Assembly (NCBI RefSeq): GCF_030408675.1
Contig: NZ_CP047200.1
Location: forward strand, 2,170,001-2,234,000
Direction: 5' to 3'
Source of the DNA: Corynebacterium durum
GTDB taxonomy: Bacteria; Actinomycetota; Actinomycetes; Mycobacteriales; Mycobacteriaceae
DNA length: 64,000 bases
Positions 1-64,000 of this stretch are shown in pieces; position 1 is the stretch's first letter; the number at the start of each line of letters is the position of its first letter. The notes beneath the pieces are model-generated. The model ran no database searches, was not told the DNA's origin, and saw only the letters and a program-made list of their open reading frames with translations. A program made the position numbers and the translations under genes.

Positions 1-333
1 TTTCTTGCCTTCGAATATCAAATCAAGTTTGCCAAGGCTACTCCCCGCGATTTGAAGCTGGGGAGGAAAAGCAACTTCAAACCCCTCCCCCTCTTTAGGA
101 GTACGGTTGAGAGCTTCGCCACTCCAGTCGAAAGTCATGGGGGTAAGCTGACGGCGCACGTTCTGACCTGCAGCCAGAGCCTTGTTATTAACCACGATAT
201 TGGACACTGTGTACCCAGGTGTTTGCACTGCATGAGCAACACTTGGGTTCACCAATGAGGCACCAAGCAAGGACACGATCGTCAGGATCGCCGCGATCAC
301 TGCACCTAATTGCCGGGTCATCGGCTTTATCAT
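1..333 (-). CDS. Secreted surface protein, N-terminal part (cut by window edge)
   Basis: A minus-strand reading frame starts at ATG 331-333 and stays open for 111 codons to the left edge. An AGGAG ribosome binding site lies about 7 bases upstream. The N-terminus is a signal peptide: MIKPMTRQLG, a hydrophobic stretch rich in Ala/Ile/Leu, then a likely cleavage site after Val-Ala-His-Ala near residue 32. The mature part seen (TPGYTVSNIVVNNKALAAGQ and on, with TFDWSG) looks like the first beta-sandwich domain of Gram-positive fibrinogen/collagen-binding adhesins, where a phrase of this kind opens the domain. Anchor and repeat regions would lie outside the window. Adhesin assignment is inference; the secreted N-terminus is directly visible. 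Confidence 0.7.
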   Translation of the reverse strand, partial: MIKPMTRQLGAVIAAILTIVSLLGASLVNPSVAHAVQTPGYTVSNIVVNNKALAAGQNVRRQLTPMTFDWSGEALNRTPKEGEGFEVAFPPQLQIAGSSLGKLDLIFEGKK

Positions 334-363
334 TTTTCTCCTAGATTGAATCCTTAAACAGCT

Positions 364-394
364 GAATTGACGGTGTTGTGAGCACCGTCAATTC
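364..394. promoter_or_regulatory. Perfect hairpin in the 5' region of the surface-protein gene
   Basis: GAATTGACGGTG (364-375) and CACCGTCAATTC (383-394) form a perfect 12-bp inverted repeat with a 7-base loop, 31 bases before the start codon of the minus-strand surface-protein gene. No T-run follows on either strand, so it is more likely a 5' UTR structure or operator than a terminator. Confidence 0.45.
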
Positions 395-597
395 CGTAGA
401 AAACCTGCAGACATGCAAAACCGAAATGGCTTACGCGTTAACCTTACAAAAAACTTATGATCTTATGAAAGTATACTTATATTTTCTAAACATAATATGT
501 TTGCCACATACACCTTTTTAGGGAGTGATGATTGAAGACAAAAGGGTGGCTTTATTTAGGACCCGGAAGTTCAGTCGGGATAGAAGTTGTGGACGGG

Positions 598-875
598 CGG
601 CTTGATAGAGCACGGCGGCTGTGCGGCTGGCGATGATCTACCAAACTGCCAAAAAACCCAGGAAAAATGGCATTTTGATAGAGCGCGGCGCCGCCAACAG
701 TCTTGAACACCGTTAGTGCAAACCTTTGCATAAAAATAGGTCTACCGTCAGGTACGGAAATGCCTTGTTTTCGTACCTGGCAGTGGACCTACATGACAAG
801 CGCGTAAGGTTTGCTTATCCCCAAGCCGAAAAACACCCCATTTTCGTGCTTGAGCATAAGCACACTTTGCAGGGG
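598..875 (+). repeat. Hairpin-rich dispersed repeat, copy A
   Basis: This non-coding stretch is about 280 bases and shares its order of blocks with 37291-37529 (reverse orientation) and about 42300-42531. Blocks in order: a TTGATAGAGC block, GTTAGTGCAAAC..TTGCATA, an inverted repeat whose arms begin AGGTCTAC and end GTGGACCT, then an imperfect palindrome with arms GCTTATCCCCAAGC and GCTTGAGCATAAGC around CACCCCA. It lies between the 5' ends/3' ends of genes (downstream of ndk). Open frames across it match between copies only because the DNA does. Confidence 0.8.
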
Positions 876-1023
876 CGACCCCCGGACACAGCCCAACACC
901 CCACCTTTCCCCCAACCCCATCCCCTCCACTACCACCCAAACAAAAAACGAGACCCCGCAGCACTGCGCAGTAGTGAGCGGCAGTACAGCGGGACTGCAA
1001 AGCTTACAAAAACGAACCTAGTT

Positions 1024-1434
1024 TTATAGGTTCGGGAACCAGATGGCGATTTCACGCTCGGCGGATTCCGGCGAATCCGAACCGTGAACAACGTTGGTGG
1101 ATACTTCGAGGGCGAAGTCGCCACGGATGGTGCCGGGGGTCGCCTTGGATACCGGATCGGTGCCGCCTGCCAGTTGGCGCCAGGCTTCAATGGCGCGGGG
1201 GCCTTCCACAACACCAGCGACCAGTGGTGCGGACGTAATGAAGTCCACCAATTCGCCGAAGAAGGGCTTGTCAGAATGCTCGGCGTAGTGTTTTTCAGCG
1301 GTTGCTTTGTCGGCGACGCGCAGGTCCATGGCGGTGAGCTTCAGGCCCTTGCGCTCAATGCGGGAGATGATCTCGCCGATGAGTCCACGTTCAACGCCAT
1401 CGGGCTTGATCAAAATCAGGGTACGTTCAGTCAT
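1024..1434 (-). CDS. ndk: Nucleoside diphosphate kinase
   Basis: Transfers the gamma phosphate of ATP to nucleoside diphosphates through a phospho-histidine, balancing NTP pools in the cytoplasm. The 136-residue product has the expected length. KPDGV is at residues 10-14 and the catalytic His is His117 in NVVHGSDS, both hallmarks of the family. I chose the ATG at 1434 ([14 protein letters not shown]), which matches known N-termini; the frame stays open about 67 codons further upstream but that part runs into the preceding gene and has no family similarity. It is the last gene of the minus-strand run valS-folC-DUF4233-ndk. Confidence 0.97.
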
Positions 1435-1457
1435 GTCGCTCAGTATATCGGACTGCC

Positions 1458-1934
1458 TCAGGTGTGTTGTGTGGTCAACAGTCCACGCTTCATCCGGGCA
1501 ATGAGGTTTTTCCGCAGGTAGAAAATGTACCACCATACGGCGGCGAAGATGAGCGCCATGATGCCCATGGAGGGATGTACAAAGAAGCCCGCCACAGCGA
1601 ACACCTGCAAAACCGCATTGGCCGCCAGCGCCCATCTACGTTTTTGCAGGAAGGCCACAACAAACATGGCAACACCAACAACGGTGACGTATACCCAGTT
1701 GAAGGTGGTCCAGTAGGCACCTTCGTCAATGCGAGCGATCACGGTGAGCACCAGCAGCAGCGCAATGGATTCCATGACCAGCGTCCCCGCCATCACGCCG
1801 CGAAGCCCTTTAAGCGGGTCCTTGACGGGTGTATGGCCAGGCCCGAGCGGCCCGTACTCCGATGAACCAGCACTGCCATCAGCACCGGTGCCCCCAGCTG
1901 AGCCGCCAAAACCCCCATCAACCTTGTCGCTCAC
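1458..1934 (-). CDS. DUF4233 family membrane protein
   Basis: 158 residues: a Gly/Ser-rich N-terminal tail of about 40 residues, then four predicted membrane helices (about 48-68, 76-96, 101-121, 123-142) and a basic C-terminus. Its place between folC and ndk is the typical actinobacterial location of DUF4233 proteins, whose function is unknown. Its start codon overlaps the folC stop by 4 bases (1931-1934), so the two are probably translationally coupled. Assignment rests on position, length and topology. Confidence 0.85.
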
Positions 1935-3409
1935 GCCGGCTCCTTTCCAAACAGGGTGCGAGCTTCACCGGCGGTGACCACGGATCCGGTAATCACCACG
2001 CCGTTGCCGGACACCATCTCGCCTTCTTCAGCCAGTTCCACCGCCAATTCCACCGCAGAAGGCAGAGTATCGGCAACGTGGACGCGCTCCTCGCCGAAGA
2101 TTTCTCGCGCGTGTTCTGCCAGTTCATAGGCGTCCAATGCACGCAGGGAGCGTGTTTGGGTGCACACGATCTCACCAAACACAGGCTCCAGTTCGGTGAG
2201 CACCCCAACGTAGTCTTTGTCGGAGAGCACCCCGACCACGCCGATGAGCCGGTTGAAGGAGAAGTCCCGTTGTAGGGCGCGCCCGAGTGCGCGGGCACCG
2301 TGGGGGTTGTGCGCGGCGTCGATAAACACGGTGGGCGTGGCGCGGACACGTTCGAGCCTTCCTGGGGATTCCACGGAGGCAAATCCCTCACGGACGGTGT
2401 CGATGTCCAGCATCCGGCCGGATCCAGCGCCGAAGAATGCTTCCACAGCGGCCAGGGCGACGGCTGCGTTGTTGGCTTGGTGCTCCCCGGAGAGCGGCAG
2501 GAAAATGTCAGTGTAGTCCCCACCGAGTCCCCGCAGGGTGAGTTGCTGCCCACCGACGGCGATGGTGGATGAGACAACGCCGAATTCTGAGCCTGCGCGG
2601 GCCACGGCGGCGTCGGCACGCACGGCTTGTTCCAGGATCACTGTCATGGCGGCGGGGTCCTGGTCCGCCACGATGGCAACGTTATCCGGAGGTGTCAGCA
2701 GGTCGTCAAGGTCCCAGCGCGGTTTGATAATACCGGCTTTTTCCCTGGCCACTTCCTCCAACGTCGAACCCAGGTAATCGGTGTGGTCCAGTCCGATGGG
2801 GGTGATTACGGCCACGTCGGCGTTGATCACGTTGGTGGCGTCCCACAGCCCGCCCATGCCTACTTCCACCACGGCGACGTCAACGGGGGCGTCGGCAAAC
2901 GCGGCGTAGGACATGGCGGTGAGCACCTCGAATTTGCTGAGTTTCGGTCCGCCTTCCTTTTCCGAGGCCACGTCCGCCATCTCTACGTAGGGTTGGATTT
3001 CGCGCCATGTTCGCACGTAGTCGCGGGGGTGCAGGGGCTGGCCGTCAATGGCAATGCGTTCGGTGGCCAGCTGCAGGTGCGGGCTGGTGGTGCGCCCGGT
3101 ACGACGGTGGAAGGCACGCATCAGGGCTTCGATCATGCGGACTGTGGAGGTTTTGCCGTTGGTGCCTGCCACATGGATGGCCGGAAATGACCGTTCTGGG
3201 TTGCCCAGCAGGTCCATCAGCAGTTCCATGCGCGTCAGCGTCGGGTCGATTTTTACCTCTGACCAGCGCTGATCCAGCTCGGCTTCCACCTCGGCGAGCG
3301 CCCGCAGATCCTCAGGCGTGATCTCGCGGGTTTCCGGCTCTTCCACCGGCGCGTTCACGTCAATGGGTAGGGTGAGGCCGCTGTCGTCTACCGATACCTC
3401 ATCGCTCAT
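1931..3409 (-). CDS. folC: Bifunctional folylpolyglutamate synthase / dihydrofolate synthase
   Basis: Adds glutamate to dihydropteroate and to tetrahydrofolates using ATP, a late step of folate biosynthesis and the step that retains folates in the cell. In 492 residues the P-loop AGTNGKTST lies at 81-89, followed by Mur-ligase-type features (TTSPHL, VVEVGMGGLWDATN, DAAHNPHGARAL). The first ~45 residues form an acidic extension found in other corynebacterial FolC. The start lies 4 bases after the valS stop and the stop overlaps the next gene, so it sits mid-operon. Confidence 0.95.
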   Translation of the reverse strand: MSDEVSVDDSGLTLPIDVNAPVEEPETREITPEDLRALAEVEAELDQRWSEVKIDPTLTRMELLMDLLGNPERSFPAIHVAGTNGKTSTVRMIEALMRAFHRRTGRTTSPHLQLATERIAIDGQPLHPRDYVRTWREIQPYVEMADVASEKEGGPKLSKFEVLTAMSYAAFADAPVDVAVVEVGMGGLWDATNVINADVAVITPIGLDHTDYLGSTLEEVAREKAGIIKPRWDLDDLLTPPDNVAIVADQDPAAMTVILEQAVRADAAVARAGSEFGVVSSTIAVGGQQLTLRGLGGDYTDIFLPLSGEHQANNAAVALAAVEAFFGAGSGRMLDIDTVREGFASVESPGRLERVRATPTVFIDAAHNPHGARALGRALQRDFSFNRLIGVVGVLSDKDYVGVLTELEPVFGEIVCTQTRSLRALDAYELAEHAREIFGEERVHVADTLPSAVELAVELAEEGEMVSGNGVVITGSVVTAGEARTLFGKEPA

Positions 3410-3413
3410 CAGC

Positions 3414-6113
3414 TCACCCCAGTTCCTTCAAACGGGCCGTCACGCGGGCAATTTCCTCCTCAGCCACCTGGTGACGCTGGCGAATCTTCTCCACCACCGC
3501 AGCCGGTGCCTTATCCAGGAAGGCGGCGTTACCCAACTTCTTTTCCGTTCCTTCCAGTTCCTTCGTCGCCGCGGCTAGCTCCTTGTCCAAGCGTTTCCGC
3601 TCGGCAGCCACGTCGACGGTGCCGGAGGTGTCCAGTTCCACCAGCAGGGTCGCCTGGCTCAGGCGCACTTCAATGCTTGCCGACGCCTCGAATCCCTCAG
3701 CTGGCTCCTCTACCCGCGCCAATGCCTGAACAATGCTTTCCTGTTGCTCAAGGTCCGCGTCGGCGAAGCGCAGGCGGGCGGGAACCTTCTGCGATGGTTT
3801 CACGCCCTGGTCGGAGCGGAAACGGCGGAGTTCCGTGACCAATTTTTCCACGTCAGCCATGCGGCGGGCTGCCGTGTCGTCGGCAGGGGCGTCGGTGATG
3901 GCGGTAGGCCACGACGCGATGACCAGGGATTCTCCACCCGTGAGCACGGTCCACAGGGTTTCCGTCACAAACGGCATGACCGGGTGCAGCAGTCGCAGCA
4001 CCGTGTCCAGCGTGTTCCCCAACACCAGCTGGGTGTTTTCGCCACGTCGCTGCTCCTCTGGGCTGGCAGACCCGCCGTCCCGCGGGATCTGCACCTTGGC
4101 GATTTCCACGTACCAGTCGCACAGTTCGCCCCAGGTGAACTGGTACAGCAGCTCGTATGCCTTGGCGAACTGGTAGCGGTCCAACAAGTCATCGATCTCT
4201 GCGCGAACGGCTTCCAGGCGATCCAGAATCCAGCGGTCCGCGTCAGTGAGTTCGGCACGGTCCGGTAACTCCCCTACTGTCGCGCCGTTCATCAGGGCGA
4301 ATCGGGTGGCGTTGAACAGCTTGGTGGCAAAGTTGCGGGAGCTTTGGGCGGAGTCGTCGCCCACGGGCAGGTCCACGCCTGGGTTCGCGCCGCGTGCCAG
4401 GGTGAATCGCAGGGCGTCCGCGCCGTACTGCTCTACCCAGTCCATGGGGTCGATGCCGTTGCCCAGGGATTTGCTCATCTTGCGGCCTTTTTCGTCGCGG
4501 ACCAGGCCATGGAGGTAAAGGTCCGTGAAAGGAACCTTGCCCAGGGGCGAGCCGGGCAGCGATGCCGCAAAAGTGCCGAACATCATCATGCGGGCGACCC
4601 AGAAGAACAGGATGTCGTAGCCGGTGACCAGCACGGATGTAGGGTAAAACTTCGACAATTCGGGGGTTGCGTCCGGCCAACCCATGGTGGAGAACGGCCA
4701 CAACGCCGAGGAGAACCAGGTGTCCAGAACGTCCGGGTCCTGCACATAGCCTTCGGGAGCCTGTTCATCGGGGCCGACACACACGACATCGCCGTCGGGT
4801 CCGTACCAGATCGGGATGCGGTGCCCCCACCAGAGCTGGCGGGAGATGGTCCAGTCGTGCATGTCGTCCACCCACTCGAAATAGCGTGGGTTCTGGCTCG
4901 CGGGGTGGATGGTGGTGTCGCCGTTGCGCACGGCGTCGCCAGCCATGCGGGCGAGTTCATCAACCTTGACAAACCACTGCTCAGAGAGCCGGGGTTCTAC
5001 GGGCTCGCCGGAGCGTTCCGAATGCCCCACAGAGTGCAGATAGGGGCGTTTTTCCGCGACGATGCGGCCCTGCTCGGCCAGTGCCTCGCGGATTTTCACC
5101 CGGGCTTCAAAGCGATCCATGCCATCGAACTGGGTGCCGGTGTCGGCGATGCGCCCAGTGGTGTCCAGGATGGTGGGCATGTCCAGGTTGTGGCGCAGAC
5201 CCAGCGCGTAGTCGTTGGGGTCGTGCGCGGGGGTGATCTTCACGGCACCGGTACCGAACTCGGGATCCACGTAGTCGTCGGCAACAATAATAAGCTCCCG
5301 ACCAGGGATGAAGGGGTGCGGCAAGCTGGTGCCCACCAGGTCTGTGTAGCGGGGGTCGTCGGGGTGAACGGCCACCGCGACGTCGCCAAGCATGGTTTCT
5401 ACGCGGGTTGTGGCCACCACAACGTGGGGTTCGTTGTCATCTAGGGAGCCGTAGCGGATGGACACCAGTTCGCCTTCGACGTCCTTGTACACCACCTCAA
5501 TGTCGGAGACGGCGGTTTCCAGCACCGGCGACCAGTTGACCAGGCGGTGGGCGCGGTAGATCATGCCTCGGTCAAAAAGTTCCTTAAAGATGGTTTGCAC
5601 CGCGCGCGACAACCCCTCATCCAGGGTAAAACGCTCGCGGGACCAGTCGACGGAATCCCCGATGGCGCGCATCTGCTCGCCGATTTTGCCCCCGTATTCG
5701 TTCTTCCACTCCCAGACCTTGGCGACGAACTCATCGCGATCGTAATCGTAGCGATCCTTTCCCTCCGTCTTCTTCAGCATCGCCTCGACTTTGGTCTGCG
5801 TCGCGATGCCCGCGTGATCCATCCCCGGAAGCCACAGCACCTCAAACCCCTGCATGCGCTTCCTCCTCGCCAACGCATCCATGAGCGTATGGTCCAGCGC
5901 ATGCCCCATATGAAGCTGCCCCGTCACGTTCGGCGGGGGCAGCACAATCGAAAAGGGCGGCTTCTCCGACGTCACGTCGGCGGTGAAGTAGCCACGATCA
6001 AGCCACTGCTGGTATAACGCAGCCTCAACGGCCTTCGGATCCCAGCTTTTCGGCAGGGCGTCGGCACGGCTTGTGGAATGGTTCAGGGTGTTTTTGTCAG
6101 TCACCCTTGCCAT
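3414..6113 (-). CDS. valS: Valyl-tRNA synthetase
   Basis: Charges tRNA-Val. The 899-residue class I synthetase shows the HIGH-type signature HMGH at 68-71 within [18 protein letters not shown], the KMSKS loop in [16 protein letters not shown], the WSP editing-domain entrance region, and a C-terminal coiled coil (last ~60 residues, rich in Lys/Glu/Ala) typical of ValRS and absent from IleRS. Length is normal. It is first in a tight minus-strand group with folC. The upstream gap to mdh is only 81 bases and shows no T-box-like structure that I can recognise. Confidence 0.97.
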
Positions 6114-6194
6114 AATAGCTTGTGCCCACCTCGCCGAACTGCCACTGAGGGGCTTATCGACGCCGCGGGCACACGCACCGCGCCAACTGCAGGT

Positions 6195-7890
<1,696 letters not shown>

Positions 7891-8646
7891 ATGAACCGCC
7901 CAGCAGCGGACCAAGATACAACCACGTCAAACATAGACAAGGTCGTCGAGGTCGCGCTGGAAACATTCGCCCGTCAGGGGTTCGAGGACACACGTTTGGA
8001 AAACATCGCCCACGATTCGGGCATGTCCAAGCGCATGATCCACTATCACTTTGGTGACAAGCGGGGTCTGTATATTCGCGCTCTACGGTTAGCAATCTCA
8101 CAGCTCCGCCCGGAACCCCAGGCGCTGGAGTTGGATTCAACCGTGCCTGTCGACGGTGTGCGCAAAGTAGTGGAAGCCATCTTCCGCCAAATGGCCGCAC
8201 ACCCAAACGCTATCCGTCTTCTCCTTCTAGAGAACCTTTTTGGCCAAGCTGATATGGCCAATTCCAACCCATTAGCCGACCAATCCAGCGTCCTCCTGCA
8301 AATGGACAAACTACTTATGATGGGTCAGGACGCCGGTGCCTTCCGCCCCGGCATTTCTGCGCTGGATGTGTATACCATCATCTCCTCCATGTGTGTGTTC
8401 AGGATCGCTTACCCAGCGGCCTTCAAGAACTTGTACCACATCAACTTGAAGGACGAGGAAAACAATGTGGGTATGCAACGACTTGTTGTCGATGCCGTCC
8501 TCGCTTTCCTCACCTCAAACATGCGCAACTCGGGCGGGATGAGCTACCTGACTGTCGAAACCTCGAATGACTTCAACGGCCACGACGGCAACGGCAGCGG
8601 CAACATCTACAACGAACTCGACGACGCCACCAGCTTCATCGAATAA
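7891..8646 (+). CDS. TetR family transcriptional regulator
   Basis: 251 residues with an N-terminal TetR helix-turn-helix (about 15-62: LENIAHDSGMSKRMIHYHFGDKRGLY) followed by an all-helical ligand domain and a low-complexity Asn/Gly/Asp tail (about 222-251) that is unusual for the family. AGGAAAGGA is a good ribosome binding site just before the ATG at 7891. The gene is divergent from mdh and convergent with clpX. Its ligand and targets are not recognisable from sequence; a TetR gene next to mdh is also found in related genomes as I recall. Confidence 0.85.
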   Translation: MNRPAADQDTTTSNIDKVVEVALETFARQGFEDTRLENIAHDSGMSKRMIHYHFGDKRGLYIRALRLAISQLRPEPQALELDSTVPVDGVRKVVEAIFRQMAAHPNAIRLLLLENLFGQADMANSNPLADQSSVLLQMDKLLMMGQDAGAFRPGISALDVYTIISSMCVFRIAYPAAFKNLYHINLKDEENNVGMQRLVVDAVLAFLTSNMRNSGGMSYLTVETSNDFNGHDGNGSGNIYNELDDATSFIE

Positions 8647-8663
8647 CGCTGTAGAGAACAACA

Positions 8664-8704
8664 CACGTGGCCCCGCACGCTTTCACAACGTGCGGGGCCA
8701 CGTG
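8664..8704. terminator. Bidirectional terminator between tetR and clpX
   Basis: CACGTGGCCCCGCACG (8664-8679) and its exact complement at 8689-8704 form a perfect 16-bp stem with a 9-base loop, placed in the 68-base gap between two convergent genes. T-rich sequence follows on the plus side (TTATTGGTTTT). Confidence 0.9.
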
Positions 8705-8714
8705 CTTATTGGTT

Positions 8715-9989
8715 TTAGGCCGTCTTTTCTGACGACGCCGCGACCAGCTCCGGTGCACCCAACTTCCGCGCCGCCCCCTCGGTGATAATCACCTCACCAA
8801 TATCTTCACGATCCGGCAGGTCATACATGATGGGTACAAGCACTTCCTCCATGATGGCTCGCAGACCACGAGCGCCGGTATTGCGCTCCAACGCCTGATC
8901 TGCAATGGCCTCCAGTGCCTCTGGGGTGAAGGTCAGTTTCACGCCATCCATCTCAAAAAGCTTCTCGTACTGCCGCACCAAGGAATTCTTCGGCTCGGTG
9001 AGCACGCGCACCAACGAGGCTCGATCCAGGTTGGTCACCGTGGCCACCACGGGCAGACGACCAATGAACTCGGGGATCAGACCGAACTTCACCAGATCCT
9101 CCGGCAGCACGTCTTTAAACACGTTCACCGTATCGACGTCCGTGACTGACCGCACCTCTGCACCAAAGCCCAGGCCCTTTTTGCCCACGCGATCCTGGAT
9201 CACCTTCTCCAGGCCAGCAAACGCGCCAGCCACCACAAACAAAATGTTGGAGGTATCCAGCTGAATAAAATCTTGGTTCGGGTGTTTACGCCCTCCCTGC
9301 GGCGGCACCGAGGCGGTTGTGCCTTCCAGAATCTTCAACAACGCCTGCTGAACACCCTCGCCGGAGACATCGCGAGTAATCGACGGGTTTTCCGACTTCC
9401 GGGAAATCTTGTCCACCTCATCGATGTAAATGATGCCGCGCTGCGCACGCTGCACATCGTAATCGGATGCCTGAAGCAGTTTGAGCAGAATATTTTCCAC
9501 GTCTTCGCCCACGTAGCCAGCTTCAGTCAGTGAGGTGGCATCGGCGATGGCGAACGGGACGTCGAGAAGCTTGGCCAGCGTTTGAGCAAGGTAGGTTTTG
9601 CCGGAACCGGTTGGCCCGAGCAACAAAATATTGGACTTTGCGAGTTCAACCTCGTCATCCTTGTTGATCTTCGCCGTCTGCTGCTCCTCGGCGCGAATCC
9701 GCTTGTAGTGGTTGTACACCGCCACCGCGAGCACACGTTTGGCGTCGTCCTGACCGATCACATACTGGTCCAGGAACGCCGAAATTTCGGTCGGACGCGG
9801 CAGCTTGTTGTCGTTTGCGGTGTCACCAGCGGAGGCGTTGAGTTCCTCCTCAATGATCTCATTGCATACCTCAATGCACTCGTCGCAAATGTAGACTCCA
9901 CCACCCGCGATGAGCTTTTTCACCTGTTTCTGACTCTTTCCGCAGAACGAGCACTTCAGCAGGTCAGAGCTTTCTTGCATAGCTGCCAT
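8715..9989 (-). CDS. clpX: ATP-dependent Clp protease ATPase subunit ClpX
   Basis: AAA+ unfoldase that recognises substrates and feeds them to the ClpP chamber. 424 residues. The N-terminal zinc domain has Cys13, Cys16, Cys35 and Cys38 (CSFC...CDEC). Walker A GPTGSGKT is near residue 125, Walker B is [10 protein letters not shown], and the pore loop region GYVGEDVE and sensor regions are present. A second possible start is Met4, which would shorten the protein by three residues. It is convergent with the TetR gene and separated from clpP2 by a structured 274-base gap. Confidence 0.97.
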
Positions 9990-10105
9990 GTATCTTCTTT
10001 GAACTCACAATCTTCTCACGTGTGGACACCACTCGATGTTCCACACTACTGCTTTTTCGCCACAATGGTGGGACCACCTCTCGTGGTTTCTCCCCCGAAT
10101 AGGAA

Positions 10106-10150
10106 GATCCTCCCCCGGTTCATCTCTGCGGATTCAGTCGGAGGAGGATC
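10106..10150. promoter_or_regulatory. Inverted repeat between clpP2 and clpX
   Basis: GATCCTCCCCCG (10106-10117) pairs with CGGAGGAGGATC (10139-10150) over 12 bp with one mismatch-tolerant G-T pair. It lies downstream of clpP2 and about 117 bases upstream of clpX, both on the minus strand. There is no T-run, so it may be a weak terminator, an mRNA processing structure or part of the clpX 5' UTR. Confidence 0.35.
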
Positions 10151-10263
10151 GTGAGCACTTAATTATCAATTAAGCCATAACTTAATAAATTTTAAGAATT
10201 GCCACCCCTTTGCAGGGGTACTTCATGCAAAACCGCAGTTACGGCACGGCAAAAAGCAACACA

Positions 10264-10896
10264 TTAAGATTGAGCTGAGAGCTTACGGTAGTCAAAGACC
10301 TGATCGATGATTCCATAATCCACAGCCTCAGAGGCGGTGAGGATCTTATCGCGGTCAGTATCAAGACGGATCTGCTCAGCAGGACGGCCAGTGTGCCGCG
10401 CCAAGGTCTCCTCCATGAGCTTGCGCATACGCTCAATTTCTTGAGCCTGGATCTCCAAGTCAGACACCTGGCCCTGCACGCCACCGGTGGCGGGCTGGTG
10501 AATCAGCACACGCGCATTCGGAAGCGCCGCGCGCTTACCGGGGGCACCAGCGGCCAGCAGCACGGCTGCGGCGGAGGCGGCCTGTCCGAGGCAGACAGTC
10601 TGGACGTCGGGGCGAACGTACTGCATCGTGTCGTAAATCGCCATCAATGAGGTGAAGGAACCACCGGGAGAGTTGATATACATGGTGATGTCGCGGTCAG
10701 GGTCCTGGCCCTCAAGGACCAGAAGCTGCGCCATAATGTCGTTTGCCGAGGCGTCGTCAACCTGGGTACCCAGGAAGATGATGCGCTCCTCAAACAGCTT
10801 GTTGTACGGGTTGGACTCCTTCGCGCCGAACGCCGAGTGCTCCACGAAAGACGGCAGCACATAACGGGACGAAGGCATCTGCATTTCACTGCTCAT
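10264..10896 (-). CDS. clpP2: Clp protease proteolytic subunit 2
   Basis: Serine peptidase subunit; in Actinobacteria ClpP1 and ClpP2 form a mixed double ring that is capped by ClpX or ClpC. 210 residues. The triad is Ser108 (LGQAASAAA), His133 (LIHQPA) and Asp183 (DTDRDK). The N-terminal [11 protein letters not shown] region is the ClpP2-type signature that distinguishes it from ClpP1. It is downstream of clpP1 with a 35-base gap, so the pair is probably co-transcribed. Confidence 0.96.
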
Positions 10897-10931
10897 GTTT
10901 GTTTAAAACTCCTTGCTTGTTCTGTACCGCG

Positions 10932-11522
10932 TTAAGACTGCTTAGCAGAGCTGACCACGTGATCCACGAAGCCGTAATCCTTGGCCTCCTCCGCCGTGAA
11001 CCAGCGGTCACGGTCAGAATCCTTGGTGATCTGCTCCACGGTCTGGCCGGTGTGCTGGGCAATAAGCTCCGCCATCTCCCGCTTGGTGTGCGCAAACTGC
11101 TCCGCCTGGATGGCAATATCCGCAGCGGTACCGCCCACGCCCGCAGACGGCTGGTGCATCATGATGCGCGCATGCGGCAGGGCATAACGCTTGCCTTTGG
11201 TGCCCGCCGAGAGAAGGAACTGACCCATCGACGCTGCCAGCCCCATGCCGTAGGTGGCAACATCACACGGGGAGTACTTCATCGTGTCATAAATAGCCAT
11301 GCCGGCGGTCACGGAACCACCAGGCGAGTTGATGTAAAGGGAAATATCGCGATTCGGATCCTCGGCACTGAGCAAGAGGATCTGGGCGCACAGCTTGTTA
11401 GCGATCTCATCATCCACCTGGCTGCCCAGGAAAATAATGCGCTCGCGCAGCAAACGCTCAAACACTGAATCGCTAAGGTTTAACCCGGCAGGTGCTGAGT
11501 GCATCCGGCTGATATCAGTCAT
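10932..11522 (-). CDS. clpP1: Clp protease proteolytic subunit 1
   Basis: Partner of ClpP2. With the start at ATG 11522 ([13 protein letters not shown]) it is 196 residues, with Ser98 (GLAASMGQ), His123 (MMHQPS) and Asp172 (DSDRDRW) as the triad. The frame is open for another ~60 codons upstream, but that sequence contains the ClgR-like box and a terminator-proximal region and has no ClpP similarity, so I reject the longer start. First gene of the clpP1-clpP2 operon. Confidence 0.95.
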
Positions 11523-11613
11523 GGGTGTACACAACCTACTTTCTTTAAATCGTGACGTACAAAGACGATAGCCCCTACAGTACAGCCGCGCTGCCGCCAT
11601 GGTGGCCTCTGTT

Positions 11614-11624
11614 CGCTGACAGCG
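11614..11624. promoter_or_regulatory. ClgR-like operator upstream of clpP1
   Basis: CGCTGACAGCG fits the core CGCYNANRGCG that I recall for ClgR, the activator of clp genes in corynebacteria and streptomycetes; the four bases before it (TGTT) also fit, the three after only partly. It lies 92 bases before the clpP1 start. Confidence 0.6.
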
Positions 11625-11710
11625 TCGAATCTGCATAACCCCCGGTTCGCGTGCTGCCCACTGCGGGAGTCGGGGCGTCGATAAGCGGTAAAACCTGCAG
11701 CACACAGCAC

Positions 11711-11738
11711 AAAAGCCCAGCGGCAGTGCTGGGCTTTT
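11711..11738 (-). terminator. Rho-independent terminator of tig
   Basis: AAAAGCCCAGC (11711-11721) and GCTGGGCTTTT (11728-11738) form a perfect 11-bp stem with a 6-base loop just beyond the tig stop. Read on the minus strand the second arm ends in a T-run. Confidence 0.9.
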
Positions 11739-11753
11739 TGTGATAGTACAGGC

Positions 11754-13106
11754 TTAGGACTCGTCGGAGTCCTGGGCGGTCTCTTCCTCGTCGCCGAAGT
11801 AGATCTTCGGGTCAACGTCATTGCCGTCGGAGTCCTTAACCGTGACGCTGCAGATGGCGTTGGCTAGGGCCTTGCCGCGGCGAACATCGGAAACCAGGTT
11901 CAGCAGTTGACCGCTCTGCTGCAGCTGCATCAAGAACTGCTGGGGCTCCACGCCGTAGCGGCGAGCGGTAAACACGATGTGGTCGTTCAACTCGTCCTGA
12001 GTCACCTCAGGTTCTTCCTTCTCCGCAAGCACGTCCAAGAACAGCTGCGTGCGCACAGCCTCCTCGGCGCTGGTGCGGGTCTGCTCGTTGAACTCCTCGC
12101 GGCTGGTGCCTTGAGCCTCAAGCAGCTTCTCAAACAGGGCTTCATCGCCACCAAGCTGACCCATGAGCTGCTGCACCTGGGCGTTGACCTGCTCGTCAAC
12201 CACGGACGCGGGCAGCGGGAACTGCGTCTTCTCCAGGGCGACCTTCAGCACCTCTTCGCGGATGCTGGCAGCCTGCTCGGCCTTGGCAGATTCCTCCGCG
12301 CCGGAAGCCAGGTCAGCGCGCAGTTCCTCCACGGTGTCAAACTCGGAGGCCATCTGAGCGAAATCGTCATCCAGCTCGGGAAGCTCGCGCTCCTTCACTG
12401 CGGTCACCGTGACGGTCACCTCGGCGTCCTTGTCGGCGTACTCACCGAACACCAGCTTGGACGTGAAAGTGGCGGACTCGTCGGCCTTCAGGCCCTTCAC
12501 TGCTTCATCAAGGCCCTCAATGAGGTCGCCGGAACCAACGCGGTAGGACATGTCTTCGACCTTGGCGTCTTCAATCTCTTCGCCATCAACCGTGGCGGAC
12601 AGGTTAAGGGTGATGAAGTCCTCGTCGCCAGCCTCGCGGTCAACGGTCTTCAAGGAACCAAAACGTTCGCGCAGGTGCTCCAGCTCGTGATCAATGCGCT
12701 CCTCAGTGGAACCCAAGGCTGGAACCTCGACGGAAATATCGGAAAAGTCTGGAAGGTCGAACTCGGGGCGAACATCAACCTCGGCGACGAACTCGATCAC
12801 GTCGCCGTCCTCCAGCTTGGTGATGTCAATGTTCGGCTGGCCGAGCGCCTTAATATCAAGCTCCTCGATGGCCTGGCCGTAGCGCGTAGGCAGCATGTCG
12901 TTCACAACCTGCTCCAAGACAGGGCCGCGCCCGACGCGCGCATCAATCAACTGGCGGGGTGCCTTGCCGCGACGGAAACCCGGAATGTTGATCTGCTGGG
13001 CCAACGCCTGGTACGCCTTGTCCAGTTCGGGTCCGAGTTCGCTAAAAGGCACCTCAACTGTCACCTTCACGCGGGTGTCATTGAGCTGATCAACAGAGCT
13101 CTTCAC
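11754..13106 (-). CDS. tig: Trigger factor (ribosome-associated chaperone, peptidyl-prolyl isomerase)
   Basis: Binds at the ribosome exit tunnel and assists folding of nascent chains. 450 residues in the usual order: ribosome-binding domain with GFRRGKAP at 43-50, FKBP-type isomerase domain (about 160-245), and C-terminal chaperone arms. The last ~25 residues are strongly acidic (Asp/Glu-rich). Upstream lies tRNA-Pro on the same strand, separated by a terminator; downstream a terminator separates it from clpP1. Confidence 0.96.
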
Positions 13107-13151
13107 GAGTCATTCTCCTGGAACATGGTTTGTGAAATGAATAAGACAAAA

Positions 13152-13174
13152 GGACCCTTCAGTACGAAGGATCC
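13152..13174 (-). terminator. Terminator downstream of tRNA-Pro
   Basis: On the minus strand GGATCCTTC-GTACT-GAAGGGTCC forms a 9-bp stem (one G-T pair) followed by TTTT, immediately after the tRNA 3' end and before tig. Confidence 0.8.
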
Positions 13175-13177
13175 CAG

Positions 13178-13251
13178 TCGGGGCAACAGGATTTGAACCT
13201 GCGACCCCCTGCTCCCAAAGCAGGTGCGCTACCAAACTGCGCCATACCCCG
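13178..13251 (-). tRNA. tRNA-Pro (anticodon TGG)
   Basis: Full cloverleaf on the minus strand. The acceptor arm CGGGGTA pairs with TGCCCCG, the anticodon arm CCTGC-TTTGGGA-GCAGG carries TGG, and the T loop is TTCAAAT. CCA is not encoded. Confidence 0.97.
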
Positions 13252-13406
13252 TTATGTAGTTACACACTGTAGCCGTGCCACAACAAACGCTGTAAACGTG
13301 CTGTGTGCGGGTACGAAAATGCAGTTTACATAGTTTTCCGTTCGAGCACATACACCGGGGTAGCCTAACACACCGTTTTATGCCTTCACCTGCGATTTTC
13401 AGGACG

Positions 13407-13454
13407 CTTAGCGCTGGGCTTAGCACTGGACTTAGCACCGGGCTTAGCGATGCC
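13407..13454. repeat. Four-unit 12-bp tandem repeat
   Basis: CTTAGCGCTGGG, CTTAGCACTGGA, CTTAGCACCGGG and CTTAGCGATGCC follow directly on one another. Read on the minus strand in one frame they give an Ala-Lys-Pro/Ser-rich stretch (AKPGAKSSAKPSAKRP) like a basic protein tail, but that frame has no start codon. Confidence 0.8.
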
Positions 13455-13656
13455 CGCGCAGCCTCACCATCGCACGCATCAACACCGCAAGCAATCCCAC
13501 GGCGATCCCAGAGCGTGATCCTGCAGTTTTCCTACGTGTTTGTAGTGATCTGCTCGTAGGCTTGTTCGGCAACTATTCTGCACTCCCTCCCCCGCCCAAA
13601 ACGAACGTAACGGCGAGACAGTTCTGGGCGATATATAGAGAGAGTAAGGAAAGGTG

Positions 13657-13701
13657 CCACAGCGCCCGTGGCCGACCGAAGGCGACTTGCGGGCGCTGTG
13701 G
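13657..13701. other. 12-bp inverted repeat, possible small-RNA structure
   Basis: CCACAGCGCCCG (13657-13668) and CGGGCGCTGTGG (13690-13701) are exact complements around a 21-base loop. There is no T-run on either side and no adjacent gene, so it does not look like a simple terminator. Confidence 0.4.
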
Positions 13702-14690
13702 TGATCACTGTTAGTTGACATCGCCTAGCTGGCATCACCACCTCCAGCCCTTCCAGCGAAAATTGTTCAACAATTCCCATAAAACACTGGCGGACCTTCC
13801 ACTTTTAGCGCTTACCCCATATCGCAGCTCGCTGGGGTGCAACACGCGGGGTGTAACACATCAACCCGAGCAGATAACCAATAGATCAGCACAAAAGCTA
13901 ATAACGGCTACATTACAGTGCTGTAACGATCACATAACAGCGCTATCCCGTCAACAGAGTGTCGAGAATGCTATAGATATTACCATTGAAAAATTCCCTG
14001 CATTCGGCCCGCATAGTAAATGTGATGACTATCCAATCCGACTTTTTCTCGCTCCACTGCCATGGCCAGAACCAGACAGTGACACAACTCTTTTCGCACT
14101 TCACCACAAAGATGCCAGTGATTAAAATCACTTCTGAAGCACGGCAATCCCCTCCCCCGAAAGTAGTGACCCCCACCCCAAGCTGCCACACCACAACACT
14201 CACCCGCAACGCAAATATCCCCAACTACCAGCACTCTTGCTAGCCCGACACCTCTAGCGAGCAATGGGACATAGATCAATTACATGAAGAACATTTAATA
14301 TTTTCTTCTCCCACACTTTGCGGACATATTCACATCTCGCGCACCGGAGACTTAGTTTAACAATTAAACAATCTCCACCCCAAACATATTCAAACCGGAC
14401 AATCACGCCTAACCCACAGTACCCACTTACGGACACAAGCAGAATAGCTAACCCCTATAGCAATTTCGATAGTTATCATTGTGATGTTCTCCGCGAATTG
14501 CTGACGCGTTTCAAAAATGTTGACACGTCTTACAGTTTGCTCTCGGTTGTATAACGGTTTTATATCGAAGCTAGGTTGTTGATGCGTCAATAAATTAGGC
14601 CGCAAAAGCATCGGGGCAATCATTGGAACAAAAGAGAAACGCCCCCAGAGCTTGCACAATGAGTAATACTTCATTTTCATAAACAATAAA

Positions 14691-14727
14691 ATCGCCCCCT
14701 ACCACATCACTGCCGGTAGGGGGCGAT
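14691..14727 (-). terminator. Terminator downstream of tRNA-Gly
   Basis: ATCGCCCCCTACC (14691-14703) pairs perfectly with 14715-14727 (13 bp, 11-base loop). On the minus strand the stem is followed by TTTATTG, directly after the tRNA. Confidence 0.9.
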
Positions 14728-14730
14728 CCT

Positions 14731-14805
14731 TGGAGGGAACGACGGGAATCGAACCCGCGTCTTCAGCTTGGAAGGCTGAGGTATTAGCCACTATACGACG
14801 TTCCC
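14731..14805 (-). tRNA. tRNA-Gly (anticodon TCC)
   Basis: Minus-strand cloverleaf: acceptor GGGAACG pairs with CGTTCCC, anticodon arm TCAGC-CTTCCAA-GCTGA carries TCC, T loop is TTCGATT, discriminator T, and CCA is encoded at the 3' end. Confidence 0.96.
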
Positions 14806-15378
14806 CTTGCAGGTAGATACCCTATCTCACGGCACGTTCTTTGGCAAAATAGCACCACAGGACGCCCATTCGAGGCCAACGGTATGTCGTTAGGCTGCAG
14901 CCACACGGCACCCCAAGACGCCTCGTTAACTCCATCCACTAGCACTATCGGCGATGGCTAGCACCCCCTTTCACTGCACCGATAGCACCCCCGCTGCATC
15001 CCCCATCGAAACTTTTTTTCGCGCACCATCCGGCACCACCGGAGCCTTGTACACCACCTAGATCGATCATCAAACCACCCCAGAACGTCATCAATTAAGT
15101 CCAAAACATGACGCGATCCAAAAACTTTCAGACGCGACGCAGATGCTCAATTTGTCTGACCTTGCTGGAAAAACCCACCGTAGTATGGGTGTCACCCGCA
15201 CGAGACGAAAAGTTGTTTCTGCCCCCACAGAATTACCCCATGTTTTCATCTGAGATGAACCTTGGATTGAGTATAAGTTGCCAAAGGGAACATTCCCGAA
15301 CAAACCCACTCGGAATCACAGGGGACTTTATTTAGTATTTTAAGACTTTTCTTAGTTGCACCGTCTACTGTAGTTTGC
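14806..15378. other. Intergenic region upstream of the small HTH gene
   Basis: About 570 bases between tRNA-Gly and the HTH gene. I see no supported gene, RNA or repeat here; the last 200 bases presumably hold the promoter of the plus-strand gene. Confidence 0.5.
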
Positions 15379-15612
15379 ATGCAACCTAAAATTGTAGATT
15401 CCGAAACCGGACGTGAACTCTGGACAGCAGTGGAATGCGCTGAATTTTCCGGCACAGCTCGTGGCACTTTCACAAGCTACGCGGGCCGCGGCCGCGCCCC
15501 GAAGCCAGTAGCTAAGCTACATGGCCTCACCCTTTGGGATTCCAAGACCATCCACGAGTGGGTGGAAGATCGCAAGAAGGGCATCTTCGTGCCACAGGGT
15601 GAAGCTCAGTAG
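15379..15612 (+). CDS. Small helix-turn-helix protein
   Basis: 77 residues. The sequence WTAVECAEFSGTARGTFTSYAGRGRAPKPV followed by LWDSKTIHEWVEDRK follows the winged-HTH layout of AlpA/excisionase-like proteins: a recognition segment, a Gly-Arg-rich wing and a tryptophan-containing last helix. A role as DNA-binding regulator is inferred. No strong ribosome binding site precedes the ATG, so the start is less certain. It stands alone and shows no phage genes around it, so it is more likely a housekeeping regulator than an excisionase. Confidence 0.65.
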   Translation: MQPKIVDSETGRELWTAVECAEFSGTARGTFTSYAGRGRAPKPVAKLHGLTLWDSKTIHEWVEDRKKGIFVPQGEAQ

Positions 15613-15841
15613 TCCAGCACTACTGTTATTCATCGGCCTGTACCTGAGGCAGCATCATCGTGGTGCGGCAAGGGACCGTATGTACTCCCTTTGCGCGTCT
15701 TTTACCCTTTGGTTGGTGCATTATCGCCTGATTGGTGACCTTCCCACCATGTGGCGCACACGCTAAGCGACTGGAACTTTTCGGGAGTGGCTGTCGTTGA
15801 GTGCGTGTAGTTGTCCATCAACCAAATGGAAATGAGACCTT

Positions 15842-16636
15842 GTGCTTGCACTCATTCTTGTCCTCCTCGCCGTTGGCGGTGTCGTCTTCTTTATGTCGCG
15901 ACGCAGCGCGTCGAACACTAAGGCGATTCAGGAAACGGAACTTGATGATGCCATTGCGGATGCACGGCGCTGGATTGAGCGGCTAGGTTCACAGGTGTTG
16001 ACCATCGCGGGAACTGACACCGCATCCACTCAGGCCATTGCTGATGCTTCGGAGCGTTATAACGCAGCGTCGTCTCAGATCAGCACCGCTACAACAGTGA
16101 AACAGGCTCAGCTTGCACGCGAGTCCGCTCTTGAAGGCTTGTATTACATCAACGCAGCCCGAGAGATGCTAGGCATGCCCGCAGGACCCGAGCTCCCACC
16201 GCTGGAGGGACAGCGGCAGGCAGGTAAAGTTACCGAGCAACGCACCATTTCGCATGAGGGGCATGACATCACTGCCTCGCCGGTTGCTTCGGAGCAGACG
16301 CCTAACTACTACCCTGGTGGCACCGTTGCTGGCCGTCCAGTTCCTGCTGGGTGGTATTCCGAGCCTTGGTGGGCGGATGCGTTGCGCACCGGTTTGTGGA
16401 CTGCTGGCTCAATGATGCTGTTCAACGCGTTGTTTAATGGCATGTCCGGAATTGGGTATTCGGCTGCGGCCTTCGCCAACGGAATCGGCGATTCCGCAGG
16501 GGATGCCCTATCTGGTATCGGCGATGCCTTTGGGGGCGATGGTGGGGGATTCTTGGACGGACTTTTCGGCGGCGATAGCGATGGCGGCTTCCTTGATGGA
16601 ATGTTCGACGGCGGTATTGGCGACATTTTTGATTAG
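15842..16636 (+). CDS. Membrane-anchored protein with coiled-coil and Gly/Asp-rich tail
   Basis: 264 residues. The GTG at 15842 is preceded by GGAAATGAG. A hydrophobic N-terminus (LALILVLLAVGGVVFFM, about 2-18) is followed by Arg-Arg, giving a membrane anchor with most of the protein on one side. Residues ~25-120 are helical and Ala/Thr-rich (coiled-coil-like, as in DUF1542 proteins of corynebacteria), then HDITASPV and PVPAGWYSEPWWADALRTGLW, a hydrophobic stretch, and a Gly/Asp-rich tail ending GGIGDIFD. Function is unknown. The tail resembles the C-termini of cell-surface proteins that self-associate, but this is inference. Confidence 0.7.
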   Translation: MLALILVLLAVGGVVFFMSRRSASNTKAIQETELDDAIADARRWIERLGSQVLTIAGTDTASTQAIADASERYNAASSQISTATTVKQAQLARESALEGLYYINAAREMLGMPAGPELPPLEGQRQAGKVTEQRTISHEGHDITASPVASEQTPNYYPGGTVAGRPVPAGWYSEPWWADALRTGLWTAGSMMLFNALFNGMSGIGYSAAAFANGIGDSAGDALSGIGDAFGGDGGGFLDGLFGGDSDGGFLDGMFDGGIGDIFD

Positions 16637-16682
16637 GTCGTCGCCCCGCGCTTCACCCCCCCCGCGCCCCTAATTGTGCCTA

Positions 16683-17153
16683 TTATTTGGGCAGGTTGGG
16701 GGCGATTCCTGTTTTTTCGTAATCGGCGATGACATCAATGCGTCGTTGATGCCGTTCTGCTTTGCTCCATTCTTCGGAAAGGAAGGCGTCGACAATTGCC
16801 AGCACCTCGTCCTCGCTATGCATGCGTCCGCCGATACCAATGAGCTGAGCGTTATTATGCTCCCGGGCAAGGCGCGCAATCTCAGGCGACCACGCTAGGG
16901 CGCAGCGTGCACCTTTAACCTTGTTGGCCGCAATCTGCTCACCATTTCCTGAACCACCCAACACGATGCCCAACGAACCAGGATCATTCACTGTGCGATA
17001 CGCCGCTTCGATGCAGAATGCTGGGTAATCGTCTTCAGGATCGTAATCGTGCGCCCCACAGTCGATAACTTCGTGCCCGGCATCAGTGAGGTACTTGGCA
17101 ATAACATTCTTCATCTCGAACCCTGCATGGTCCGCTCCAAGGTAAACACGCAT
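16683..17153 (-). CDS. rpiB: Ribose-5-phosphate isomerase B
   Basis: Interconverts ribose 5-phosphate and ribulose 5-phosphate in the pentose phosphate pathway. 156 residues. GADHAG at 6-11 binds the sugar phosphate. The loop GGSGNGEQIAANK has Glu72 and lacks the Cys used as base by Escherichia coli RpiB; this is the form described for Mycobacterium, where a glutamate takes over. The gene is monocistronic on the minus strand and divergent from the radical SAM gene. Confidence 0.95.
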   Translation of the reverse strand: MRVYLGADHAGFEMKNVIAKYLTDAGHEVIDCGAHDYDPEDDYPAFCIEAAYRTVNDPGSLGIVLGGSGNGEQIAANKVKGARCALAWSPEIARLAREHNNAQLIGIGGRMHSEDEVLAIVDAFLSEEWSKAERHQRRIDVIADYEKTGIAPNLPK

Positions 17154-17330
17154 ATCTCCTAGTGTAGCCGACTCGTTTTACTCCCTGTTGGCTTCGGCCA
17201 AGAAGGCGTAAGAACTCAACCAAAAAAGCGCCACGTGACATTTTCTCCAACTTTTGGTGGATAACTGGAGGTATCCGGGGCTAACGTATGTAGGTGAAGA
17301 CGCACGCTTAAGTATGAGCAGGAGCACACC

Positions 17331-18479
17331 ATGTCACACGCGCCGACGGTTCGCACCGTTCGACATGACATCAACACCAAACCCTTCATCGTCATTTGGG
17401 AGGTCACGCGAGCCTGCGCCTTGGTGTGCAAACACTGCCGTGCCGACGCCCAACACCACGCCAACCCACGTCAGCTCAGCACCGAGGACGGCCTCAAGCT
17501 TCTCGACGCCCTGGCAAGCTACCCACGCCCCTATCCCCTGGTGGTTCTGACCGGCGGTGACCCCTGCGAACGGGAGGACTTGGAACAACTGGTGGAGTAC
17601 GGGACGTCGTTAGGCTTAAACGTCTCCATCTCACCATCAGTGACCCCGAAACTCACTCCCGAGCGCATTTCCTCGCTGCGGGAGGCTGGGGCAAAGGCCA
17701 TGTCTATGTCCCTTGACGGCGCCACCGCCGCCACCCATGATTCTTTCCGCGGCTTCCCCGGAACATTCGATGCGACGCTGGCATTGGCTCCACATGTGGT
17801 GGGATGCGGCTTCCGACTGCAAATCAATTCCACCTTGACGCGCAGCAATATTCACGAAGCTCCGGCGCTGTTGAAGCAGGTCATCGATATGGGCGCACAC
17901 ATGTGGTACACCTTCTTCCTCGTTCCCACCGGTCGCGGAACGCAGCTTCACTCCCTCTCCCCCACCGAGCGTGAAGACGTGCTGCACTGGCTGCATGATG
18001 TGTCAGACCGCATCGCTATCAAAACCACTGAAGCCCCGCAGTATCGCCGCGTCGCACTGCAGCGCAAACAACCTGACTACGCATACTCCGGCGGCGACCT
18101 GTACCAACAACTGACCGCACAAACCCACAAGCTTTTGGGGGAAGTGCCCGTGAAACCACGCCGTCCTCGCCCTCCCATGGCGGTAAATTCCGGGTCAGGC
18201 TTCGCGTTTATCGACCATATAGGTGATGTCTACCCCAGCGGCTTCCTGCCACTGCACTGTGGAAACGTCACCGACACCTCCTTCGCGGACATCTACGAAC
18301 ACTCCCCCGTATTCCAGAACCTCCGCGACCCCGACCACTGGGAAGGCAAGTGCAGCGTGTGCGAATTCCACACCGTCTGCGGCGGTTCCCGCTCGACCGC
18401 CTACGCAATGACCGGCAACTATCGAGCCTCAGATCCTACCTGTTCATACGTGCCGCCTGCCTGGAAAAAGTCCAGCTAG
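17331..18479 (+). CDS. Radical SAM/SPASM domain protein
   Basis: 382 residues. The radical SAM cluster motif is Cys29-x3-Cys33-x2-Cys36 (ACALVCKHCRA), followed by GGDP (about residue 75) for S-adenosylmethionine binding. The C-terminal SPASM region has a series of cysteines (LHCGNV ... CSVCEFHTVCGGSR ... CSYV) that would hold auxiliary iron-sulfur clusters. The layout matches the TIGR04053-like family whose members act on haem-related compounds or peptides, but no precursor peptide gene is visible nearby and I do not assign a substrate. An AGGAG site precedes the ATG. Confidence 0.85.
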   Translation: MSHAPTVRTVRHDINTKPFIVIWEVTRACALVCKHCRADAQHHANPRQLSTEDGLKLLDALASYPRPYPLVVLTGGDPCEREDLEQLVEYGTSLGLNVSISPSVTPKLTPERISSLREAGAKAMSMSLDGATAATHDSFRGFPGTFDATLALAPHVVGCGFRLQINSTLTRSNIHEAPALLKQVIDMGAHMWYTFFLVPTGRGTQLHSLSPTEREDVLHWLHDVSDRIAIKTTEAPQYRRVALQRKQPDYAYSGGDLYQQLTAQTHKLLGEVPVKPRRPRPPMAVNSGSGFAFIDHIGDVYPSGFLPLHCGNVTDTSFADIYEHSPVFQNLRDPDHWEGKCSVCEFHTVCGGSRSTAYAMTGNYRASDPTCSYVPPAWKKSS

Positions 18480-18598
18480 AAGCATTCCTCTTCGCACACA
18501 TGTACCCAGATGGGGGAGGCATGTCAGCGCAATGTCTACCGCCGATACTATTGTGGGGAAGCACATTAATGAAACGGCGACATGTGTAGAAGGACATA

Positions 18599-19366
18599 AT
18601 GCGAGAATCTGTGCCGAGCAGGCACATCAGAACGGTACTGGGCTTGGTGATGGCCCTGTGCTTGGTCGGCGGCATTGCTGCCTGTGAGTTCCCCACAGAA
18701 AAACAACTCGCCAAACCTTTAGGCAGCTCGGATGGGTCTGGATCCTCTGGTGGCACCACTCCTGGCTCGGCTTTCAGCGAGGCTGATTCCGCCATCGCTG
18801 TATTGCAGTCACTTCCCGTCAAAGGGCGTGCGCCAAAGACAGGCTACAACCGTGATCAGTTTGGGCAGCGCTGGTCAGATAACGTCTCGGTTGAGAGCGG
18901 ACACAATGGGTGCGACACACGCAATGACATTCTTCGACGCGACCTCACCAACGTGGAACTTAAGCCTGGCTCGCGGGACTGCGTTGTGGTGAGTGGACTC
19001 CTGCACGACCCATACACAGGCAAAGACATTCCTTTTACCCGTGGCCAAGGCACCTCGGAGGCGGTGCAGATTGATCACGTGGTGGCTATGTCCAACGCAT
19101 GGCAAACCGGCGCGCAGCAACTCACGGCAGAAGAACGCACCAACTTTGCCAACGACCCATTGAATCTTCTGGCTGTGGATGGTCCCGCAAACCAAAAGAA
19201 GGGCGACGGTGATGCCGCAACATGGCTACCGCCGCAGAAAAACTATCGCTGTGCCTATGTCGCGCGCCAGATTGAGGTGAAGGCGCGGTACCGCCTCTGG
19301 GTTACTCAGCCAGAGAAAGACGCGATGCTCTCAATTCTGGATACGTGCGACACGGACACAAGTTAG
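18599..19366 (+). CDS. Secreted HNH endonuclease family lipoprotein
   Basis: 255 residues. The N-terminus (RHIRTVLGLVMALCLVGGIAAC) is a lipoprotein signal with lipobox GIAAC, so the mature protein should be lipid-anchored outside the membrane. A Ser/Gly linker follows, then a DUF1524/HNH-type nuclease domain: QIDHVVAMSNAWQTG, NDPLNLLAVDGPANQKKGDGDAATWLPP. The Asp-His pair and the Asn/Lys residues are those expected for the HNH metal site. Likely role is degradation of extracellular DNA. RBS AGAAGGA lies 5 bases before the ATG. Confidence 0.85.
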   Translation: MRESVPSRHIRTVLGLVMALCLVGGIAACEFPTEKQLAKPLGSSDGSGSSGGTTPGSAFSEADSAIAVLQSLPVKGRAPKTGYNRDQFGQRWSDNVSVESGHNGCDTRNDILRRDLTNVELKPGSRDCVVVSGLLHDPYTGKDIPFTRGQGTSEAVQIDHVVAMSNAWQTGAQQLTAEERTNFANDPLNLLAVDGPANQKKGDGDAATWLPPQKNYRCAYVARQIEVKARYRLWVTQPEKDAMLSILDTCDTDTS

Positions 19367-19983
19367 TTGAATTCAAGGCCCTCGGTGCGGGAGCGCTTGA
19401 GCTCGAAGAAGTGTGGGTACTTGGCTAGGAGCACTGCCCCGTCGAAGATGCTCCCGGCATCCTCGCCGCGTGGAATACGGGTGAGCACTGGCCCGAAGAA
19501 GGCTGTGTCGCCCAGGGCAACGACCGGGGTGCCTACCTCGTCGCCCACGCGATCCATCGCGCCCTGGTGGTAGGCACGGAGCTGGTCATCAACCTCGGTG
19601 GTGGAAGCGACATCGAGAAGTGACGCCGGCAGGCCGACAGCAGCGAGGGATTCCGCAATGAGGGCTTCGTACGCGCCGTAGCCTTCCTTGCCACCTTGCT
19701 CACCGTTATGGATGCGGGTCCCGAGGTCGGTGTACAGGGCGTCCACCTTGTCAGAGTGATTGGCCTTGACGGCCGCGAACACACGCTGTAGAACCCAGTT
19801 GGCTTCCATCTTCCGGCGGTAGTCCTCGGGGAGGTAGTCACGCCCCTCGTTGAGGACAGACAAGCTCATCGGGATCCACTCAACCTCAATATCACGAACT
19901 TTTTCTACTTCTTTGATCCAGCGGGAAGTCACCCAGCAGTAAGGGCAGGAGACATCAAACCAGAATGAGACTTTTTCAGACAT
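19363..19983 (-). CDS. DsbA-family thioredoxin-fold oxidoreductase (Rv2466c-like)
   Basis: 206 residues from ATG 19983 with a GAGGAAAG site upstream. Active site Cys13-Pro-Tyr-Cys16 in FWFDVSCPYCWVTSRW; the helical insertion and late cis-Pro region (VGTPVVALGD) complete the fold. No signal peptide, so cytoplasmic. The family includes the mycothiol-dependent nitroreductase/reductase Rv2466c of Mycobacterium, which has CPWC; corynebacteria also use mycothiol. It overlaps the 3' end of the convergent HNH gene by 4 bases and is divergent from pepN, the gene order seen in relatives. Confidence 0.85.
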   Translation of the reverse strand: MSEKVSFWFDVSCPYCWVTSRWIKEVEKVRDIEVEWIPMSLSVLNEGRDYLPEDYRRKMEANWVLQRVFAAVKANHSDKVDALYTDLGTRIHNGEQGGKEGYGAYEALIAESLAAVGLPASLLDVASTTEVDDQLRAYHQGAMDRVGDEVGTPVVALGDTAFFGPVLTRIPRGEDAGSIFDGAVLLAKYPHFFELKRSRTEGLEFN

Positions 19984-20111
19984 AGTGCTTTCCTCACAAT
20001 TGATGATGGTGTGATTACTCAACAACCACACCATCCTAGGCGCAAGATTAGTCTGGAAGCCACTAACCGCAACACAACAACACATGGTTGTTCATGTACA
20101 GAAAGGCCGTC

Positions 20112-22727
20112 ATGACGTCCCTCAATCTAACCCGGGTCGAAGCCGCAGAACGGGCCCGTATGCTCAGCGTCCAGCGCTACGACATTGCGCTGGACCTCAC
20201 CCACGGCGACAAGGAATTCGGGTCCATCACCACGGTGAAATTCACCGTCAAGGAACCCTGCGACACGTTCATTGATCTGCGGGCCGCGCGCGTTCGGGAA
20301 GTCATCCTTGATGGTAACGACATCACCGAAGGTGCCATCACCCTGGACGAGAAAGGATACGACCCAACCCACGGCGTGGCGCTGCGCGACCTTACCACTG
20401 GCGAACACACTCTCCGCATCACTGCGGACTGCGAGTACTCGCGCACTGGTCAGGGGCTGCACCGCTTTGTTGACCCGGCTGACGGGGAGACCTACCTGTA
20501 CACCCAGTTTGAAACCGCCGACGCCAAGCGTGTGTTTGCCTGCTTTGACCAGCCGGATCTGAAGGCACGATACAAACTGACTGTGCGCACGCCAGACAAC
20601 TGGAAGGTTATTTCCAACGCGGAGCAGGACGTTCAAAAAACCGCCGACGGTGAGGTCCATATTTCCCGCATTGACTATCCCTTATCCACCTACCTGGTTG
20701 CGCTGTGCGCTGGGCCTTACCACGAGGTGCGGAGTAGTTGGACGGGCACGCTGACCCGGCACCCGGAAACCCCTGAGGATCAGCCCGACACGATCACCGC
20801 GCCGTTTGGCCTGTACTGCCGCGCATCCCTGGCACCACATCTTGATGCGGAACGCATCTTCGAGCAAACCAAGCAGGGTTTTGACTGGTACCATCGCAAC
20901 TTTGGCATGGCCTATCCCTTTGGCAAATACGATCAGGTATTCTGCCCCGAATACAACATGGGGGCCATGGAAAACGCAGGGTGCGTGACATTCCGCGACG
21001 AGTACATATTCACCTCCAAGGTGACGCGTTACCTCTATGAACGCCGCTGTGACACGATTCTGCACGAACTGGCGCACATGTGGTTCGGCGACCTGGTCAC
21101 CATGGAATGGTGGGGCGATTTGTGGCTGAACGAGTCCTTCGCCACCTGGGCAGCGGCGATCTCCCAGGCGGAAGAGACGGAATTTGATACCGCCTGGGTC
21201 ACCTTCGCAAACATTGAAAAGTCCTGGGCCTACCGGCAAGACCAACTTCCCTCCACGCACCCGGTGTTCACGGACGCCTCGGACGTGGAGACGGTGGAGC
21301 AGAACTTTGACGGCATTACCTATGCAAAGGGGGCATCGATACTCAAGCAGTTGCAAGCATATGTGGGTCGCGACGCCTTCCTGGCCGGCGTGAGGCGGCA
21401 TTTTGCGAACCACGCGTTCGGCAACGCCACTTTTGACGACCTGCTGGCTGCGCTGGCGGAGGCATCCGGCCGTGATCTGCTGGGGTGGGCTGATCAGTGG
21501 CTAAAGACCACCGGTATCAACACCATCCGCCCGCGTTTCACTGTGCAAAACGGCAGTTATCTCACCTTCGAGGTGGAGCAACTGGGTGCCGCGCCCGGCG
21601 CAGGTGAGCTGCGCGACCACCGCATCGCCGTGGGCTTGTATTCGGTGGTGCCGGACACGGGCAAGGTGGTGCGTACCCACCGCGTGGAGCTGGACCTGTC
21701 GGGGGCCTCCACTCCGGTTCCTGAGTTGGTGGAGATACCCGTGGCGGACCTGGTGCTGGTCAACGACGATGACCTCACCTACTGTCTGATGGGTTTGGAC
21801 CAGGATTCCCTGCACTTTATCACTCACCACATCGCTGATATTGAGGACCCGATGGCGCGTTCTCTGTGCTGGTCGGCGGCGTGGCAGATGACCCGAAACG
21901 GCGAAATGAAGGCACGCGACTTCCTGACCCTAGTCGCCCAAGGTGCCGCCACAGAAACCGAGATTGGTGTGCTGGAGCTGATTCTGGCGCAGGCCCGCGA
22001 GGCACTGGCCAGCTACGCCGATCCGGATTGGACTGAGGCCACCGGCCGAAAACTGCTTGTTGACGCCCTGCTTCACGGCGCGCGCTCGTCCGCTCCCGGT
22101 TCCGACTACCAGCTGGCCTTTGTGAAAGCGCTGGCACGGACCCGGCAAACTGAGGACAGCATCGCGTTTTTCACCTCCATCCTCGCCGATGAGCCACCAG
22201 CTGAGGGCTTGGTTATGGATACGGAACTCCGCTGGGCGGCATTGTCCATCCTGGTTGGCGCCAATGCCGTTACTGAGGTGGAGGCGGCGATTCAAGAGGA
22301 ATTGGGTCGCGATAGCTCCGCCACCAGCCATAACTATGCCCAACGCACTCGTGCTGCGGTGAATACCCCTGAAGCAAAGCAGGCCGTGTTTGCGGAGTTG
22401 ACGGACGTGAGCAGCACCTTGTCCAACCTGGATCGTCGCCACAAGCTGGACGGCTTTACCTATCCGGGTTCCGCACCGTCGCTCACCGACCTTGGTCCGC
22501 GCTACTTCGAGGTCGCGGCGGACCTGTGGCGTGGATTCTCCTCTGAGGTGGCACTGCAGGTACTCACGGGCCTCTACCCCACCTGGGACATTTCGGAGGA
22601 CAGCATTGCCGCCGCCGATGTGCTGCTCACGCAGGATGATCTTCCCGCAGGGCTGGCGCGCGTGGTGGTGGAGAATCAGGACCGCGTGAAGCGTGCGCTG
22701 CGCAACCAGCGCTTTGATGCCGCATAG
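20112..22727 (+). CDS. pepN: Aminopeptidase N (M1 family)
   Basis: Zinc exopeptidase removing N-terminal residues from peptides in the cytoplasm. 871 residues from ATG 20112, which has AGAAAGG 5 bases upstream; an in-frame ATG at 20088 would add 8 residues without a ribosome binding site. GAMEN is at 284-288, the zinc motif HELAH at 318-322, and the third ligand Glu341 in NESFA. The long helical C-terminal domain is of the ERAP1-like type. Convergent with the hydrolase gene downstream. Confidence 0.96.
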   Translation: MTSLNLTRVEAAERARMLSVQRYDIALDLTHGDKEFGSITTVKFTVKEPCDTFIDLRAARVREVILDGNDITEGAITLDEKGYDPTHGVALRDLTTGEHTLRITADCEYSRTGQGLHRFVDPADGETYLYTQFETADAKRVFACFDQPDLKARYKLTVRTPDNWKVISNAEQDVQKTADGEVHISRIDYPLSTYLVALCAGPYHEVRSSWTGTLTRHPETPEDQPDTITAPFGLYCRASLAPHLDAERIFEQTKQGFDWYHRNFGMAYPFGKYDQVFCPEYNMGAMENAGCVTFRDEYIFTSKVTRYLYERRCDTILHELAHMWFGDLVTMEWWGDLWLNESFATWAAAISQAEETEFDTAWVTFANIEKSWAYRQDQLPSTHPVFTDASDVETVEQNFDGITYAKGASILKQLQAYVGRDAFLAGVRRHFANHAFGNATFDDLLAALAEASGRDLLGWADQWLKTTGINTIRPRFTVQNGSYLTFEVEQLGAAPGAGELRDHRIAVGLYSVVPDTGKVVRTHRVELDLSGASTPVPELVEIPVADLVLVNDDDLTYCLMGLDQDSLHFITHHIADIEDPMARSLCWSAAWQMTRNGEMKARDFLTLVAQGAATETEIGVLELILAQAREALASYADPDWTEATGRKLLVDALLHGARSSAPGSDYQLAFVKALARTRQTEDSIAFFTSILADEPPAEGLVMDTELRWAALSILVGANAVTEVEAAIQEELGRDSSATSHNYAQRTRAAVNTPEAKQAVFAELTDVSSTLSNLDRRHKLDGFTYPGSAPSLTDLGPRYFEVAADLWRGFSSEVALQVLTGLYPTWDISEDSIAAADVLLTQDDLPAGLARVVVENQDRVKRALRNQRFDAA

Positions 22728-22753
22728 TTGATAAGCGCACAGTATGCCTCTCC

Positions 22754-23809
22754 TTACTGTGCTTCTGACTGCGCTTCGTGCCAGTCAACAATGTGCCGCA
22801 TGATCACCTTGTCAGAGTCCTGATGAGCGTGCTTGTTGGCGTCCTCGTTGCCGCCCAGGTCAAGGCCAGCGATGTAGCGTGGGCCGCCAAGTGCGTGCCC
22901 GGCCCCTGGATAGGTGAAGCTTTCGACGGTGCCGGATCCATCGGGGCGTCGTGACGCGTGATCGGCAATGATGGAGGCCGCGCCTGCGGAATCCCACATC
23001 CTGTCATCCTCGCCTGCCAGCAGCAGGATATTTCCCTTGAAGTTTTCCACCTTGATGCGGGCGGTTTCACGGTCCGACTCGGATGCCTTATTCAGGCTGG
23101 CGTCGTACATGGCCCGGAAGGAGGTGGGAAACCCCAGGAGGCTACCGCCGATGGTGCGCATCATGATGGTGGCATCAGCGGCAAACGGAACATACGGCAC
23201 GGGCTCGCCCCGCCACCTCCACGAGGAATGCGGGCTGCGGTCCGATGAGGAGGTGTTGTCAAGCCCGTTGAAGCTGTAGGCGCTGGGTGCAACCGCGATC
23301 ACATTGTCGATCTCCGGGTAGCGGGCCGCCAGGTTCAGCGCCAGTTCCGCGCCTTTCGACGCCCCGCGCACCGTGATCGGGTGTGGGGCCTCAGGCAGGA
23401 CTTCCTCAATGAACTCCAAGGGCACCTCCATGAGGGCGCTCTGCTGACCGTCCTGGCCGAAGAAAAACAGCGAATACACCTCCACGCCACTACGGGCGAG
23501 TTCTGCGGCGTCCCCGAAGTCCGAACTTCCCTCTGAACCGCCAAAGACAATCACGCTGCCCGCTTTGGTCCGGTGCGTGGGCACAAGGTGAAAGCCGCGC
23601 ACATAGGTACGGTCATAACGGGACACTGTGACGCCCTCGACAGTGGTGTTGTAGGTTGCTGGATCGGCGAGACTGGCGGCATCATCGGACGACATCGAGC
23701 CGTACGTGTGAATGTTGTAGGCACGCAAGCCGAACACCATGGCAATAATCACACAAAGGACACCTAGAAAAACAAGTAGTTTACGTTTTCGTCCAATTTT
23801 CCTCGACAT
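22754..23809 (-). CDS. Alpha/beta hydrolase, BAAT/acyl-CoA thioesterase C-terminal type, membrane-anchored
   Basis: 351 residues from ATG 23809, chosen because GAAGGG lies 8 bases upstream. Residues ~11-27 form a membrane anchor after a basic N-terminus. The catalytic domain has the nucleophile Ser151 in RGASKGAELALN, Asp in GEDDRMWDS and His in YPGAGHALGG, the pattern of the BAAT C-terminal family (acyl transfer/thioester hydrolysis). Because the active domain would face outward, a role on cell-envelope lipids is possible but not shown. Monocistronic. Confidence 0.8.
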   Translation of the reverse strand: MSRKIGRKRKLLVFLGVLCVIIAMVFGLRAYNIHTYGSMSSDDAASLADPATYNTTVEGVTVSRYDRTYVRGFHLVPTHRTKAGSVIVFGGSEGSSDFGDAAELARSGVEVYSLFFFGQDGQQSALMEVPLEFIEEVLPEAPHPITVRGASKGAELALNLAARYPEIDNVIAVAPSAYSFNGLDNTSSSDRSPHSSWRWRGEPVPYVPFAADATIMMRTIGGSLLGFPTSFRAMYDASLNKASESDRETARIKVENFKGNILLLAGEDDRMWDSAGAASIIADHASRRPDGSGTVESFTYPGAGHALGGPRYIAGLDLGGNEDANKHAHQDSDKVIMRHIVDWHEAQSEAQ

Positions 23810-24354
23810 CACAACACCCTTCTGCATCACCGCGCACTGTGGCGTACCCTGGTGAATCCAGCATACGACCTTGACACAGCGGCAATGTGAAAAACGAATA
23901 GGGAAAAATCGATACAGGAAAGAAAAATCGATACAGGAAAGCAGTATCAGTCAGGCAAGTAGACTCTCAGGCAGTTCGGGGCAAGAAATCGAGTCGACCT
24001 GCATCGTCTTTGATAAAAGGTCACACTTAGCAAATAAAATGACAACTTTTTAATAAACTTTTGCTTGGTTACCCAGGGTAAACCTTCTAAAATTTTCATC
24101 ATGAGCACCCCGCATCGCGCAACAGCTACAGCATTCCTGTGCGCGCCTACTGCCTTCGCGGTGCAACAGACTCCATTTCCCACACTCAGCGCACAATGGA
24201 CGTTAAAACAACGACCTCCCGTATTCCGTGCATTCTTAACTCCACATAACACTTCAAGCCCCGCCCCCTTTCGCCCCATTCCTGTCGCGTTTTATGCTCG
24301 CATTGTTCTTCGTACTGTCCCCAGTACAAGGCGTGAAGAGAAAGTAGTCCCCTT
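23810..24354. other. Intergenic region with a tandem 19-bp repeat
   Basis: No supported gene. A 19-bp unit (AAAAATCGATACAGGAAAG) is directly duplicated at 23904-23922 and 23923-23941. An inverted repeat GGTTACCC-AGGGTAAACC lies at about 24067-24085 and could be an operator. Confidence 0.5.
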
Positions 24355-24903
24355 ATGAACACCACACTCCGCGTAGGCGCAGCACTTGTAGCAGCGTCTG
24401 TCCTTGTTATTGGCTTGGGCGCCTGCTCCTCCAACGGCAACAACACAGCTTCCAGTAGCGTCACCGTCATGCCACTGCCCAGCGACGATGGGACCAGCGG
24501 CATTCCCACCTCAACGGTCACCCCCACGGCCTCCACAGAGCCAAACACTACCGCCGCACTGCTAGAGATTCAGATTGCGGGCAACCAGCTAAAAGATGCC
24601 TTCGGCCCGGTGATATGCGTTGATGAGGACGCAGACGGCGACCTTGATGTTGATGCGGGCGTCGACAAGATCAGTGGCGAGCTAGAGATGGACATAACCT
24701 CGCCAGACAACAACCCCCGCCTGGATGAACTCCACATTGAGACCCCCAGTGTGAACATCAAGATTGACGACGATGTCCCTGGTTCAATTGAGCACACAAA
24801 AGTAACACATGAGGGCAATACCTGGATAGTAGAGGGGACAGGTTTTTATGAAGCTGATCACAGTCGAACTGATAGTATCTTCGTGAAGGCAACCTGCCCA
24901 TAG
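24355..24903 (+). CDS. Putative lipoprotein
   Basis: 182 residues. The signal MNTTLRVGAALVAASVLVIGLGAC ends in a lipobox (LGAC), followed by a Ser/Thr/Pro-rich linker (about 25-60). The remaining ~120 residues are rich in Asp and beta-like (DEDADGDLDVDAGVDKISGELEMDI), and Cys residues near 84 and 181 could form a disulfide. No family recognised. It stands alone between long intergenic stretches. Confidence 0.7.
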   Translation: MNTTLRVGAALVAASVLVIGLGACSSNGNNTASSSVTVMPLPSDDGTSGIPTSTVTPTASTEPNTTAALLEIQIAGNQLKDAFGPVICVDEDADGDLDVDAGVDKISGELEMDITSPDNNPRLDELHIETPSVNIKIDDDVPGSIEHTKVTHEGNTWIVEGTGFYEADHSRTDSIFVKATCP

Positions 24904-25125
24904 TTCACATGTCCACTACCCCCGTTGGACTTTTTCACTGATTTCATTGACGCACCGCACACTTATGGGAGGTTTTCTGACCGATAACGCCCGAAGACCT
25001 CCGGCGTGTACCCCCAAATTTGCAAGCAGAAACACTATAGTCATACCAGTCCTGTACTGGGATGATGAAAATTTTTCACGTATGAATTAACGAGCCGCCT
25101 ACCCTCTAGATTATTACTGGAATAC

Positions 25126-25512
25126 ATGGATGACATTCGCCGGTTCCTCCCCCTGGTCGGAACCTTAGTAGCGCTGATCGGGCTTGCCATCGCCGGCGCA
25201 GCGCTTACTAACAACAAGCAGATACCGCGCGTGGACCCCTCGCCGGTAGTTTTGCATACCCAGATCCAGAAGTCGTCTGAAGGTGCCACCCCATCCACCA
25301 CACCCGGGGAACCACAAAGCTCGGAAGTGCATTCGCAACCGCCTGTGGAGGCCGACACCGCGCAAAGCCCCGCAGCGAACCAAAACCCCGCCCCACCACC
25401 ACCGCCCGCACTGCAACTCCCTGGCATCCCCCCGGTCGTACTGCCCGTTGTCCCACAGGTACCGCTCAACTATCAGCCGCTTGACGTCATTGGTGACGTC
25501 CTTGGCAACTAG
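25126..25512 (+). CDS. Small membrane-anchored proline-rich protein
   Basis: 128 residues: one N-terminal membrane helix (FLPLVGTLVALIGLAIAGAAL, about 7-27), then a Pro/Ala/Ser/Gln-rich low-complexity region that becomes PNPAPPPPP, and a hydrophobic Pro/Val end. Function unknown. It ends 25 bases before the sensor kinase gene and is probably in the same transcript, so it may act as an accessory envelope component of that two-component system; that link is inference. Confidence 0.6.
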   Translation: MDDIRRFLPLVGTLVALIGLAIAGAALTNNKQIPRVDPSPVVLHTQIQKSSEGATPSTTPGEPQSSEVHSQPPVEADTAQSPAANQNPAPPPPPALQLPGIPPVVLPVVPQVPLNYQPLDVIGDVLGN

Positions 25513-25537
25513 CGCAGCGGGGGCTTGAGGTACGACC

Positions 25538-27043
25538 ATGAAGCACCAAACTTCCGCCCGCTGGCGTATTTCCTACTGGATTATCGCCACGGTGTTGTTG
25601 GCGTTGCTTGCCGTCATTTTGACCACACGAACGTTCCTGTTTTCGCGCATTGAAGAGGACGCGAACGCAACGGTAGAGCAGGAGGTTTCGGAGTTTCGGG
25701 CATTCGTGGAAAGCGGCACAGACCCCCAAACGGCGGCGCCGTTTACGACGTCCCGGCGCATGATGGAGGTGTATCTGTCCCGCCAGATTGTGTCCAACAA
25801 TCAGGCTATTTTCGGCATGGTGGACGGTCAGCTGATCCAGATGGATTTATCGGGCAACAGTGGGTCGCATGTGCGTGAGGTGCAGTCCAACAGCCCGCTG
25901 GTGAGTAGTGTGTTGCAGTCGGACAATCCTTCAGGCGTCTACAAGGATAGTGAGCTGGGCCAGGTGCATTGGGGACGGGTGGCGGTGACGACCTCTGGCC
26001 CACATGGCCAGCCGGAAAGCCATCAGGACCAAGGGCAGTTTAAGTACCAGGGCTCGGAAAGCGTGTTTGTGGTGGCGGTGTTTACCGAACCATCACGGTC
26101 CGAGGTTTCTGGGCAGATGGGGTCGATTGCGCTGGTGGGAGCCGGTGGTTTGGCCGTGACGTCGTTTATCGCGTGGCTGGTGGCAGGTCAGATTCTCGCA
26201 CCGTTGCGTGATTTACGCCGGGTGGCGGCAAGTATTACTGATTCGGATTTGTCGCAGCGCGTTCCCGTGGTGGGGCATGACGAAATCGCGCAGTTGGCGC
26301 AAACGTTTAACGGCATGCTGGATCGCTTGGAGCGCTCTTACCGCGACCAGCGGCAGTTTGTGGACGACGCGGGCCATGAGCTGCGCACCCCCATTACGGT
26401 GATCCGGGGCCAGCTGGAACTACTCAACGACGCGAGCTACGAGGAACGGGAACGATCCATTTCCCTGACCATCGACGAGCTGGACCGCATGGCGCGCATT
26501 GTTAATGATTTGCTCACCCTGGCCATTGCCGACTCCGCCGATTTTGTGCACCCCACCATGGTGGATGCCGCCGAGTTGACCATCGATATTGAGGATAAAA
26601 CACATGTGATGGCAACGCGCACTATCCGCTTAACTGCGGTGGCGGAAGGCATGGTGTATGTGGATGAGCAACGCATCACACAGGCAATGTTGGAACTTTT
26701 TAATAATGCTATTCGCCACACCACAGATAACGACGCCATTGAGATTGGTAGTGCGTTTATTGGCCAAGGTGAGAACCGCATTTTACGCCTGTGGATTAGA
26801 GATTTTGGCCCCGGTATTCCGGCCGACGTTCTTCCGGGGCTATTTGAACGTTTTAGTCGCGGACGTGGCTCCATTAAACGGCATAATGGGGCAGGATTAG
26901 GTTTGTCTATCGTTCGGGCCATTGCGGATGCGCATGATGGTTCTGCGTGGGTGGAATCTTCTGAGGGCTACGGCGCGACATTTGGGCTTGATTTGCCGGC
27001 TGGTCGTCCATACGACGGGGATGACCAGGGCACAGTGAGTTAA
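25538..27043 (+). CDS. Two-component sensor histidine kinase
   Basis: 501 residues. Membrane helices at about 11-33 and 188-212 flank a ~150-residue extracytoplasmic sensor domain. Then a HAMP linker (SDLSQRVPVVGHDEIAQLAQTFN), the dimerisation/phospho-acceptor box with His280 in DDAGHELRTP, and an ATPase domain with ELFNNAIRH, RDFGPGIPADVL and GAGLGLSIV. All catalytic boxes are intact. The response regulator follows 33 bases downstream. The signal is unknown; the carrier and glycerate kinase downstream suggest an organic acid. Confidence 0.93.
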   Translation: MKHQTSARWRISYWIIATVLLALLAVILTTRTFLFSRIEEDANATVEQEVSEFRAFVESGTDPQTAAPFTTSRRMMEVYLSRQIVSNNQAIFGMVDGQLIQMDLSGNSGSHVREVQSNSPLVSSVLQSDNPSGVYKDSELGQVHWGRVAVTTSGPHGQPESHQDQGQFKYQGSESVFVVAVFTEPSRSEVSGQMGSIALVGAGGLAVTSFIAWLVAGQILAPLRDLRRVAASITDSDLSQRVPVVGHDEIAQLAQTFNGMLDRLERSYRDQRQFVDDAGHELRTPITVIRGQLELLNDASYEERERSISLTIDELDRMARIVNDLLTLAIADSADFVHPTMVDAAELTIDIEDKTHVMATRTIRLTAVAEGMVYVDEQRITQAMLELFNNAIRHTTDNDAIEIGSAFIGQGENRILRLWIRDFGPGIPADVLPGLFERFSRGRGSIKRHNGAGLGLSIVRAIADAHDGSAWVESSEGYGATFGLDLPAGRPYDGDDQGTVS

Positions 27044-27076
27044 TTGGGATGGGTTGATCATGAAGGAGACGAGACT

Positions 27077-27736
27077 ATGAGTCGTATTTTGATCGCTGAG
27101 GATGACAGAGGCATCGCGGACTTCATTGACCGCGGACTCACCGCAGCGGGCTACACCTGCGACATTGCAGAAAACGGGGTTGATGCCTTTAATCTCGCGC
27201 GCACCGGCGCCTTTGACCTCATGGTCCTTGATCTGGGCCTGCCTGAGATTGATGGGGTCGAGGTGCTGCGGCAGCTTCGTGCTGTGCAGGAGATACTCCC
27301 AGTGATCGTATTGACGGCTAGGACCAACATTGAGGACCGGGTGCGCACCCTAGAGGGTGGGGCAAATGACTACATGCCTAAGCCGTTCCAATTTGCGGAA
27401 CTTTTGGCCCGCATTCGTTTGCGCCTCATGGATCGTTCCGAAGGTGATTCCTCCCACATTCTAACTCGCGATGATTTAACCCTGGATCTACGGACTCAAC
27501 GGGTCAAAGTGGGGGGTAAATGGCGGGATGTTTCTCGCCGTGAAATGGGTTTATTAGAAACTCTGATGAGAAACCCAGGTGAGGTGATGTCACGCGCTCA
27601 ACTCTTGAGCAAAGTGTGGGGCATGGATTTTGATCCTGGCTCAAATGTTGTTGACGTGTATATTCGAACATTACGAAAGAAGATTGGTTCAGAAAGAGTA
27701 GAAACAGTTCGTGGTGCCGGTTACCGATTGAGGTGA
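27077..27736 (+). CDS. OmpR-family response regulator
   Basis: 219 residues from ATG 27077, preceded by GAAGGAG; an upstream ATG at 27044 has no such site. Receiver domain with Asp9/Asp10, phospho-acceptor Asp52 (LMVLDLGLP) and Lys in YMPKPFQ, followed by a winged-helix DNA-binding domain (about 125-218, ending VETVRGAGYRLR). Cognate of the kinase just upstream. Confidence 0.95.
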   Translation: MSRILIAEDDRGIADFIDRGLTAAGYTCDIAENGVDAFNLARTGAFDLMVLDLGLPEIDGVEVLRQLRAVQEILPVIVLTARTNIEDRVRTLEGGANDYMPKPFQFAELLARIRLRLMDRSEGDSSHILTRDDLTLDLRTQRVKVGGKWRDVSRREMGLLETLMRNPGEVMSRAQLLSKVWGMDFDPGSNVVDVYIRTLRKKIGSERVETVRGAGYRLR

Positions 27737-27742
27737 TTTTCT

Positions 27743-29515
27743 TTGCATGAATCCGCTGAACGCCGAAGCGGCCAGACAGCCGACCATCCTGACGACGCCC
27801 CGCGTCCCACATCCCCGTCGCCCGCACCGACCGCACAGTACGAATCGGTGCTGTACGACTCACCGCAGTTATCGCGCGGGCGACACCGCGCCCCAGAGAC
27901 GGAGGCGGAGGAAGAGGATCTTAACGACTTCCCGAGCGCGACCCAGGCCAGCGACAGGCAAGCGGATACACCAGATGATGCCTCCCACTACGCCACTACT
28001 CCCCCATCGGTACACACCTCCAAGCGGTTGGACCAGGAGCTGGGTTCGCGACGCTTCGCATGGGGGAGAGAGGCGTTTCACGAGTACGTACTGCGCAAAG
28101 ATCGCATCGCCCCCATCGTGTCGGCCCTACTGCTGGCCTTGGTACTGTGGCAGCTGCCTGATTCCCTCCCACGGGACGCTCGCACCACATTCGCGGTGTT
28201 CGGGGTGGCGGTGTGGTTTTGGGTATTTTCCTCCATTGACGACACCTACGTTGCCCTAGGTGGCTCCAGTATCTTGGTGCTCACGGGCGTCATCACAGTC
28301 GACGAGTTTTTCGGCCCGCTGGGCGACACAACAACGTGGCTGCTCATCGGCGCTTTCATCATTTCGACAGGTGTGGCCACATCCGGCTTGGCCATGCGTG
28401 GAGCGGTCATCGTCACAGCCGGGACGAAGAACCCGCGCATGCTGGTGCACGCGGTGACACTGGCCACCGTGTGCACGGTGTTTGCAGTGCCCGCAACGGC
28501 TGGGCGAGCGGCGCTGTTGGTGCCGGTGTTCGTCGCCTTGGGCAGGGTCCTTAAAGCCCAACATTCGTGGCTGGTGGTCACGCTAAGCTTGTTGTTCCCG
28601 TCGGTGATTCTGCTTTCGGCGGTGGGTTCGCTCATCGGTGCGGGCGCGCACCTGATTACTGACCAGATTCTGCAGGACAACAACCTGAAATCAATCGGGT
28701 TTGCCAGCTGGCTGATTGCCGGTTTGCCTTTGGCTATAGTCACCTCGCACCTGGCCGCGGAGGTGATTTTGTTCGCGACGTCGTCAAGCAGGCAGCGGGG
28801 CGAGAAGCTGGATCTCAGCCTGGAATCCCTTGCGGAGCATGCGGGCGGGGTACACAAGATCAAAGGTCCACTGTCGCAGTCGGAATCACGGTCGCTGCTG
28901 GTGTTGTGCCTGGCGGTGCTGCTGTGGAGTACGGAGTCGCTGCACGGCATCCACCCGGCCCTAGTGGCGCTGCTTGGCGGCCTTGTGGTGGTGGCACCTG
29001 GGTTTGGGCTGATCTCGCTGGATGATGCCATCAAGAAGGTGCCGTGGACGCTGCTGCTGTTCATGGCCGCCACCCTGGCCATGAGCCATGCGCTCACCAA
29101 CTCGGGTGCCGCGCGATACGTGGCGGAGCACACTCTCAACGCGGGATCTGGGACGGCGCGGGCGGTGTTTGTGCTGCTCATCATCGTGCTGTCGACGCTG
29201 GCGCATATTCTCATCCAGTCCCGGTCGGCACGGTCGGCGGTGCTCATCCCCATGATCGTCATGCTCGCCCCCACGGTGGGCGTGAACCCGGTGGCTGCGG
29301 CGTTCATCTCCACCGCCGCCGCAGGCTTCTGCCATACCCTGCCCGCCTCCGCAAAGCCGCTGGCCATGTTCAGCACCATCAAGGAAGACATTCCGGTGTT
29401 TACCAACCAGCAGCTCCTGCGCGTGTCCATGCTGCTACTGCCAGTGCACATCGTGAGCATCATTATCTTCTCTTTCTGGATCTGGCCTCACCTCGGGCTT
29501 CCGCTATACCTCTAA
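27743..29515 (+). CDS. SLC13/DASS-family anion carrier
   Basis: 590 residues starting with TTG at 27743, 6 bases after the response regulator stop. The first ~115 residues are a hydrophilic, charged extension unusual for the family. About a dozen membrane helices follow. The family regions are visible: a first substrate loop around FFGPLGDTTTWLLIGAFIIS and the end motif NPVAAAFISTAAAGFCHTLPASAKPLAMF. The family moves di- and tricarboxylates or sulfate, often with sodium. The glycerate kinase directly downstream suggests an organic acid substrate such as glycerate or tartrate (inference). Confidence 0.88.
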   Translation: MHESAERRSGQTADHPDDAPRPTSPSPAPTAQYESVLYDSPQLSRGRHRAPETEAEEEDLNDFPSATQASDRQADTPDDASHYATTPPSVHTSKRLDQELGSRRFAWGREAFHEYVLRKDRIAPIVSALLLALVLWQLPDSLPRDARTTFAVFGVAVWFWVFSSIDDTYVALGGSSILVLTGVITVDEFFGPLGDTTTWLLIGAFIISTGVATSGLAMRGAVIVTAGTKNPRMLVHAVTLATVCTVFAVPATAGRAALLVPVFVALGRVLKAQHSWLVVTLSLLFPSVILLSAVGSLIGAGAHLITDQILQDNNLKSIGFASWLIAGLPLAIVTSHLAAEVILFATSSSRQRGEKLDLSLESLAEHAGGVHKIKGPLSQSESRSLLVLCLAVLLWSTESLHGIHPALVALLGGLVVVAPGFGLISLDDAIKKVPWTLLLFMAATLAMSHALTNSGAARYVAEHTLNAGSGTARAVFVLLIIVLSTLAHILIQSRSARSAVLIPMIVMLAPTVGVNPVAAAFISTAAAGFCHTLPASAKPLAMFSTIKEDIPVFTNQQLLRVSMLLLPVHIVSIIIFSFWIWPHLGLPLYL

Positions 29516-29563
29516 ATGCCACCTGTACCTATGCACGGCACAGACTCCACGAAAGGATCCATC

Positions 29564-30787
29564 ATGCCCATGTACATGCCCGAACGAATCCTTGTGGCAC
29601 CCAGCGGATTCAAGGAAAGCCTCAGCGCAGTGGACGTCGCAGACGCCATCGCCGCAGGAGTGCGCCGCGTCTATCCCGGGGTACGCATTGACAGACAGCC
29701 CATTCCCGACGGCGGGGAGGGCACCATCGAAATACTCTCCACCCGCCCCGATGCCATCCCCCACCACAAGAAAGTGCAGGGTCCGATAGAGGGCCAGAGC
29801 GTCGCCGCCACCTGGCTGGAGCTGGCCAACAAAACCGCCGTGGTGGAAATGGCCTCCGCAGCTGGGTTGTCGCTTGTGCCCAGTGACATGCGCGACCCGG
29901 GCATGACCAGCACCGTTGGTGTCGGCGAACTCATTGCCGACGCCCTGGACAAAGGCATGCGTACCATCATCATCGGCTGTGGCGACTCGGGTACCACCGA
30001 CGGCGGGGCCGGGGCGCTCACCGCACTGGGCGTCCGCATCCTCGACGAGAATGGCGCGGACATCGGCCTCGGCGGGAACTCCCTCCACAATGCCGCCAGC
30101 ATCGACACCACCAACCTGCACCCCCGCATCCACCAGGCGCGACTCCACCTGGCCTGCAACATGCACAACGTACTTACCGGCGACCACGGTGTCGCCGCCG
30201 TGTTCGGGCCGCAAAAAGGCGCCACCCCGGAACAGGTGGACAGCCTAGGTCGCGCCCTGACACACTGGGCTGACCTGCTGGTTCAGACCTTCAACCCCGA
30301 CACCAACATCCACACCGGCCCCGGTTCCGGGGCATCCGGCGGCCTGGGTGCCGGGCTCATGGCGCTCGGCGCGGAGGCCCACAACCGTTTCGACGTGTTC
30401 CTAGGCTCCATGCTGAACGGCCACGCCGAAACCCTCGACGATCTGTTTGAAGAAGCCGACCTGGTCATCACCGCAGAGGGTGCCATTGACTACCAAACCC
30501 CGCACGGCAAAGTCCCCGCCGAAATCGCCCGCCGCGCCCAGGCCACCGGCGTGCCCGTCCTCGCCCTCGCGGGTTCGCTCGGGGAGGGCGCTCCCCAGGT
30601 CCACGACATCGGCATCGGGGCCGTCGCCTCCATCATGACCGTGCCCATGCCCCTGGAACACGCCGTCCGGGACGGGCGAGAACTGCTTTCCAACGCTGCG
30701 GAACGCACCATGCGCCTGCTACAACTCGGATCCGTCATGTCGGGGCGCTGCGAAAACAAACTCCGACGCCGCTTCGGAGCTGCCTAA
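29564..30787 (+). CDS. glxK: Glycerate kinase (GarK/GlxK family)
   Basis: Phosphorylates glycerate, linking glyoxylate, tartrate or glycerate use to glycolysis. 407 residues from ATG 29564 with AAAGGA upstream; typical family length is ~380. APSGFKESLSAVDVADAIAAG at residues ~12-32, GCGDSGTTDGGAGAL and GSGASGGLGAGL are the conserved blocks. It lies 48 bases after the carrier gene on the same strand, and its stop is one base from the stop of convergent hutI. The symbol follows corynebacterial use. Confidence 0.92.
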   Translation: MPMYMPERILVAPSGFKESLSAVDVADAIAAGVRRVYPGVRIDRQPIPDGGEGTIEILSTRPDAIPHHKKVQGPIEGQSVAATWLELANKTAVVEMASAAGLSLVPSDMRDPGMTSTVGVGELIADALDKGMRTIIIGCGDSGTTDGGAGALTALGVRILDENGADIGLGGNSLHNAASIDTTNLHPRIHQARLHLACNMHNVLTGDHGVAAVFGPQKGATPEQVDSLGRALTHWADLLVQTFNPDTNIHTGPGSGASGGLGAGLMALGAEAHNRFDVFLGSMLNGHAETLDDLFEEADLVITAEGAIDYQTPHGKVPAEIARRAQATGVPVLALAGSLGEGAPQVHDIGIGAVASIMTVPMPLEHAVRDGRELLSNAAERTMRLLQLGSVMSGRCENKLRRRFGAA

Positions 30788-30788
30788 A

Positions 30789-31976
30789 TCAGGCCACCCG
30801 CACTCCGGCCACATAGGTGGAATGTGTGAGCGGCATACCCGGGCGATACGCCAGGTCAATCGCGTGAGACGTGTCCAGCACATGCAGGTCACACGCCGCA
30901 CCAGGCACCAGCGTACCCACAGCCGGGCGGCCCGTGCGATCCTTGCCGCCCCGCACATCATGGCGCCACAGTGCCCGCGCACCACCCCAGGTGGCGGCGC
31001 GGATCGCCTCATCCAGGCTGAGTCCCATCTGCAGCACCGCCGTCCCGACACAAAAATTCATCGACGACGTGTACGACGTACCCGGGTTCAAATTGCTGGC
31101 AATCGCCACCGTTGCACCAGCATCCAGCAGCCGCCGCGCCGGGGCGAGGGGCTGCCGGGTGGACAAATCACAGGCAGGCAGCACCGTGGCCACCGTATCT
31201 GACCCCGCCAGGGCCTCCACATCAGCGTCGGTCAGGTAGTTTACGTGATCCACGCTGGCCGCGCCGAGCTCCACCGCCAACGCAACACCCGCGCCCTCAC
31301 CCAATTGGTTGCCATGCACACGCACGCCCAGGCCACGCTCTTGGCCAGCACGAAGTACCCGGCGCGACTGGTCTTCGGTGAAGGCACCGCGTTCACAAAA
31401 CACGTCAATCCACTGCACGTGGGGGGCCACCGCATCCAGCATGTCACCGGTGACCAGGTCAACGTAGTCTTCCGGGTCCGCGCCGGGCGGGACGACGTGC
31501 GCGCCGAGGAAGGTGACATCGCCTACGGCATCGGCCGCCAACTGCGCGGCTAGGGCTTCGCTCTCTACGTCGAGGCCGTACCCGGTTTTGGTTTCCAGCG
31601 AGGTGGTGCCGCCGAGGTGCGCGGCGTGGACGCGGGCGTCGAGAAGCTCGCGCAGGCGTTCGGGGCTGGCGGCGCGGGTGGCGTTCATGGTGATGGCGAT
31701 GCCCCCGGCGGCGTAGTCCTGCCCGGCCATGCGGGCTTCGAACTCGGCGGCGCGGTCGCCGTCGAAAATCATGTGGGTGTGGGAGTCCACCCATCCGGGC
31801 AGCACCGCCCGCCCTTCGAGATCCACCTGGGTGTCGCAGGCGGGGGCGTCGGCGGCGGCGCCAACCCAGGTGATGATGCCGTCCTCGGCGACGAGCGCGG
31901 CGTCGTGAAGGGTGCCCAGGTCGCTGACGGTACGGAGCTCGCCAATGTTGGTGAAAAGCGTGGCGGTGCTGGTCAT
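30789..31976 (-). CDS. hutI: Imidazolonepropionase
   Basis: Hydrolyses 4-imidazolone-5-propanoate to N-formimidoyl-glutamate, third step of histidine breakdown. 395 residues of the amidohydrolase superfamily. The metal-binding HTH sits in DSHTHMIFDGDRAAE (about 65), with further His in HVVPPGADP, VHGNQLGEGAG and DHVNYL. Start ATG 31976 has GGAGG 10 bases upstream, inside the end of hutU, which it follows by 4 bases; the two are an operon. Confidence 0.95.
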   Translation of the reverse strand: MTSTATLFTNIGELRTVSDLGTLHDAALVAEDGIITWVGAAADAPACDTQVDLEGRAVLPGWVDSHTHMIFDGDRAAEFEARMAGQDYAAGGIAITMNATRAASPERLRELLDARVHAAHLGGTTSLETKTGYGLDVESEALAAQLAADAVGDVTFLGAHVVPPGADPEDYVDLVTGDMLDAVAPHVQWIDVFCERGAFTEDQSRRVLRAGQERGLGVRVHGNQLGEGAGVALAVELGAASVDHVNYLTDADVEALAGSDTVATVLPACDLSTRQPLAPARRLLDAGATVAIASNLNPGTSYTSSMNFCVGTAVLQMGLSLDEAIRAATWGGARALWRHDVRGGKDRTGRPAVGTLVPGAACDLHVLDTSHAIDLAYRPGMPLTHSTYVAGVRVA

Positions 31977-31980
31977 GGTG

Positions 31981-33663
31981 TTAGTCCTCCCTGGAGACGA
32001 ACGGCATGGGCACGCGAACGCCGCGTTCCTTGGCCACCTCGGCGGCGCGATCGTAACCGGCGTCGAAGTGGCGGATCACGCCCATGCCTGGGTCGTTGGT
32101 GAGCACGCGGTCAATCTTCTGTGCCGCCAGGTCGGTACCGTCGGCAACACACACCTGACCTGCGTGGATGGAGCGTCCGATGCCCACGCCGCCGCCGTGG
32201 TGGATGGACACCCAGGTGGCACCGGAGGAGGTGGCGGTCAGGGCGTTGAGCAGCGGCCAGTCCGCAATGGCATCAGAACCGTCCAGCATGGATTCGGTCT
32301 CGCGGTACGGTGAAGCCACCGAGCCGGAATCCAGGTGGTCGCGACCAATAACAATCGGGGCCTTGACCTTGCCTTCCTTGACCAGCTGATTGAACAACAA
32401 CCCGGCCTTGTGGCGCTCGCCGTAACCCAGCCAGCAAATGCGGGCGGGCAGGCCCTCAAACTCCACGAACTCCTCGGCGGCGTCCAGCCAGCGGTGCAGG
32501 TGCTCATTGTCGGGGAAGAGTTCCTTCAGCGCCTGGTCAGTGACCCGAATGTCCTCCGGGTCGCCAGAGAGTGCAGCCCACCGGAACGGGCCCAGGCCCT
32601 CACAGAACAGGGGACGAATGTAGGCGGGCACGAAGCCGGGGAATTCAAACGCGCGGTTGTAGCCGGCGAGGCGGGCTTCGTCGCGGATGGAGTTGCCGTA
32701 GTCGAACACCTCTGCGCCCTCGTCTTGGAACTCCACCATGGCCTGCACCTGTGACGCCATCGACTCGCGGGCTTTCTTGGTGAACGTCGTGGGGTCTTCG
32801 GCTGCTTCCCGCTGCCAATCCTCAAACGCCACCTCGCTGGGCAAGTAGGCCAGCGGGTCATGCGCGCTGGTCTGGTCGGTGACAATATCCACCGTGAACT
32901 CCCCGGCGCGATGCCGCAGCAACATTTCCGGGAACACCTCGGAGGCGTTGCCCACAACGCCGACGGACAGCGGCTTCTTCTGCTCTTTCGCCTCCGTGGC
33001 CAGCGCAATCGCCTCGTTGAGGTCTGTGGCCACCACGTCCAGGTAGCGTTTGGCTTGACGGCGCTTCAGCCGGGCTTCGTCCACATCGGCGATGATGCAC
33101 ACCCCGCCGTTCAGGGTCACGGCCAGTGGCTGCGCACCGCCCATGCCGCCGCACCCGCCCGTGAGGGTCAAGGTGCCCGCGAGGGTACCGTCGAAGCGCT
33201 TCCGCGCGATCGCGGCGAATGTTTCAAACGTGCCCTGCAAAATCCCCTGGGTGGCGATGTAAATCCACGACCCGGCGGTCATCTGGCCGTACATGATCAG
33301 GCCCTCGGCCTCCAGCTTGCGGAACTCCGGCCAGGTCGCCCAGTCCCCCACCAGGTTGGAATTAGCGATCAGCACGCGCGGTGCCCACGGGTTCGTGCGC
33401 CACACCCCCACCGGCTTACCCGACTGCACCAGCAGAGTCTCGTCGTCCTCCAGGTCTTTCAGCGTCTCCACAATCGCATCAAACGCCTCCCAGCTGCGGG
33501 CCGCGCGACCCGTGCCGCCGTACACCACCAGGTCCTCCGGGCGTTCCGCCACCTCAGGATCCAGGTTGTTCATCAGCATGCGCAGCGGTGCTTCCGTCTG
33601 CCAGCTCTTCGCGTTGAGTTCCGTGCCGCGCGGGGCACGCACCTCCCGTGGTGCATTCATCAT
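31981..33663 (-). CDS. hutU: Urocanate hydratase
   Basis: Converts urocanate to imidazolonepropionate with tightly bound NAD, second step of histidine use. 560 residues, normal length. NAD-binding region [14 protein letters not shown] and the catalytic cysteine region [14 protein letters not shown] are present. AGAGGGAC lies just before ATG 33663. Its 260-base upstream region carries a perfect palindrome resembling a HutR operator (33861-33878). Confidence 0.97.
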
Positions 33664-33860
33664 TGTCCCTCTTTTCAGCTCTTTACCGTCTCTGCTTATC
33701 GACGCCGCGCCTGCCGCAGCAGCACAGTCCGACTCACCCTCAGGTGAGGGAACACGTCGGGGCTGTCACCGCGCCACCACGCCCGGCTGCGTCGGAGATA
33801 ACATGTGCGCTTGAGTGTAATCACGAACACAATCAGGCGGGATAGCGGGACGGGGGAATT

Positions 33861-33878
33861 TGTCTGGAATACCAGACA
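33861..33878. promoter_or_regulatory. HutR-like operator upstream of hutU
   Basis: TGTCTGG-AATA-CCAGACA is a perfect 7-bp inverted repeat. Its centre TCTGGAATACCAGA agrees at 13 of 14 positions with the motif TCTGwwATwCCAGA that I recall for HutR of Corynebacterium resistens. It lies about 200 bases before hutU and 48 bases beyond the hutH stop. Confidence 0.7.
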
Positions 33879-33925
33879 CTAGCGTAGTGGAGGGCAACGC
33901 ACCGGAGAGGTGGGTTCTGGGCGGG

Positions 33926-35470
33926 CTACCCCAGCTCACCCACCGCAGCGCGCACGGCATCCACCACCGCGCCGGACGCCACCAACTCCACCGCCTTCTC
34001 AATCTCCGGCGAGAGGAAACGGTCCGTACCAGGGCCTTCGATCACCTCGCGCAGGCAGGCCACCACGGCGCCCGTCCCCACGGCAGGTGTCAACGGCGCA
34101 CGCATGTCAATTGCCCGAGCTGCGGTGAGTACCTCGATGGCCAGAACCCGAATCAACCCATCTACACTCCGGCGCAGCTTCCGGCCCGCCGACCAGCCCA
34201 TGGACACGTGGTCCTCCTGCATCGCCGACGACGGAATAGAATCTGCGCTCGCAGGAGCCGCATTACGCTTCAACTCAGACACAATCGCAGCCTGCGTATA
34301 CTGCGCAATCATGTGACCGGAATCCACGCCCGGATCATCAGCCAAAAACGCATTCAACCCGCGGTTCCTGGCAACATCCAAGAAACGATCCGTCCGGCGC
34401 TCCGACATGCTCGCCACATCAGCCGCCACAATAGCCAAGAAATCCAGGACATACGCCACCGGCGCGCCATGGAAATTCCCGTTCGACGCCACCCGGCCAT
34501 CCAACGCCACCACCGGGTTATCCACTGCGGCAGCAAGCTCCCAGTCCGCGACGCGCCGGGCGTGGTCGATAGTATCCCGGAAAGCGCCGGTGACCTGCGG
34601 TGAACAACGCACCGAGTAGGCATCCTGGACGTGGCTGCGGCTGAAATCCTCCCGGCTTTTCGCCAGAATCTCCGAGTTCCCCGCCACCAGGCGCACGTTC
34701 GCGGCACTCACGGCCTGGCCGGGGTGCGGACGTAGTTGCTGCAGGTCATCATCAAACACGCCCAGGCTGCCGCAGAGCCCTTCCACCGTCATGGCGGTGG
34801 AAATATCCGCGACCTGCGCCAGGCGCGTGAGGTCATGAATAGCCAGGCACAGCATACCCAGCATGCCGTCAGTGCCATTGATCAGCGCCAGGCCCTCTTT
34901 TTCTTCCAGCACCAGGGGTTCGATGCCATGATCGGCCAGGGCGTCGGCGGCGGGGATGACGGGGCCGTCGGCACCCACGCGCACAAACCCCTCGCCCATG
35001 AGTGCCAAGGCGCAGTGCGCCAGCGGGGCCAAATCCCCCGAGCAGCCCAGCGACCCGTACTCATGCACCACCGGAGTGATTCCGGCGTTGAGCACGGCAG
35101 CATAGGTGGACGCCACCACTGGGCGCACACCCGTGCGGCCCGTGGCCAGGGTGGACAAGCGCAGCAGCATCAGGGCGCGCACAACCTCGCGCTCCACCTC
35201 GGGGCCGCTACCCGCAGCGTGGGAACGCACGAGGCTGCGCTGCAGCTGGGCGCGAAGATCCTTGGGAATGTGACGGCGGGCCAACGCGCCGAAACCGGTG
35301 GAAATACCGTAAACGGGGGTGGGGTCGTTGGCTAGTTCTTCGATGCGGTGGCGGGTGTCGGCGATGGTGGCCAGCGCTTCATCGGTGAGTTCGACGGGGG
35401 CGTCGAAACGCGCGACATTGACCACATCATCAATGCTCAACGGCCCGACACCAACAGAAACAGCGTTCAT
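33926..35470 (-). CDS. hutH: Histidine ammonia-lyase
   Basis: Deaminates histidine to urocanate, first step of the pathway. 514 residues. The MIO cofactor is formed from three residues that are usually Ala-Ser-Gly; here the motif reads GSLGCSGDLAPLAH, so Cys-Ser-Gly, a form I recall from actinobacterial HutH. Tyr in the early loop (VYGISTGFGAL) and the FSRSHVQDAYSVRCSPQ block are conserved. AGG lies 7 bases before ATG 35470. It is transcribed toward hutU but separated by 262 bases. Confidence 0.96.
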   Translation of the reverse strand: MNAVSVGVGPLSIDDVVNVARFDAPVELTDEALATIADTRHRIEELANDPTPVYGISTGFGALARRHIPKDLRAQLQRSLVRSHAAGSGPEVEREVVRALMLLRLSTLATGRTGVRPVVASTYAAVLNAGITPVVHEYGSLGCSGDLAPLAHCALALMGEGFVRVGADGPVIPAADALADHGIEPLVLEEKEGLALINGTDGMLGMLCLAIHDLTRLAQVADISTAMTVEGLCGSLGVFDDDLQQLRPHPGQAVSAANVRLVAGNSEILAKSREDFSRSHVQDAYSVRCSPQVTGAFRDTIDHARRVADWELAAAVDNPVVALDGRVASNGNFHGAPVAYVLDFLAIVAADVASMSERRTDRFLDVARNRGLNAFLADDPGVDSGHMIAQYTQAAIVSELKRNAAPASADSIPSSAMQEDHVSMGWSAGRKLRRSVDGLIRVLAIEVLTAARAIDMRAPLTPAVGTGAVVACLREVIEGPGTDRFLSPEIEKAVELVASGAVVDAVRAAVGELG

Positions 35471-35574
35471 GATAACCTGCGCTCCTTACAGTGCATAACA
35501 ATCCAGCAGAAATGTGACGTCTGCGCGACAGCCAAGCGCAGTGAGCACCAGCTTAACAAAACACCTATCGGTAC

Positions 35575-36309
35575 CTACCGCCCAAACAGTGCCGACTCCA
35601 GCATCGCCGCCCGGGACTGCAACTGCTCGATCACCTCGTTGACCCGGTTTTTATCGAGGCTGCCGACGCGAAACGTGACCGCCAGCGCCGCAGCCGGACG
35701 GCCCATATGATCCACCACCGCCACCGCGAGGCTTTCCTGACCGGGGCTGACCTCCTCGGATTCCGACCCCCAACCACGATGTTTGGCCTCGGTGATCGGT
35801 ACCAGCCACTCCCTGTACGACCCGTGCCCCACCACGCCATACAGCGCCTTCAACTCTGCCGCCGGAAGCTGCGCCAACATCGCCCGCCCACTCGCAGTGG
35901 CGGCTGCAGGTAGACGCACCCCCACATCCGTGATCAAGGACACCCCCCGCGGGGAACGTTCCTCCAACAAATACACCACCTCACCCCCGACGAGCCGCCC
36001 CACGTGCGCGCTCCCACCCACCAGCTTTGCCAACTCCCTGGCATGCTTCGCCGTCGCCCGCACCAGCGGCTGCTGAGTGGTATATGCGCTGGCCATGCTA
36101 TACGCCGCCAGCCCCAAACCATACGTCCGCGTGTCCGGGAGGTAAGTCACAAAACCGGCGTCACGCATCACCGTCAGCAGGTGATAGGTAGTTGAACGTG
36201 GCAGCCCCAGCTCCGCCTGAATGCGCGCCGCCGAAATCGGCACATCAATATGGCTGAGCAACGCCAAAATCTGCAATGTCTGCGCCGCCGCCGGAACCTT
36301 CGAAGCCAC
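35575..36309 (-). CDS. hutR: IclR family regulator, probable HutR
   Basis: 244 residues from GTG 36309 with AGGATAG 8 bases upstream. N-terminal winged HTH (about 8-65: QILALLSHIDVPISAARIQAELGLPRSTTYHLLTVM) and C-terminal IclR effector domain (GGSAHVGRLVGGEVVYLLEE to the end). It lies between hutH and divergent hutG, with only 33 bases between the two starts, so it very likely controls the hut genes. The name is by context and by recalled similarity to corynebacterial HutR. Confidence 0.85.
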   Translation of the reverse strand: MASKVPAAAQTLQILALLSHIDVPISAARIQAELGLPRSTTYHLLTVMRDAGFVTYLPDTRTYGLGLAAYSMASAYTTQQPLVRATAKHARELAKLVGGSAHVGRLVGGEVVYLLEERSPRGVSLITDVGVRLPAAATASGRAMLAQLPAAELKALYGVVGHGSYREWLVPITEAKHRGWGSESEEVSPGQESLAVAVVDHMGRPAAALAVTFRVGSLDKNRVNEVIEQLQSRAAMLESALFGR

Positions 36310-36342
36310 GCTGACTATCCTATATGGCCTATCCTTGCGGTT

Positions 36343-37260
36343 ATGAGCGACTTCACTTCATCCCCGTGGGTTGGCCGCAACGACGGCCCCGGCCCCGAAC
36401 ACGCACGCTGGCACTCCACCATCCAGGACCTGGACGAACTGGAGGACGCGCCCGGCGTGGCACTCATCGGCTTCGCCTCCGACGAGGGAGTACGCCGCAA
36501 CCACGGACGAACAGGTGCCTCACGCGGCCCAGAACACATCATGTCCGCACTCGCCGGACTGGCGGTCCACCACGACACACCGCTCTACGATGTGGGCACC
36601 ATCACCGTCCACCACACCAACCTTGAAGGCGGCCACGACAGCCTCAGCTCCGCCGTTGACGCTTTGATTAGCAAAGGACACACCGTGATAGTGCTGGGCG
36701 GCGGGCACGAAACGGCCTTTGGCTCGCACCGTGGACTCCGCCGGGCCACCGGGGGGAGCGTGGGAATCATCAACATTGACGCCCACTTTGACCTCCGCGT
36801 TGCCGACCAACCCACCTCCGGCACCCCCTTCCGGCAAATCGCCGACATCACAGGCAAAGACTTCAACTACACCGTCTTCGGCATTTCCCGACCCAATAAC
36901 ACCCGGGCACTGTTCAACGAAGCCGAAAAACTCGGGGTCAGCTACTACACCGACGACGAACTCGCCAGCATGACACCCGCCCAGGCAGCCGGCCTGATCC
37001 GGGAAGTCGCTGCGGGTGTAGACACACTGCACCTCAGCATCGACCTTGACGCCCTCCCCGCCTCCGTTGCCCCCGGCGTCAGCGCCCCCGCCGCCGTGGG
37101 TATCGACCTCGCTCTCGTCCGCGCCATGGCCATCGCCGCCGCCGAAACCGGCAAACTCGCGCTTGTCGACGTCGTGGAACTCAACCCCCGCTACGACGTT
37201 GACGAGCGCACCGCCCGCGCCGCCGCCCGGCTCGTCGACGATATTGTGAACGCGCTGTAG
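36343..37260 (+). CDS. hutG: Formimidoylglutamase
   Basis: Hydrolyses N-formimidoyl-glutamate to glutamate and formamide, last step of the pathway. 305 residues, ureohydrolase fold. The two-manganese site is visible in GGGHETAFGSH, NIDAHFDLR and SIDLDALPAS. I chose ATG 36343 (MSDFTSSPWVGR) because longer starts would overlap the divergent regulator; no strong ribosome binding site is present, so the mRNA may be nearly leaderless. Codon use is very G+C-rich. Confidence 0.94.
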   Translation: MSDFTSSPWVGRNDGPGPEHARWHSTIQDLDELEDAPGVALIGFASDEGVRRNHGRTGASRGPEHIMSALAGLAVHHDTPLYDVGTITVHHTNLEGGHDSLSSAVDALISKGHTVIVLGGGHETAFGSHRGLRRATGGSVGIINIDAHFDLRVADQPTSGTPFRQIADITGKDFNYTVFGISRPNNTRALFNEAEKLGVSYYTDDELASMTPAQAAGLIREVAAGVDTLHLSIDLDALPASVAPGVSAPAAVGIDLALVRAMAIAAAETGKLALVDVVELNPRYDVDERTARAAARLVDDIVNAL

Positions 37261-37290
37261 GTTTTTAGCGAGTTTGCATGCGTTGGAGTC

Positions 37291-37529
37291 CTGCACAATG
37301 TGCTTATGCTCAAGCACGAAAATGGGGTGTTTTTCGGCTTGGAGATAAGCACACTTTACGTGCTTGTCATATAGGTCCACCGCTGGGCTCGAAAACGGGG
37401 TGTTTCCGTACCTGGCAGTGGACCTATCTTTATGCAAACATTTGCACTAACGGCGTTCAATTCCTTTGGGAGCGCCGTGCTCTATCAAACTGCCATTTTT
37501 CCAGGGGTTTTTGACAGTTTGATAGAGCA
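37291..37529 (-). repeat. Hairpin-rich dispersed repeat, copy B
   Basis: Reverse-orientation copy of the element at 598-875, lying between hutG and the haemoglobin gene. It shows all three foldable blocks most clearly. From right to left: a perfect 15-bp inverted repeat TGCTCTATCAAACTG (37478-37492) / 37515-37529; a block with ends AGGTCCAC / GTGGACCT; and a long imperfect palindrome with arms GTGCTTATGCTCAAGC and GCTTGGAGATAAGCAC. Confidence 0.85.
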
Positions 37530-37609
37530 TGAGCAGCAATCTGGTTGTTGTGCGCTATGAAATGCACACTCGCCCCGCCCGGCGCGCTCATCCGATAGAG
37601 TTAATCACC

Positions 37610-38005
37610 ATGACTGAACCAGCAACCAGCTTTTATGACGCGGTCGGCGGTGAGGAGACGTTCTCCACCTTCGTGCATCGCTTTTACCAGCAGGTCCGCG
37701 AGGATGACCTGATCGGCCCGATGTATCCCCACGACGATTGGGAGGGCGCTGAGCAGCGTCTTAAGTGGTTCCTCGCGCAGTATTGGGGCGGCCCGCAGAC
37801 GTTTAGCGAAAATCGTGGACATCCAAGGCTGCGCATGCGCCACCACCATTTCAGCATTGGGCAAGCCGAGCGGGACCGCTGGCTGGAACTTATGTCCAAC
37901 GCCATCAACACCATCAGCGAGGATCAGCTTGACGACGCCCACCGAGCCGCCCTGTGGAATCACATGGAGCGGGTGGCGGACATGCTGATCAATAAGGACC
38001 AATAA
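37610..38005 (+). CDS. glbO: Group II truncated haemoglobin
   Basis: 131 residues from ATG 37610; an upstream in-frame start at 37529 falls inside the repeat and is rejected. FYDAVGGEETFSTFVHRFYQQV, YPHDDWEGAEQRLKWFLAQYWGGP and RGHPRLRMRHHHFSIG match the GlbO/trHbO family closely, including the conserved Trp at position G8 (WLELM) and the proximal His in RMRHHHF. Role: oxygen or nitric oxide handling, with association to the membrane reported for the mycobacterial relative. Convergent with the binding-protein gene, 6 bases apart. Confidence 0.95.
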   Translation: MTEPATSFYDAVGGEETFSTFVHRFYQQVREDDLIGPMYPHDDWEGAEQRLKWFLAQYWGGPQTFSENRGHPRLRMRHHHFSIGQAERDRWLELMSNAINTISEDQLDDAHRAALWNHMERVADMLINKDQ

Positions 38006-38011
38006 GCAGGA

Positions 38012-39613
38012 TTAGCGGCCGAGCCTGGATACCTGATAGAAGGACGGCAGCCCGGTCGGGTCGGTGTCAAAGCCGTGCACATGCGTGCGCAACCCATATA
38101 CCACTGGCTGCTCCACGAGGGGAAGCACATACACCTGTTCGGTCAGGTAGTCTTGGGCCTGCTCCACCGTTTGGGGTGCAAGAAGTTCCTCAAGCTGTGG
38201 GTCGAGCAGGCTGCCATCGGAGTGGGTGTTGTGCGCGGCGTCGATACGCGAGGTGGAGAACTGCTGGTATAGGGTGCCGTCGGACATGGAGTGGAACAGC
38301 TGGATCTTGTTGGGGTCTTTCACGGCTTCAACCTGGTCGGCGAAGTCCCCGGGGTAGAAATTGATTTCCACGCCGATGTCTTTAAGCTGCTCTTGCAGCA
38401 TGGCCACCACCTCTTTGGAGCGCGGGAGGGGCAGGGCATCGTTGACGTTGAGGCTGAGGCGCTGGCCGTTTTTCTCGCGGATGCCGTCGTCGGGGTTGCG
38501 CACCCAGCCGGCCTGGTCGAGAAGCGTGTTGGCGCGGGCAGCGTCGTGCTTGTAGGCCTTTTGTTTCTTGTAGCCGGGGGCCCGCTCCGCCAGTATGGAG
38601 GTGGCCAGGGGGTAGCTGTCGGTGAAGAGGTCGTCGCGAATGGCCTTGCGATCGACACCCGCGATGATGGCCTGCCGCACCCGCTTATCCTGCAACAACG
38701 GGTGGCCCGGGCGGAAAGTGAGACTGTTGTTCACGCCCCTTGTCGACGCCGCGACCAGGTTCAGGCGTGCCTGGCGCACCTGGGACTCGTCGGAGGGGTC
38801 GATGCGTGCGGCAATATCAGCCGCCCTGCCCGTGACCAGACCCACGCGCTCGGTGTCCTCCTGGTTGAACACCACCCGCACGGAATCGATCGCCGGGCGG
38901 CCCTCGTGCTCACGGACGGCGGGTGCCCAGTTGTAATCATCGCGGGCGGTGAGGGTCAGCTCCTCCCCCACGCGCTCATCCGACACCACAAACGGACCCG
39001 AGGCCACAATGTCGGTGGCGTGCCCCGGGCCGAAGCCCTCCATTGTGCGCTTCAGGGTCGCATCGGCAAGCAGACCCGCGCGGGGCATGGACACCGCCTG
39101 CGGGAACTCCGGGGTCGGCTCAGAGAAATAAAACTTCACCGTGTACGCGTCCAGAGCCTCCGCGCGCTGGTAGTGGGGCAACGCGGGGCTCGGCGCAAAA
39201 CGACGCCCCTCATCCCCCAGCCCAAACAGGTCAAAATTACGCACCACATTCGCCGCGTTCACGTGACTACCGTCGGAATAGGTGACGTCTTTACGCAGCT
39301 TAAACGTGAACTCCGTAGCATTCTCATTCACCTCCGGCAAGGCTGTGGCGATCCACGGGTACAAATCCAGAGTCACCGGGTCCTGAAACAACAAGCGGTC
39401 CGTGATGTTGTGAACAATCCCGCCATTCGGGTAAAAATCCGCCGCAGGCGGGTACAGGGAATCGAACTCCTGGGCCTCCACATAGGTAATCGAGCCACCA
39501 ATATGCTGCCGTGGCTGGTTGGCGCAGGCGGAGACCGAGGCCACTATCAACAACGCCACAATCACTATGATTGCCGCCGCTTTGCAGTCTGTGCGCCTGA
39601 TGCCCATAACCAT
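38012..39613 (-). CDS. Family 5 extracellular solute-binding lipoprotein
   Basis: 533 residues, SBP_bac_5 (peptide/nickel) type. Lipoprotein signal AAAIIVIVALLIVASVSAC with lipobox VSAC near residue 30. Family features: YTFKLRKDVTYSDGSHVNAANVVRNFDLF-like region (here EFTFKLRKDVTYSDG), LKDKRVRQAI-type block (LLQDKRVRQAIIAGVDRKAI) and LLDQAGW. No permease or ATPase gene is adjacent, so it must work with a transporter coded elsewhere. AGGTGG precedes ATG 39613. Substrate unknown. Confidence 0.9.
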   Translation of the reverse strand: MVMGIRRTDCKAAAIIVIVALLIVASVSACANQPRQHIGGSITYVEAQEFDSLYPPAADFYPNGGIVHNITDRLLFQDPVTLDLYPWIATALPEVNENATEFTFKLRKDVTYSDGSHVNAANVVRNFDLFGLGDEGRRFAPSPALPHYQRAEALDAYTVKFYFSEPTPEFPQAVSMPRAGLLADATLKRTMEGFGPGHATDIVASGPFVVSDERVGEELTLTARDDYNWAPAVREHEGRPAIDSVRVVFNQEDTERVGLVTGRAADIAARIDPSDESQVRQARLNLVAASTRGVNNSLTFRPGHPLLQDKRVRQAIIAGVDRKAIRDDLFTDSYPLATSILAERAPGYKKQKAYKHDAARANTLLDQAGWVRNPDDGIREKNGQRLSLNVNDALPLPRSKEVVAMLQEQLKDIGVEINFYPGDFADQVEAVKDPNKIQLFHSMSDGTLYQQFSTSRIDAAHNTHSDGSLLDPQLEELLAPQTVEQAQDYLTEQVYVLPLVEQPVVYGLRTHVHGFDTDPTGLPSFYQVSRLGR

Positions 39614-39681
39614 GCGATGCCCACCTAAAAAGAGATGATGCCGTACCCTGTCCGCCAGATTACCTACATGTGTGCGGTTTT

Positions 39682-40830
39682 CTAGCGCACGGCCTCCAGC
39701 GCGGCCCGAATATCGGCGAGGAGATCATCAACATCCTCAATGCCCACGGAGATGCGCACCAGGTCACGCGGCACCGCCAGTTGCGACCCCTCCACCGACT
39801 GGTGAGTCATCGATGCCGGGTGTTCCAGCAGCGATTCCACCCCACCCAGCGACTCCGCAAGATAAATCAGCGTGGTGTTCAGGCAAAACGCCCGGGCCGC
39901 GTCCTCGTCATGGAACCGCACCGACACCATGCCGCCGAACCCCCGCATCTGACGGGCCGCCACCTCGTGGCCTGGATGACCAGCAAGCCCCGGGTACAGC
40001 ACGGAAGCAACCTTCGGGTGAGAGTCCAACAACTCAGCCACAGCCTGCGCGTTTGCGCAGTGCCTATCCATGCGCAGATTCAGGGTTTTCAATCCGCGGA
40101 TCGTCAGAAAGGCGTCAAACGGGCTGGGGATCGCGCCTGCGCCGCCTTGCAGAAACTGGATTTTCTCATCCAACTCGGCGTCGTTACACACCACCACGCC
40201 CCCGACAACATCCGAATGCCCGCCCAGGTACTTAGTCGTGGAATGCACCACCACGTCCGCACCCAGCGCCAGCGGCTGCTGCAGATACGGGGTGGCGAAG
40301 GTGTTATCCACCGCCACCAGCGTGCCGTTCGAGTGAGCCACCTCGGCCAACGCCGCAATATCCGACACGTTCAGCAGGGGGTTCGTGGGGGTCTCCACCC
40401 AGATGAGCTTGGTGTTAGACTGCAACGCCCCGGCGATCGCCTGCGCATCGGCGGTATCCACCACCGAATACTCCACACCCCACTGGCCAAACACCGTATC
40501 GATCAGTCGGAACGTGCCGCCGTAGGCATCATTGCCCACGATCATATGGTCCCCTGGTTGCAGCACCGCGCGCAGCACCACATCCGTCGCCGCCATCCCC
40601 GACGAAAACGCCCGACCGTACTCGCCGCCCTCCAGGGTGGCCACCGCCTCCTCCAGCACGGCGATCGTCGGATTGCCGCAGCGCGTGTACTCGAAACCAC
40701 CGCGCAGCTCGTTCAATCCGTCCTGCACAAAGGTGGTGGAGGCGTAAATCGGCGGATTCACGGCCCCCACATTCGGGTCAGGCGCGTAGCCCGCATGGAC
40801 GGCGTTCGTGGCAAAACCTCGCTGGGACAC
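39682..40830 (-). CDS. metB: Cystathionine gamma-synthase
   Basis: Forms cystathionine from O-acetylhomoserine and cysteine in methionine synthesis, with pyridoxal phosphate. 382 residues from GTG 40830, chosen because GGAGG lies 4 bases upstream and the result (MSQRGFATNAVHAGYAPD) fits the family; a TTG at 40845 would add five residues. The PLP lysine is in HSTTKYLGGHSDVVGG and the substrate region is STTFVQDGLNELRGGFEYTRCGNPT. Distinguishing CGS from cystathionine gamma-lyase by sequence is not fully safe. Third in a probable operon with the two genes upstream. Confidence 0.88.
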   Translation of the reverse strand: MSQRGFATNAVHAGYAPDPNVGAVNPPIYASTTFVQDGLNELRGGFEYTRCGNPTIAVLEEAVATLEGGEYGRAFSSGMAATDVVLRAVLQPGDHMIVGNDAYGGTFRLIDTVFGQWGVEYSVVDTADAQAIAGALQSNTKLIWVETPTNPLLNVSDIAALAEVAHSNGTLVAVDNTFATPYLQQPLALGADVVVHSTTKYLGGHSDVVGGVVVCNDAELDEKIQFLQGGAGAIPSPFDAFLTIRGLKTLNLRMDRHCANAQAVAELLDSHPKVASVLYPGLAGHPGHEVAARQMRGFGGMVSVRFHDEDAARAFCLNTTLIYLAESLGGVESLLEHPASMTHQSVEGSQLAVPRDLVRISVGIEDVDDLLADIRAALEAVR

Positions 40831-40873
40831 TCTTCCTCCAAACAACGGTACGGACAGTACAGTAAACCACAGT

Positions 40874-41530
40874 CTAGACTAAGCGGTCTACGAGCGAAAA
40901 ACCGCCAGCTGAGAAGTAAACGGAACCAAACGGGGCGTCGATACGCAACCAGCGCCCCACCGACGACACCCGCAACTGCCTGGGAATCTCCTCCGGTGCC
41001 GACCCACCCGGAATCAACTGCAGGGCAGTGCACGCAAACACCGCGCGCATTGGCACCTCAACGCTCGTGTCACCGCTTGACGACGTCGCGGTAATCACCG
41101 TCTGATCCATCAACGACGCCGGCGGGCCCATCGGACCCGAAAACTGCCTGGCTAAGGCGCGGCCCTGATCCGCAAGATCACGGACAACCCCCACCGGAAG
41201 CTCATCAACCAACACAAACCCCGACGCCGGCGGAAGCGCGCCGGGAAACATGGCGTCGCGAGCCGGACCTAAAGAAGCGTTTTCCGGGGAGCTATCCAGC
41301 GCCTCCAGCACCGCCGACACCCCAGCCGCAGCGCCATCCCGTGAGACCTCCCCGACCACGCGGCGGCTCGCCAGGACGCGGAACGGAGTGGTGACAAAAC
41401 AATCAACCTGCTCCCCCAGCTGACGGAAACGCACCGTCGCCTGCTCATCCAACCCACGAGCACGCAACAACAACGCCCGCAAGCCCGACTCGCCCGACGT
41501 AATGGTCAAATGATCCTGGGTTGCGGACAT
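40874..41530 (-). CDS. Conserved protein of unknown function
   Basis: 218 residues, no signal peptide or membrane helix. It has a mixed alpha/beta character with ALLLRARGLDEQATVRFRQLG near the N-terminus and SGFVLVDELPVGVVRDLADQGRALARQF in the middle. I do not recognise a domain. It begins 2 bases after the thioesterase stop and ends 43 bases before metB, so the three genes are probably one transcript; a gene of this kind beside an acyl-CoA thioesterase is, as I recall, conserved in corynebacteria. Confidence 0.75.
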   Translation of the reverse strand: MSATQDHLTITSGESGLRALLLRARGLDEQATVRFRQLGEQVDCFVTTPFRVLASRRVVGEVSRDGAAAGVSAVLEALDSSPENASLGPARDAMFPGALPPASGFVLVDELPVGVVRDLADQGRALARQFSGPMGPPASLMDQTVITATSSSGDTSVEVPMRAVFACTALQLIPGGSAPEEIPRQLRVSSVGRWLRIDAPFGSVYFSAGGFSLVDRLV

Positions 41531-41532
41531 GG

Positions 41533-42000
41533 CTAGCCCTGGCCCTCTTCACTGCCTTCTGAGCTCTTGCCGCGGGCGAGCACCTTCATCTCATGCGCCT
41601 CAATCGCGCGCGGCGATGCCGTCTTCAAATCCACCGCAATCTGCACGCACTCCACCACACACGCAGCCTCGCCCTTCTCATTCTTAATAGTCTGGCGGGT
41701 GGTAAACGACGTGGTTTTCACCTGCACAACCTCGGTTTCCACCTGAACCTCAGTCGCCGTGGGCAAAATCGGAAGACGATAATCAGCAGTAATATGCCGC
41801 ACAAAAACAGATGGCACATCCATGCCCTTCTGTACAAACTCCTGATGCGCCCAATCCAAACGCGCCTCCTGCGCCACCTCCACATACGCGGAATTAGTTA
41901 GATGGCCAAAACGATCAAAATCCGACCACCTCACCGGAATCCGACACACATGCACCACAGCGCCCTCAGTCACGTCATGCTGATTACCACGTTCGCCCAT
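41533..42000 (-). CDS. Acyl-CoA thioesterase, hotdog fold
   Basis: 155 residues. The 4HBT-type motif VRWSDFDRFGHLTNSAYVEVAQEARLDW (about 24-51) contains the Asp expected as catalytic residue (SDFDRFGH). Beta strands ADYRLPILPTATEVQVETEVVQV and TRQTIKNEKGEAACVVECVQIAVDL complete the fold. Predicted to hydrolyse acyl-CoA thioesters; substrate chain length unknown. First gene of a likely three-gene operon ending in metB. Confidence 0.88.
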   Translation of the reverse strand: MGERGNQHDVTEGAVVHVCRIPVRWSDFDRFGHLTNSAYVEVAQEARLDWAHQEFVQKGMDVPSVFVRHITADYRLPILPTATEVQVETEVVQVKTTSFTTRQTIKNEKGEAACVVECVQIAVDLKTASPRAIEAHEMKVLARGKSSEGSEEGQG

Positions 42001-42570
42001 ATCCGAGCAGCCTTCCCTTCACCAAAAAACCTGCGCAACAACCGCGCCACAGAACAGCACGGCCCCTACGCAAGAAAACAGTCCCCCCTTTTCTACCACA
42101 AATCGGGCCAGGAACTCAGGCGATAGAAAATATGTTAACGCTAGGGGTATTGGACATATGCGCAGGTTAATCGATGATGAGGTTGGTGGCGGGTTGGGTG
42201 TGGGGTCGGTGGTGCTAGGGCGGGGTTGATGCGAAGTGTGTATACGCTCCGGTTGAAAATGGGACGTTTTCAGACTTGACGGTATACATACTGTGCAGGG
42301 GTGGCGGTTTGGCAGAGCGCGGCAGCTGTGCGGCTGGTGAGCAGGAAAACCTTGAACACTGTTAGTGCAAACGCTTGCATAGAAAAAGGTCTATCGCTGG
42401 GTACGGAAACAGGGTGTTTTCGGACCTGGCAGTGGACCTATATGACAAGCACGTATGGCAAGCACGTCAAATGTGCTTATCTCCAAGCCGAAAAACACCC
42501 CATTTTCGTGCTTGAGCATAAGCACATGTGACGTGCCGGTACATAAACCCCGCCCCGGCAAACCTCCGCT
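42001..42570. other. Intergenic region between ettA and the thioesterase gene
   Basis: About 570 bases. The right part is repeat copy C. The left 300 bases hold the upstream region of the thioesterase gene and G/T-rich sequence without a gene. Confidence 0.6.
42300..42531 (+). repeat. Hairpin-rich dispersed repeat, copy C
   Basis: Same orientation as copy A. It shares GCTGTGCGGCTGG, CTTGAACACTGTTAGTGCAAAC, the AGGTCTAT..GTGGACCT block and the terminal palindrome GTGCTTATCTCCAAGC / GCTTGAGCATAAGCAC. The first arm is degenerate (TTTGGCAGAGC) and an internal CAAGCACGTA segment is doubled, so it has drifted. It lies just downstream of ettA. Confidence 0.8.
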
Positions 42571-44241
42571 TTAGCGAGTGAGTTTCCTGTGAGTCACGCG
42601 GGACGGACGGGCAGCCTCGGGGCCAAGGCGGTCGACCTTGTTCTTTTCGTATTCCTCGAAGTTGCCTTCAAACCAGAACCATTGCCCTTCTTCCACGTTG
42701 CCTTCCCACGCGAGGATGTGGGTGCAGGTGCGGTCAAGGAACCAACGGTCGTGGGAGATCACAACGGCGCAGCCGGGGAATTTCTGCAGGGCGTTTTCCA
42801 GGGAGGAAAGGGTTTCCACGTCGAGGTCGTTGGTGGGCTCGTCGAGGAGGATGAGGTTGCCACCTTGTTTGAGGGTGAGCGCGAGGTTGAGGCGGTTGCG
42901 TTCACCACCGGAGAGAACCTTGGCGGGTTTTTGCTGGTCGGCACCTTTGAAGCCGAAGGCGGAGAGGTACGCGCGGGAGGGCATTTCGTTTTGGCCGACC
43001 ACGATGTAGTCCAGACCGTCGGAGACTACTTCCCACACGGTTTTTTCCGGGTCGATGTTTTCGCGGTTCTGGTCCACGTAGGAGAGCTGGACGGTTTGGC
43101 CGACTTTCACATCGCCCTCGTCGGGGTTTTCCAGGCCAACGATGGTTTTGAACAGCGTGGTTTTGCCCACGCCGTTGGGGCCGATCACACCGACAATGCC
43201 GTTGCGGGGCAAGGTGAAGGAAAGGTCCTTGATGAGGACGCGGCCGTCGAAACCCTTGTTCAGGCTGCTGACTTCCACAACCTGGTTGCCCAGGCGCGGC
43301 GGCGTCGGGATTTGGATTTCTTCAAAGTCGAGTTTCTTGTACTGCTCAGCTTCGGCGGCCATTTCTTCGTAGCGCTGCAGACGGGCCTTGTTTTTGGCCT
43401 GGCGGGCCTTCGCGCCGGAGCGGACCCAGGCGAGTTCTTCCTTGAGTCGTTTTTGCAGCTTCTGGTCTTTTTTGCCTGCGATGTCGAGGCGTTCGGCTTT
43501 CTTCTCCAGGTAGGTGGAGTAGTTGCCTTCGTAGGGGTAGAGCTTGCCGCGGTCGACTTCGCAAATCCATTGCGCGACGTGGTCGAGGAAGTAGCGGTCG
43601 TGGGTGACGGCCAGGACGGCACCGGGGTATTTGGCCAGGTGCTGCTCCAACCACAGGACGGATTCGGCGTCGAGGTGGTTGGTGGGCTCGTCTAGAAGCA
43701 GCAGGTCAGGCTCCGAAAGCAGCAGCTTAGCCAGCGCGACGCGGCGCCGCTCACCACCGGAAAGGTGGGTGACGGGCTCATCGCCGGGCGGGCAGCGCAG
43801 AGCCTCCAGCGCCTGCTCGATCTTGGAGTCAATCTCCCAGGCATCGGCGGCGTCGAGATCTTCCTGCAACTTGCCCATTTCTTCCATGAGCTCGTCGGTG
43901 TAGTTGGTGGCCATTTCTTCGGCGATCTCGTCGAAACGCTTCTTCTTGGCAAAAATCTCGCCAAGGCCCTCTTCCACGTTGCCGCGGACTGTTTTTTCCT
44001 CGTTCAGCGGCGGCTCCTGCAGCAGAATACCCACGGTGGCACCCGGGTCGAGGAATGCCTCACCGTTGGAGGGCTGGTCCAAACCAGCCATAATTTTAAG
44101 GATGGAGGATTTACCGGCACCATTCGGGCCAACAACACCAATCTTTGCGCCCGGAAAGAAGGCCATGGTGACATCGTCCAAAATGACCTTGTCACCGTGT
44201 GCTTTGCGCACGTTTTTCATCGTGTAGATGAACTCACCCAC
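42571..44241 (-). CDS. ettA: Energy-dependent translational throttle protein EttA (ABC-F)
   Basis: Ribosome-bound ATPase that gates the first elongation steps according to energy state. 556 residues from GTG 44241 with AAGGGG 6 bases upstream; a longer frame to 44319 is rejected because MGEFIYTMKNVRKAHGD is the family N-terminus. Two ABC domains: Walker A GPNGAGKSS and GPNGVGKTT, signatures LSGGERRRVALAKLL and LSGGERNRLNLALTL, with the charged linker and arm between. No membrane helices. Confidence 0.95.
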   Translation of the reverse strand: MGEFIYTMKNVRKAHGDKVILDDVTMAFFPGAKIGVVGPNGAGKSSILKIMAGLDQPSNGEAFLDPGATVGILLQEPPLNEEKTVRGNVEEGLGEIFAKKKRFDEIAEEMATNYTDELMEEMGKLQEDLDAADAWEIDSKIEQALEALRCPPGDEPVTHLSGGERRRVALAKLLLSEPDLLLLDEPTNHLDAESVLWLEQHLAKYPGAVLAVTHDRYFLDHVAQWICEVDRGKLYPYEGNYSTYLEKKAERLDIAGKKDQKLQKRLKEELAWVRSGAKARQAKNKARLQRYEEMAAEAEQYKKLDFEEIQIPTPPRLGNQVVEVSSLNKGFDGRVLIKDLSFTLPRNGIVGVIGPNGVGKTTLFKTIVGLENPDEGDVKVGQTVQLSYVDQNRENIDPEKTVWEVVSDGLDYIVVGQNEMPSRAYLSAFGFKGADQQKPAKVLSGGERNRLNLALTLKQGGNLILLDEPTNDLDVETLSSLENALQKFPGCAVVISHDRWFLDRTCTHILAWEGNVEEGQWFWFEGNFEEYEKNKVDRLGPEAARPSRVTHRKLTR

Positions 44242-44348
44242 GACAACCCCTTTTATTGTTGCAACTTTTAACCTCCACAAAGGGTACATGAAGTGGGTTC
44301 GGGAGGCGTCATCAGCCACTCCCCCAGGTGCGCGTATCGACGCCTCCG

Positions 44349-44861
44349 CTAAAACGGCGCTTCCTCAACCTCCCCCGCCGCCCCTACCGCCGCGAGTTCT
44401 TTATCGACATCCTCCGGCTTATAAGAGGAGGAATCCACCCATTGGCTCGCATCCGTCGAGGCGTCGGGCATCTCCGCTGTGGCATCGGCCTGCACCACGG
44501 CGTGCTGCGGAACCACAGTGTTGGTGAGGTAGCGGTTCAGGTCGGGGCCGATATGCGATGCCTTGACCACCATGTAGGACTGAAGCTCCCCATCAGCGTC
44601 CCGCCAGGAATGCGTCACCAGCGTGCCCACCACAATCACCGCCATGCCCTTGGTCAGGGAACGACGCGCGTGCTGCGCCAGCGGCCCCCAGCACTCAACA
44701 TTGAGCCATACCTGGTCGACGGAATACCACACGTTGTCCTCGCCACGCCGCTGACGGCTGGCGCCCAACCGGAATTTACACACCCCCTGGTTTTCCCCCG
44801 TCTGGCGGTAATGCGGATCGGCGACAAGATTGCCGGTCACAGTGTAGGAATGCTGAGCCAT
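44349..44861 (-). CDS. ssb: Single-stranded DNA-binding protein
   Basis: 170 residues from ATG 44861 with GGAGGGG 5 bases upstream. OB fold: YTVTGNLVADPHYRQT...VCKFRLGASRQRR, VDQVWLNVECWGPLAQHARRSLTKGMAVIVVGTLVTHSW. The C-terminal tail ends VEEAPF, so the acidic Asp-Asp-Ile-Pro-Phe tip of main SSB is altered. Its place away from rpsF/rplI suggests the second, accessory SSB of Actinobacteria. Upstream of ettA on the same strand, 107 bases apart. Confidence 0.88.
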   Translation of the reverse strand: MAQHSYTVTGNLVADPHYRQTGENQGVCKFRLGASRQRRGEDNVWYSVDQVWLNVECWGPLAQHARRSLTKGMAVIVVGTLVTHSWRDADGELQSYMVVKASHIGPDLNRYLTNTVVPQHAVVQADATAEMPDASTDASQWVDSSSYKPEDVDKELAAVGAAGEVEEAPF

Positions 44862-45093
44862 GATGCCCCTCCTCATTGTCGGCGCCGAGTGCGCCGTCGA
44901 ACACGAACGTAGTATCAGCCCCGGCGGGAATGGTCCCCTCGAACCCCCGTCTCCCCGATCCCCCGGTGTCATTCCCTGGGGCCGTGATCCCTACTCTGCC
45001 ACCTGATCCAGGGGTTGCGCATCTGCCGTCAGAGCCTGCCTGTGGATAAACCGAGTTATCCACAGACGGCCAGGTGAGGCGTTGCGCAGCAGG

Positions 45094-47316
45094 CTAGGTG
45101 GAGCTATCATTTCTGCCCCTCATATCCTGCGCATAGTACTCCTCGAAGGGGTTCTCACCAGCGTTGATCTGCGCCAACATGGCGTTGTAGGCGGCCATGT
45201 CCTCGTCGTCGGTTTCGTCGGCATGTTTGTCGTAGGTGCGCATCTGGCGGTGATCGTCCCGGTACCACGCCAGCACCACGGCCCCCACCACAATCATCAG
45301 TGGGAACTGGCCTGCGGCCCAGGCGATGCCGCCGCCCACGTTCTGGTCCCGCAGCAAATCCACGTGCCACGGCAGTCCCAGTGTGGAGTAGAAATCGTAG
45401 GCCAGGATGACTTGCATCTGCATCAGCGCCACCCCGAACCACATGTGGAACGGCAGCGACCCGAACAGCCACGCGCCCTTGCCCATGGGGTTGCGCTCCA
45501 CCGGGACGGGATCCACCCCAATGACCTCCCAGTAGTACATGAAACCGGACCACAGAAACATGATGTTCATGGTGAGGTGACCGGCATGCTCGGACACCGC
45601 GACGTCGTAAAGCGGGGTGAGGTACAGGATGTAAAACACCACCAGGAACTGGATGGTGTTCACCGCGGGGTGGGTGATAAACCGCACCACCGAGTTGTTG
45701 ATGGCCACCTCAAGCCACTCGCGCGGCCCCGGCTGGCCCGGCTGACCTGGGTTGATCGCGGCGAGCCACAGGGTGAACGGACCGCCCAGCACCCAGAACA
45801 CCGGGACGCCCATGGAGAGAATCATGTGGCCAACCATGTGCATGGAAAACGTGGCGGGCATGTTCATACCGATGCCGGAACACATGGTGACCAGCAACAT
45901 CACGCAACCTGACATGAACCAGGCGGTGCGGTACCACGGCCAGGGTTCGCCACGCAGGCGCAGGCGGCGCACACCCCACATGTAGGCGACGGCGAGGAGG
46001 ATGGCGAGGGTGCCGAAAATGATGTCGAAACGCCACATCGTCCACACATTCCAGATGGTGGGTTCCACAAACAACTTGTAGCCCAGCTGAATATCCATCG
46101 TGTTCAAATCCGGTTCGCGCGGCGGGGGCGGCGGAGTGCGGCCCAGCGACACCGCCACACCCGTGATCGCCGCCATCACCAGTACTTCCACAATCGCCAC
46201 CCGCTGGAACAGGCGTGGCTGTTTCTCCAACTTCGGGATCGTGGCCTGGCGGTGCAGCCAGCCCATCATGATGAGCACCACCACACCAACGGTTTTGGTG
46301 AGAATCAACGTGCCATAACTTGTGGTAAACCAATCCGACCAGTGGATACGAATCGCGGCGTTGATCAGGCCCGACAGCGTCATCACCAGCGCCGACGCCA
46401 ACGCCACCGCCGAATAACGACGCACCGCCACCACCATGCCCGGCCCCCGCCGCCGACCATGCGCGATCAGCGCCATCAAACCCCCAACCCACAACACCAT
46501 GAACACCGCATGCCACAGGTAAGAATTCGTGCCGTAATCATGATCGCCGCCGCTCGCCGAATGGCCCTCCAAGCCCAACGGCACAATCATCAGCACCGCC
46601 CCGCACAACCACACCGGTTGCATGATCCACCTGTGCGTAGTCAGCGCCGCAACGCCCGTGACCAGCGCAAACACCGCCGACCACTGCCACGCCAACGATG
46701 TAGACACCTGGTTTATTGCGGTTGACCAATTCTGTGGCTGCATCGCGTCCGCCAACGGCTGGCCTGACACATCCGACAAATACATCGGCACCATCAACAA
46801 GGCGATGAGACCAAAACACAACGCCGCAACCGCACCCGTTTTCGACGCCACCGTGCCGTCCGCGCTCAGTATGGCGAAGCGGAGGGTGGGGTGGGTGTTG
46901 TGGGTGTTGTGGCTGTTGTGGCTGTTGTGGCTGTTGTGGGGTGTGGTGGGTGTTCGAGGTGTGGTGGCGCGGGGTGCGGTGGGTGTTCGGAGCTCCCGGG
47001 GCGAGCACAGGAAGCCCGCGAACAAAAACGACCCCACCGACAACGCCGCCAACATCCACGCCGCCGCCCGGAAAAACGGCAAACCCGCCGTGGTCAACGG
47101 ACCCGGATCAGGAATACCCAACGCCGCCAACGACTCCCCCAAGAAACCCGCCGACACCACCGCACCCACAACACCCGCTGTGACACAAAACAACACAAAC
47201 AACGGCCAGGTCACGCGGGCACTGCTTGACGACGCCGCGGCGCGCTCAGTGTCTGTTGGGGTGGAGGTGGCACCGATTGAGTTTGACGTGGGGGTGACCG
47301 AAGAAGATGACGTCAT
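45094..47316 (-). CDS. CopD-CtaG fusion membrane protein (copper / cytochrome oxidase assembly)
   Basis: 740 residues with about 14 predicted membrane helices. The first half holds a CopD-like copper-resistance domain (about 230-400: WHAVFMVLWVGGLMALIAHG, ALVMTLSGLINAAIRIHW). The second half is a CtaG/Caa3 domain (about 435-690: RFDIIFGTLAILLAVAYMWGVRRL, FSMHMVGHMILSMGVPVFWVLGGP) that in other bacteria helps copper insertion into cytochrome oxidase. A His-Asn-Ser/Thr tract lies in a loop near residue 135. The N-terminal 35 residues are Ser/Thr-rich. Monocistronic. Confidence 0.88.
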   Translation of the reverse strand: MTSSSSVTPTSNSIGATSTPTDTERAAASSSSARVTWPLFVLFCVTAGVVGAVVSAGFLGESLAALGIPDPGPLTTAGLPFFRAAAWMLAALSVGSFLFAGFLCSPRELRTPTAPRATTPRTPTTPHNSHNSHNSHNTHNTHPTLRFAILSADGTVASKTGAVAALCFGLIALLMVPMYLSDVSGQPLADAMQPQNWSTAINQVSTSLAWQWSAVFALVTGVAALTTHRWIMQPVWLCGAVLMIVPLGLEGHSASGGDHDYGTNSYLWHAVFMVLWVGGLMALIAHGRRRGPGMVVAVRRYSAVALASALVMTLSGLINAAIRIHWSDWFTTSYGTLILTKTVGVVVLIMMGWLHRQATIPKLEKQPRLFQRVAIVEVLVMAAITGVAVSLGRTPPPPPREPDLNTMDIQLGYKLFVEPTIWNVWTMWRFDIIFGTLAILLAVAYMWGVRRLRLRGEPWPWYRTAWFMSGCVMLLVTMCSGIGMNMPATFSMHMVGHMILSMGVPVFWVLGGPFTLWLAAINPGQPGQPGPREWLEVAINNSVVRFITHPAVNTIQFLVVFYILYLTPLYDVAVSEHAGHLTMNIMFLWSGFMYYWEVIGVDPVPVERNPMGKGAWLFGSLPFHMWFGVALMQMQVILAYDFYSTLGLPWHVDLLRDQNVGGGIAWAAGQFPLMIVVGAVVLAWYRDDHRQMRTYDKHADETDDEDMAAYNAMLAQINAGENPFEEYYAQDMRGRNDSST
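46893..46940. repeat. In-frame 9-bp tandem repeat within the CopD-CtaG gene
   Basis: Five 9-base units (GGGTGTTGT twice, GGCTGTTGT three times on the plus strand) encode (His-Asn-Ser)x3 (His-Asn-Thr)x2. Because the unit is a multiple of three, changes in number alter length but not frame. Confidence 0.85.
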
Positions 47317-47462
47317 GCACTAAACACTAATAGGTGGGGCAGACACGAAGGTGTACAGGCGGGGGTGGGTGGACGGTCTGGTGTGGGTTGTGTGGTGTGG
47401 GGTCATGTGGTGTGGGCGCGGACAGATGCGGTAAAGTTCCCTGATGGAAGAAATCCTTCCAT

Positions 47463-47536
47463 GCCTCCGTAGCTCAGTGGATTAGAGCATCCGGCTTCTA
47501 CCCGGCTGGTCGCGGGTTCGAATCCTGCCGGGGGCG
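47463..47536 (+). tRNA. tRNA-Arg (anticodon TCT)
   Basis: Acceptor GCCTCCG pairs with CGGGGGC, discriminator G. Anticodon loop CTTCTAC carries TCT, and the T arm CGGGTTCGAATCCTG is standard. CCA is not encoded. Confidence 0.95.
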
Positions 47537-48371
47537 CTTTTTGTTTGTGTGGGTGGGGTGCTGGGGTGGATTTTTGAGTGCCGGAGTTCCAGATGAGTAC
47601 AACGACGGAGCCGCTCTAGAATCCGAAATGAGATAGGTCAACTGCGAGGGAAACCGTCAAAAGATACAACATCTCAGCAGATGTTCCACCAGAAGCCTTT
47701 CTAACTATTCTTCGAGAATTGAATATATTCACGCTTGATGTCATAAGTAAATCTGCCATAGCTGCCACTAGTTATGAAAGACAAAAGGCGACGATCACAA
47801 CAAGAAAGAAGCATTTTAGAAGCACGCGAGCATGAAGGTAATAAAAACTGCAATGCAAAACCTTTGACACACTAGAAGAAAATTAGAAATACACGTTAAC
47901 TTGCAATCCTAGTGCATTTGACAATTCTGGGCAGGAATATAATTTTCGCCAACACCAAACCACAACGGGCTACGCAGGTGAAACGATTAACAGCCACATA
48001 TTGAGTCACAGTTGCAGCCATCTACGATTTCATCGCCACTAAGGATACGCACCAACTATGCAACTTGAGCATCATTTGCTACACAAATCACATCTACTGT
48101 AGACGCCTTATTATCCGAATAAGACATTTTCAAAATGCAATGTAGACCATATTGACGGTGTCACAACTAGCGCTAGACCAATGCCCAAGATAATTGCTTT
48201 TACGCCTATAGGGCAAACCTTTCCAATTCCTTGCAGTATCGCATGTGCAGAAAAAACAGGGCTGACTTTTAATTTTCTTGATACTGCGACAACTTTATTT
48301 TATTACAAATGAAAGTCTGCTACATAGGCAGCGAAAAAACCAAAACTTAGGATAAATTCGCCCTTCCCCTG
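47537..48371. other. AT-rich gene-free stretch between tRNA-Arg and CRISPR array
   Basis: About 830 bases with much lower G+C than the flanking genes. No intact gene. A start-less open frame at 47632-47835 (plus strand, containing VPPEAFLTILRELNIFTLDV) has protein-like composition and may be a gene remnant. I see no copy of the tRNA 3' end that would mark an attachment site. Confidence 0.5.
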
Positions 48372-49566
48372 CCCTCAATGAAAGTCTTCCGCATAAGCGG
48401 AAGAGACGCCCATGGAAGACGCCATCAACCACATCACCAGCGGGCCTCAATGAAAGTCTTCCGCATAAGCGGAAGAGACGCTTTCGCCACGGTCTTTATC
48501 AGGATCAGACGCCACCGCCTCAATGAAAGTCTTCCGCATAAGCGGAAGAGACAACAGTCCCAGCTGGGGTTACCGACGCCGCCATACTGGCCTCAATGAA
48601 AGTCTTCCGCATAAGCGGAAGAGACACGAAACCTGTCTTGGCGACAACAGCGCCCTTCTTGCCTCAATGAAAGTCTTCCGCATAAGCGGAAGAGACGTGG
48701 GAGCCGCAGGCCCCGGAGAACGATAGAACGCTGCCTCAATGAAAGTCTTCCGCATAAGCGGAAGAGACTCAGCCGCACATCCTGCCGCTCTTCCAATGCG
48801 TCGATGCCTCAATGAAAGTCTTCCGCATAAGCGGAAGAGACGTCTGCGTGCTCGGAGAAGATGGATTCCACAGCGCCGCCTCAATGAAAGTCTTCCGCAT
48901 AAGCGGAAGAGACTGCGTATCTGCTTCATTATTGAGCGGAATATGCGGGCCTCAATGAAAGTCTTCCGCATAAGCGGAAGAGACCGAAAGCCTCATTATC
49001 AAGGCAGGGAGCCTATATCTGCCTCAATGAAAGTCTTCCGCATAAGCGGAAGAGACGCTGCTCCGCGCTAGGTACCAGACACGTGATAGTGCGCCTCAAT
49101 GAAAGTCTTCCGCATAAGCGGAAGAGACTAAGTTTGAGGCCGAGAACCGGCGTATCGAAAAGGAGCCTCAATGAAAGTCTTCCGCATAAGCGGAAGAGAC
49201 CGAAGGTTGGCAAGGATCGTAACGGTCGTGTCCGCTGGGCCTCAATGAAAGTCTTCCGCATAAGCGGAAGAGACTTTCCATGCTAGAATGGCATCGCGGC
49301 AAGTCTCCCAGCCTCAATGAAAGTCTTCCGCATAAGCGGAAGAGACCCAAAGACAATGGTATCTCCGTTGGCGGGTACTCTGTGGCCTCAATGAAAGTCT
49401 TCCGCATAAGCGGAAGAGACCCCTCCCGAAGTCATCAGCAAGCTGCCAAAGACCTATGCCTCAATGAAAGTCTTCCGCATAAGCGGAAGAGACCGTTCTA
49501 TACCGGAAATGCTCCTACGGCTTATCGTTGGCCTCAATGAAAGTCTTCCGCATAAGCGGAAGAGAC
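48372..49566 (-). CRISPR. CRISPR array, 17 repeats and 16 spacers
   Basis: A 36-base repeat recurs at 48372, 48444, 48517, 48590, 48661, 48733, 48806, 48878, 48949, 49021, 49093, 49165, 49239, 49311, 49385, 49458 and 49531. Spacers are 35-38 bases and all differ. Each repeat starts GCCTCAATG and ends GAAGAGAC on the plus strand and contains an 8-bp hairpin TCTTCCGC-ATAA-GCGGAAGA. The copies are identical except the leftmost, whose first base is C. Read on the minus strand the repeat ends ATTGAGGC, like the 5' handle of type I crRNAs, so transcription is probably leftward, in line with the cas operon. Confidence 0.99.
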
Positions 49567-49753
49567 AGCCCCCAAATTTTAGTAGCTTTGAACTGCTAAA
49601 ACTAAGGGCTTCGCGAGCGTGAGGCGAATGGCTCGCGATGTATGATCAACCGTACACGAATGCACAGCGCTAGAAGCTAGTTTGAGGTGGATTTTTTGAT
49701 CGCGAGCGAAACCCAGGTTTTACGTGAAGTACCTGAAGCTCGCCGGGAGCAGA
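49567..49753 (-). promoter_or_regulatory. CRISPR leader
   Basis: 187 AT-rich bases between the cas2 stop and the array's right end. It would supply the array promoter and integration site for new spacers if the array is read leftward. It includes short inverted repeats (TAGTAGCTTTGAACTGCTA; GCTTCGCGAGC). Confidence 0.75.
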
Positions 49754-50056
49754 CTACATGATAATCACATCATTATCTGTTATTTCCCTACACAATCCAA
49801 CATAGCTAAACTTCTGTTGCCCCAGGTCGGCTAGCCTTCCCAAGTCGCAGAATAGTATCGAGTCTTCGTCCAGTTGAGCAATCTTGCCAATCTCATCCTT
49901 CAACCGTAGAAGCTTCGAAGGAATGATATCAACCACAAAGACGCTGTATTGTATGCGATCTCCATAGGTTTCCAGCAACTTCGCTATCTTTCCACGCCGT
50001 CTATCGTTAGGAACATCATACGCAATTAGTGTGCGCCGTGTGTCGTCACGCCTCAT
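49754..50056 (-). CDS. cas2: CRISPR-associated endoribonuclease Cas2
   Basis: 100 residues, normal length. Ferredoxin-like fold with TLIAYDVPNDRRRGKIAKLLETYGDRIQYSVFVVDI; the Asp in YDVPNDRRR is the usual metal residue. With Cas1 it forms the spacer integration complex. Its start overlaps the cas4-cas1 stop by 4 bases. Last gene of the operon, next to the leader. Confidence 0.96.
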   Translation of the reverse strand: MRRDDTRRTLIAYDVPNDRRRGKIAKLLETYGDRIQYSVFVVDIIPSKLLRLKDEIGKIAQLDEDSILFCDLGRLADLGQQKFSYVGLCREITDNDVIIM

Positions 50057-51657
50057 CTTACTTTGACACCTACATAGCTGGGGTGGCTACCATTTAGTAC
50101 TCCAAGAATCATTCGCGCTTGGATCTCAATTGCACGTCTCCATGTCACTGAATAACCGAAGAAAGGATGCTTGAATTCCGCGTTGATCCGCCGCTCAAAT
50201 GCTTTGATAATTGCAGTACGACCTGTGGGTGACAACCTCAGACTATCACCAGCCGATAAAAAGCTTCCCCCACTAATTTGCCTCCGATTAACTAGTGTCA
50301 AAACAACAGAATCTGCTACAACTGCGCGAAATTCCTCCATAAGATCAAGAGCAAGCGCTGGTTTATTCCGATTGCTGCTATGCAAGAATCCCGCATGAGG
50401 ATCCAGTCCACAAGTGAGGATTGCACGGATACACTCCGACGAGAGTAAGCCATACGCGTAGTTTAACAAGATATTTAGCGGATCCGTTGCTCCACGTCCG
50501 GTCCTACCCTGCCACCACCAACCTAGCGACCGCAAAGTGGCTGTGCTCAGCATCGTTTCAAAGCCACCAAAATATAAGCTTGCCGCATCACCCTCAATCC
50601 CGAATAACTCGGGCAACGATGCAGCTTTGAGTGCATTTTGCTGCAACTTTCGCAATTCTTTGACCGCATGATCAGCATCGCCATTTCGCCGAAGCAGCGT
50701 TGCTTGATTTGCTATCTTACTTGAGATCATCTCTGTAGCAATCGGCACGCTTCCACGCGCCGACAAGACATGCTGTTGGACCCTCGCCAAACCATTTGGT
50801 CCTGTTCCGGGTTGCGACCAGCCATAGACACGACCACTACTAGAACACCAAATGACAGTGTAATCACGCCACATAAGATCCCGCAGCAGTGCGGAGGAAA
50901 GGTCAATATTGCCATGGATGACAACACTATGAATCCTCTCCAAGGGAACATCACCAATCTGCTCACCTTTGGATTGGACTATCATCCTTCCCTTTCGCAC
51001 TGATGCGCGGGCACCCTGCACAGTCAAATGCACGACCTGGCTATCGGGTTTCGACGGAACGATCTTCTGGGAAGTCACACGTCCTAGATGCTCATCTGGA
51101 AGACAGACACTAACATGTGAACACCAACTACACTTAGGTGAGTCTTCGAGTGGACCAGGAGCTATGGTGCCTTCAATAATATTACGAGTTCTATCAACAA
51201 AGCTTCTCGCCAAGTTGAAATCTTTTTCAGTGAGTTCAACAGGCATCTTCTTGTTATGATCAGTAAAATAAACTGCATACTCAGTTATATTTTCACCTGA
51301 TTCCTTAAGGCATATACCTTGAAGAGCCAGTTGAATACGGTTAGCTTCAGTGACTTGTGGAGTTTTCCTGACCGGAGTGGATTTATATTCCACCACCCTC
51401 ATCGAGTCGTTGTCAACAGGTTCAACGACATCACATCTGCCAATAATACCTAACTCATCGGACTTGACCTGAACTGAACGACGTTGTTGACTTCGCGAGG
51501 TCGCCGGATCATCTACTCCGTGATGTGACGAATGTCCATGCTGCATCTGTGACGTGTCGGTCACTTCACCATTTGCTTCTAGCCAAGCTCGACGCTCGCA
51601 ATACACTGTTTGCGCTACCAAAGAAATGGGAAGCACAGCATCTTCGCGGTAACTCAT
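50053..51657 (-). CDS. cas4-cas1: Cas4-Cas1 fusion protein
   Basis: 534 residues. Residues ~1-195 are Cas4: iron-sulfur cysteines in VYCERRAWLE and CSWCSHVSVC, and the nuclease motif VVEYKS. Residues ~205-534 are Cas1: GRMIVQSKGEQIGDVPLERIHSVVIHGN, Glu in GIEGDAASLYF, NYAYGLLSSECIRAILTCGLDPHAGFLH and ALDLMEEFR supply the Glu/His/Asp metal ligands. Cas4 trims prespacers by PAM, Cas1 integrates them. The fusion is the hallmark of type I-G (old I-U). Start overlaps the upstream gene by 4 bases. Confidence 0.95.
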   Translation of the reverse strand: MSYREDAVLPISLVAQTVYCERRAWLEANGEVTDTSQMQHGHSSHHGVDDPATSRSQQRRSVQVKSDELGIIGRCDVVEPVDNDSMRVVEYKSTPVRKTPQVTEANRIQLALQGICLKESGENITEYAVYFTDHNKKMPVELTEKDFNLARSFVDRTRNIIEGTIAPGPLEDSPKCSWCSHVSVCLPDEHLGRVTSQKIVPSKPDSQVVHLTVQGARASVRKGRMIVQSKGEQIGDVPLERIHSVVIHGNIDLSSALLRDLMWRDYTVIWCSSSGRVYGWSQPGTGPNGLARVQQHVLSARGSVPIATEMISSKIANQATLLRRNGDADHAVKELRKLQQNALKAASLPELFGIEGDAASLYFGGFETMLSTATLRSLGWWWQGRTGRGATDPLNILLNYAYGLLSSECIRAILTCGLDPHAGFLHSSNRNKPALALDLMEEFRAVVADSVVLTLVNRRQISGGSFLSAGDSLRLSPTGRTAIIKAFERRINAEFKHPFFGYSVTWRRAIEIQARMILGVLNGSHPSYVGVKVR

Positions 51658-52721
51658 AATGGCACCGCCGTACCATACTGAACTTGACGTTCAGGTGCCG
51701 ATGAGCTTCCCGCGAGCAAAATCGGAAACCTCGCTACAGCCTTCACACCACGATCTTTAAGCCATACAGCCGAACGAGCAGAGCCAAGCACACTTGCCGT
51801 GTTATTTTCCACAATGCCAGCCTCAACACCACACACTTGCTCCACTGCCTCTGCAAATGCCTGGCTGCGTAATATTGCGCGTAACCTGGCTGGTGTTATC
51901 TTCTGAGCAAAGATTGGAAGAACCATATTATCTGGGTGAAGTACGTCGGAAGGCCAGGCCCCCGGAGTGATACTCAGCTGATCAATCTTCCTCACTACAG
52001 GAAAACATGCAATCCCTAAAAGAGCAGCGAATGTTAACGCAACATCGGCAGGACCTGGTGGGGTAAAACCAGTTGATGTACGTGAATCAATTGCATTTTT
52101 TCCTATAGTATCGCGAAGAGTTACGCCGGTAATGCCAGAGGAAATATCACTTATACTCCATTGAGAAAGTTCAATACACAGCGGTCGAAGCCGATACTGA
52201 ACAAATTCCTCTCCTTTGTTCCTCGTTTTCATCTCCCACCTGGACGCACCATGATCTGGCCGGTTTTCCTTACGTAAAAAACGCCAGTACGCAGCTTCAC
52301 CAAGACCAAATATCCAGCGAAGCGAAAGCAAATCACCGTCCAAAGTCAATTGGTTTAGCGCATGAAACCTGGCCTTTTGATGATTATGCCAATCGTATGG
52401 ATTAGCTTGAACGTCAATACCACGTATGCGCGGCGAAAATGGAGAAAATATTGCTTTCTTTTTTCCGCTTCCATACTCATTATTGACAGTAACCCAACTA
52501 TCAACTGAACTTAATTGAACCGAATACTGCAAGATATATTCAGCCACGGCATCCAAGCCCACACCTTCAATATCAAGCTGCGCTTTAGGTATGACTTCAT
52601 CACTCCATCCGAGAGTTACAGCGCCTGGATGGTGTGTCTCAGCTAGCATTGCTAAACCATACAGTGCGAAATGAGTGAGCGCAGAACGGTAGTCGCCCGC
52701 GAGAGTAATTGTAGACATCAT
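51654..52721 (-). CDS. csb3: Type I-G effector subunit, Csb3/GSU0052-like
   Basis: 355 residues with no motif I can name, but position (between cas3 and cas4-cas1), size and the segment GFTPPGPADVALTFAALLGIACFPV fit the GSU0052/Csb3 family of type I-G systems, which replaces the large Cas8 subunit. The ~700-residue Csx17 that other I-G loci carry is absent here. It is expected to join Csb1 and Csb2 in the interference complex, perhaps for PAM recognition; that is inference. Overlaps both neighbours by 4 bases. Confidence 0.7.
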   Translation of the reverse strand: MMSTITLAGDYRSALTHFALYGLAMLAETHHPGAVTLGWSDEVIPKAQLDIEGVGLDAVAEYILQYSVQLSSVDSWVTVNNEYGSGKKKAIFSPFSPRIRGIDVQANPYDWHNHQKARFHALNQLTLDGDLLSLRWIFGLGEAAYWRFLRKENRPDHGASRWEMKTRNKGEEFVQYRLRPLCIELSQWSISDISSGITGVTLRDTIGKNAIDSRTSTGFTPPGPADVALTFAALLGIACFPVVRKIDQLSITPGAWPSDVLHPDNMVLPIFAQKITPARLRAILRSQAFAEAVEQVCGVEAGIVENNTASVLGSARSAVWLKDRGVKAVARFPILLAGSSSAPERQVQYGTAVPL

Positions 52722-55477
52722 TTTCCTTCCGCCGAAATTTGAACGTCAGCCGCCCGTTCAAGCGCCTCAAGATATGCCGTCATATATGGACCAAATTCGA
52801 CGTCGGTTCGTTCGATTAACTCTTCCCATCGACCGGTGAAAAATAGCTCATGCGCTTGTTCCTGCAAAGTATCGGAAATGGGATCCTGACTATTTTGCGG
52901 CAACAGAATGCGATCTGTATGCGCAAAAGAATTTCTCCCATGTCCGTGGCTGCATCCGATTATTCGCAAAGCAAGATCCGAACACTCTAGTTTCCCCTGC
53001 GCTCTTTCATTGGCGACTAAAGCAACCGACATTTGTTCATGCCGCCACCCTTGCGGCAGGCCACTTCGTTGCCTAGCAATTTTCGTTTCCTGACGAGTTC
53101 GAACTTCACTCTTTGCTAGACTCTTTTCAGATTTTAGTCCTCCAAGCATGCTCTGGAATCGGCTATCAGATTTACCGTCATCATGATGTCGAGCAGCAAA
53201 CACCACATCCTCAGCAAAATCTTCTTTCAAACCAACAACACAAGCGATCTTTTCGGCACGTGCAGCTACATCACGCTGATGATCTTCGAGAAAGATTTTC
53301 CCCTGCGTATAAGTCCACTCTTGCCGAATATCACTATCTTCTTGAGGCTCTTCTTTACGCGTAACGGCGTACCATGAAACAACCTCGCCAAATCTTAGAT
53401 CATCTTGAATCGAGCTTGATAGGACAATATCATCATCTACATTGCCAAATTCGCGCCAGATACTGGTTGCCTCGTCTGGCGTTAATCCGCAAAATTCCCT
53501 GAAAATTTCAGCTTCAGATTTTGACATACCAGCATCGAAAGTTAGGATCTTAGTATATTTATCTTTTACAGCCTCTGGTGGCTCTTTGTCGCCAGGATTT
53601 CCTGTCACCGCTACTTTTTCGGTGGTAAAAGGAATCCCTCGATCGATGATGATCAAGTCGCCAGGACGGGACCTATGTCGTGGTGTGCAGATTTCGATCT
53701 CACCATCGCGAAGAAAGAATGCTCGTCGCAGAATATCAGGTTCGCTTCGTTCCAGCCTAATCCTCTGTTTATCGTCAACAACAAGTTGAGATAGAATGTG
53801 GTGTAACACATCCAAACTTGCCGGAAAAACTTCATTATTTTTTGGAGGAAACGCCTTCAAAAGTTCGAGAGCGACGAAATCATCCCCTGGAAGCTGTTCT
53901 CGCACAACAATTCCGCCAATTGCCATCTGCTCCTCCAGAGAATCATGCAGCCATAAATCAAGATCTGGTTCTGCATATGCGTCTTCAGAGGTTCGTGAAA
54001 ATTCGAGAAGATCCGTCAGCTCGGGACGTTGATAGAGCAACCGAGACGGCAATGTTTCTGGTGGAACACAGGCTAACATTGCTGCTGGATTTGCGTTACC
54101 TTGCTGCGATAATGCATCCAACCAATTATAAGATTCGCGCAGATCATCGCCTTTGTATGGCGGCATTAAATCTTTAACTTTTGCCAAATCCACTGGCTCA
54201 AGAACAACAATTTTTGAATCTGTTCTTTTCCCCAAACGATTAACTCTGCCAAAACGCTGCGCAAGCGATGAAGCGGGTGCCAGCTCTGTAACCAGGGAGT
54301 AAAAATCAATATCAATTCCCACTTCCAGCGTCTGAGTAGCTACCACTACGTCAATTTCACTATCGCCAACACAGGTGAAGAGCAATGGATGTTTTTCACG
54401 CAATTGTTCTAGATCATATGTTCGCATTCGGCCAACGATGAGCTCAACGTTAAGTTTTCTTTTTTTTAGCTCATTCGCAATTTTGACAGCAGTATCAACA
54501 TGATTAACAATGCATCCGATTGTACGACTTTGCTCGACTCCGGAACCTGTCTGATCATTTCGCAAATTATGTATTTCAGCTACTGCATGCGCGACTACCT
54601 CACTATTACCCGGTGCACCGTTCCACTTTTCTACTGATACGCGACGAAGTTCTTTGACGGAGTTAACCCTTCGTAGAAGTTCCGCATCATCAGCGCCGCC
54701 AAGGTTAGAAACATCAACTCCAACCTCAGTTTGTCCCTTTTTAAGTTCAGACGGAGTCGCTGTCGTTTCTACGACCTGGAGCCGTGGCACGCCTATATCA
54801 GCGCCAAATTCCTGCAACTTAGCCACTCGCCGGGCAGTCACCAGTAGCTGTTGGTTAAGGTGAGCCTCATCAAGGACAAAAACGGAGTCCATTGCAATCA
54901 AGGCTGTTTCACGAGGACGGGCTTGTTTCGAACTGCCGTAACCTTTAAACAGTAGGCGCGACCCCCACATATCTGGTGTCGCAGCAATTACTGCGCAGAC
55001 TGAGAGTTCATTGACTGGCAAGGAGCGATTGCTGAGCTCACCACGTATGTGACCCACCAAAAAGGGCTCAGTTACGTCATGCACGTGAAATGATGAAAGC
55101 AGCTTTGCAACACGGTATATGATGTCACTCTCATCATTTGCGGCATCGTTATTAAGCACATCTACCATGGTGCGTTGAATATTCATCGCTCTATCTGCCT
55201 GACTGTCTACCAAAGCGCGGCGACCAACAACCACGCATAGCCGACGTGGTACCCTTGGCCCATTCCCGCTGGCAAATAAGGCGTTAACAAAAAGATGGAC
55301 ATCCACTACTGATGATTTTCCAGCACCTGTTGGAGCAACAATCCTCTCCGGCCAGGTACCTGTGGTTACTATTTGATCAACCAAGTCTTGTTGCCAGCTA
55401 AAAGGAGCATGCCCTCCATTGAGTGCGGCAAAGAACGCGGAGAAATCACTGCGTTTTACTGTTTGTTTATTTATCAT
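52718..55477 (-). CDS. cas3: CRISPR-associated helicase-nuclease Cas3 (HD at C-terminus)
   Basis: 919 residues. Helicase motifs come first: Walker A APTGAGKSSVVD (about 47-58), FVLDEAHLNQQL (DEAH), TTATPSELK, and later VATQTLEVGIDIDF and LAQRFGRVNRLGK. The HD nuclease domain is at the C-terminus (FAARHHDDGKSDSRFQ, GWRHEQMS, GCSHGHGR), the arrangement found in type I-G, opposite to most Cas3. Unwinds and degrades target DNA after recognition. Its start overlaps csb2 by 11 bases. Confidence 0.95.
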   Translation of the reverse strand: MINKQTVKRSDFSAFFAALNGGHAPFSWQQDLVDQIVTTGTWPERIVAPTGAGKSSVVDVHLFVNALFASGNGPRVPRRLCVVVGRRALVDSQADRAMNIQRTMVDVLNNDAANDESDIIYRVAKLLSSFHVHDVTEPFLVGHIRGELSNRSLPVNELSVCAVIAATPDMWGSRLLFKGYGSSKQARPRETALIAMDSVFVLDEAHLNQQLLVTARRVAKLQEFGADIGVPRLQVVETTATPSELKKGQTEVGVDVSNLGGADDAELLRRVNSVKELRRVSVEKWNGAPGNSEVVAHAVAEIHNLRNDQTGSGVEQSRTIGCIVNHVDTAVKIANELKKRKLNVELIVGRMRTYDLEQLREKHPLLFTCVGDSEIDVVVATQTLEVGIDIDFYSLVTELAPASSLAQRFGRVNRLGKRTDSKIVVLEPVDLAKVKDLMPPYKGDDLRESYNWLDALSQQGNANPAAMLACVPPETLPSRLLYQRPELTDLLEFSRTSEDAYAEPDLDLWLHDSLEEQMAIGGIVVREQLPGDDFVALELLKAFPPKNNEVFPASLDVLHHILSQLVVDDKQRIRLERSEPDILRRAFFLRDGEIEICTPRHRSRPGDLIIIDRGIPFTTEKVAVTGNPGDKEPPEAVKDKYTKILTFDAGMSKSEAEIFREFCGLTPDEATSIWREFGNVDDDIVLSSSIQDDLRFGEVVSWYAVTRKEEPQEDSDIRQEWTYTQGKIFLEDHQRDVAARAEKIACVVGLKEDFAEDVVFAARHHDDGKSDSRFQSMLGGLKSEKSLAKSEVRTRQETKIARQRSGLPQGWRHEQMSVALVANERAQGKLECSDLALRIIGCSHGHGRNSFAHTDRILLPQNSQDPISDTLQEQAHELFFTGRWEELIERTDVEFGPYMTAYLEALERAADVQISAEGK

Positions 55478-57032
55478 TGCTGTGCTTTTCCTTCTGAATC
55501 ATACGCTCAAAGTCGTCCTTCAAGACATCATGAGGAACTAATAGCCCACCACCGAGATGACGTGACTGACCGATAGCTACAAGTGTTTTATCTGTAGCTA
55601 GTGTTCCGAGAGACAACAGACCACGCCATGGTTGTGTGACAACACTAGCGTGTGTTCTATGCGCATACTTTCTAGGATTTGCGTTTACCGTTCGTGCTTT
55701 AAACACCATCGCATCTTGCGTCTTCACTTGATCACGCAGTTCCAGGTAACGTTGCTCGCCCTTTTTCTCAGAGTTGAATCTATCGCGCCATACGTATGCG
55801 AGGGAAAGCAACCCAGAATCCGCGAGGGTCCAGCGTCTAGTACCATCTTTAGGCTTCACTGGACGAGTCTCTGGAACTATTGCTGTAAGAGGTTTCCACA
55901 GCCGAACGCAACCCTGCTGCGGCTTCGGCCAAAACGCATCTGCTTGAACGGAGATCCCACTGAAGTAGACATGTCGTCGACCAAAATCCCTACTGTACAG
56001 TTGTTTTACGGCAGCCAGTCCCTTAGCTAACTGGCTCAGGTCTTCCGTGTTCGCTGCAGCCGGAATCATTATTGCGATGGCTGCGCCTTTGAGACCGAGG
56101 TGTTGCGTGTACTGCCCAGGAAGGTACTGGAATGCCAATCTGTTTGCTGGTATTTTAGCTACTGCCTTGTCGTATTTTCCGGTGATGAAGCTGGATGCCC
56201 CAAATCCAATAGCCGAAATAATCGCACGATGAAGAGCGACGCAAATAGCTACGTACTGGCGAGGCGGAAGATCTTCTCCTGCAACCTCAAGCAAGACAAT
56301 TTGGGACCATGGCGCATCACACACTGTAGGTTCCTGACGCGAATATTTGACGTTACCCAAACACTCGTGTGTCACTGGCGTGTTTAGTGGTTCCTCATTT
56401 TTTTTAGGTCTATCCGCTGCCTTAGTAGGTATTTTACTTGGATTGTTACTCCGGTACGTCTTGATCAATGCATCAGTTCGCCCATCAATGGGAACTCGAA
56501 GCATCATCCCACCGCTAACTAGAGGACTCCCCTGAGCATCAAGATGAAGATTTGGGTTTACCACTCCGCCTTCAAGGATAGCCACGCTGACTGATTCGCC
56601 CAGGTGAGGCACATCATCACACAACTGCTCCAATGTTTCTGCAACATCATCAGGTACGTTATCCCAATGCCAGCCAACATGACTAGCCAAAGCGATGCCG
56701 TCTGACAGCGGGCGTTGCTCCGTTTTCCTTCCTCCTGAAGACTGAGCGACCTCGCGGTGCATAAAGCGTTGTCGTCCGGTAAAGACTGGTAGTGAGGTTG
56801 GTTTTTCGATTCCATCCGGCGGATTCTTTTCCAACCATTTCAAGGCAACAAGTGCCGATTCACTTGGTTCAAGCCCATGTTTGCCCTGAATAGCGTGAGT
56901 TCCTTGTGTTGCCGAGTTAAGCAAAGCAGCATGCAGTCGTGCTGGATCTGGAAACTCATCACTGCGTCGATCGGATTTGTGTCCTACGTAAACCCCCAGT
57001 GGGAACCTCGCAATGATGTTGAGGCTCCGCAT
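55467..57032 (-). CDS. csb2: Csb2 (Cas5-Cas6 type subunit)
   Basis: 521 residues of the GSU0054/Csb2 family: the N-terminal MRSLNIIARFPLGVYVGHKSDRRSDEFPDPARLHAAL is characteristic. Family members combine a Cas5-like part that caps the crRNA 5' end and a Cas6-like part that cuts the repeat; no separate cas6 exists in this operon, so processing should be done here. His residues suitable for cleavage occur near the C-terminus (HLGGGLLVPHDV). Begins 2 bases after csb1. Confidence 0.9.
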   Translation of the reverse strand: MRSLNIIARFPLGVYVGHKSDRRSDEFPDPARLHAALLNSATQGTHAIQGKHGLEPSESALVALKWLEKNPPDGIEKPTSLPVFTGRQRFMHREVAQSSGGRKTEQRPLSDGIALASHVGWHWDNVPDDVAETLEQLCDDVPHLGESVSVAILEGGVVNPNLHLDAQGSPLVSGGMMLRVPIDGRTDALIKTYRSNNPSKIPTKAADRPKKNEEPLNTPVTHECLGNVKYSRQEPTVCDAPWSQIVLLEVAGEDLPPRQYVAICVALHRAIISAIGFGASSFITGKYDKAVAKIPANRLAFQYLPGQYTQHLGLKGAAIAIMIPAAANTEDLSQLAKGLAAVKQLYSRDFGRRHVYFSGISVQADAFWPKPQQGCVRLWKPLTAIVPETRPVKPKDGTRRWTLADSGLLSLAYVWRDRFNSEKKGEQRYLELRDQVKTQDAMVFKARTVNANPRKYAHRTHASVVTQPWRGLLSLGTLATDKTLVAIGQSRHLGGGLLVPHDVLKDDFERMIQKEKHSNDK

Positions 57033-57034
57033 GA

Positions 57035-58246
57035 CTAGTCCTCGCTTTCAGATTCATCGGAAGCACCCTGCAGAATCACTTGATTGCCATCCACATGCAA
57101 TATCTGACCGTTCCAGTCAGCAACGCCAGTAGAGCGTGCATGGTTGATTGCCTGTTCCAGCAGCTGGTCAGCAAGTTCTACAGTGATTGGATCAAGGATG
57201 CGTTTATTTCCATAGCGCTCGTCCAGCGTGACAACAGGTGCTCCTGCCTCAACAAGATCGCAGTTAGCGCGGAGATACAGCTCGCGTTCAGCACGCGCAA
57301 TTGCCACCAAACCAAACGCCGCAAGAAGGGCTCTACCAGCAACATTTGCTTCTTCATTGCCACCAAAGCGCAGCTGCCGTAGCGATGCAAAACTCAACAC
57401 CCACGAACGAATAATTTTACCGCAGGCTACCCCTCCAAGAGCATCAAGCTTTGGTGGAATACCGCCAAGTCCGAGCGGCGATGCTGATAGTTTTTTATCC
57501 TTCTTGGCTTTCTTTATCTCACCACGAAGCTTGTCAATCAGCTTATCACTGAGTTCAGCCTCTTGGGCATCAATCAATTTCTCCATCTCTTTGGGGTCAA
57601 GCTGCACACTCATAGCAACCGTATCCACACGAGCTCCACCTCGACGTGATTGCTGATCCTGGCCGCTACTATCCTGATCAGCAAGAACACCAATAATCTC
57701 ACCAACAAGCGCACTACGAAGTCGTACTTGATTCTTCTTACGAGTAGAATCCCATCCACCAAAAACAGCCGCAGCAGGAGCAGTATTGAGGATTGCACTC
57801 ATGTCGGCAGGAGTGGCATTGCGAACTGCTCGGTATGCTTCGTTTGCAGTGGTCGGCTCACCATCAATAGTCCCCGCACGGACATGCCCATCAGCAAAAC
57901 GGTGAGGCAACTCCATGTCACTAAATTCTTGACCATCACTGTAGGTGACCAGAATCCGGGGAATTTTCCCCAACAAAGGATGCTCAGCACGAATATCCTG
58001 CATGATGGCACCTTCCGCACGATTAAGTTGCGACTGCTTGCTGTCCAACAAGACAGCTCGAGCTGCCAAGCCATCAATAAAACGAGTCTCAAAAGCAAAC
58101 ACGGAGCTACGCCCATCTACAAACTTCGCTGGTGCGACTGATGCATGCGCTCCAGCTGCAGGTTCAAGTTCCGTCACTGACACCAGGGTTGAAGCACCTC
58201 CGCTGGTGCATGCCTTGAGTAAATCTTCAAAGATCATGATGGTCAT
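57035..58246 (-). CDS. csb1: Csb1 (Cas7-type backbone subunit)
   Basis: 403 residues from ATG 58246, with AAAGGAAG 5 bases upstream; an in-frame ATG at 58282 is rejected. GSU0053/Csb1 family: SVTELEPAAGAHASVAPAKF, SVFAFETRFIDGLAARAVLLDSKQSQLNRAEGA, FGGWDSTRKKNQVRLRSALVGEI. Forms the helical backbone along the crRNA. First gene of the operon. Its first ~55 codons and upstream DNA occur again, decayed, 1 kb further right. Confidence 0.93.
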   Translation of the reverse strand: MTIMIFEDLLKACTSGGASTLVSVTELEPAAGAHASVAPAKFVDGRSSVFAFETRFIDGLAARAVLLDSKQSQLNRAEGAIMQDIRAEHPLLGKIPRILVTYSDGQEFSDMELPHRFADGHVRAGTIDGEPTTANEAYRAVRNATPADMSAILNTAPAAAVFGGWDSTRKKNQVRLRSALVGEIIGVLADQDSSGQDQQSRRGGARVDTVAMSVQLDPKEMEKLIDAQEAELSDKLIDKLRGEIKKAKKDKKLSASPLGLGGIPPKLDALGGVACGKIIRSWVLSFASLRQLRFGGNEEANVAGRALLAAFGLVAIARAERELYLRANCDLVEAGAPVVTLDERYGNKRILDPITVELADQLLEQAINHARSTGVADWNGQILHVDGNQVILQGASDESESED

Positions 58247-58293
58247 GAGACTTCCTTTCAAATATTGGAACTTCAGTTCCAAGTCGAAATTTT

Positions 58294-58655
58294 GATGTCG
58301 CTGCCACTCACTAGAGTGATGATCATCGCGATGACCTCCTCAAATGGTGGCAACAAAACTGATAATACGCCTCAGAAAAGTCAAGTCAATTTTGGCTCAT
58401 ACAAAGATAACTAACCATTACCCCCGATGTATCAACCAGAGCTTTCACCAACACCAGCTCGAGCGGTGCAGCATCGTAGTGAGCCAAAGCTCGTACAAAT
58501 AGGACCAACCAGCCCCAATGAAAGGCTGCGGCACCTTCAGCCACCCTACCCGAAACATCTCAATAACCCCGAGAAGCCAGCCTTCAGATTGATACTTTCG
58601 AAATGCACACTTACCCCCGAATGCCTGATTGAACACATTTATTCCGCCTTTCACT
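58294..58655. promoter_or_regulatory. cas operon upstream region (proximal copy of a duplication)
   Basis: Non-coding region before csb1. It aligns with 59299-59655 at an offset of about 1000 bases. Best conserved is 58468-58530, with GCTCGTACAAATAGGAC and CAGCCCCAATGAAAGG. A motif GGCTCRTACAAA occurs at about 58391 and, as AGCTCGTACAAATA, at about 58489. It also holds the palindrome GATGATCATC near 58318. Probably contains the cas promoter; no -10/-35 call is safe. Confidence 0.6.
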
Positions 58656-58861
58656 CAGACACTGAGGAAAAAGTCTCCTACGGGGTAGAGAGGTGCACTT
58701 CAGCTTCAATACCTTCATCGCGGCGCGTTTTTGCACTTGCGTTTTCCACCCCATCATTATTGATAAATCACGCCGCCATTGTTACTTCCAAATCAGGAAG
58801 AGTAGGGAAGTTCACCACAGCGAATGCGGGTACATCCTTCCCTGAGTAGTTTTTAACGCAG

Positions 58862-59260
58862 TCACCTTGAGAGATCAGGGTGGGCGCATAAACTACTATC
58901 TACGCCAGAGCAGGGGCAAGTATCCGGTGCTACACCAAGGATGACAACAGCGTCTCGTTGTGGAGCAAACACCTGCACTGGAGCGGGGGCAAGTACCCGC
59001 ACCGGAGCAGGCACAATAGACGAATCTGGAGCCTGGGAAAACACTACACAAAGGAATACAACCATGGCCATAGTCGAAGCCAAAACTGAGCGGGGAATCT
59101 TAAACACAGACACAGAGCTACGTTCAACTACAAACTTAGCTGACGCAACTAATCCTTGTGCTTCCGCTGCAGGTTCGAGTTCCGTCGTTGAAAAGCGCCT
59201 CGAAACGGCACGGCTAGTAGAAGCTTTGGGTCGATTGTTAAATCGTTTCATTAAACTCAC
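58862..59260 (-). pseudogene. Decayed partial csb1 copy fused to a secretion-signal-like frame
   Basis: A 132-codon frame. Residues ~7-53 align without gaps to Csb1 residues 6-52 (shared: TELEPAA, AKFV, RSSV), and the DNA is clearly related. After residue ~53 the frame changes to IPRSVLASTMAMVVFLCVVFSQA, which looks like a signal peptide, then an Ala/Pro/Val repeat. A protein-like frame continues in another phase to about 58779. The result is probably not functional, though expression of the chimera cannot be excluded. Confidence 0.65.
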
Positions 59261-59298
59261 TTCCAGTTCTTAGAAAGTACGTATTATTTATGGACGGT

Positions 59299-59655
59299 TA
59301 TGTCACCACCACCCACTAGAGTGATGATCATCGTGATGATCTTCTCAAATGATGGTAACAAAACCTATACTACACTTCAAAAATCTTGATTCAAGCTTGG
59401 CTCGTACAAATACTACAAACCAGTACCCCAATTTCTGCAACCGACGCTCCCACCAGGACAGACCAGGGCGGTGCAGCATCGTTTTGAGCCAAGGCTCGTA
59501 CAAATAGGACTAACCAGCCCCAATGAAAGGCCGCACCGCCCTCCGACACTCTACTCCGATCACCTCAATATCCCATAAGAGGTTATTTGTAGATCTGTGC
59601 GCCTGACATTCATGCTTACCCCCGATTGTCTGGTTAAACACACTTATCCCACCTC
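59299..59655. repeat. Distal copy of the cas upstream region
   Basis: Direct repeat of 58294-58655, diverged but with a nearly unchanged core at 59470-59530 (GCGGTGCAGCATCG, GCTCGTACAAATAGGAC, CAGCCCCAATGAAAGG). Together with the csb1-like frame it shows a segmental duplication of about 0.57 kb. Confidence 0.8.
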
Positions 59656-59665
59656 CCCATCACGC

Positions 59666-59692
59666 GAAAAACCCCGCCGTAGCGGGGAAAAA
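59666..59692 (-). terminator. Terminator downstream of the excalibur genes
   Basis: CCCCGC-CGTA-GCGGGG (59672-59687) flanked by A-runs on the plus strand, so on the minus strand the stem is followed by TTTTT. It begins just beyond the excalibur gene stop at 59697. Confidence 0.9.
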
Positions 59693-59696
59693 CACC

Positions 59697-60116
59697 TCAC
59701 TCCCCTCGCTCACACGCAATCCCATCTTTGTCGTGGTCTAGGGCGGGTGAGTAGCCAGGCTGGCCTTGGTGGATGGGCGTCGTTAAGCCTGCGCGGCGTG
59801 CGGCGTCACAGGTCGGGAAGCCATCGCCAGTAACCCCTAGTACGGGCAAGCCATCAGGGACAGACGCCCCAGTTATAGAAATGATACTGCGGTGCAGTGC
59901 CCAGGCGGTGATGATGCCGATCATTCCACCTGTAGCGATGTGGGTAACGGCGGAATCAACCCGGTCATTGCTACTACCACCAGTGCCTCCAGCGGCGGAC
60001 CCACCAGCAACCTTCCCGTCAGCGGCAGCCTTTACCTCCACCCCGGAAGTCTCGGCAGCCGCAGCCGTGCCACCACTGCCGAGCACCAGCGTCATAGACA
60101 ACGCCACCGCCGTCAC
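59697..60116 (-). CDS. Secreted excalibur-domain protein
   Basis: 139 residues from GTG 60116. Signal-like N-terminus (TAVALSMTLVLGSGGTAAAA), Gly/Ser/Ala-rich middle, a hydrophobic segment (about 62-80), and a C-terminal excalibur calcium-binding domain: FPTCDAARRAGLTTPIHQGQPGYSPALDHDKDGIACE, with the DxDxDGxxCE loop. The domain occurs in extracellular nucleases and envelope proteins. Lies 30 bases after a paralogue on the same strand; both share the same ending and likely arose by tandem duplication. Confidence 0.82.
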   Translation of the reverse strand: MTAVALSMTLVLGSGGTAAAAETSGVEVKAAADGKVAGGSAAGGTGGSSNDRVDSAVTHIATGGMIGIITAWALHRSIISITGASVPDGLPVLGVTGDGFPTCDAARRAGLTTPIHQGQPGYSPALDHDKDGIACERGE

Positions 60117-60146
60117 TACACTACCTAGGCCACCCAGCCGCAGAAC

Positions 60147-60869
60147 TTACCGCTCGCAGGCCACGCCGTCGTTGTCGCGATCCAGGTGCGGCGCGTAGGC
60201 GGGTTCACCACGGTGAATGGGGGTGCGCACTCCGGCCGCGCGGGCTGCTGCGCAGTTCCTGAAGCTACCACCCTGCGGGGCAGGTGCCGGTGCAGGCGCA
60301 GGGGCTGCCTGAACTGGAGCAGGGGCCGGGGCTGGCGCAGGTGCGGGAGCCGGGGCCGGGGGAGCTGGCGGATTGGGGATGATTCCCGGCAGCGGATTAG
60401 CGATCAGCCGCTGCTGCACCGCCCAGGTGAGTCCCGCAGAGATGAGGCCGCCAATGCCCACGATCCCGGCGATAATGCCCAGAAATTTCAGGGTTTTATT
60501 ATCTTTGTTCTCAGCAATGGCACTGCTCCCCGCCTTGCCGCGTTCGCTACTCCCCTTGACCTTGTCGCTGCTGCCGCTGACTTTTGCACTGCTTCCACCA
60601 GCTTTTTCACCAGGCTTCCCGGCAGCACCCGCGCCAGAAGCTGCATCCACACCAGAAGCGGCGCCCTTGCCCGCCTCAACCTGATTTCCACTGGCCTCAT
60701 TTCCAGCAGCGGCATTACCAGCCTCACCGTTTGCCCCAGCAGCGGGCGCAACCACCCCGGTCTCCTGCTTTCCCTGAGCTGGTTTTTCTTCAGCTCCAGC
60801 ATTCACCATTCCAGCGAGCGGCAGGACCACTGCCAGGCTCAGACTTACAAGTTTTGTGCGTGTACGCAT
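60147..60869 (-). CDS. Secreted excalibur-domain protein with Pro/Ala repeats
   Basis: 240 residues from ATG 60869 (AAGGAG 7 bases upstream; ATG 60887 is rejected). Signal peptide ending near AGMVNAGAEE, then an Ala/Gly/Ser-rich low-complexity stretch, a hydrophobic helix (about 128-150, FLGIIAGIVGIGGLISAGLTWAV), a proline-alanine spacer of (PAPA)n type that could cross the cell wall, and a C-terminal excalibur domain FRNCAAARAAGVRTPIHRGEPAYAPHLDRDNDGVACE. Function unknown; calcium binding is a family property. Confidence 0.85.
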   Translation of the reverse strand: MRTRTKLVSLSLAVVLPLAGMVNAGAEEKPAQGKQETGVVAPAAGANGEAGNAAAGNEASGNQVEAGKGAASGVDAASGAGAAGKPGEKAGGSSAKVSGSSDKVKGSSERGKAGSSAIAENKDNKTLKFLGIIAGIVGIGGLISAGLTWAVQQRLIANPLPGIIPNPPAPPAPAPAPAPAPAPAPVQAAPAPAPAPAPQGGSFRNCAAARAAGVRTPIHRGEPAYAPHLDRDNDGVACER

Positions 60870-61157
60870 CGCAGACTCCTTTTTCATAGGCTTATATTTG
60901 GAAATTCTTATATTTTCTTCCTGCTTTTCTCAAATAACGCCCTTCGGAGCTACCCCAGAACCACCCCCAACACCGCTCGCGCCCCGCCTGCACCCATACC
61001 CGATCCATACCCGTGCCCTAAAGCTACCCCGCACCTCACGCCGCCATTTTTCGGCCAAATCACCTCACACCGGTACGATGGACACCAAACCGAACTATCT
61101 CCCATATTTTTAGCTAGCTGCCCCAGAACTATTTTCGATTAAAGGATTACTGCAACT

Positions 61158-61958
61158 ATGCCCCTCCCCTCCCCTAGCCCCGATTCTCGCGCACTTATTA
61201 CTGGCGCTAGCCAGGGAATTGGCATGGCTATTGCGCGTAATCTGGCCAAGCAGGGCCACCATGTGATCTTGGTGGCGCGTCGTAAAGATGTGCTGGAGCA
61301 GTTTGCTGCGGAATTAACGTCGCGGTACAACGTCACGGCCGAGGTTTTTCCCTGCGATTTGTCGGATGAGCAGCAGCGCCACAAGCTTATCGCAGACATC
61401 AAAGACCGCGACATCAGCATCATTATCAATTCTGCTGGCATTGCGAGTTTCGGCCCGTTCATGGACCAGGAATGGGAGTATGAGACCAATCAGTTCGAGC
61501 TCAATGCCACGGCTGTTTTTGAACTCACCCGCGCCGTGCTGCCCCGAATGCTGGCAAATAGAAAAGGTGCTATTCTCAATGTTGGTTCGGCTGCTGGCAA
61601 CCTCCCTATTCCAAATAATGCGACCTACGTGTTCACCAAGGCGGGCGTGAATGTATTCACGGAGGCCCTGCATTATGAGTTGAAAGGTTCGGGGGTCAGC
61701 TGCACGCTTCTTGCACCTGGTCCAGTGCGGGACGCGGTAATCCCGGAGGAGGAGAAATCTATTGTGGATAAGGTGGTACCGGATTTCCTCTGGACCACCT
61801 ATGAATCCTGCGCAAAAGAGTCCCTCGAAGCGTTGGCAAAGAATAAACGCCGTGTGGTTCCGGGTCCGCTGAGTAAGGTGTTGAATGTGGCGTCGCTCGT
61901 CGCGCCGAGGGGTATTGCCTCCCCACTTATTGGTTCGTTTTATAAGAAAATGTCGTAA
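61158..61958 (+). CDS. Short-chain dehydrogenase/reductase
   Basis: 266 residues, classical SDR. Cofactor motif TGASQGIGMAIARNLA (about 16-31) with Arg-Arg-Lys after strand 2 (VARRKD), which favours NADP(H). Catalytic Ser in NVGSAAGN and Tyr-x3-Lys in TYVFTKAG. A C-terminal extension with hydrophobic ends resembles the SDR members that act on lipids. Substrate unknown. It ends 21 bases before orn and is probably co-transcribed with it. Confidence 0.88.
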   Translation: MPLPSPSPDSRALITGASQGIGMAIARNLAKQGHHVILVARRKDVLEQFAAELTSRYNVTAEVFPCDLSDEQQRHKLIADIKDRDISIIINSAGIASFGPFMDQEWEYETNQFELNATAVFELTRAVLPRMLANRKGAILNVGSAAGNLPIPNNATYVFTKAGVNVFTEALHYELKGSGVSCTLLAPGPVRDAVIPEEEKSIVDKVVPDFLWTTYESCAKESLEALAKNKRRVVPGPLSKVLNVASLVAPRGIASPLIGSFYKKMS

Positions 61959-61979
61959 AAAATGATGTCGGAAAGTGCT

Positions 61980-62603
61980 ATGTCGAAACATGACCGTTTG
62001 GTGTGGATTGATCTCGAAATGACGGGTCTTGACCCAGATCATCACGTCGTTGTGGAGGTGGCGGCGCTGGTCACGGACGCGGACTTGAACATCCTCGGTC
62101 AGGGCGTCGATATTGTGGTCCACGCCACGGAGGAGCAGCTGGCGGGCATGAATGAGCTCGTGGCAGACATGCATGGCTCATCGGGCCTGACGGAGGCGAT
62201 TCGCACATCGACCACCACAATTGAGCAGGCTGAGCAGGCGGTTCTTGACCTCATAGCCGAGCATTGCGATCCCGATCATCCCGCGCCGCTGGCCGGAAAT
62301 TCCATTGCCACGGACCGTTCCTTCATTCGCAAGCACATGCCTCGGCTGGACAGCGCCCTGCACTACCGCATGATCGACGTGTCCACCCTGAAGGAGCTCG
62401 CCCGCCGCTGGTATCCCCGCATCTATTTCAATCAACCGGAGAAGGGCCTCGCCCACCGCGCCCTCGCCGACATCGTGGAATCCATCCGCGAGCTGGACTA
62501 TTATCGACGCTCGTTCATCACACCCGATCCAGGCCCCACCACCGCCGAATGTATCGACGCCGCGAAGGAATCGATGGCCTCGTACCAGCGCTTTTTGCAA
62601 TAA
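61980..62603 (+). CDS. orn: Oligoribonuclease
   Basis: Degrades 2-5 base RNA (including pGpG) from the 3' end. 207 residues from ATG 61980 with GGAAAG close upstream; an in-frame ATG at 61962 lacks a site. DEDDh exonuclease motifs: [40 protein letters not shown] and HRALADI. Essential in many Actinobacteria. Followed by tRNA-His. Confidence 0.96.
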
Positions 62604-62651
62604 CGCACGAGTGAGTTATTATAGTCCTCGCTGCTTTTAACAGCAGCAATG

Positions 62652-62724
62652 GTGGCTGTAGTTCAGCTGGTAGAGCACCAGGTTGTGATCCTGGGTGTCG
62701 CGGGTTCGAGCCCCGTCAGCCACC
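62652..62724 (+). tRNA. tRNA-His (anticodon GTG)
   Basis: Acceptor GTGGCTG pairs with CAGCCAC. An extra G at 62651 fits the histidine-specific G-1 facing discriminator C. Anticodon loop carries GTG in GGTTGTGATCC; T arm CGGGTTCGAGCCCCG. Confidence 0.96.
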
Positions 62725-62730
62725 CCAAAG

Positions 62731-62768
62731 ACAAAAACCAGGTTTGATAATACAAACCTGGTTTTTGT
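62731..62768 (+). terminator. Terminator after tRNA-His
   Basis: ACAAAAACCAGGTTTG (62731-62746) and its exact complement (62753-62768) form a 16-bp stem with a 6-base loop and a built-in T-run. A-run and T-run allow function in both directions. Confidence 0.92.
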
Positions 62769-62833
62769 GCGTGCGGATGAAATTCTTTTAATTACTATTC
62801 AATTAAACGTTCTTTAATGGTTAACTAAATAGT

Positions 62834-64000
62834 ATGAAAGGAACACGCAGAAGACGCGCTGCGGCACTTCTCTGCACCCTTGGTATTTCACTATTCAATG
62901 CGCTACCGGCGCCCGCCACTGAATCGATACCTTTCTTACAGGTCGGCGGTGTAAAAAATGGACAACCAGACCCCACTCGTCACCACGCTATTCTCCCGCC
63001 AGAGCAGTCACTACGTTGGAAAGTCGAATTAAAACATGGTGATCAACTGGCGTTAGGAATGATGGTCACGCCACCGGAAGACGCGGCGTCGATACCCGGA
63101 CTGGCGCGAATAACAGCCGACATTATCGACCCCGCCGGAAACCACTGCGTCTCCGAATCCAGCGACGGAACAGCCGCCAATGAATTCACCCAACCCATCA
63201 GCGGATTCGCAACGTCTTACGTGGTTGGCGACACTTTCGGCAACTGCACACCCGGCGCCTACGACATTGTGATCACCCGAAAAGGCACACTCGGCGGCGC
63301 ACACGAACTCCCACTCGACTTCACATTATGGAAAATCCCAACAGCGGCAACCGACACAATAGCTACCTCCGCGCCACCGCCCGAACTCAGCATGGACATC
63401 AACAACTCCGCCGCAACTCTTCACACCGCCACCACGCTTAACGACGCCCCGACAGTACACGCAGGCAGCTACGAAACAACACTCCATTCCGGCACAACAC
63501 AATGGCTCCGAATTCCCATTGCCGAAGGGCAACGACTACAAATAGCCATAGAAGCCCCGCCCACACAAGGAACCATCAACTGGGCGGTCATTGGGCCCAA
63601 CCTCTACCCCGTTGACATCGAAGAAGGCACCAACAATTACGGCGAAACAACCATCCCGTACCGGCTCAAACTCGACGCCATGGAAGTCCGCAAAGTCACA
63701 TCCATCACCCAAGAAATACGCTGGGGAAACATTATCGAAGACACCGAATTCGACCACAAAGGGGGATTCCTCGCCGGCGAACAGAACGTAGCCCTGCGCT
63801 ACAGCGCGGACACACCGCAGTCCACCACTATCCGCTTAGCTCTGCGCGCCGTGGGCAACGCCGAACCAGGACCCAAGCTTTCCTACGGCGTTGCGGGCGA
63901 GGCTGTGGAGGTTTCTGACGCGATCAGAGCACGAAAAACATCCAGAAACAACCAGCCCACAAGCCCTTTCATCCCGATTGCCTCTGGAGCGCTCCTCGCA
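62834..64000 (+). CDS. Secreted or membrane-anchored protein, C-terminus cut by window edge
   Basis: From ATG 62834 the frame is open for 389 codons to the right edge. The N-terminus MKGTRRRRAAALLCTLGISLFNALPAPA is a signal peptide. The mature part shows two similar beta-rich modules (QSLRWKVELKHGDQLALGMMVTPP... and STTQWLRIPIAEGQRLQIAIEAPP-like, here GTTQWLRIPIAEGQRL), suggesting an internal duplication of a galactose-binding-like fold. A cysteine pair (NHCVSES, GNCTPGAY) could form a disulfide. The last visible residues IPIASGALLA may begin a membrane helix. Family not recognised. Confidence 0.7.
   Translation, partial: MKGTRRRRAAALLCTLGISLFNALPAPATESIPFLQVGGVKNGQPDPTRHHAILPPEQSLRWKVELKHGDQLALGMMVTPPEDAASIPGLARITADIIDPAGNHCVSESSDGTAANEFTQPISGFATSYVVGDTFGNCTPGAYDIVITRKGTLGGAHELPLDFTLWKIPTAATDTIATSAPPPELSMDINNSAATLHTATTLNDAPTVHAGSYETTLHSGTTQWLRIPIAEGQRLQIAIEAPPTQGTINWAVIGPNLYPVDIEEGTNNYGETTIPYRLKLDAMEVRKVTSITQEIRWGNIIEDTEFDHKGGFLAGEQNVALRYSADTPQSTTIRLALRAVGNAEPGPKLSYGVAGEAVEVSDAIRARKTSRNNQPTSPFIPIASGALLA

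Follow-up and report, generated by a model that had tools for sequence, protein, structure and literature searches.

A duplicated segment at the start of the cas operon of Corynebacterium durum very probably has a cas autorepression module at its core, in which a CreR-like guide would direct the type I-G Cascade to the cas promoter. We analysed a window of 64,000 nucleotides from the genome of this organism (2.79 Mb, one contig); the positions in Table 1 refer to it. The type I-G markers csb1, cas3, the cas4-cas1 fusion and cas2 are all present by Pfam, and the relatives of csb1 carry the names type I-G Csb1/Cas7g. For 55467-57032 and 51654-52721 the Pfam search gave no match; their size and place fit csb2 (Cas5-Cas6) and csx17/cas8g, and we take them, from their position in the operon, to be the csb2-position and the csx17-position gene, respectively.

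Local alignment within the window showed that 58090-58649 (copy A) is repeated at about 59095-59654 (copy B), with a score of 434 compared to a maximum of 42 in 200 dinucleotide shuffles. The segmental duplication claimed in the preliminary description of this DNA is thereby confirmed, its coordinates and chimeric open reading frame were correct, and the similarity outside the short TELEPAA stretch is far above chance level. In a repeat search, the non-coding part came out as matches of 275 nt (76%) and 50 nt (78%), both at an offset of 1005; the csb1 part is offset by 1011. In the distal copy the csb1 frame runs on (TELEPAA..AKFV..RSSV) and is followed by a hydrophobic and then an Ala/Pro/Val sequence. 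The non-coding core had been described as more similar than the coding part, which is true, yet the similarity comes in blocks: copies A and B are identical at 12/12 positions of the handle, 22/24 of spacer positions 1-24, 19/24 of the target and 42/49 of a 5'UTR block, compared to 21/39 for the guide-target linker, 70/109 for the flank preceding the guide and 88/126 for the codons of csb1. We read this block pattern as probable selection on guide and target, part of which local gene conversion could mimic. The earlier suggestion of selection on a regulatory element is supported, the element being a crRNA-like guide gene, a PAM-flanked target and a promoter in both copies; the more recent exchange (gene conversion) proposed beside it leaves unexplained that the same parts are conserved between species. 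The Csb1 fragment may also act as a regulator or decoy, as was suggested earlier, for which the analysis gave neither support nor contrary evidence.

To judge from its sequence, the conserved core of the duplication is an ectopic mini-CRISPR, consisting of a degenerate repeat that ends in the 5' handle of the array and a spacer that follows it. On the operon strand, each copy has the handle TTTCATTGGGGC, with 11/12 bases identical to the last 12 of the array repeat, and within the window the 9-mer TTTCATTGR is confined, on this strand, to the array and the two guide copies. The 24 bases after the handle return imperfectly 94 nt further on (start to start), directly after TAA in copy A and TAC in copy B, and a promoter-like -35 box begins 28 nt after target position 1. 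If spacer positions 6, 12, 18 and 24 are disregarded as flipped (see below), target A matches both spacer A and spacer B at 17/20 positions, and target B matches each of them at 18/20. With at least 17/20 positions matched in every combination, either guide could serve either promoter. The stem of guide A is bulged and, at -14.4 kcal/mol, close to the cross-species mean (-14.3), whereas the stem of guide B has 13 uninterrupted pairs (-29.8 kcal/mol). When the whole genome was searched with a degenerate site pattern allowing up to three mismatches, there were four matches, the two guides and the two targets. A covariance model, which had both guides in its training set, gave in the whole genome, besides the guides, only matches that fall in the array. 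An Rfam search of the window ends brought only a tRNA at 62652 to its gathering score; mir-622 and SNORD104 stayed below theirs and were rejected as identities of the core.

Table 1 Features of the cas region and its duplicated upstream segment in the C. durum window
Feature	Position	Strand	Basis and details
CRISPR array	48308..49566	-	17 repeats of 36 nt (16 exact) and a degenerate terminal repeat
Remaining cas operon: csb2-position gene, cas3, csx17-position gene, cas4-cas1, cas2	49754..57032	-	Pfam for Cas3, Cas4/Cas1, Cas2
csb1 (cas7 of type I-G), first gene of the cas operon	57035..58246	-	PF09617, 128.6 bits
5'UTR hairpin A	58290..58360	-	-29.3 kcal/mol, z -4.76
Putative cas promoter A	58362..58389	-	TTGACT, 16 nt, TATTAT; 10/12, consensus match only
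Putative target A	58394..58420	-	putative PAM TAA 58420-58418; matched positions 1-24 at 58417-58394
Putative guide gene A (CreR-like mini-CRISPR)	58461..58536	-	covariance model 52.4 bits
Parts of guide A			arm 58524-58536; handle 58512-58523; spacer from 58511 downward; second arm about 58460-58472
Probable Excalibur-type gene remnant between the copies	58768..58917	-	score 54 against gene 60147-60887
ORF B, 129 aa	58862..59251	-	ORF list; Csb1-derived start, hydrophobic segment, Pro/Cys tail
5'UTR hairpin B	59295..59365	-	-29.1 kcal/mol, z -4.63
Putative promoter B	59367..59394	-	TTGAAT, 16 nt, TAGTAT; 8/12, consensus match, below promoter-scan threshold
Putative target B	59399..59425	-	putative PAM TAC 59425-59423; matched positions 1-24 at 59422-59399
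Putative guide gene B	59466..59541	-	covariance model 69.3 bits, best of those searched
Parts of guide B			arm 59529-59541; handle 59517-59528; spacer from 59516 downward; second arm about 59465-59477

The same arrangement was found in other genomes. Among 242 Corynebacterium genomes, csb1 is present in 11, and handle, spacer and target lie upstream of csb1 in all 11 of them, the source genome included; a DNA search of the 242 genomes for the duplicated region itself gave, besides the source genome, only short matches in three. Outside the genus, 7/33 type I-G loci have a guide-target pair (Nesterenkonia, Rothia kristinae, Actinomyces bovis, Phytohabitans, two Prauserella and one further genome), which makes 18 loci in all, and no pair was found in the other 26. 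Among the 33 loci are L035, whose upstream sequence is just 165 nt long, and several with distant or split matches to Csb1; the duplicate loci L045, L071, L073, L074 and L046 (whose mini-array is the same as that of L040) were entered once, and L047-L053 were entered without identity comparison to the named loci. In five of the 18 loci (L019, L022, L029, L044, L069) the guide is on the strand opposite csb1. The covariance model made one clear untrained find besides further copies of the loci used, a guide in Micromonospora (L028, 9449-9523, minus strand, 51.6 bits), for which no recognisable target was present within 21 kb of locus sequence, so that it counts among the 26 loci with no pair. 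In both Prauserella loci (L032 and L040) the target lies upstream of the guide, near position -460 within the region of about -400 to -475 of csb1, and the controlled gene may be the guide or a divergent gene rather than csb1.

The mismatches between spacers and targets follow a period of six. Over the 18 loci, with the second copies WINB (the window's copy B) and L012b (C. cystitidis) omitted, spacer positions 1 to 24 are matched in 18, 18, 17, 18, 18, 1, 18, 15, 14, 12, 16, 6, 17, 11, 11, 17, 15, 7, 13, 11, 13, 10, 9 and 2 loci, respectively, and positions 25-30 in 1 to 5 loci each. Positions 6, 12, 18 and 24 pooled are matched in 22%, about as often as by chance. A score that disregards these four positions had originally been used to find the pairs, and this choice was then tested by controls: masking phase 6 gave a total of 293, compared to 247-257 for the other phases, and a plain 24-base score recovered the same target in 17/18 loci. 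Position 6, matched in a single locus, is somewhat under the 25% expected if it were free, and a mismatch there may be favoured. In type I-G, Cas7 flips every sixth base (5+1), as described in the available part of PMC9638904, and the mismatched bases 6, 12, 18 and 24 would be those flipped out by Cas7.

The target search made no use of a PAM. Nevertheless, the putative PAM TAC precedes the target in 17/18 loci, after a 1-nt shift of the L039 pair that was set by hand, and TAA in window copy A; without this shift, the best match is TAC-flanked in 16/18 loci, compared to 1.7% of 540 random 24-mers in the same regions. The scores of L018 (14/20), L069 (14/20) and L039 (13/20) are within the range of the random control, where 52/540 reach at least 14, so the case for these three pairs is made by their PAM, position and seed. 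No phage record matched an array spacer of the window or of C. cystitidis (L012), so that the PAM of the source species is a putative one. As far as the accessible text of the sources goes, the PAM is TAT in a Bifidobacterium I-G system (PMC12915315), and TTN is cited as that of another I-G system (PMC9638904). In 4 of 20 guide-target rows (L014, L070, window A, L039), a promoter-like site scoring at least 10/12 lies near the target; its -35 box follows target position 1 at a distance of 28-42 nt, and the fraction of 820 random windows with such a site is 0.00. Most other rows score only 7-8/12, and L016, L019, L032 and L044 have no promoter-like site near the target; of the two promoters in the window, only promoter A passed the promoter scan.

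Within a single array repeat, one half can pair with the other. In most mini-arrays, the half-repeat on the left of the handle instead pairs with one starting at spacer +37 to +39, and this permuted helix ends 0-1 base before the handle. In 16 of the 20 rows, 5 or fewer of 100 plain shuffles equal the ungapped helix; for L018, L020, L027 and window A it is no better than the shuffles. Covariation was analysed in 17 aligned sequences, leaving out L012b, which is identical to L012a, as well as L020 and L027, which have no permuted stem, so that the alignment favours the stem. All 12 of its 12 pairs are changed on both sides, and 91.7% of the cells are paired, compared to 65.4% in shuffles (0/500 as high) and 31-55% when the arms are slid. 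In 18 rows (without L012b and L069), the arms of the same guide pair at 10.0/11 positions on average, and arms from different species at 7.2. When folded as single strands, guides A and B did no better than shuffles (z -0.45 and -0.94), so the stem rests on complementarity and covariation. The covariance model also matches array units, at lower scores, and the permuted form therefore likely stems from array units, in which neighbouring repeats can pair in the same way. According to the part of PMC9638904 at hand, Csb2 cuts 4 nt 3' of the hairpin, which leaves an 8-nt handle; the geometry of stem and handle fits processing to a guide by a Cas6 activity of this kind. By eye, Actinomyces bovis (L027) seems to retain more of the second repeat, with a local hairpin in place of the permuted stem; this may represent an earlier step in the degeneration.

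Sequence and comparison of the loci show guides, targets, PAM, the spacing to a promoter-like site, mismatches at the flipped bases and the covarying stem, and these features are best explained by the following mechanism. A CreR-like crRNA-mimic gene would be transcribed, its RNA cut by Csb2 and the guide loaded into the cell's own type I-G Cascade, which would block transcription by binding a site that is flanked by TAN, is complementary to the guide in part and lies shortly before the -35 box of the cas promoter. The match ends near position 24 of the ~37-nt spacer, and for this reason the site presumably escapes attack by Cas3. Through the duplication there would be two guides and two targets, with every guide matching every target, and promoter A would be the one that feeds the cas operon. 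Because copy B keeps the better guide, it is probably the main guide source for both promoters; that copy B acts in trans is a reading we moderately favour.

The cas-regulating RNA CreR was reportedly described by Liu et al. 2023, and Shmakov et al. 2023 reportedly predicted regulatory mini-arrays of two repeat-like sequences and one spacer with a target in a cas promoter, a layout that the C. durum module shares. In the available parts of PMC12737573 and PMC13131331, CreR is a crRNA-like RNA that guides Cascade to the cas promoter and is displaced when crRNAs or anti-CRISPRs draw Cascade away. It has in common with our module an ectopic repeat-like element adjoining the cas genes, a spacer with partial complementarity to the cas promoter, and repression presumably by Cascade; in C. 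durum, the repeat-like element stands outside the array beside the cas genes, the target before the csb1 promoter and the PAM next to the target. The differences are that the present system is of type I-G, while the available text of PMC13131331 names CreR for types I-B, I-E and V-A, that the repeat halves pair across the spacer, and that guide and target are duplicated, here and separately in C. cystitidis. Judged by these sequence features, the arrangement is that of CreR, in a new type I-G variant. No type I-G CreR was recognised in the titles and abstract starts of the literature searched, a scope that does not establish its absence from print.

Promoter B precedes ORF B, which the ORF list begins at a GTG at 59260 (132 aa). 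Six relatives were recognised among 39 candidates scored from the protein database, one of them a cluster of 38 members. Among them are relatives only 49-66% identical over the alignment, which indicates that copy B is old. Identity to the closest full-length Csb1 proteins is 87-97%, so that ORF B evolves faster than Csb1. The earlier term "decayed chimeric copy" is only partly appropriate: "decayed" applies to the csb1 copy and not to the guide copy, guide B has the better score, and ORF B, although less conserved than Csb1, has six database relatives. The simplest history begins with a tandem duplication that took in guide, promoter, the start of csb1 and a neighbouring gene of Excalibur type; the csb1 stub then came to read into the decayed remains of that neighbour. 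The alignment score of the remnant between the copies compares with a maximum of 39 in 200 plain shuffles; the nearer Excalibur gene, 59697-60116, was rejected as its source (score 25, below a shuffle maximum of 37). The region 59697-60887 holds two secreted-looking Excalibur-domain genes, between the duplication and a short-chain dehydrogenase gene, and a terminator-like hairpin lies near them at 59672-59687. The nearest relative within the genus, L039 (70% Csb1 identity), has a single module, directly beyond which follow the same short-chain dehydrogenase and oligoribonuclease-like genes as in the window (the latter named by eye), with no room for Excalibur genes.

A second reading is that only copy A works and copy B is debris of the tandem duplication that has not decayed or is held similar by gene conversion. 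We consider it rather unlikely. The csb1 stub is indeed broken and fused to a seemingly decayed neighbour, the fast-changing ORF B has its tail in other frames in the relatives P0003 and P0006, and promoter B is the weaker one (8 vs 10/12). Against this, the linker differs far more between the copies than do the guide, target and 5'UTR blocks, and it is guide B whose stem is uninterrupted and whose model score is higher; the divergence of the ORF B relatives also speaks for an old copy.

Alternatively, copy B might be an addiction or alarm unit similar to CreTA/CrePA, in which promoter B would be kept off by guide and Cascade, and loss of Cascade would free a harmful RNA or membrane protein. 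As far as described in the accessible parts of PMC8501985 and PMC9458426, CreTA/CrePA likewise combine a crRNA-like guide derived from degenerate repeats, a partial promoter match and Cascade-mediated repression, and a guide target in the promoter of a second gene is also present here, as target B and promoter B precede ORF B. In all seven aligned proteins (ORF B and its relatives), several N-terminal residues are conserved, as is a hydrophobic segment with FSQ at its end. In C. cystitidis (L012), the module was duplicated separately (300 nt at 97%, 2375-2674 and 3247-3546, 872 nt apart), and its distal copy likewise carries guide, target and promoter before a small ORF, the 49-aa CCYS_00220 with a hydrophobic end. 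On the other hand, the target gene of CreTA/CrePA is a toxin, according to the same parts of these sources, whereas the cas promoter is the main target in C. durum, and no toxicity is known for the product of promoter B. ORF B had no Pfam match at E up to 0.001, with neither a toxin family nor the KilA-N domain, which the available part of a review gives as typical of CreP. Its hydrophobic segment varies in length and its tail is in another frame or cut in P0003 and P0006, a variability that speaks against a precise toxin, and CCYS_00220 has no relative in the protein database except its own entry. An addiction or alarm unit is therefore improbable. About equally doubtful is a combination of both functions, one guide system with two ends: promoter A would restock Cascade, and promoter B, freed by Cascade loss or an anti-CRISPR, would make a Csb1-fragment membrane alarm or toxin. 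In this reading the guide would be a split-hairpin crRNA, with the Csb2-bound hairpin made from two half-repeats flanking the spacer.

The 5'UTR block at 58296-58344 is palindromic. Of the 25 pairs of hairpin A, 19 are the same in hairpin B, 4 are changed on one side, 1 on both sides and 1 is broken. Both copies have a possible leader ORF in the 5'UTR, read by eye in copy A as 17 codons (58326-58273); it begins MIITLV and is preceded by the SD-like GAGGAGG in copy A and GAGAAG in copy B. The 5'UTR of C. cystitidis has an equally strong, unrelated-looking hairpin, and 12 other loci tested are without one. The palindromic block, which is conserved, and the strong hairpins in both copies might suggest that no guide RNA is involved and that the core serves as an ordinary operator for a protein or as an RNA leader. 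This reading is highly implausible and was rejected, since it cannot account for the handle, seed match, PAM and period-six mismatches in 18 loci, and a comparably strong hairpin (z below -4) is found in only 2/14 loci.

Autorepression by a CreR-like guide thus remains our preferred reading, and it would extend natural guide-based cas autorepression to the type I-G systems of Actinomycetota. The evolved self-targets would offer a sequence-only readout of the binding rule of Cascade, with its 5+1 base flipping and PAM, and the guide RNA would be one whose repeat hairpin is apparently topologically permuted, yet held by compensatory changes. With its two targets, the duplicated module of C. durum may be a built-in experiment in which one guide controls two genes, the second of them encoding ORF B, a Csb1-fragment membrane protein.
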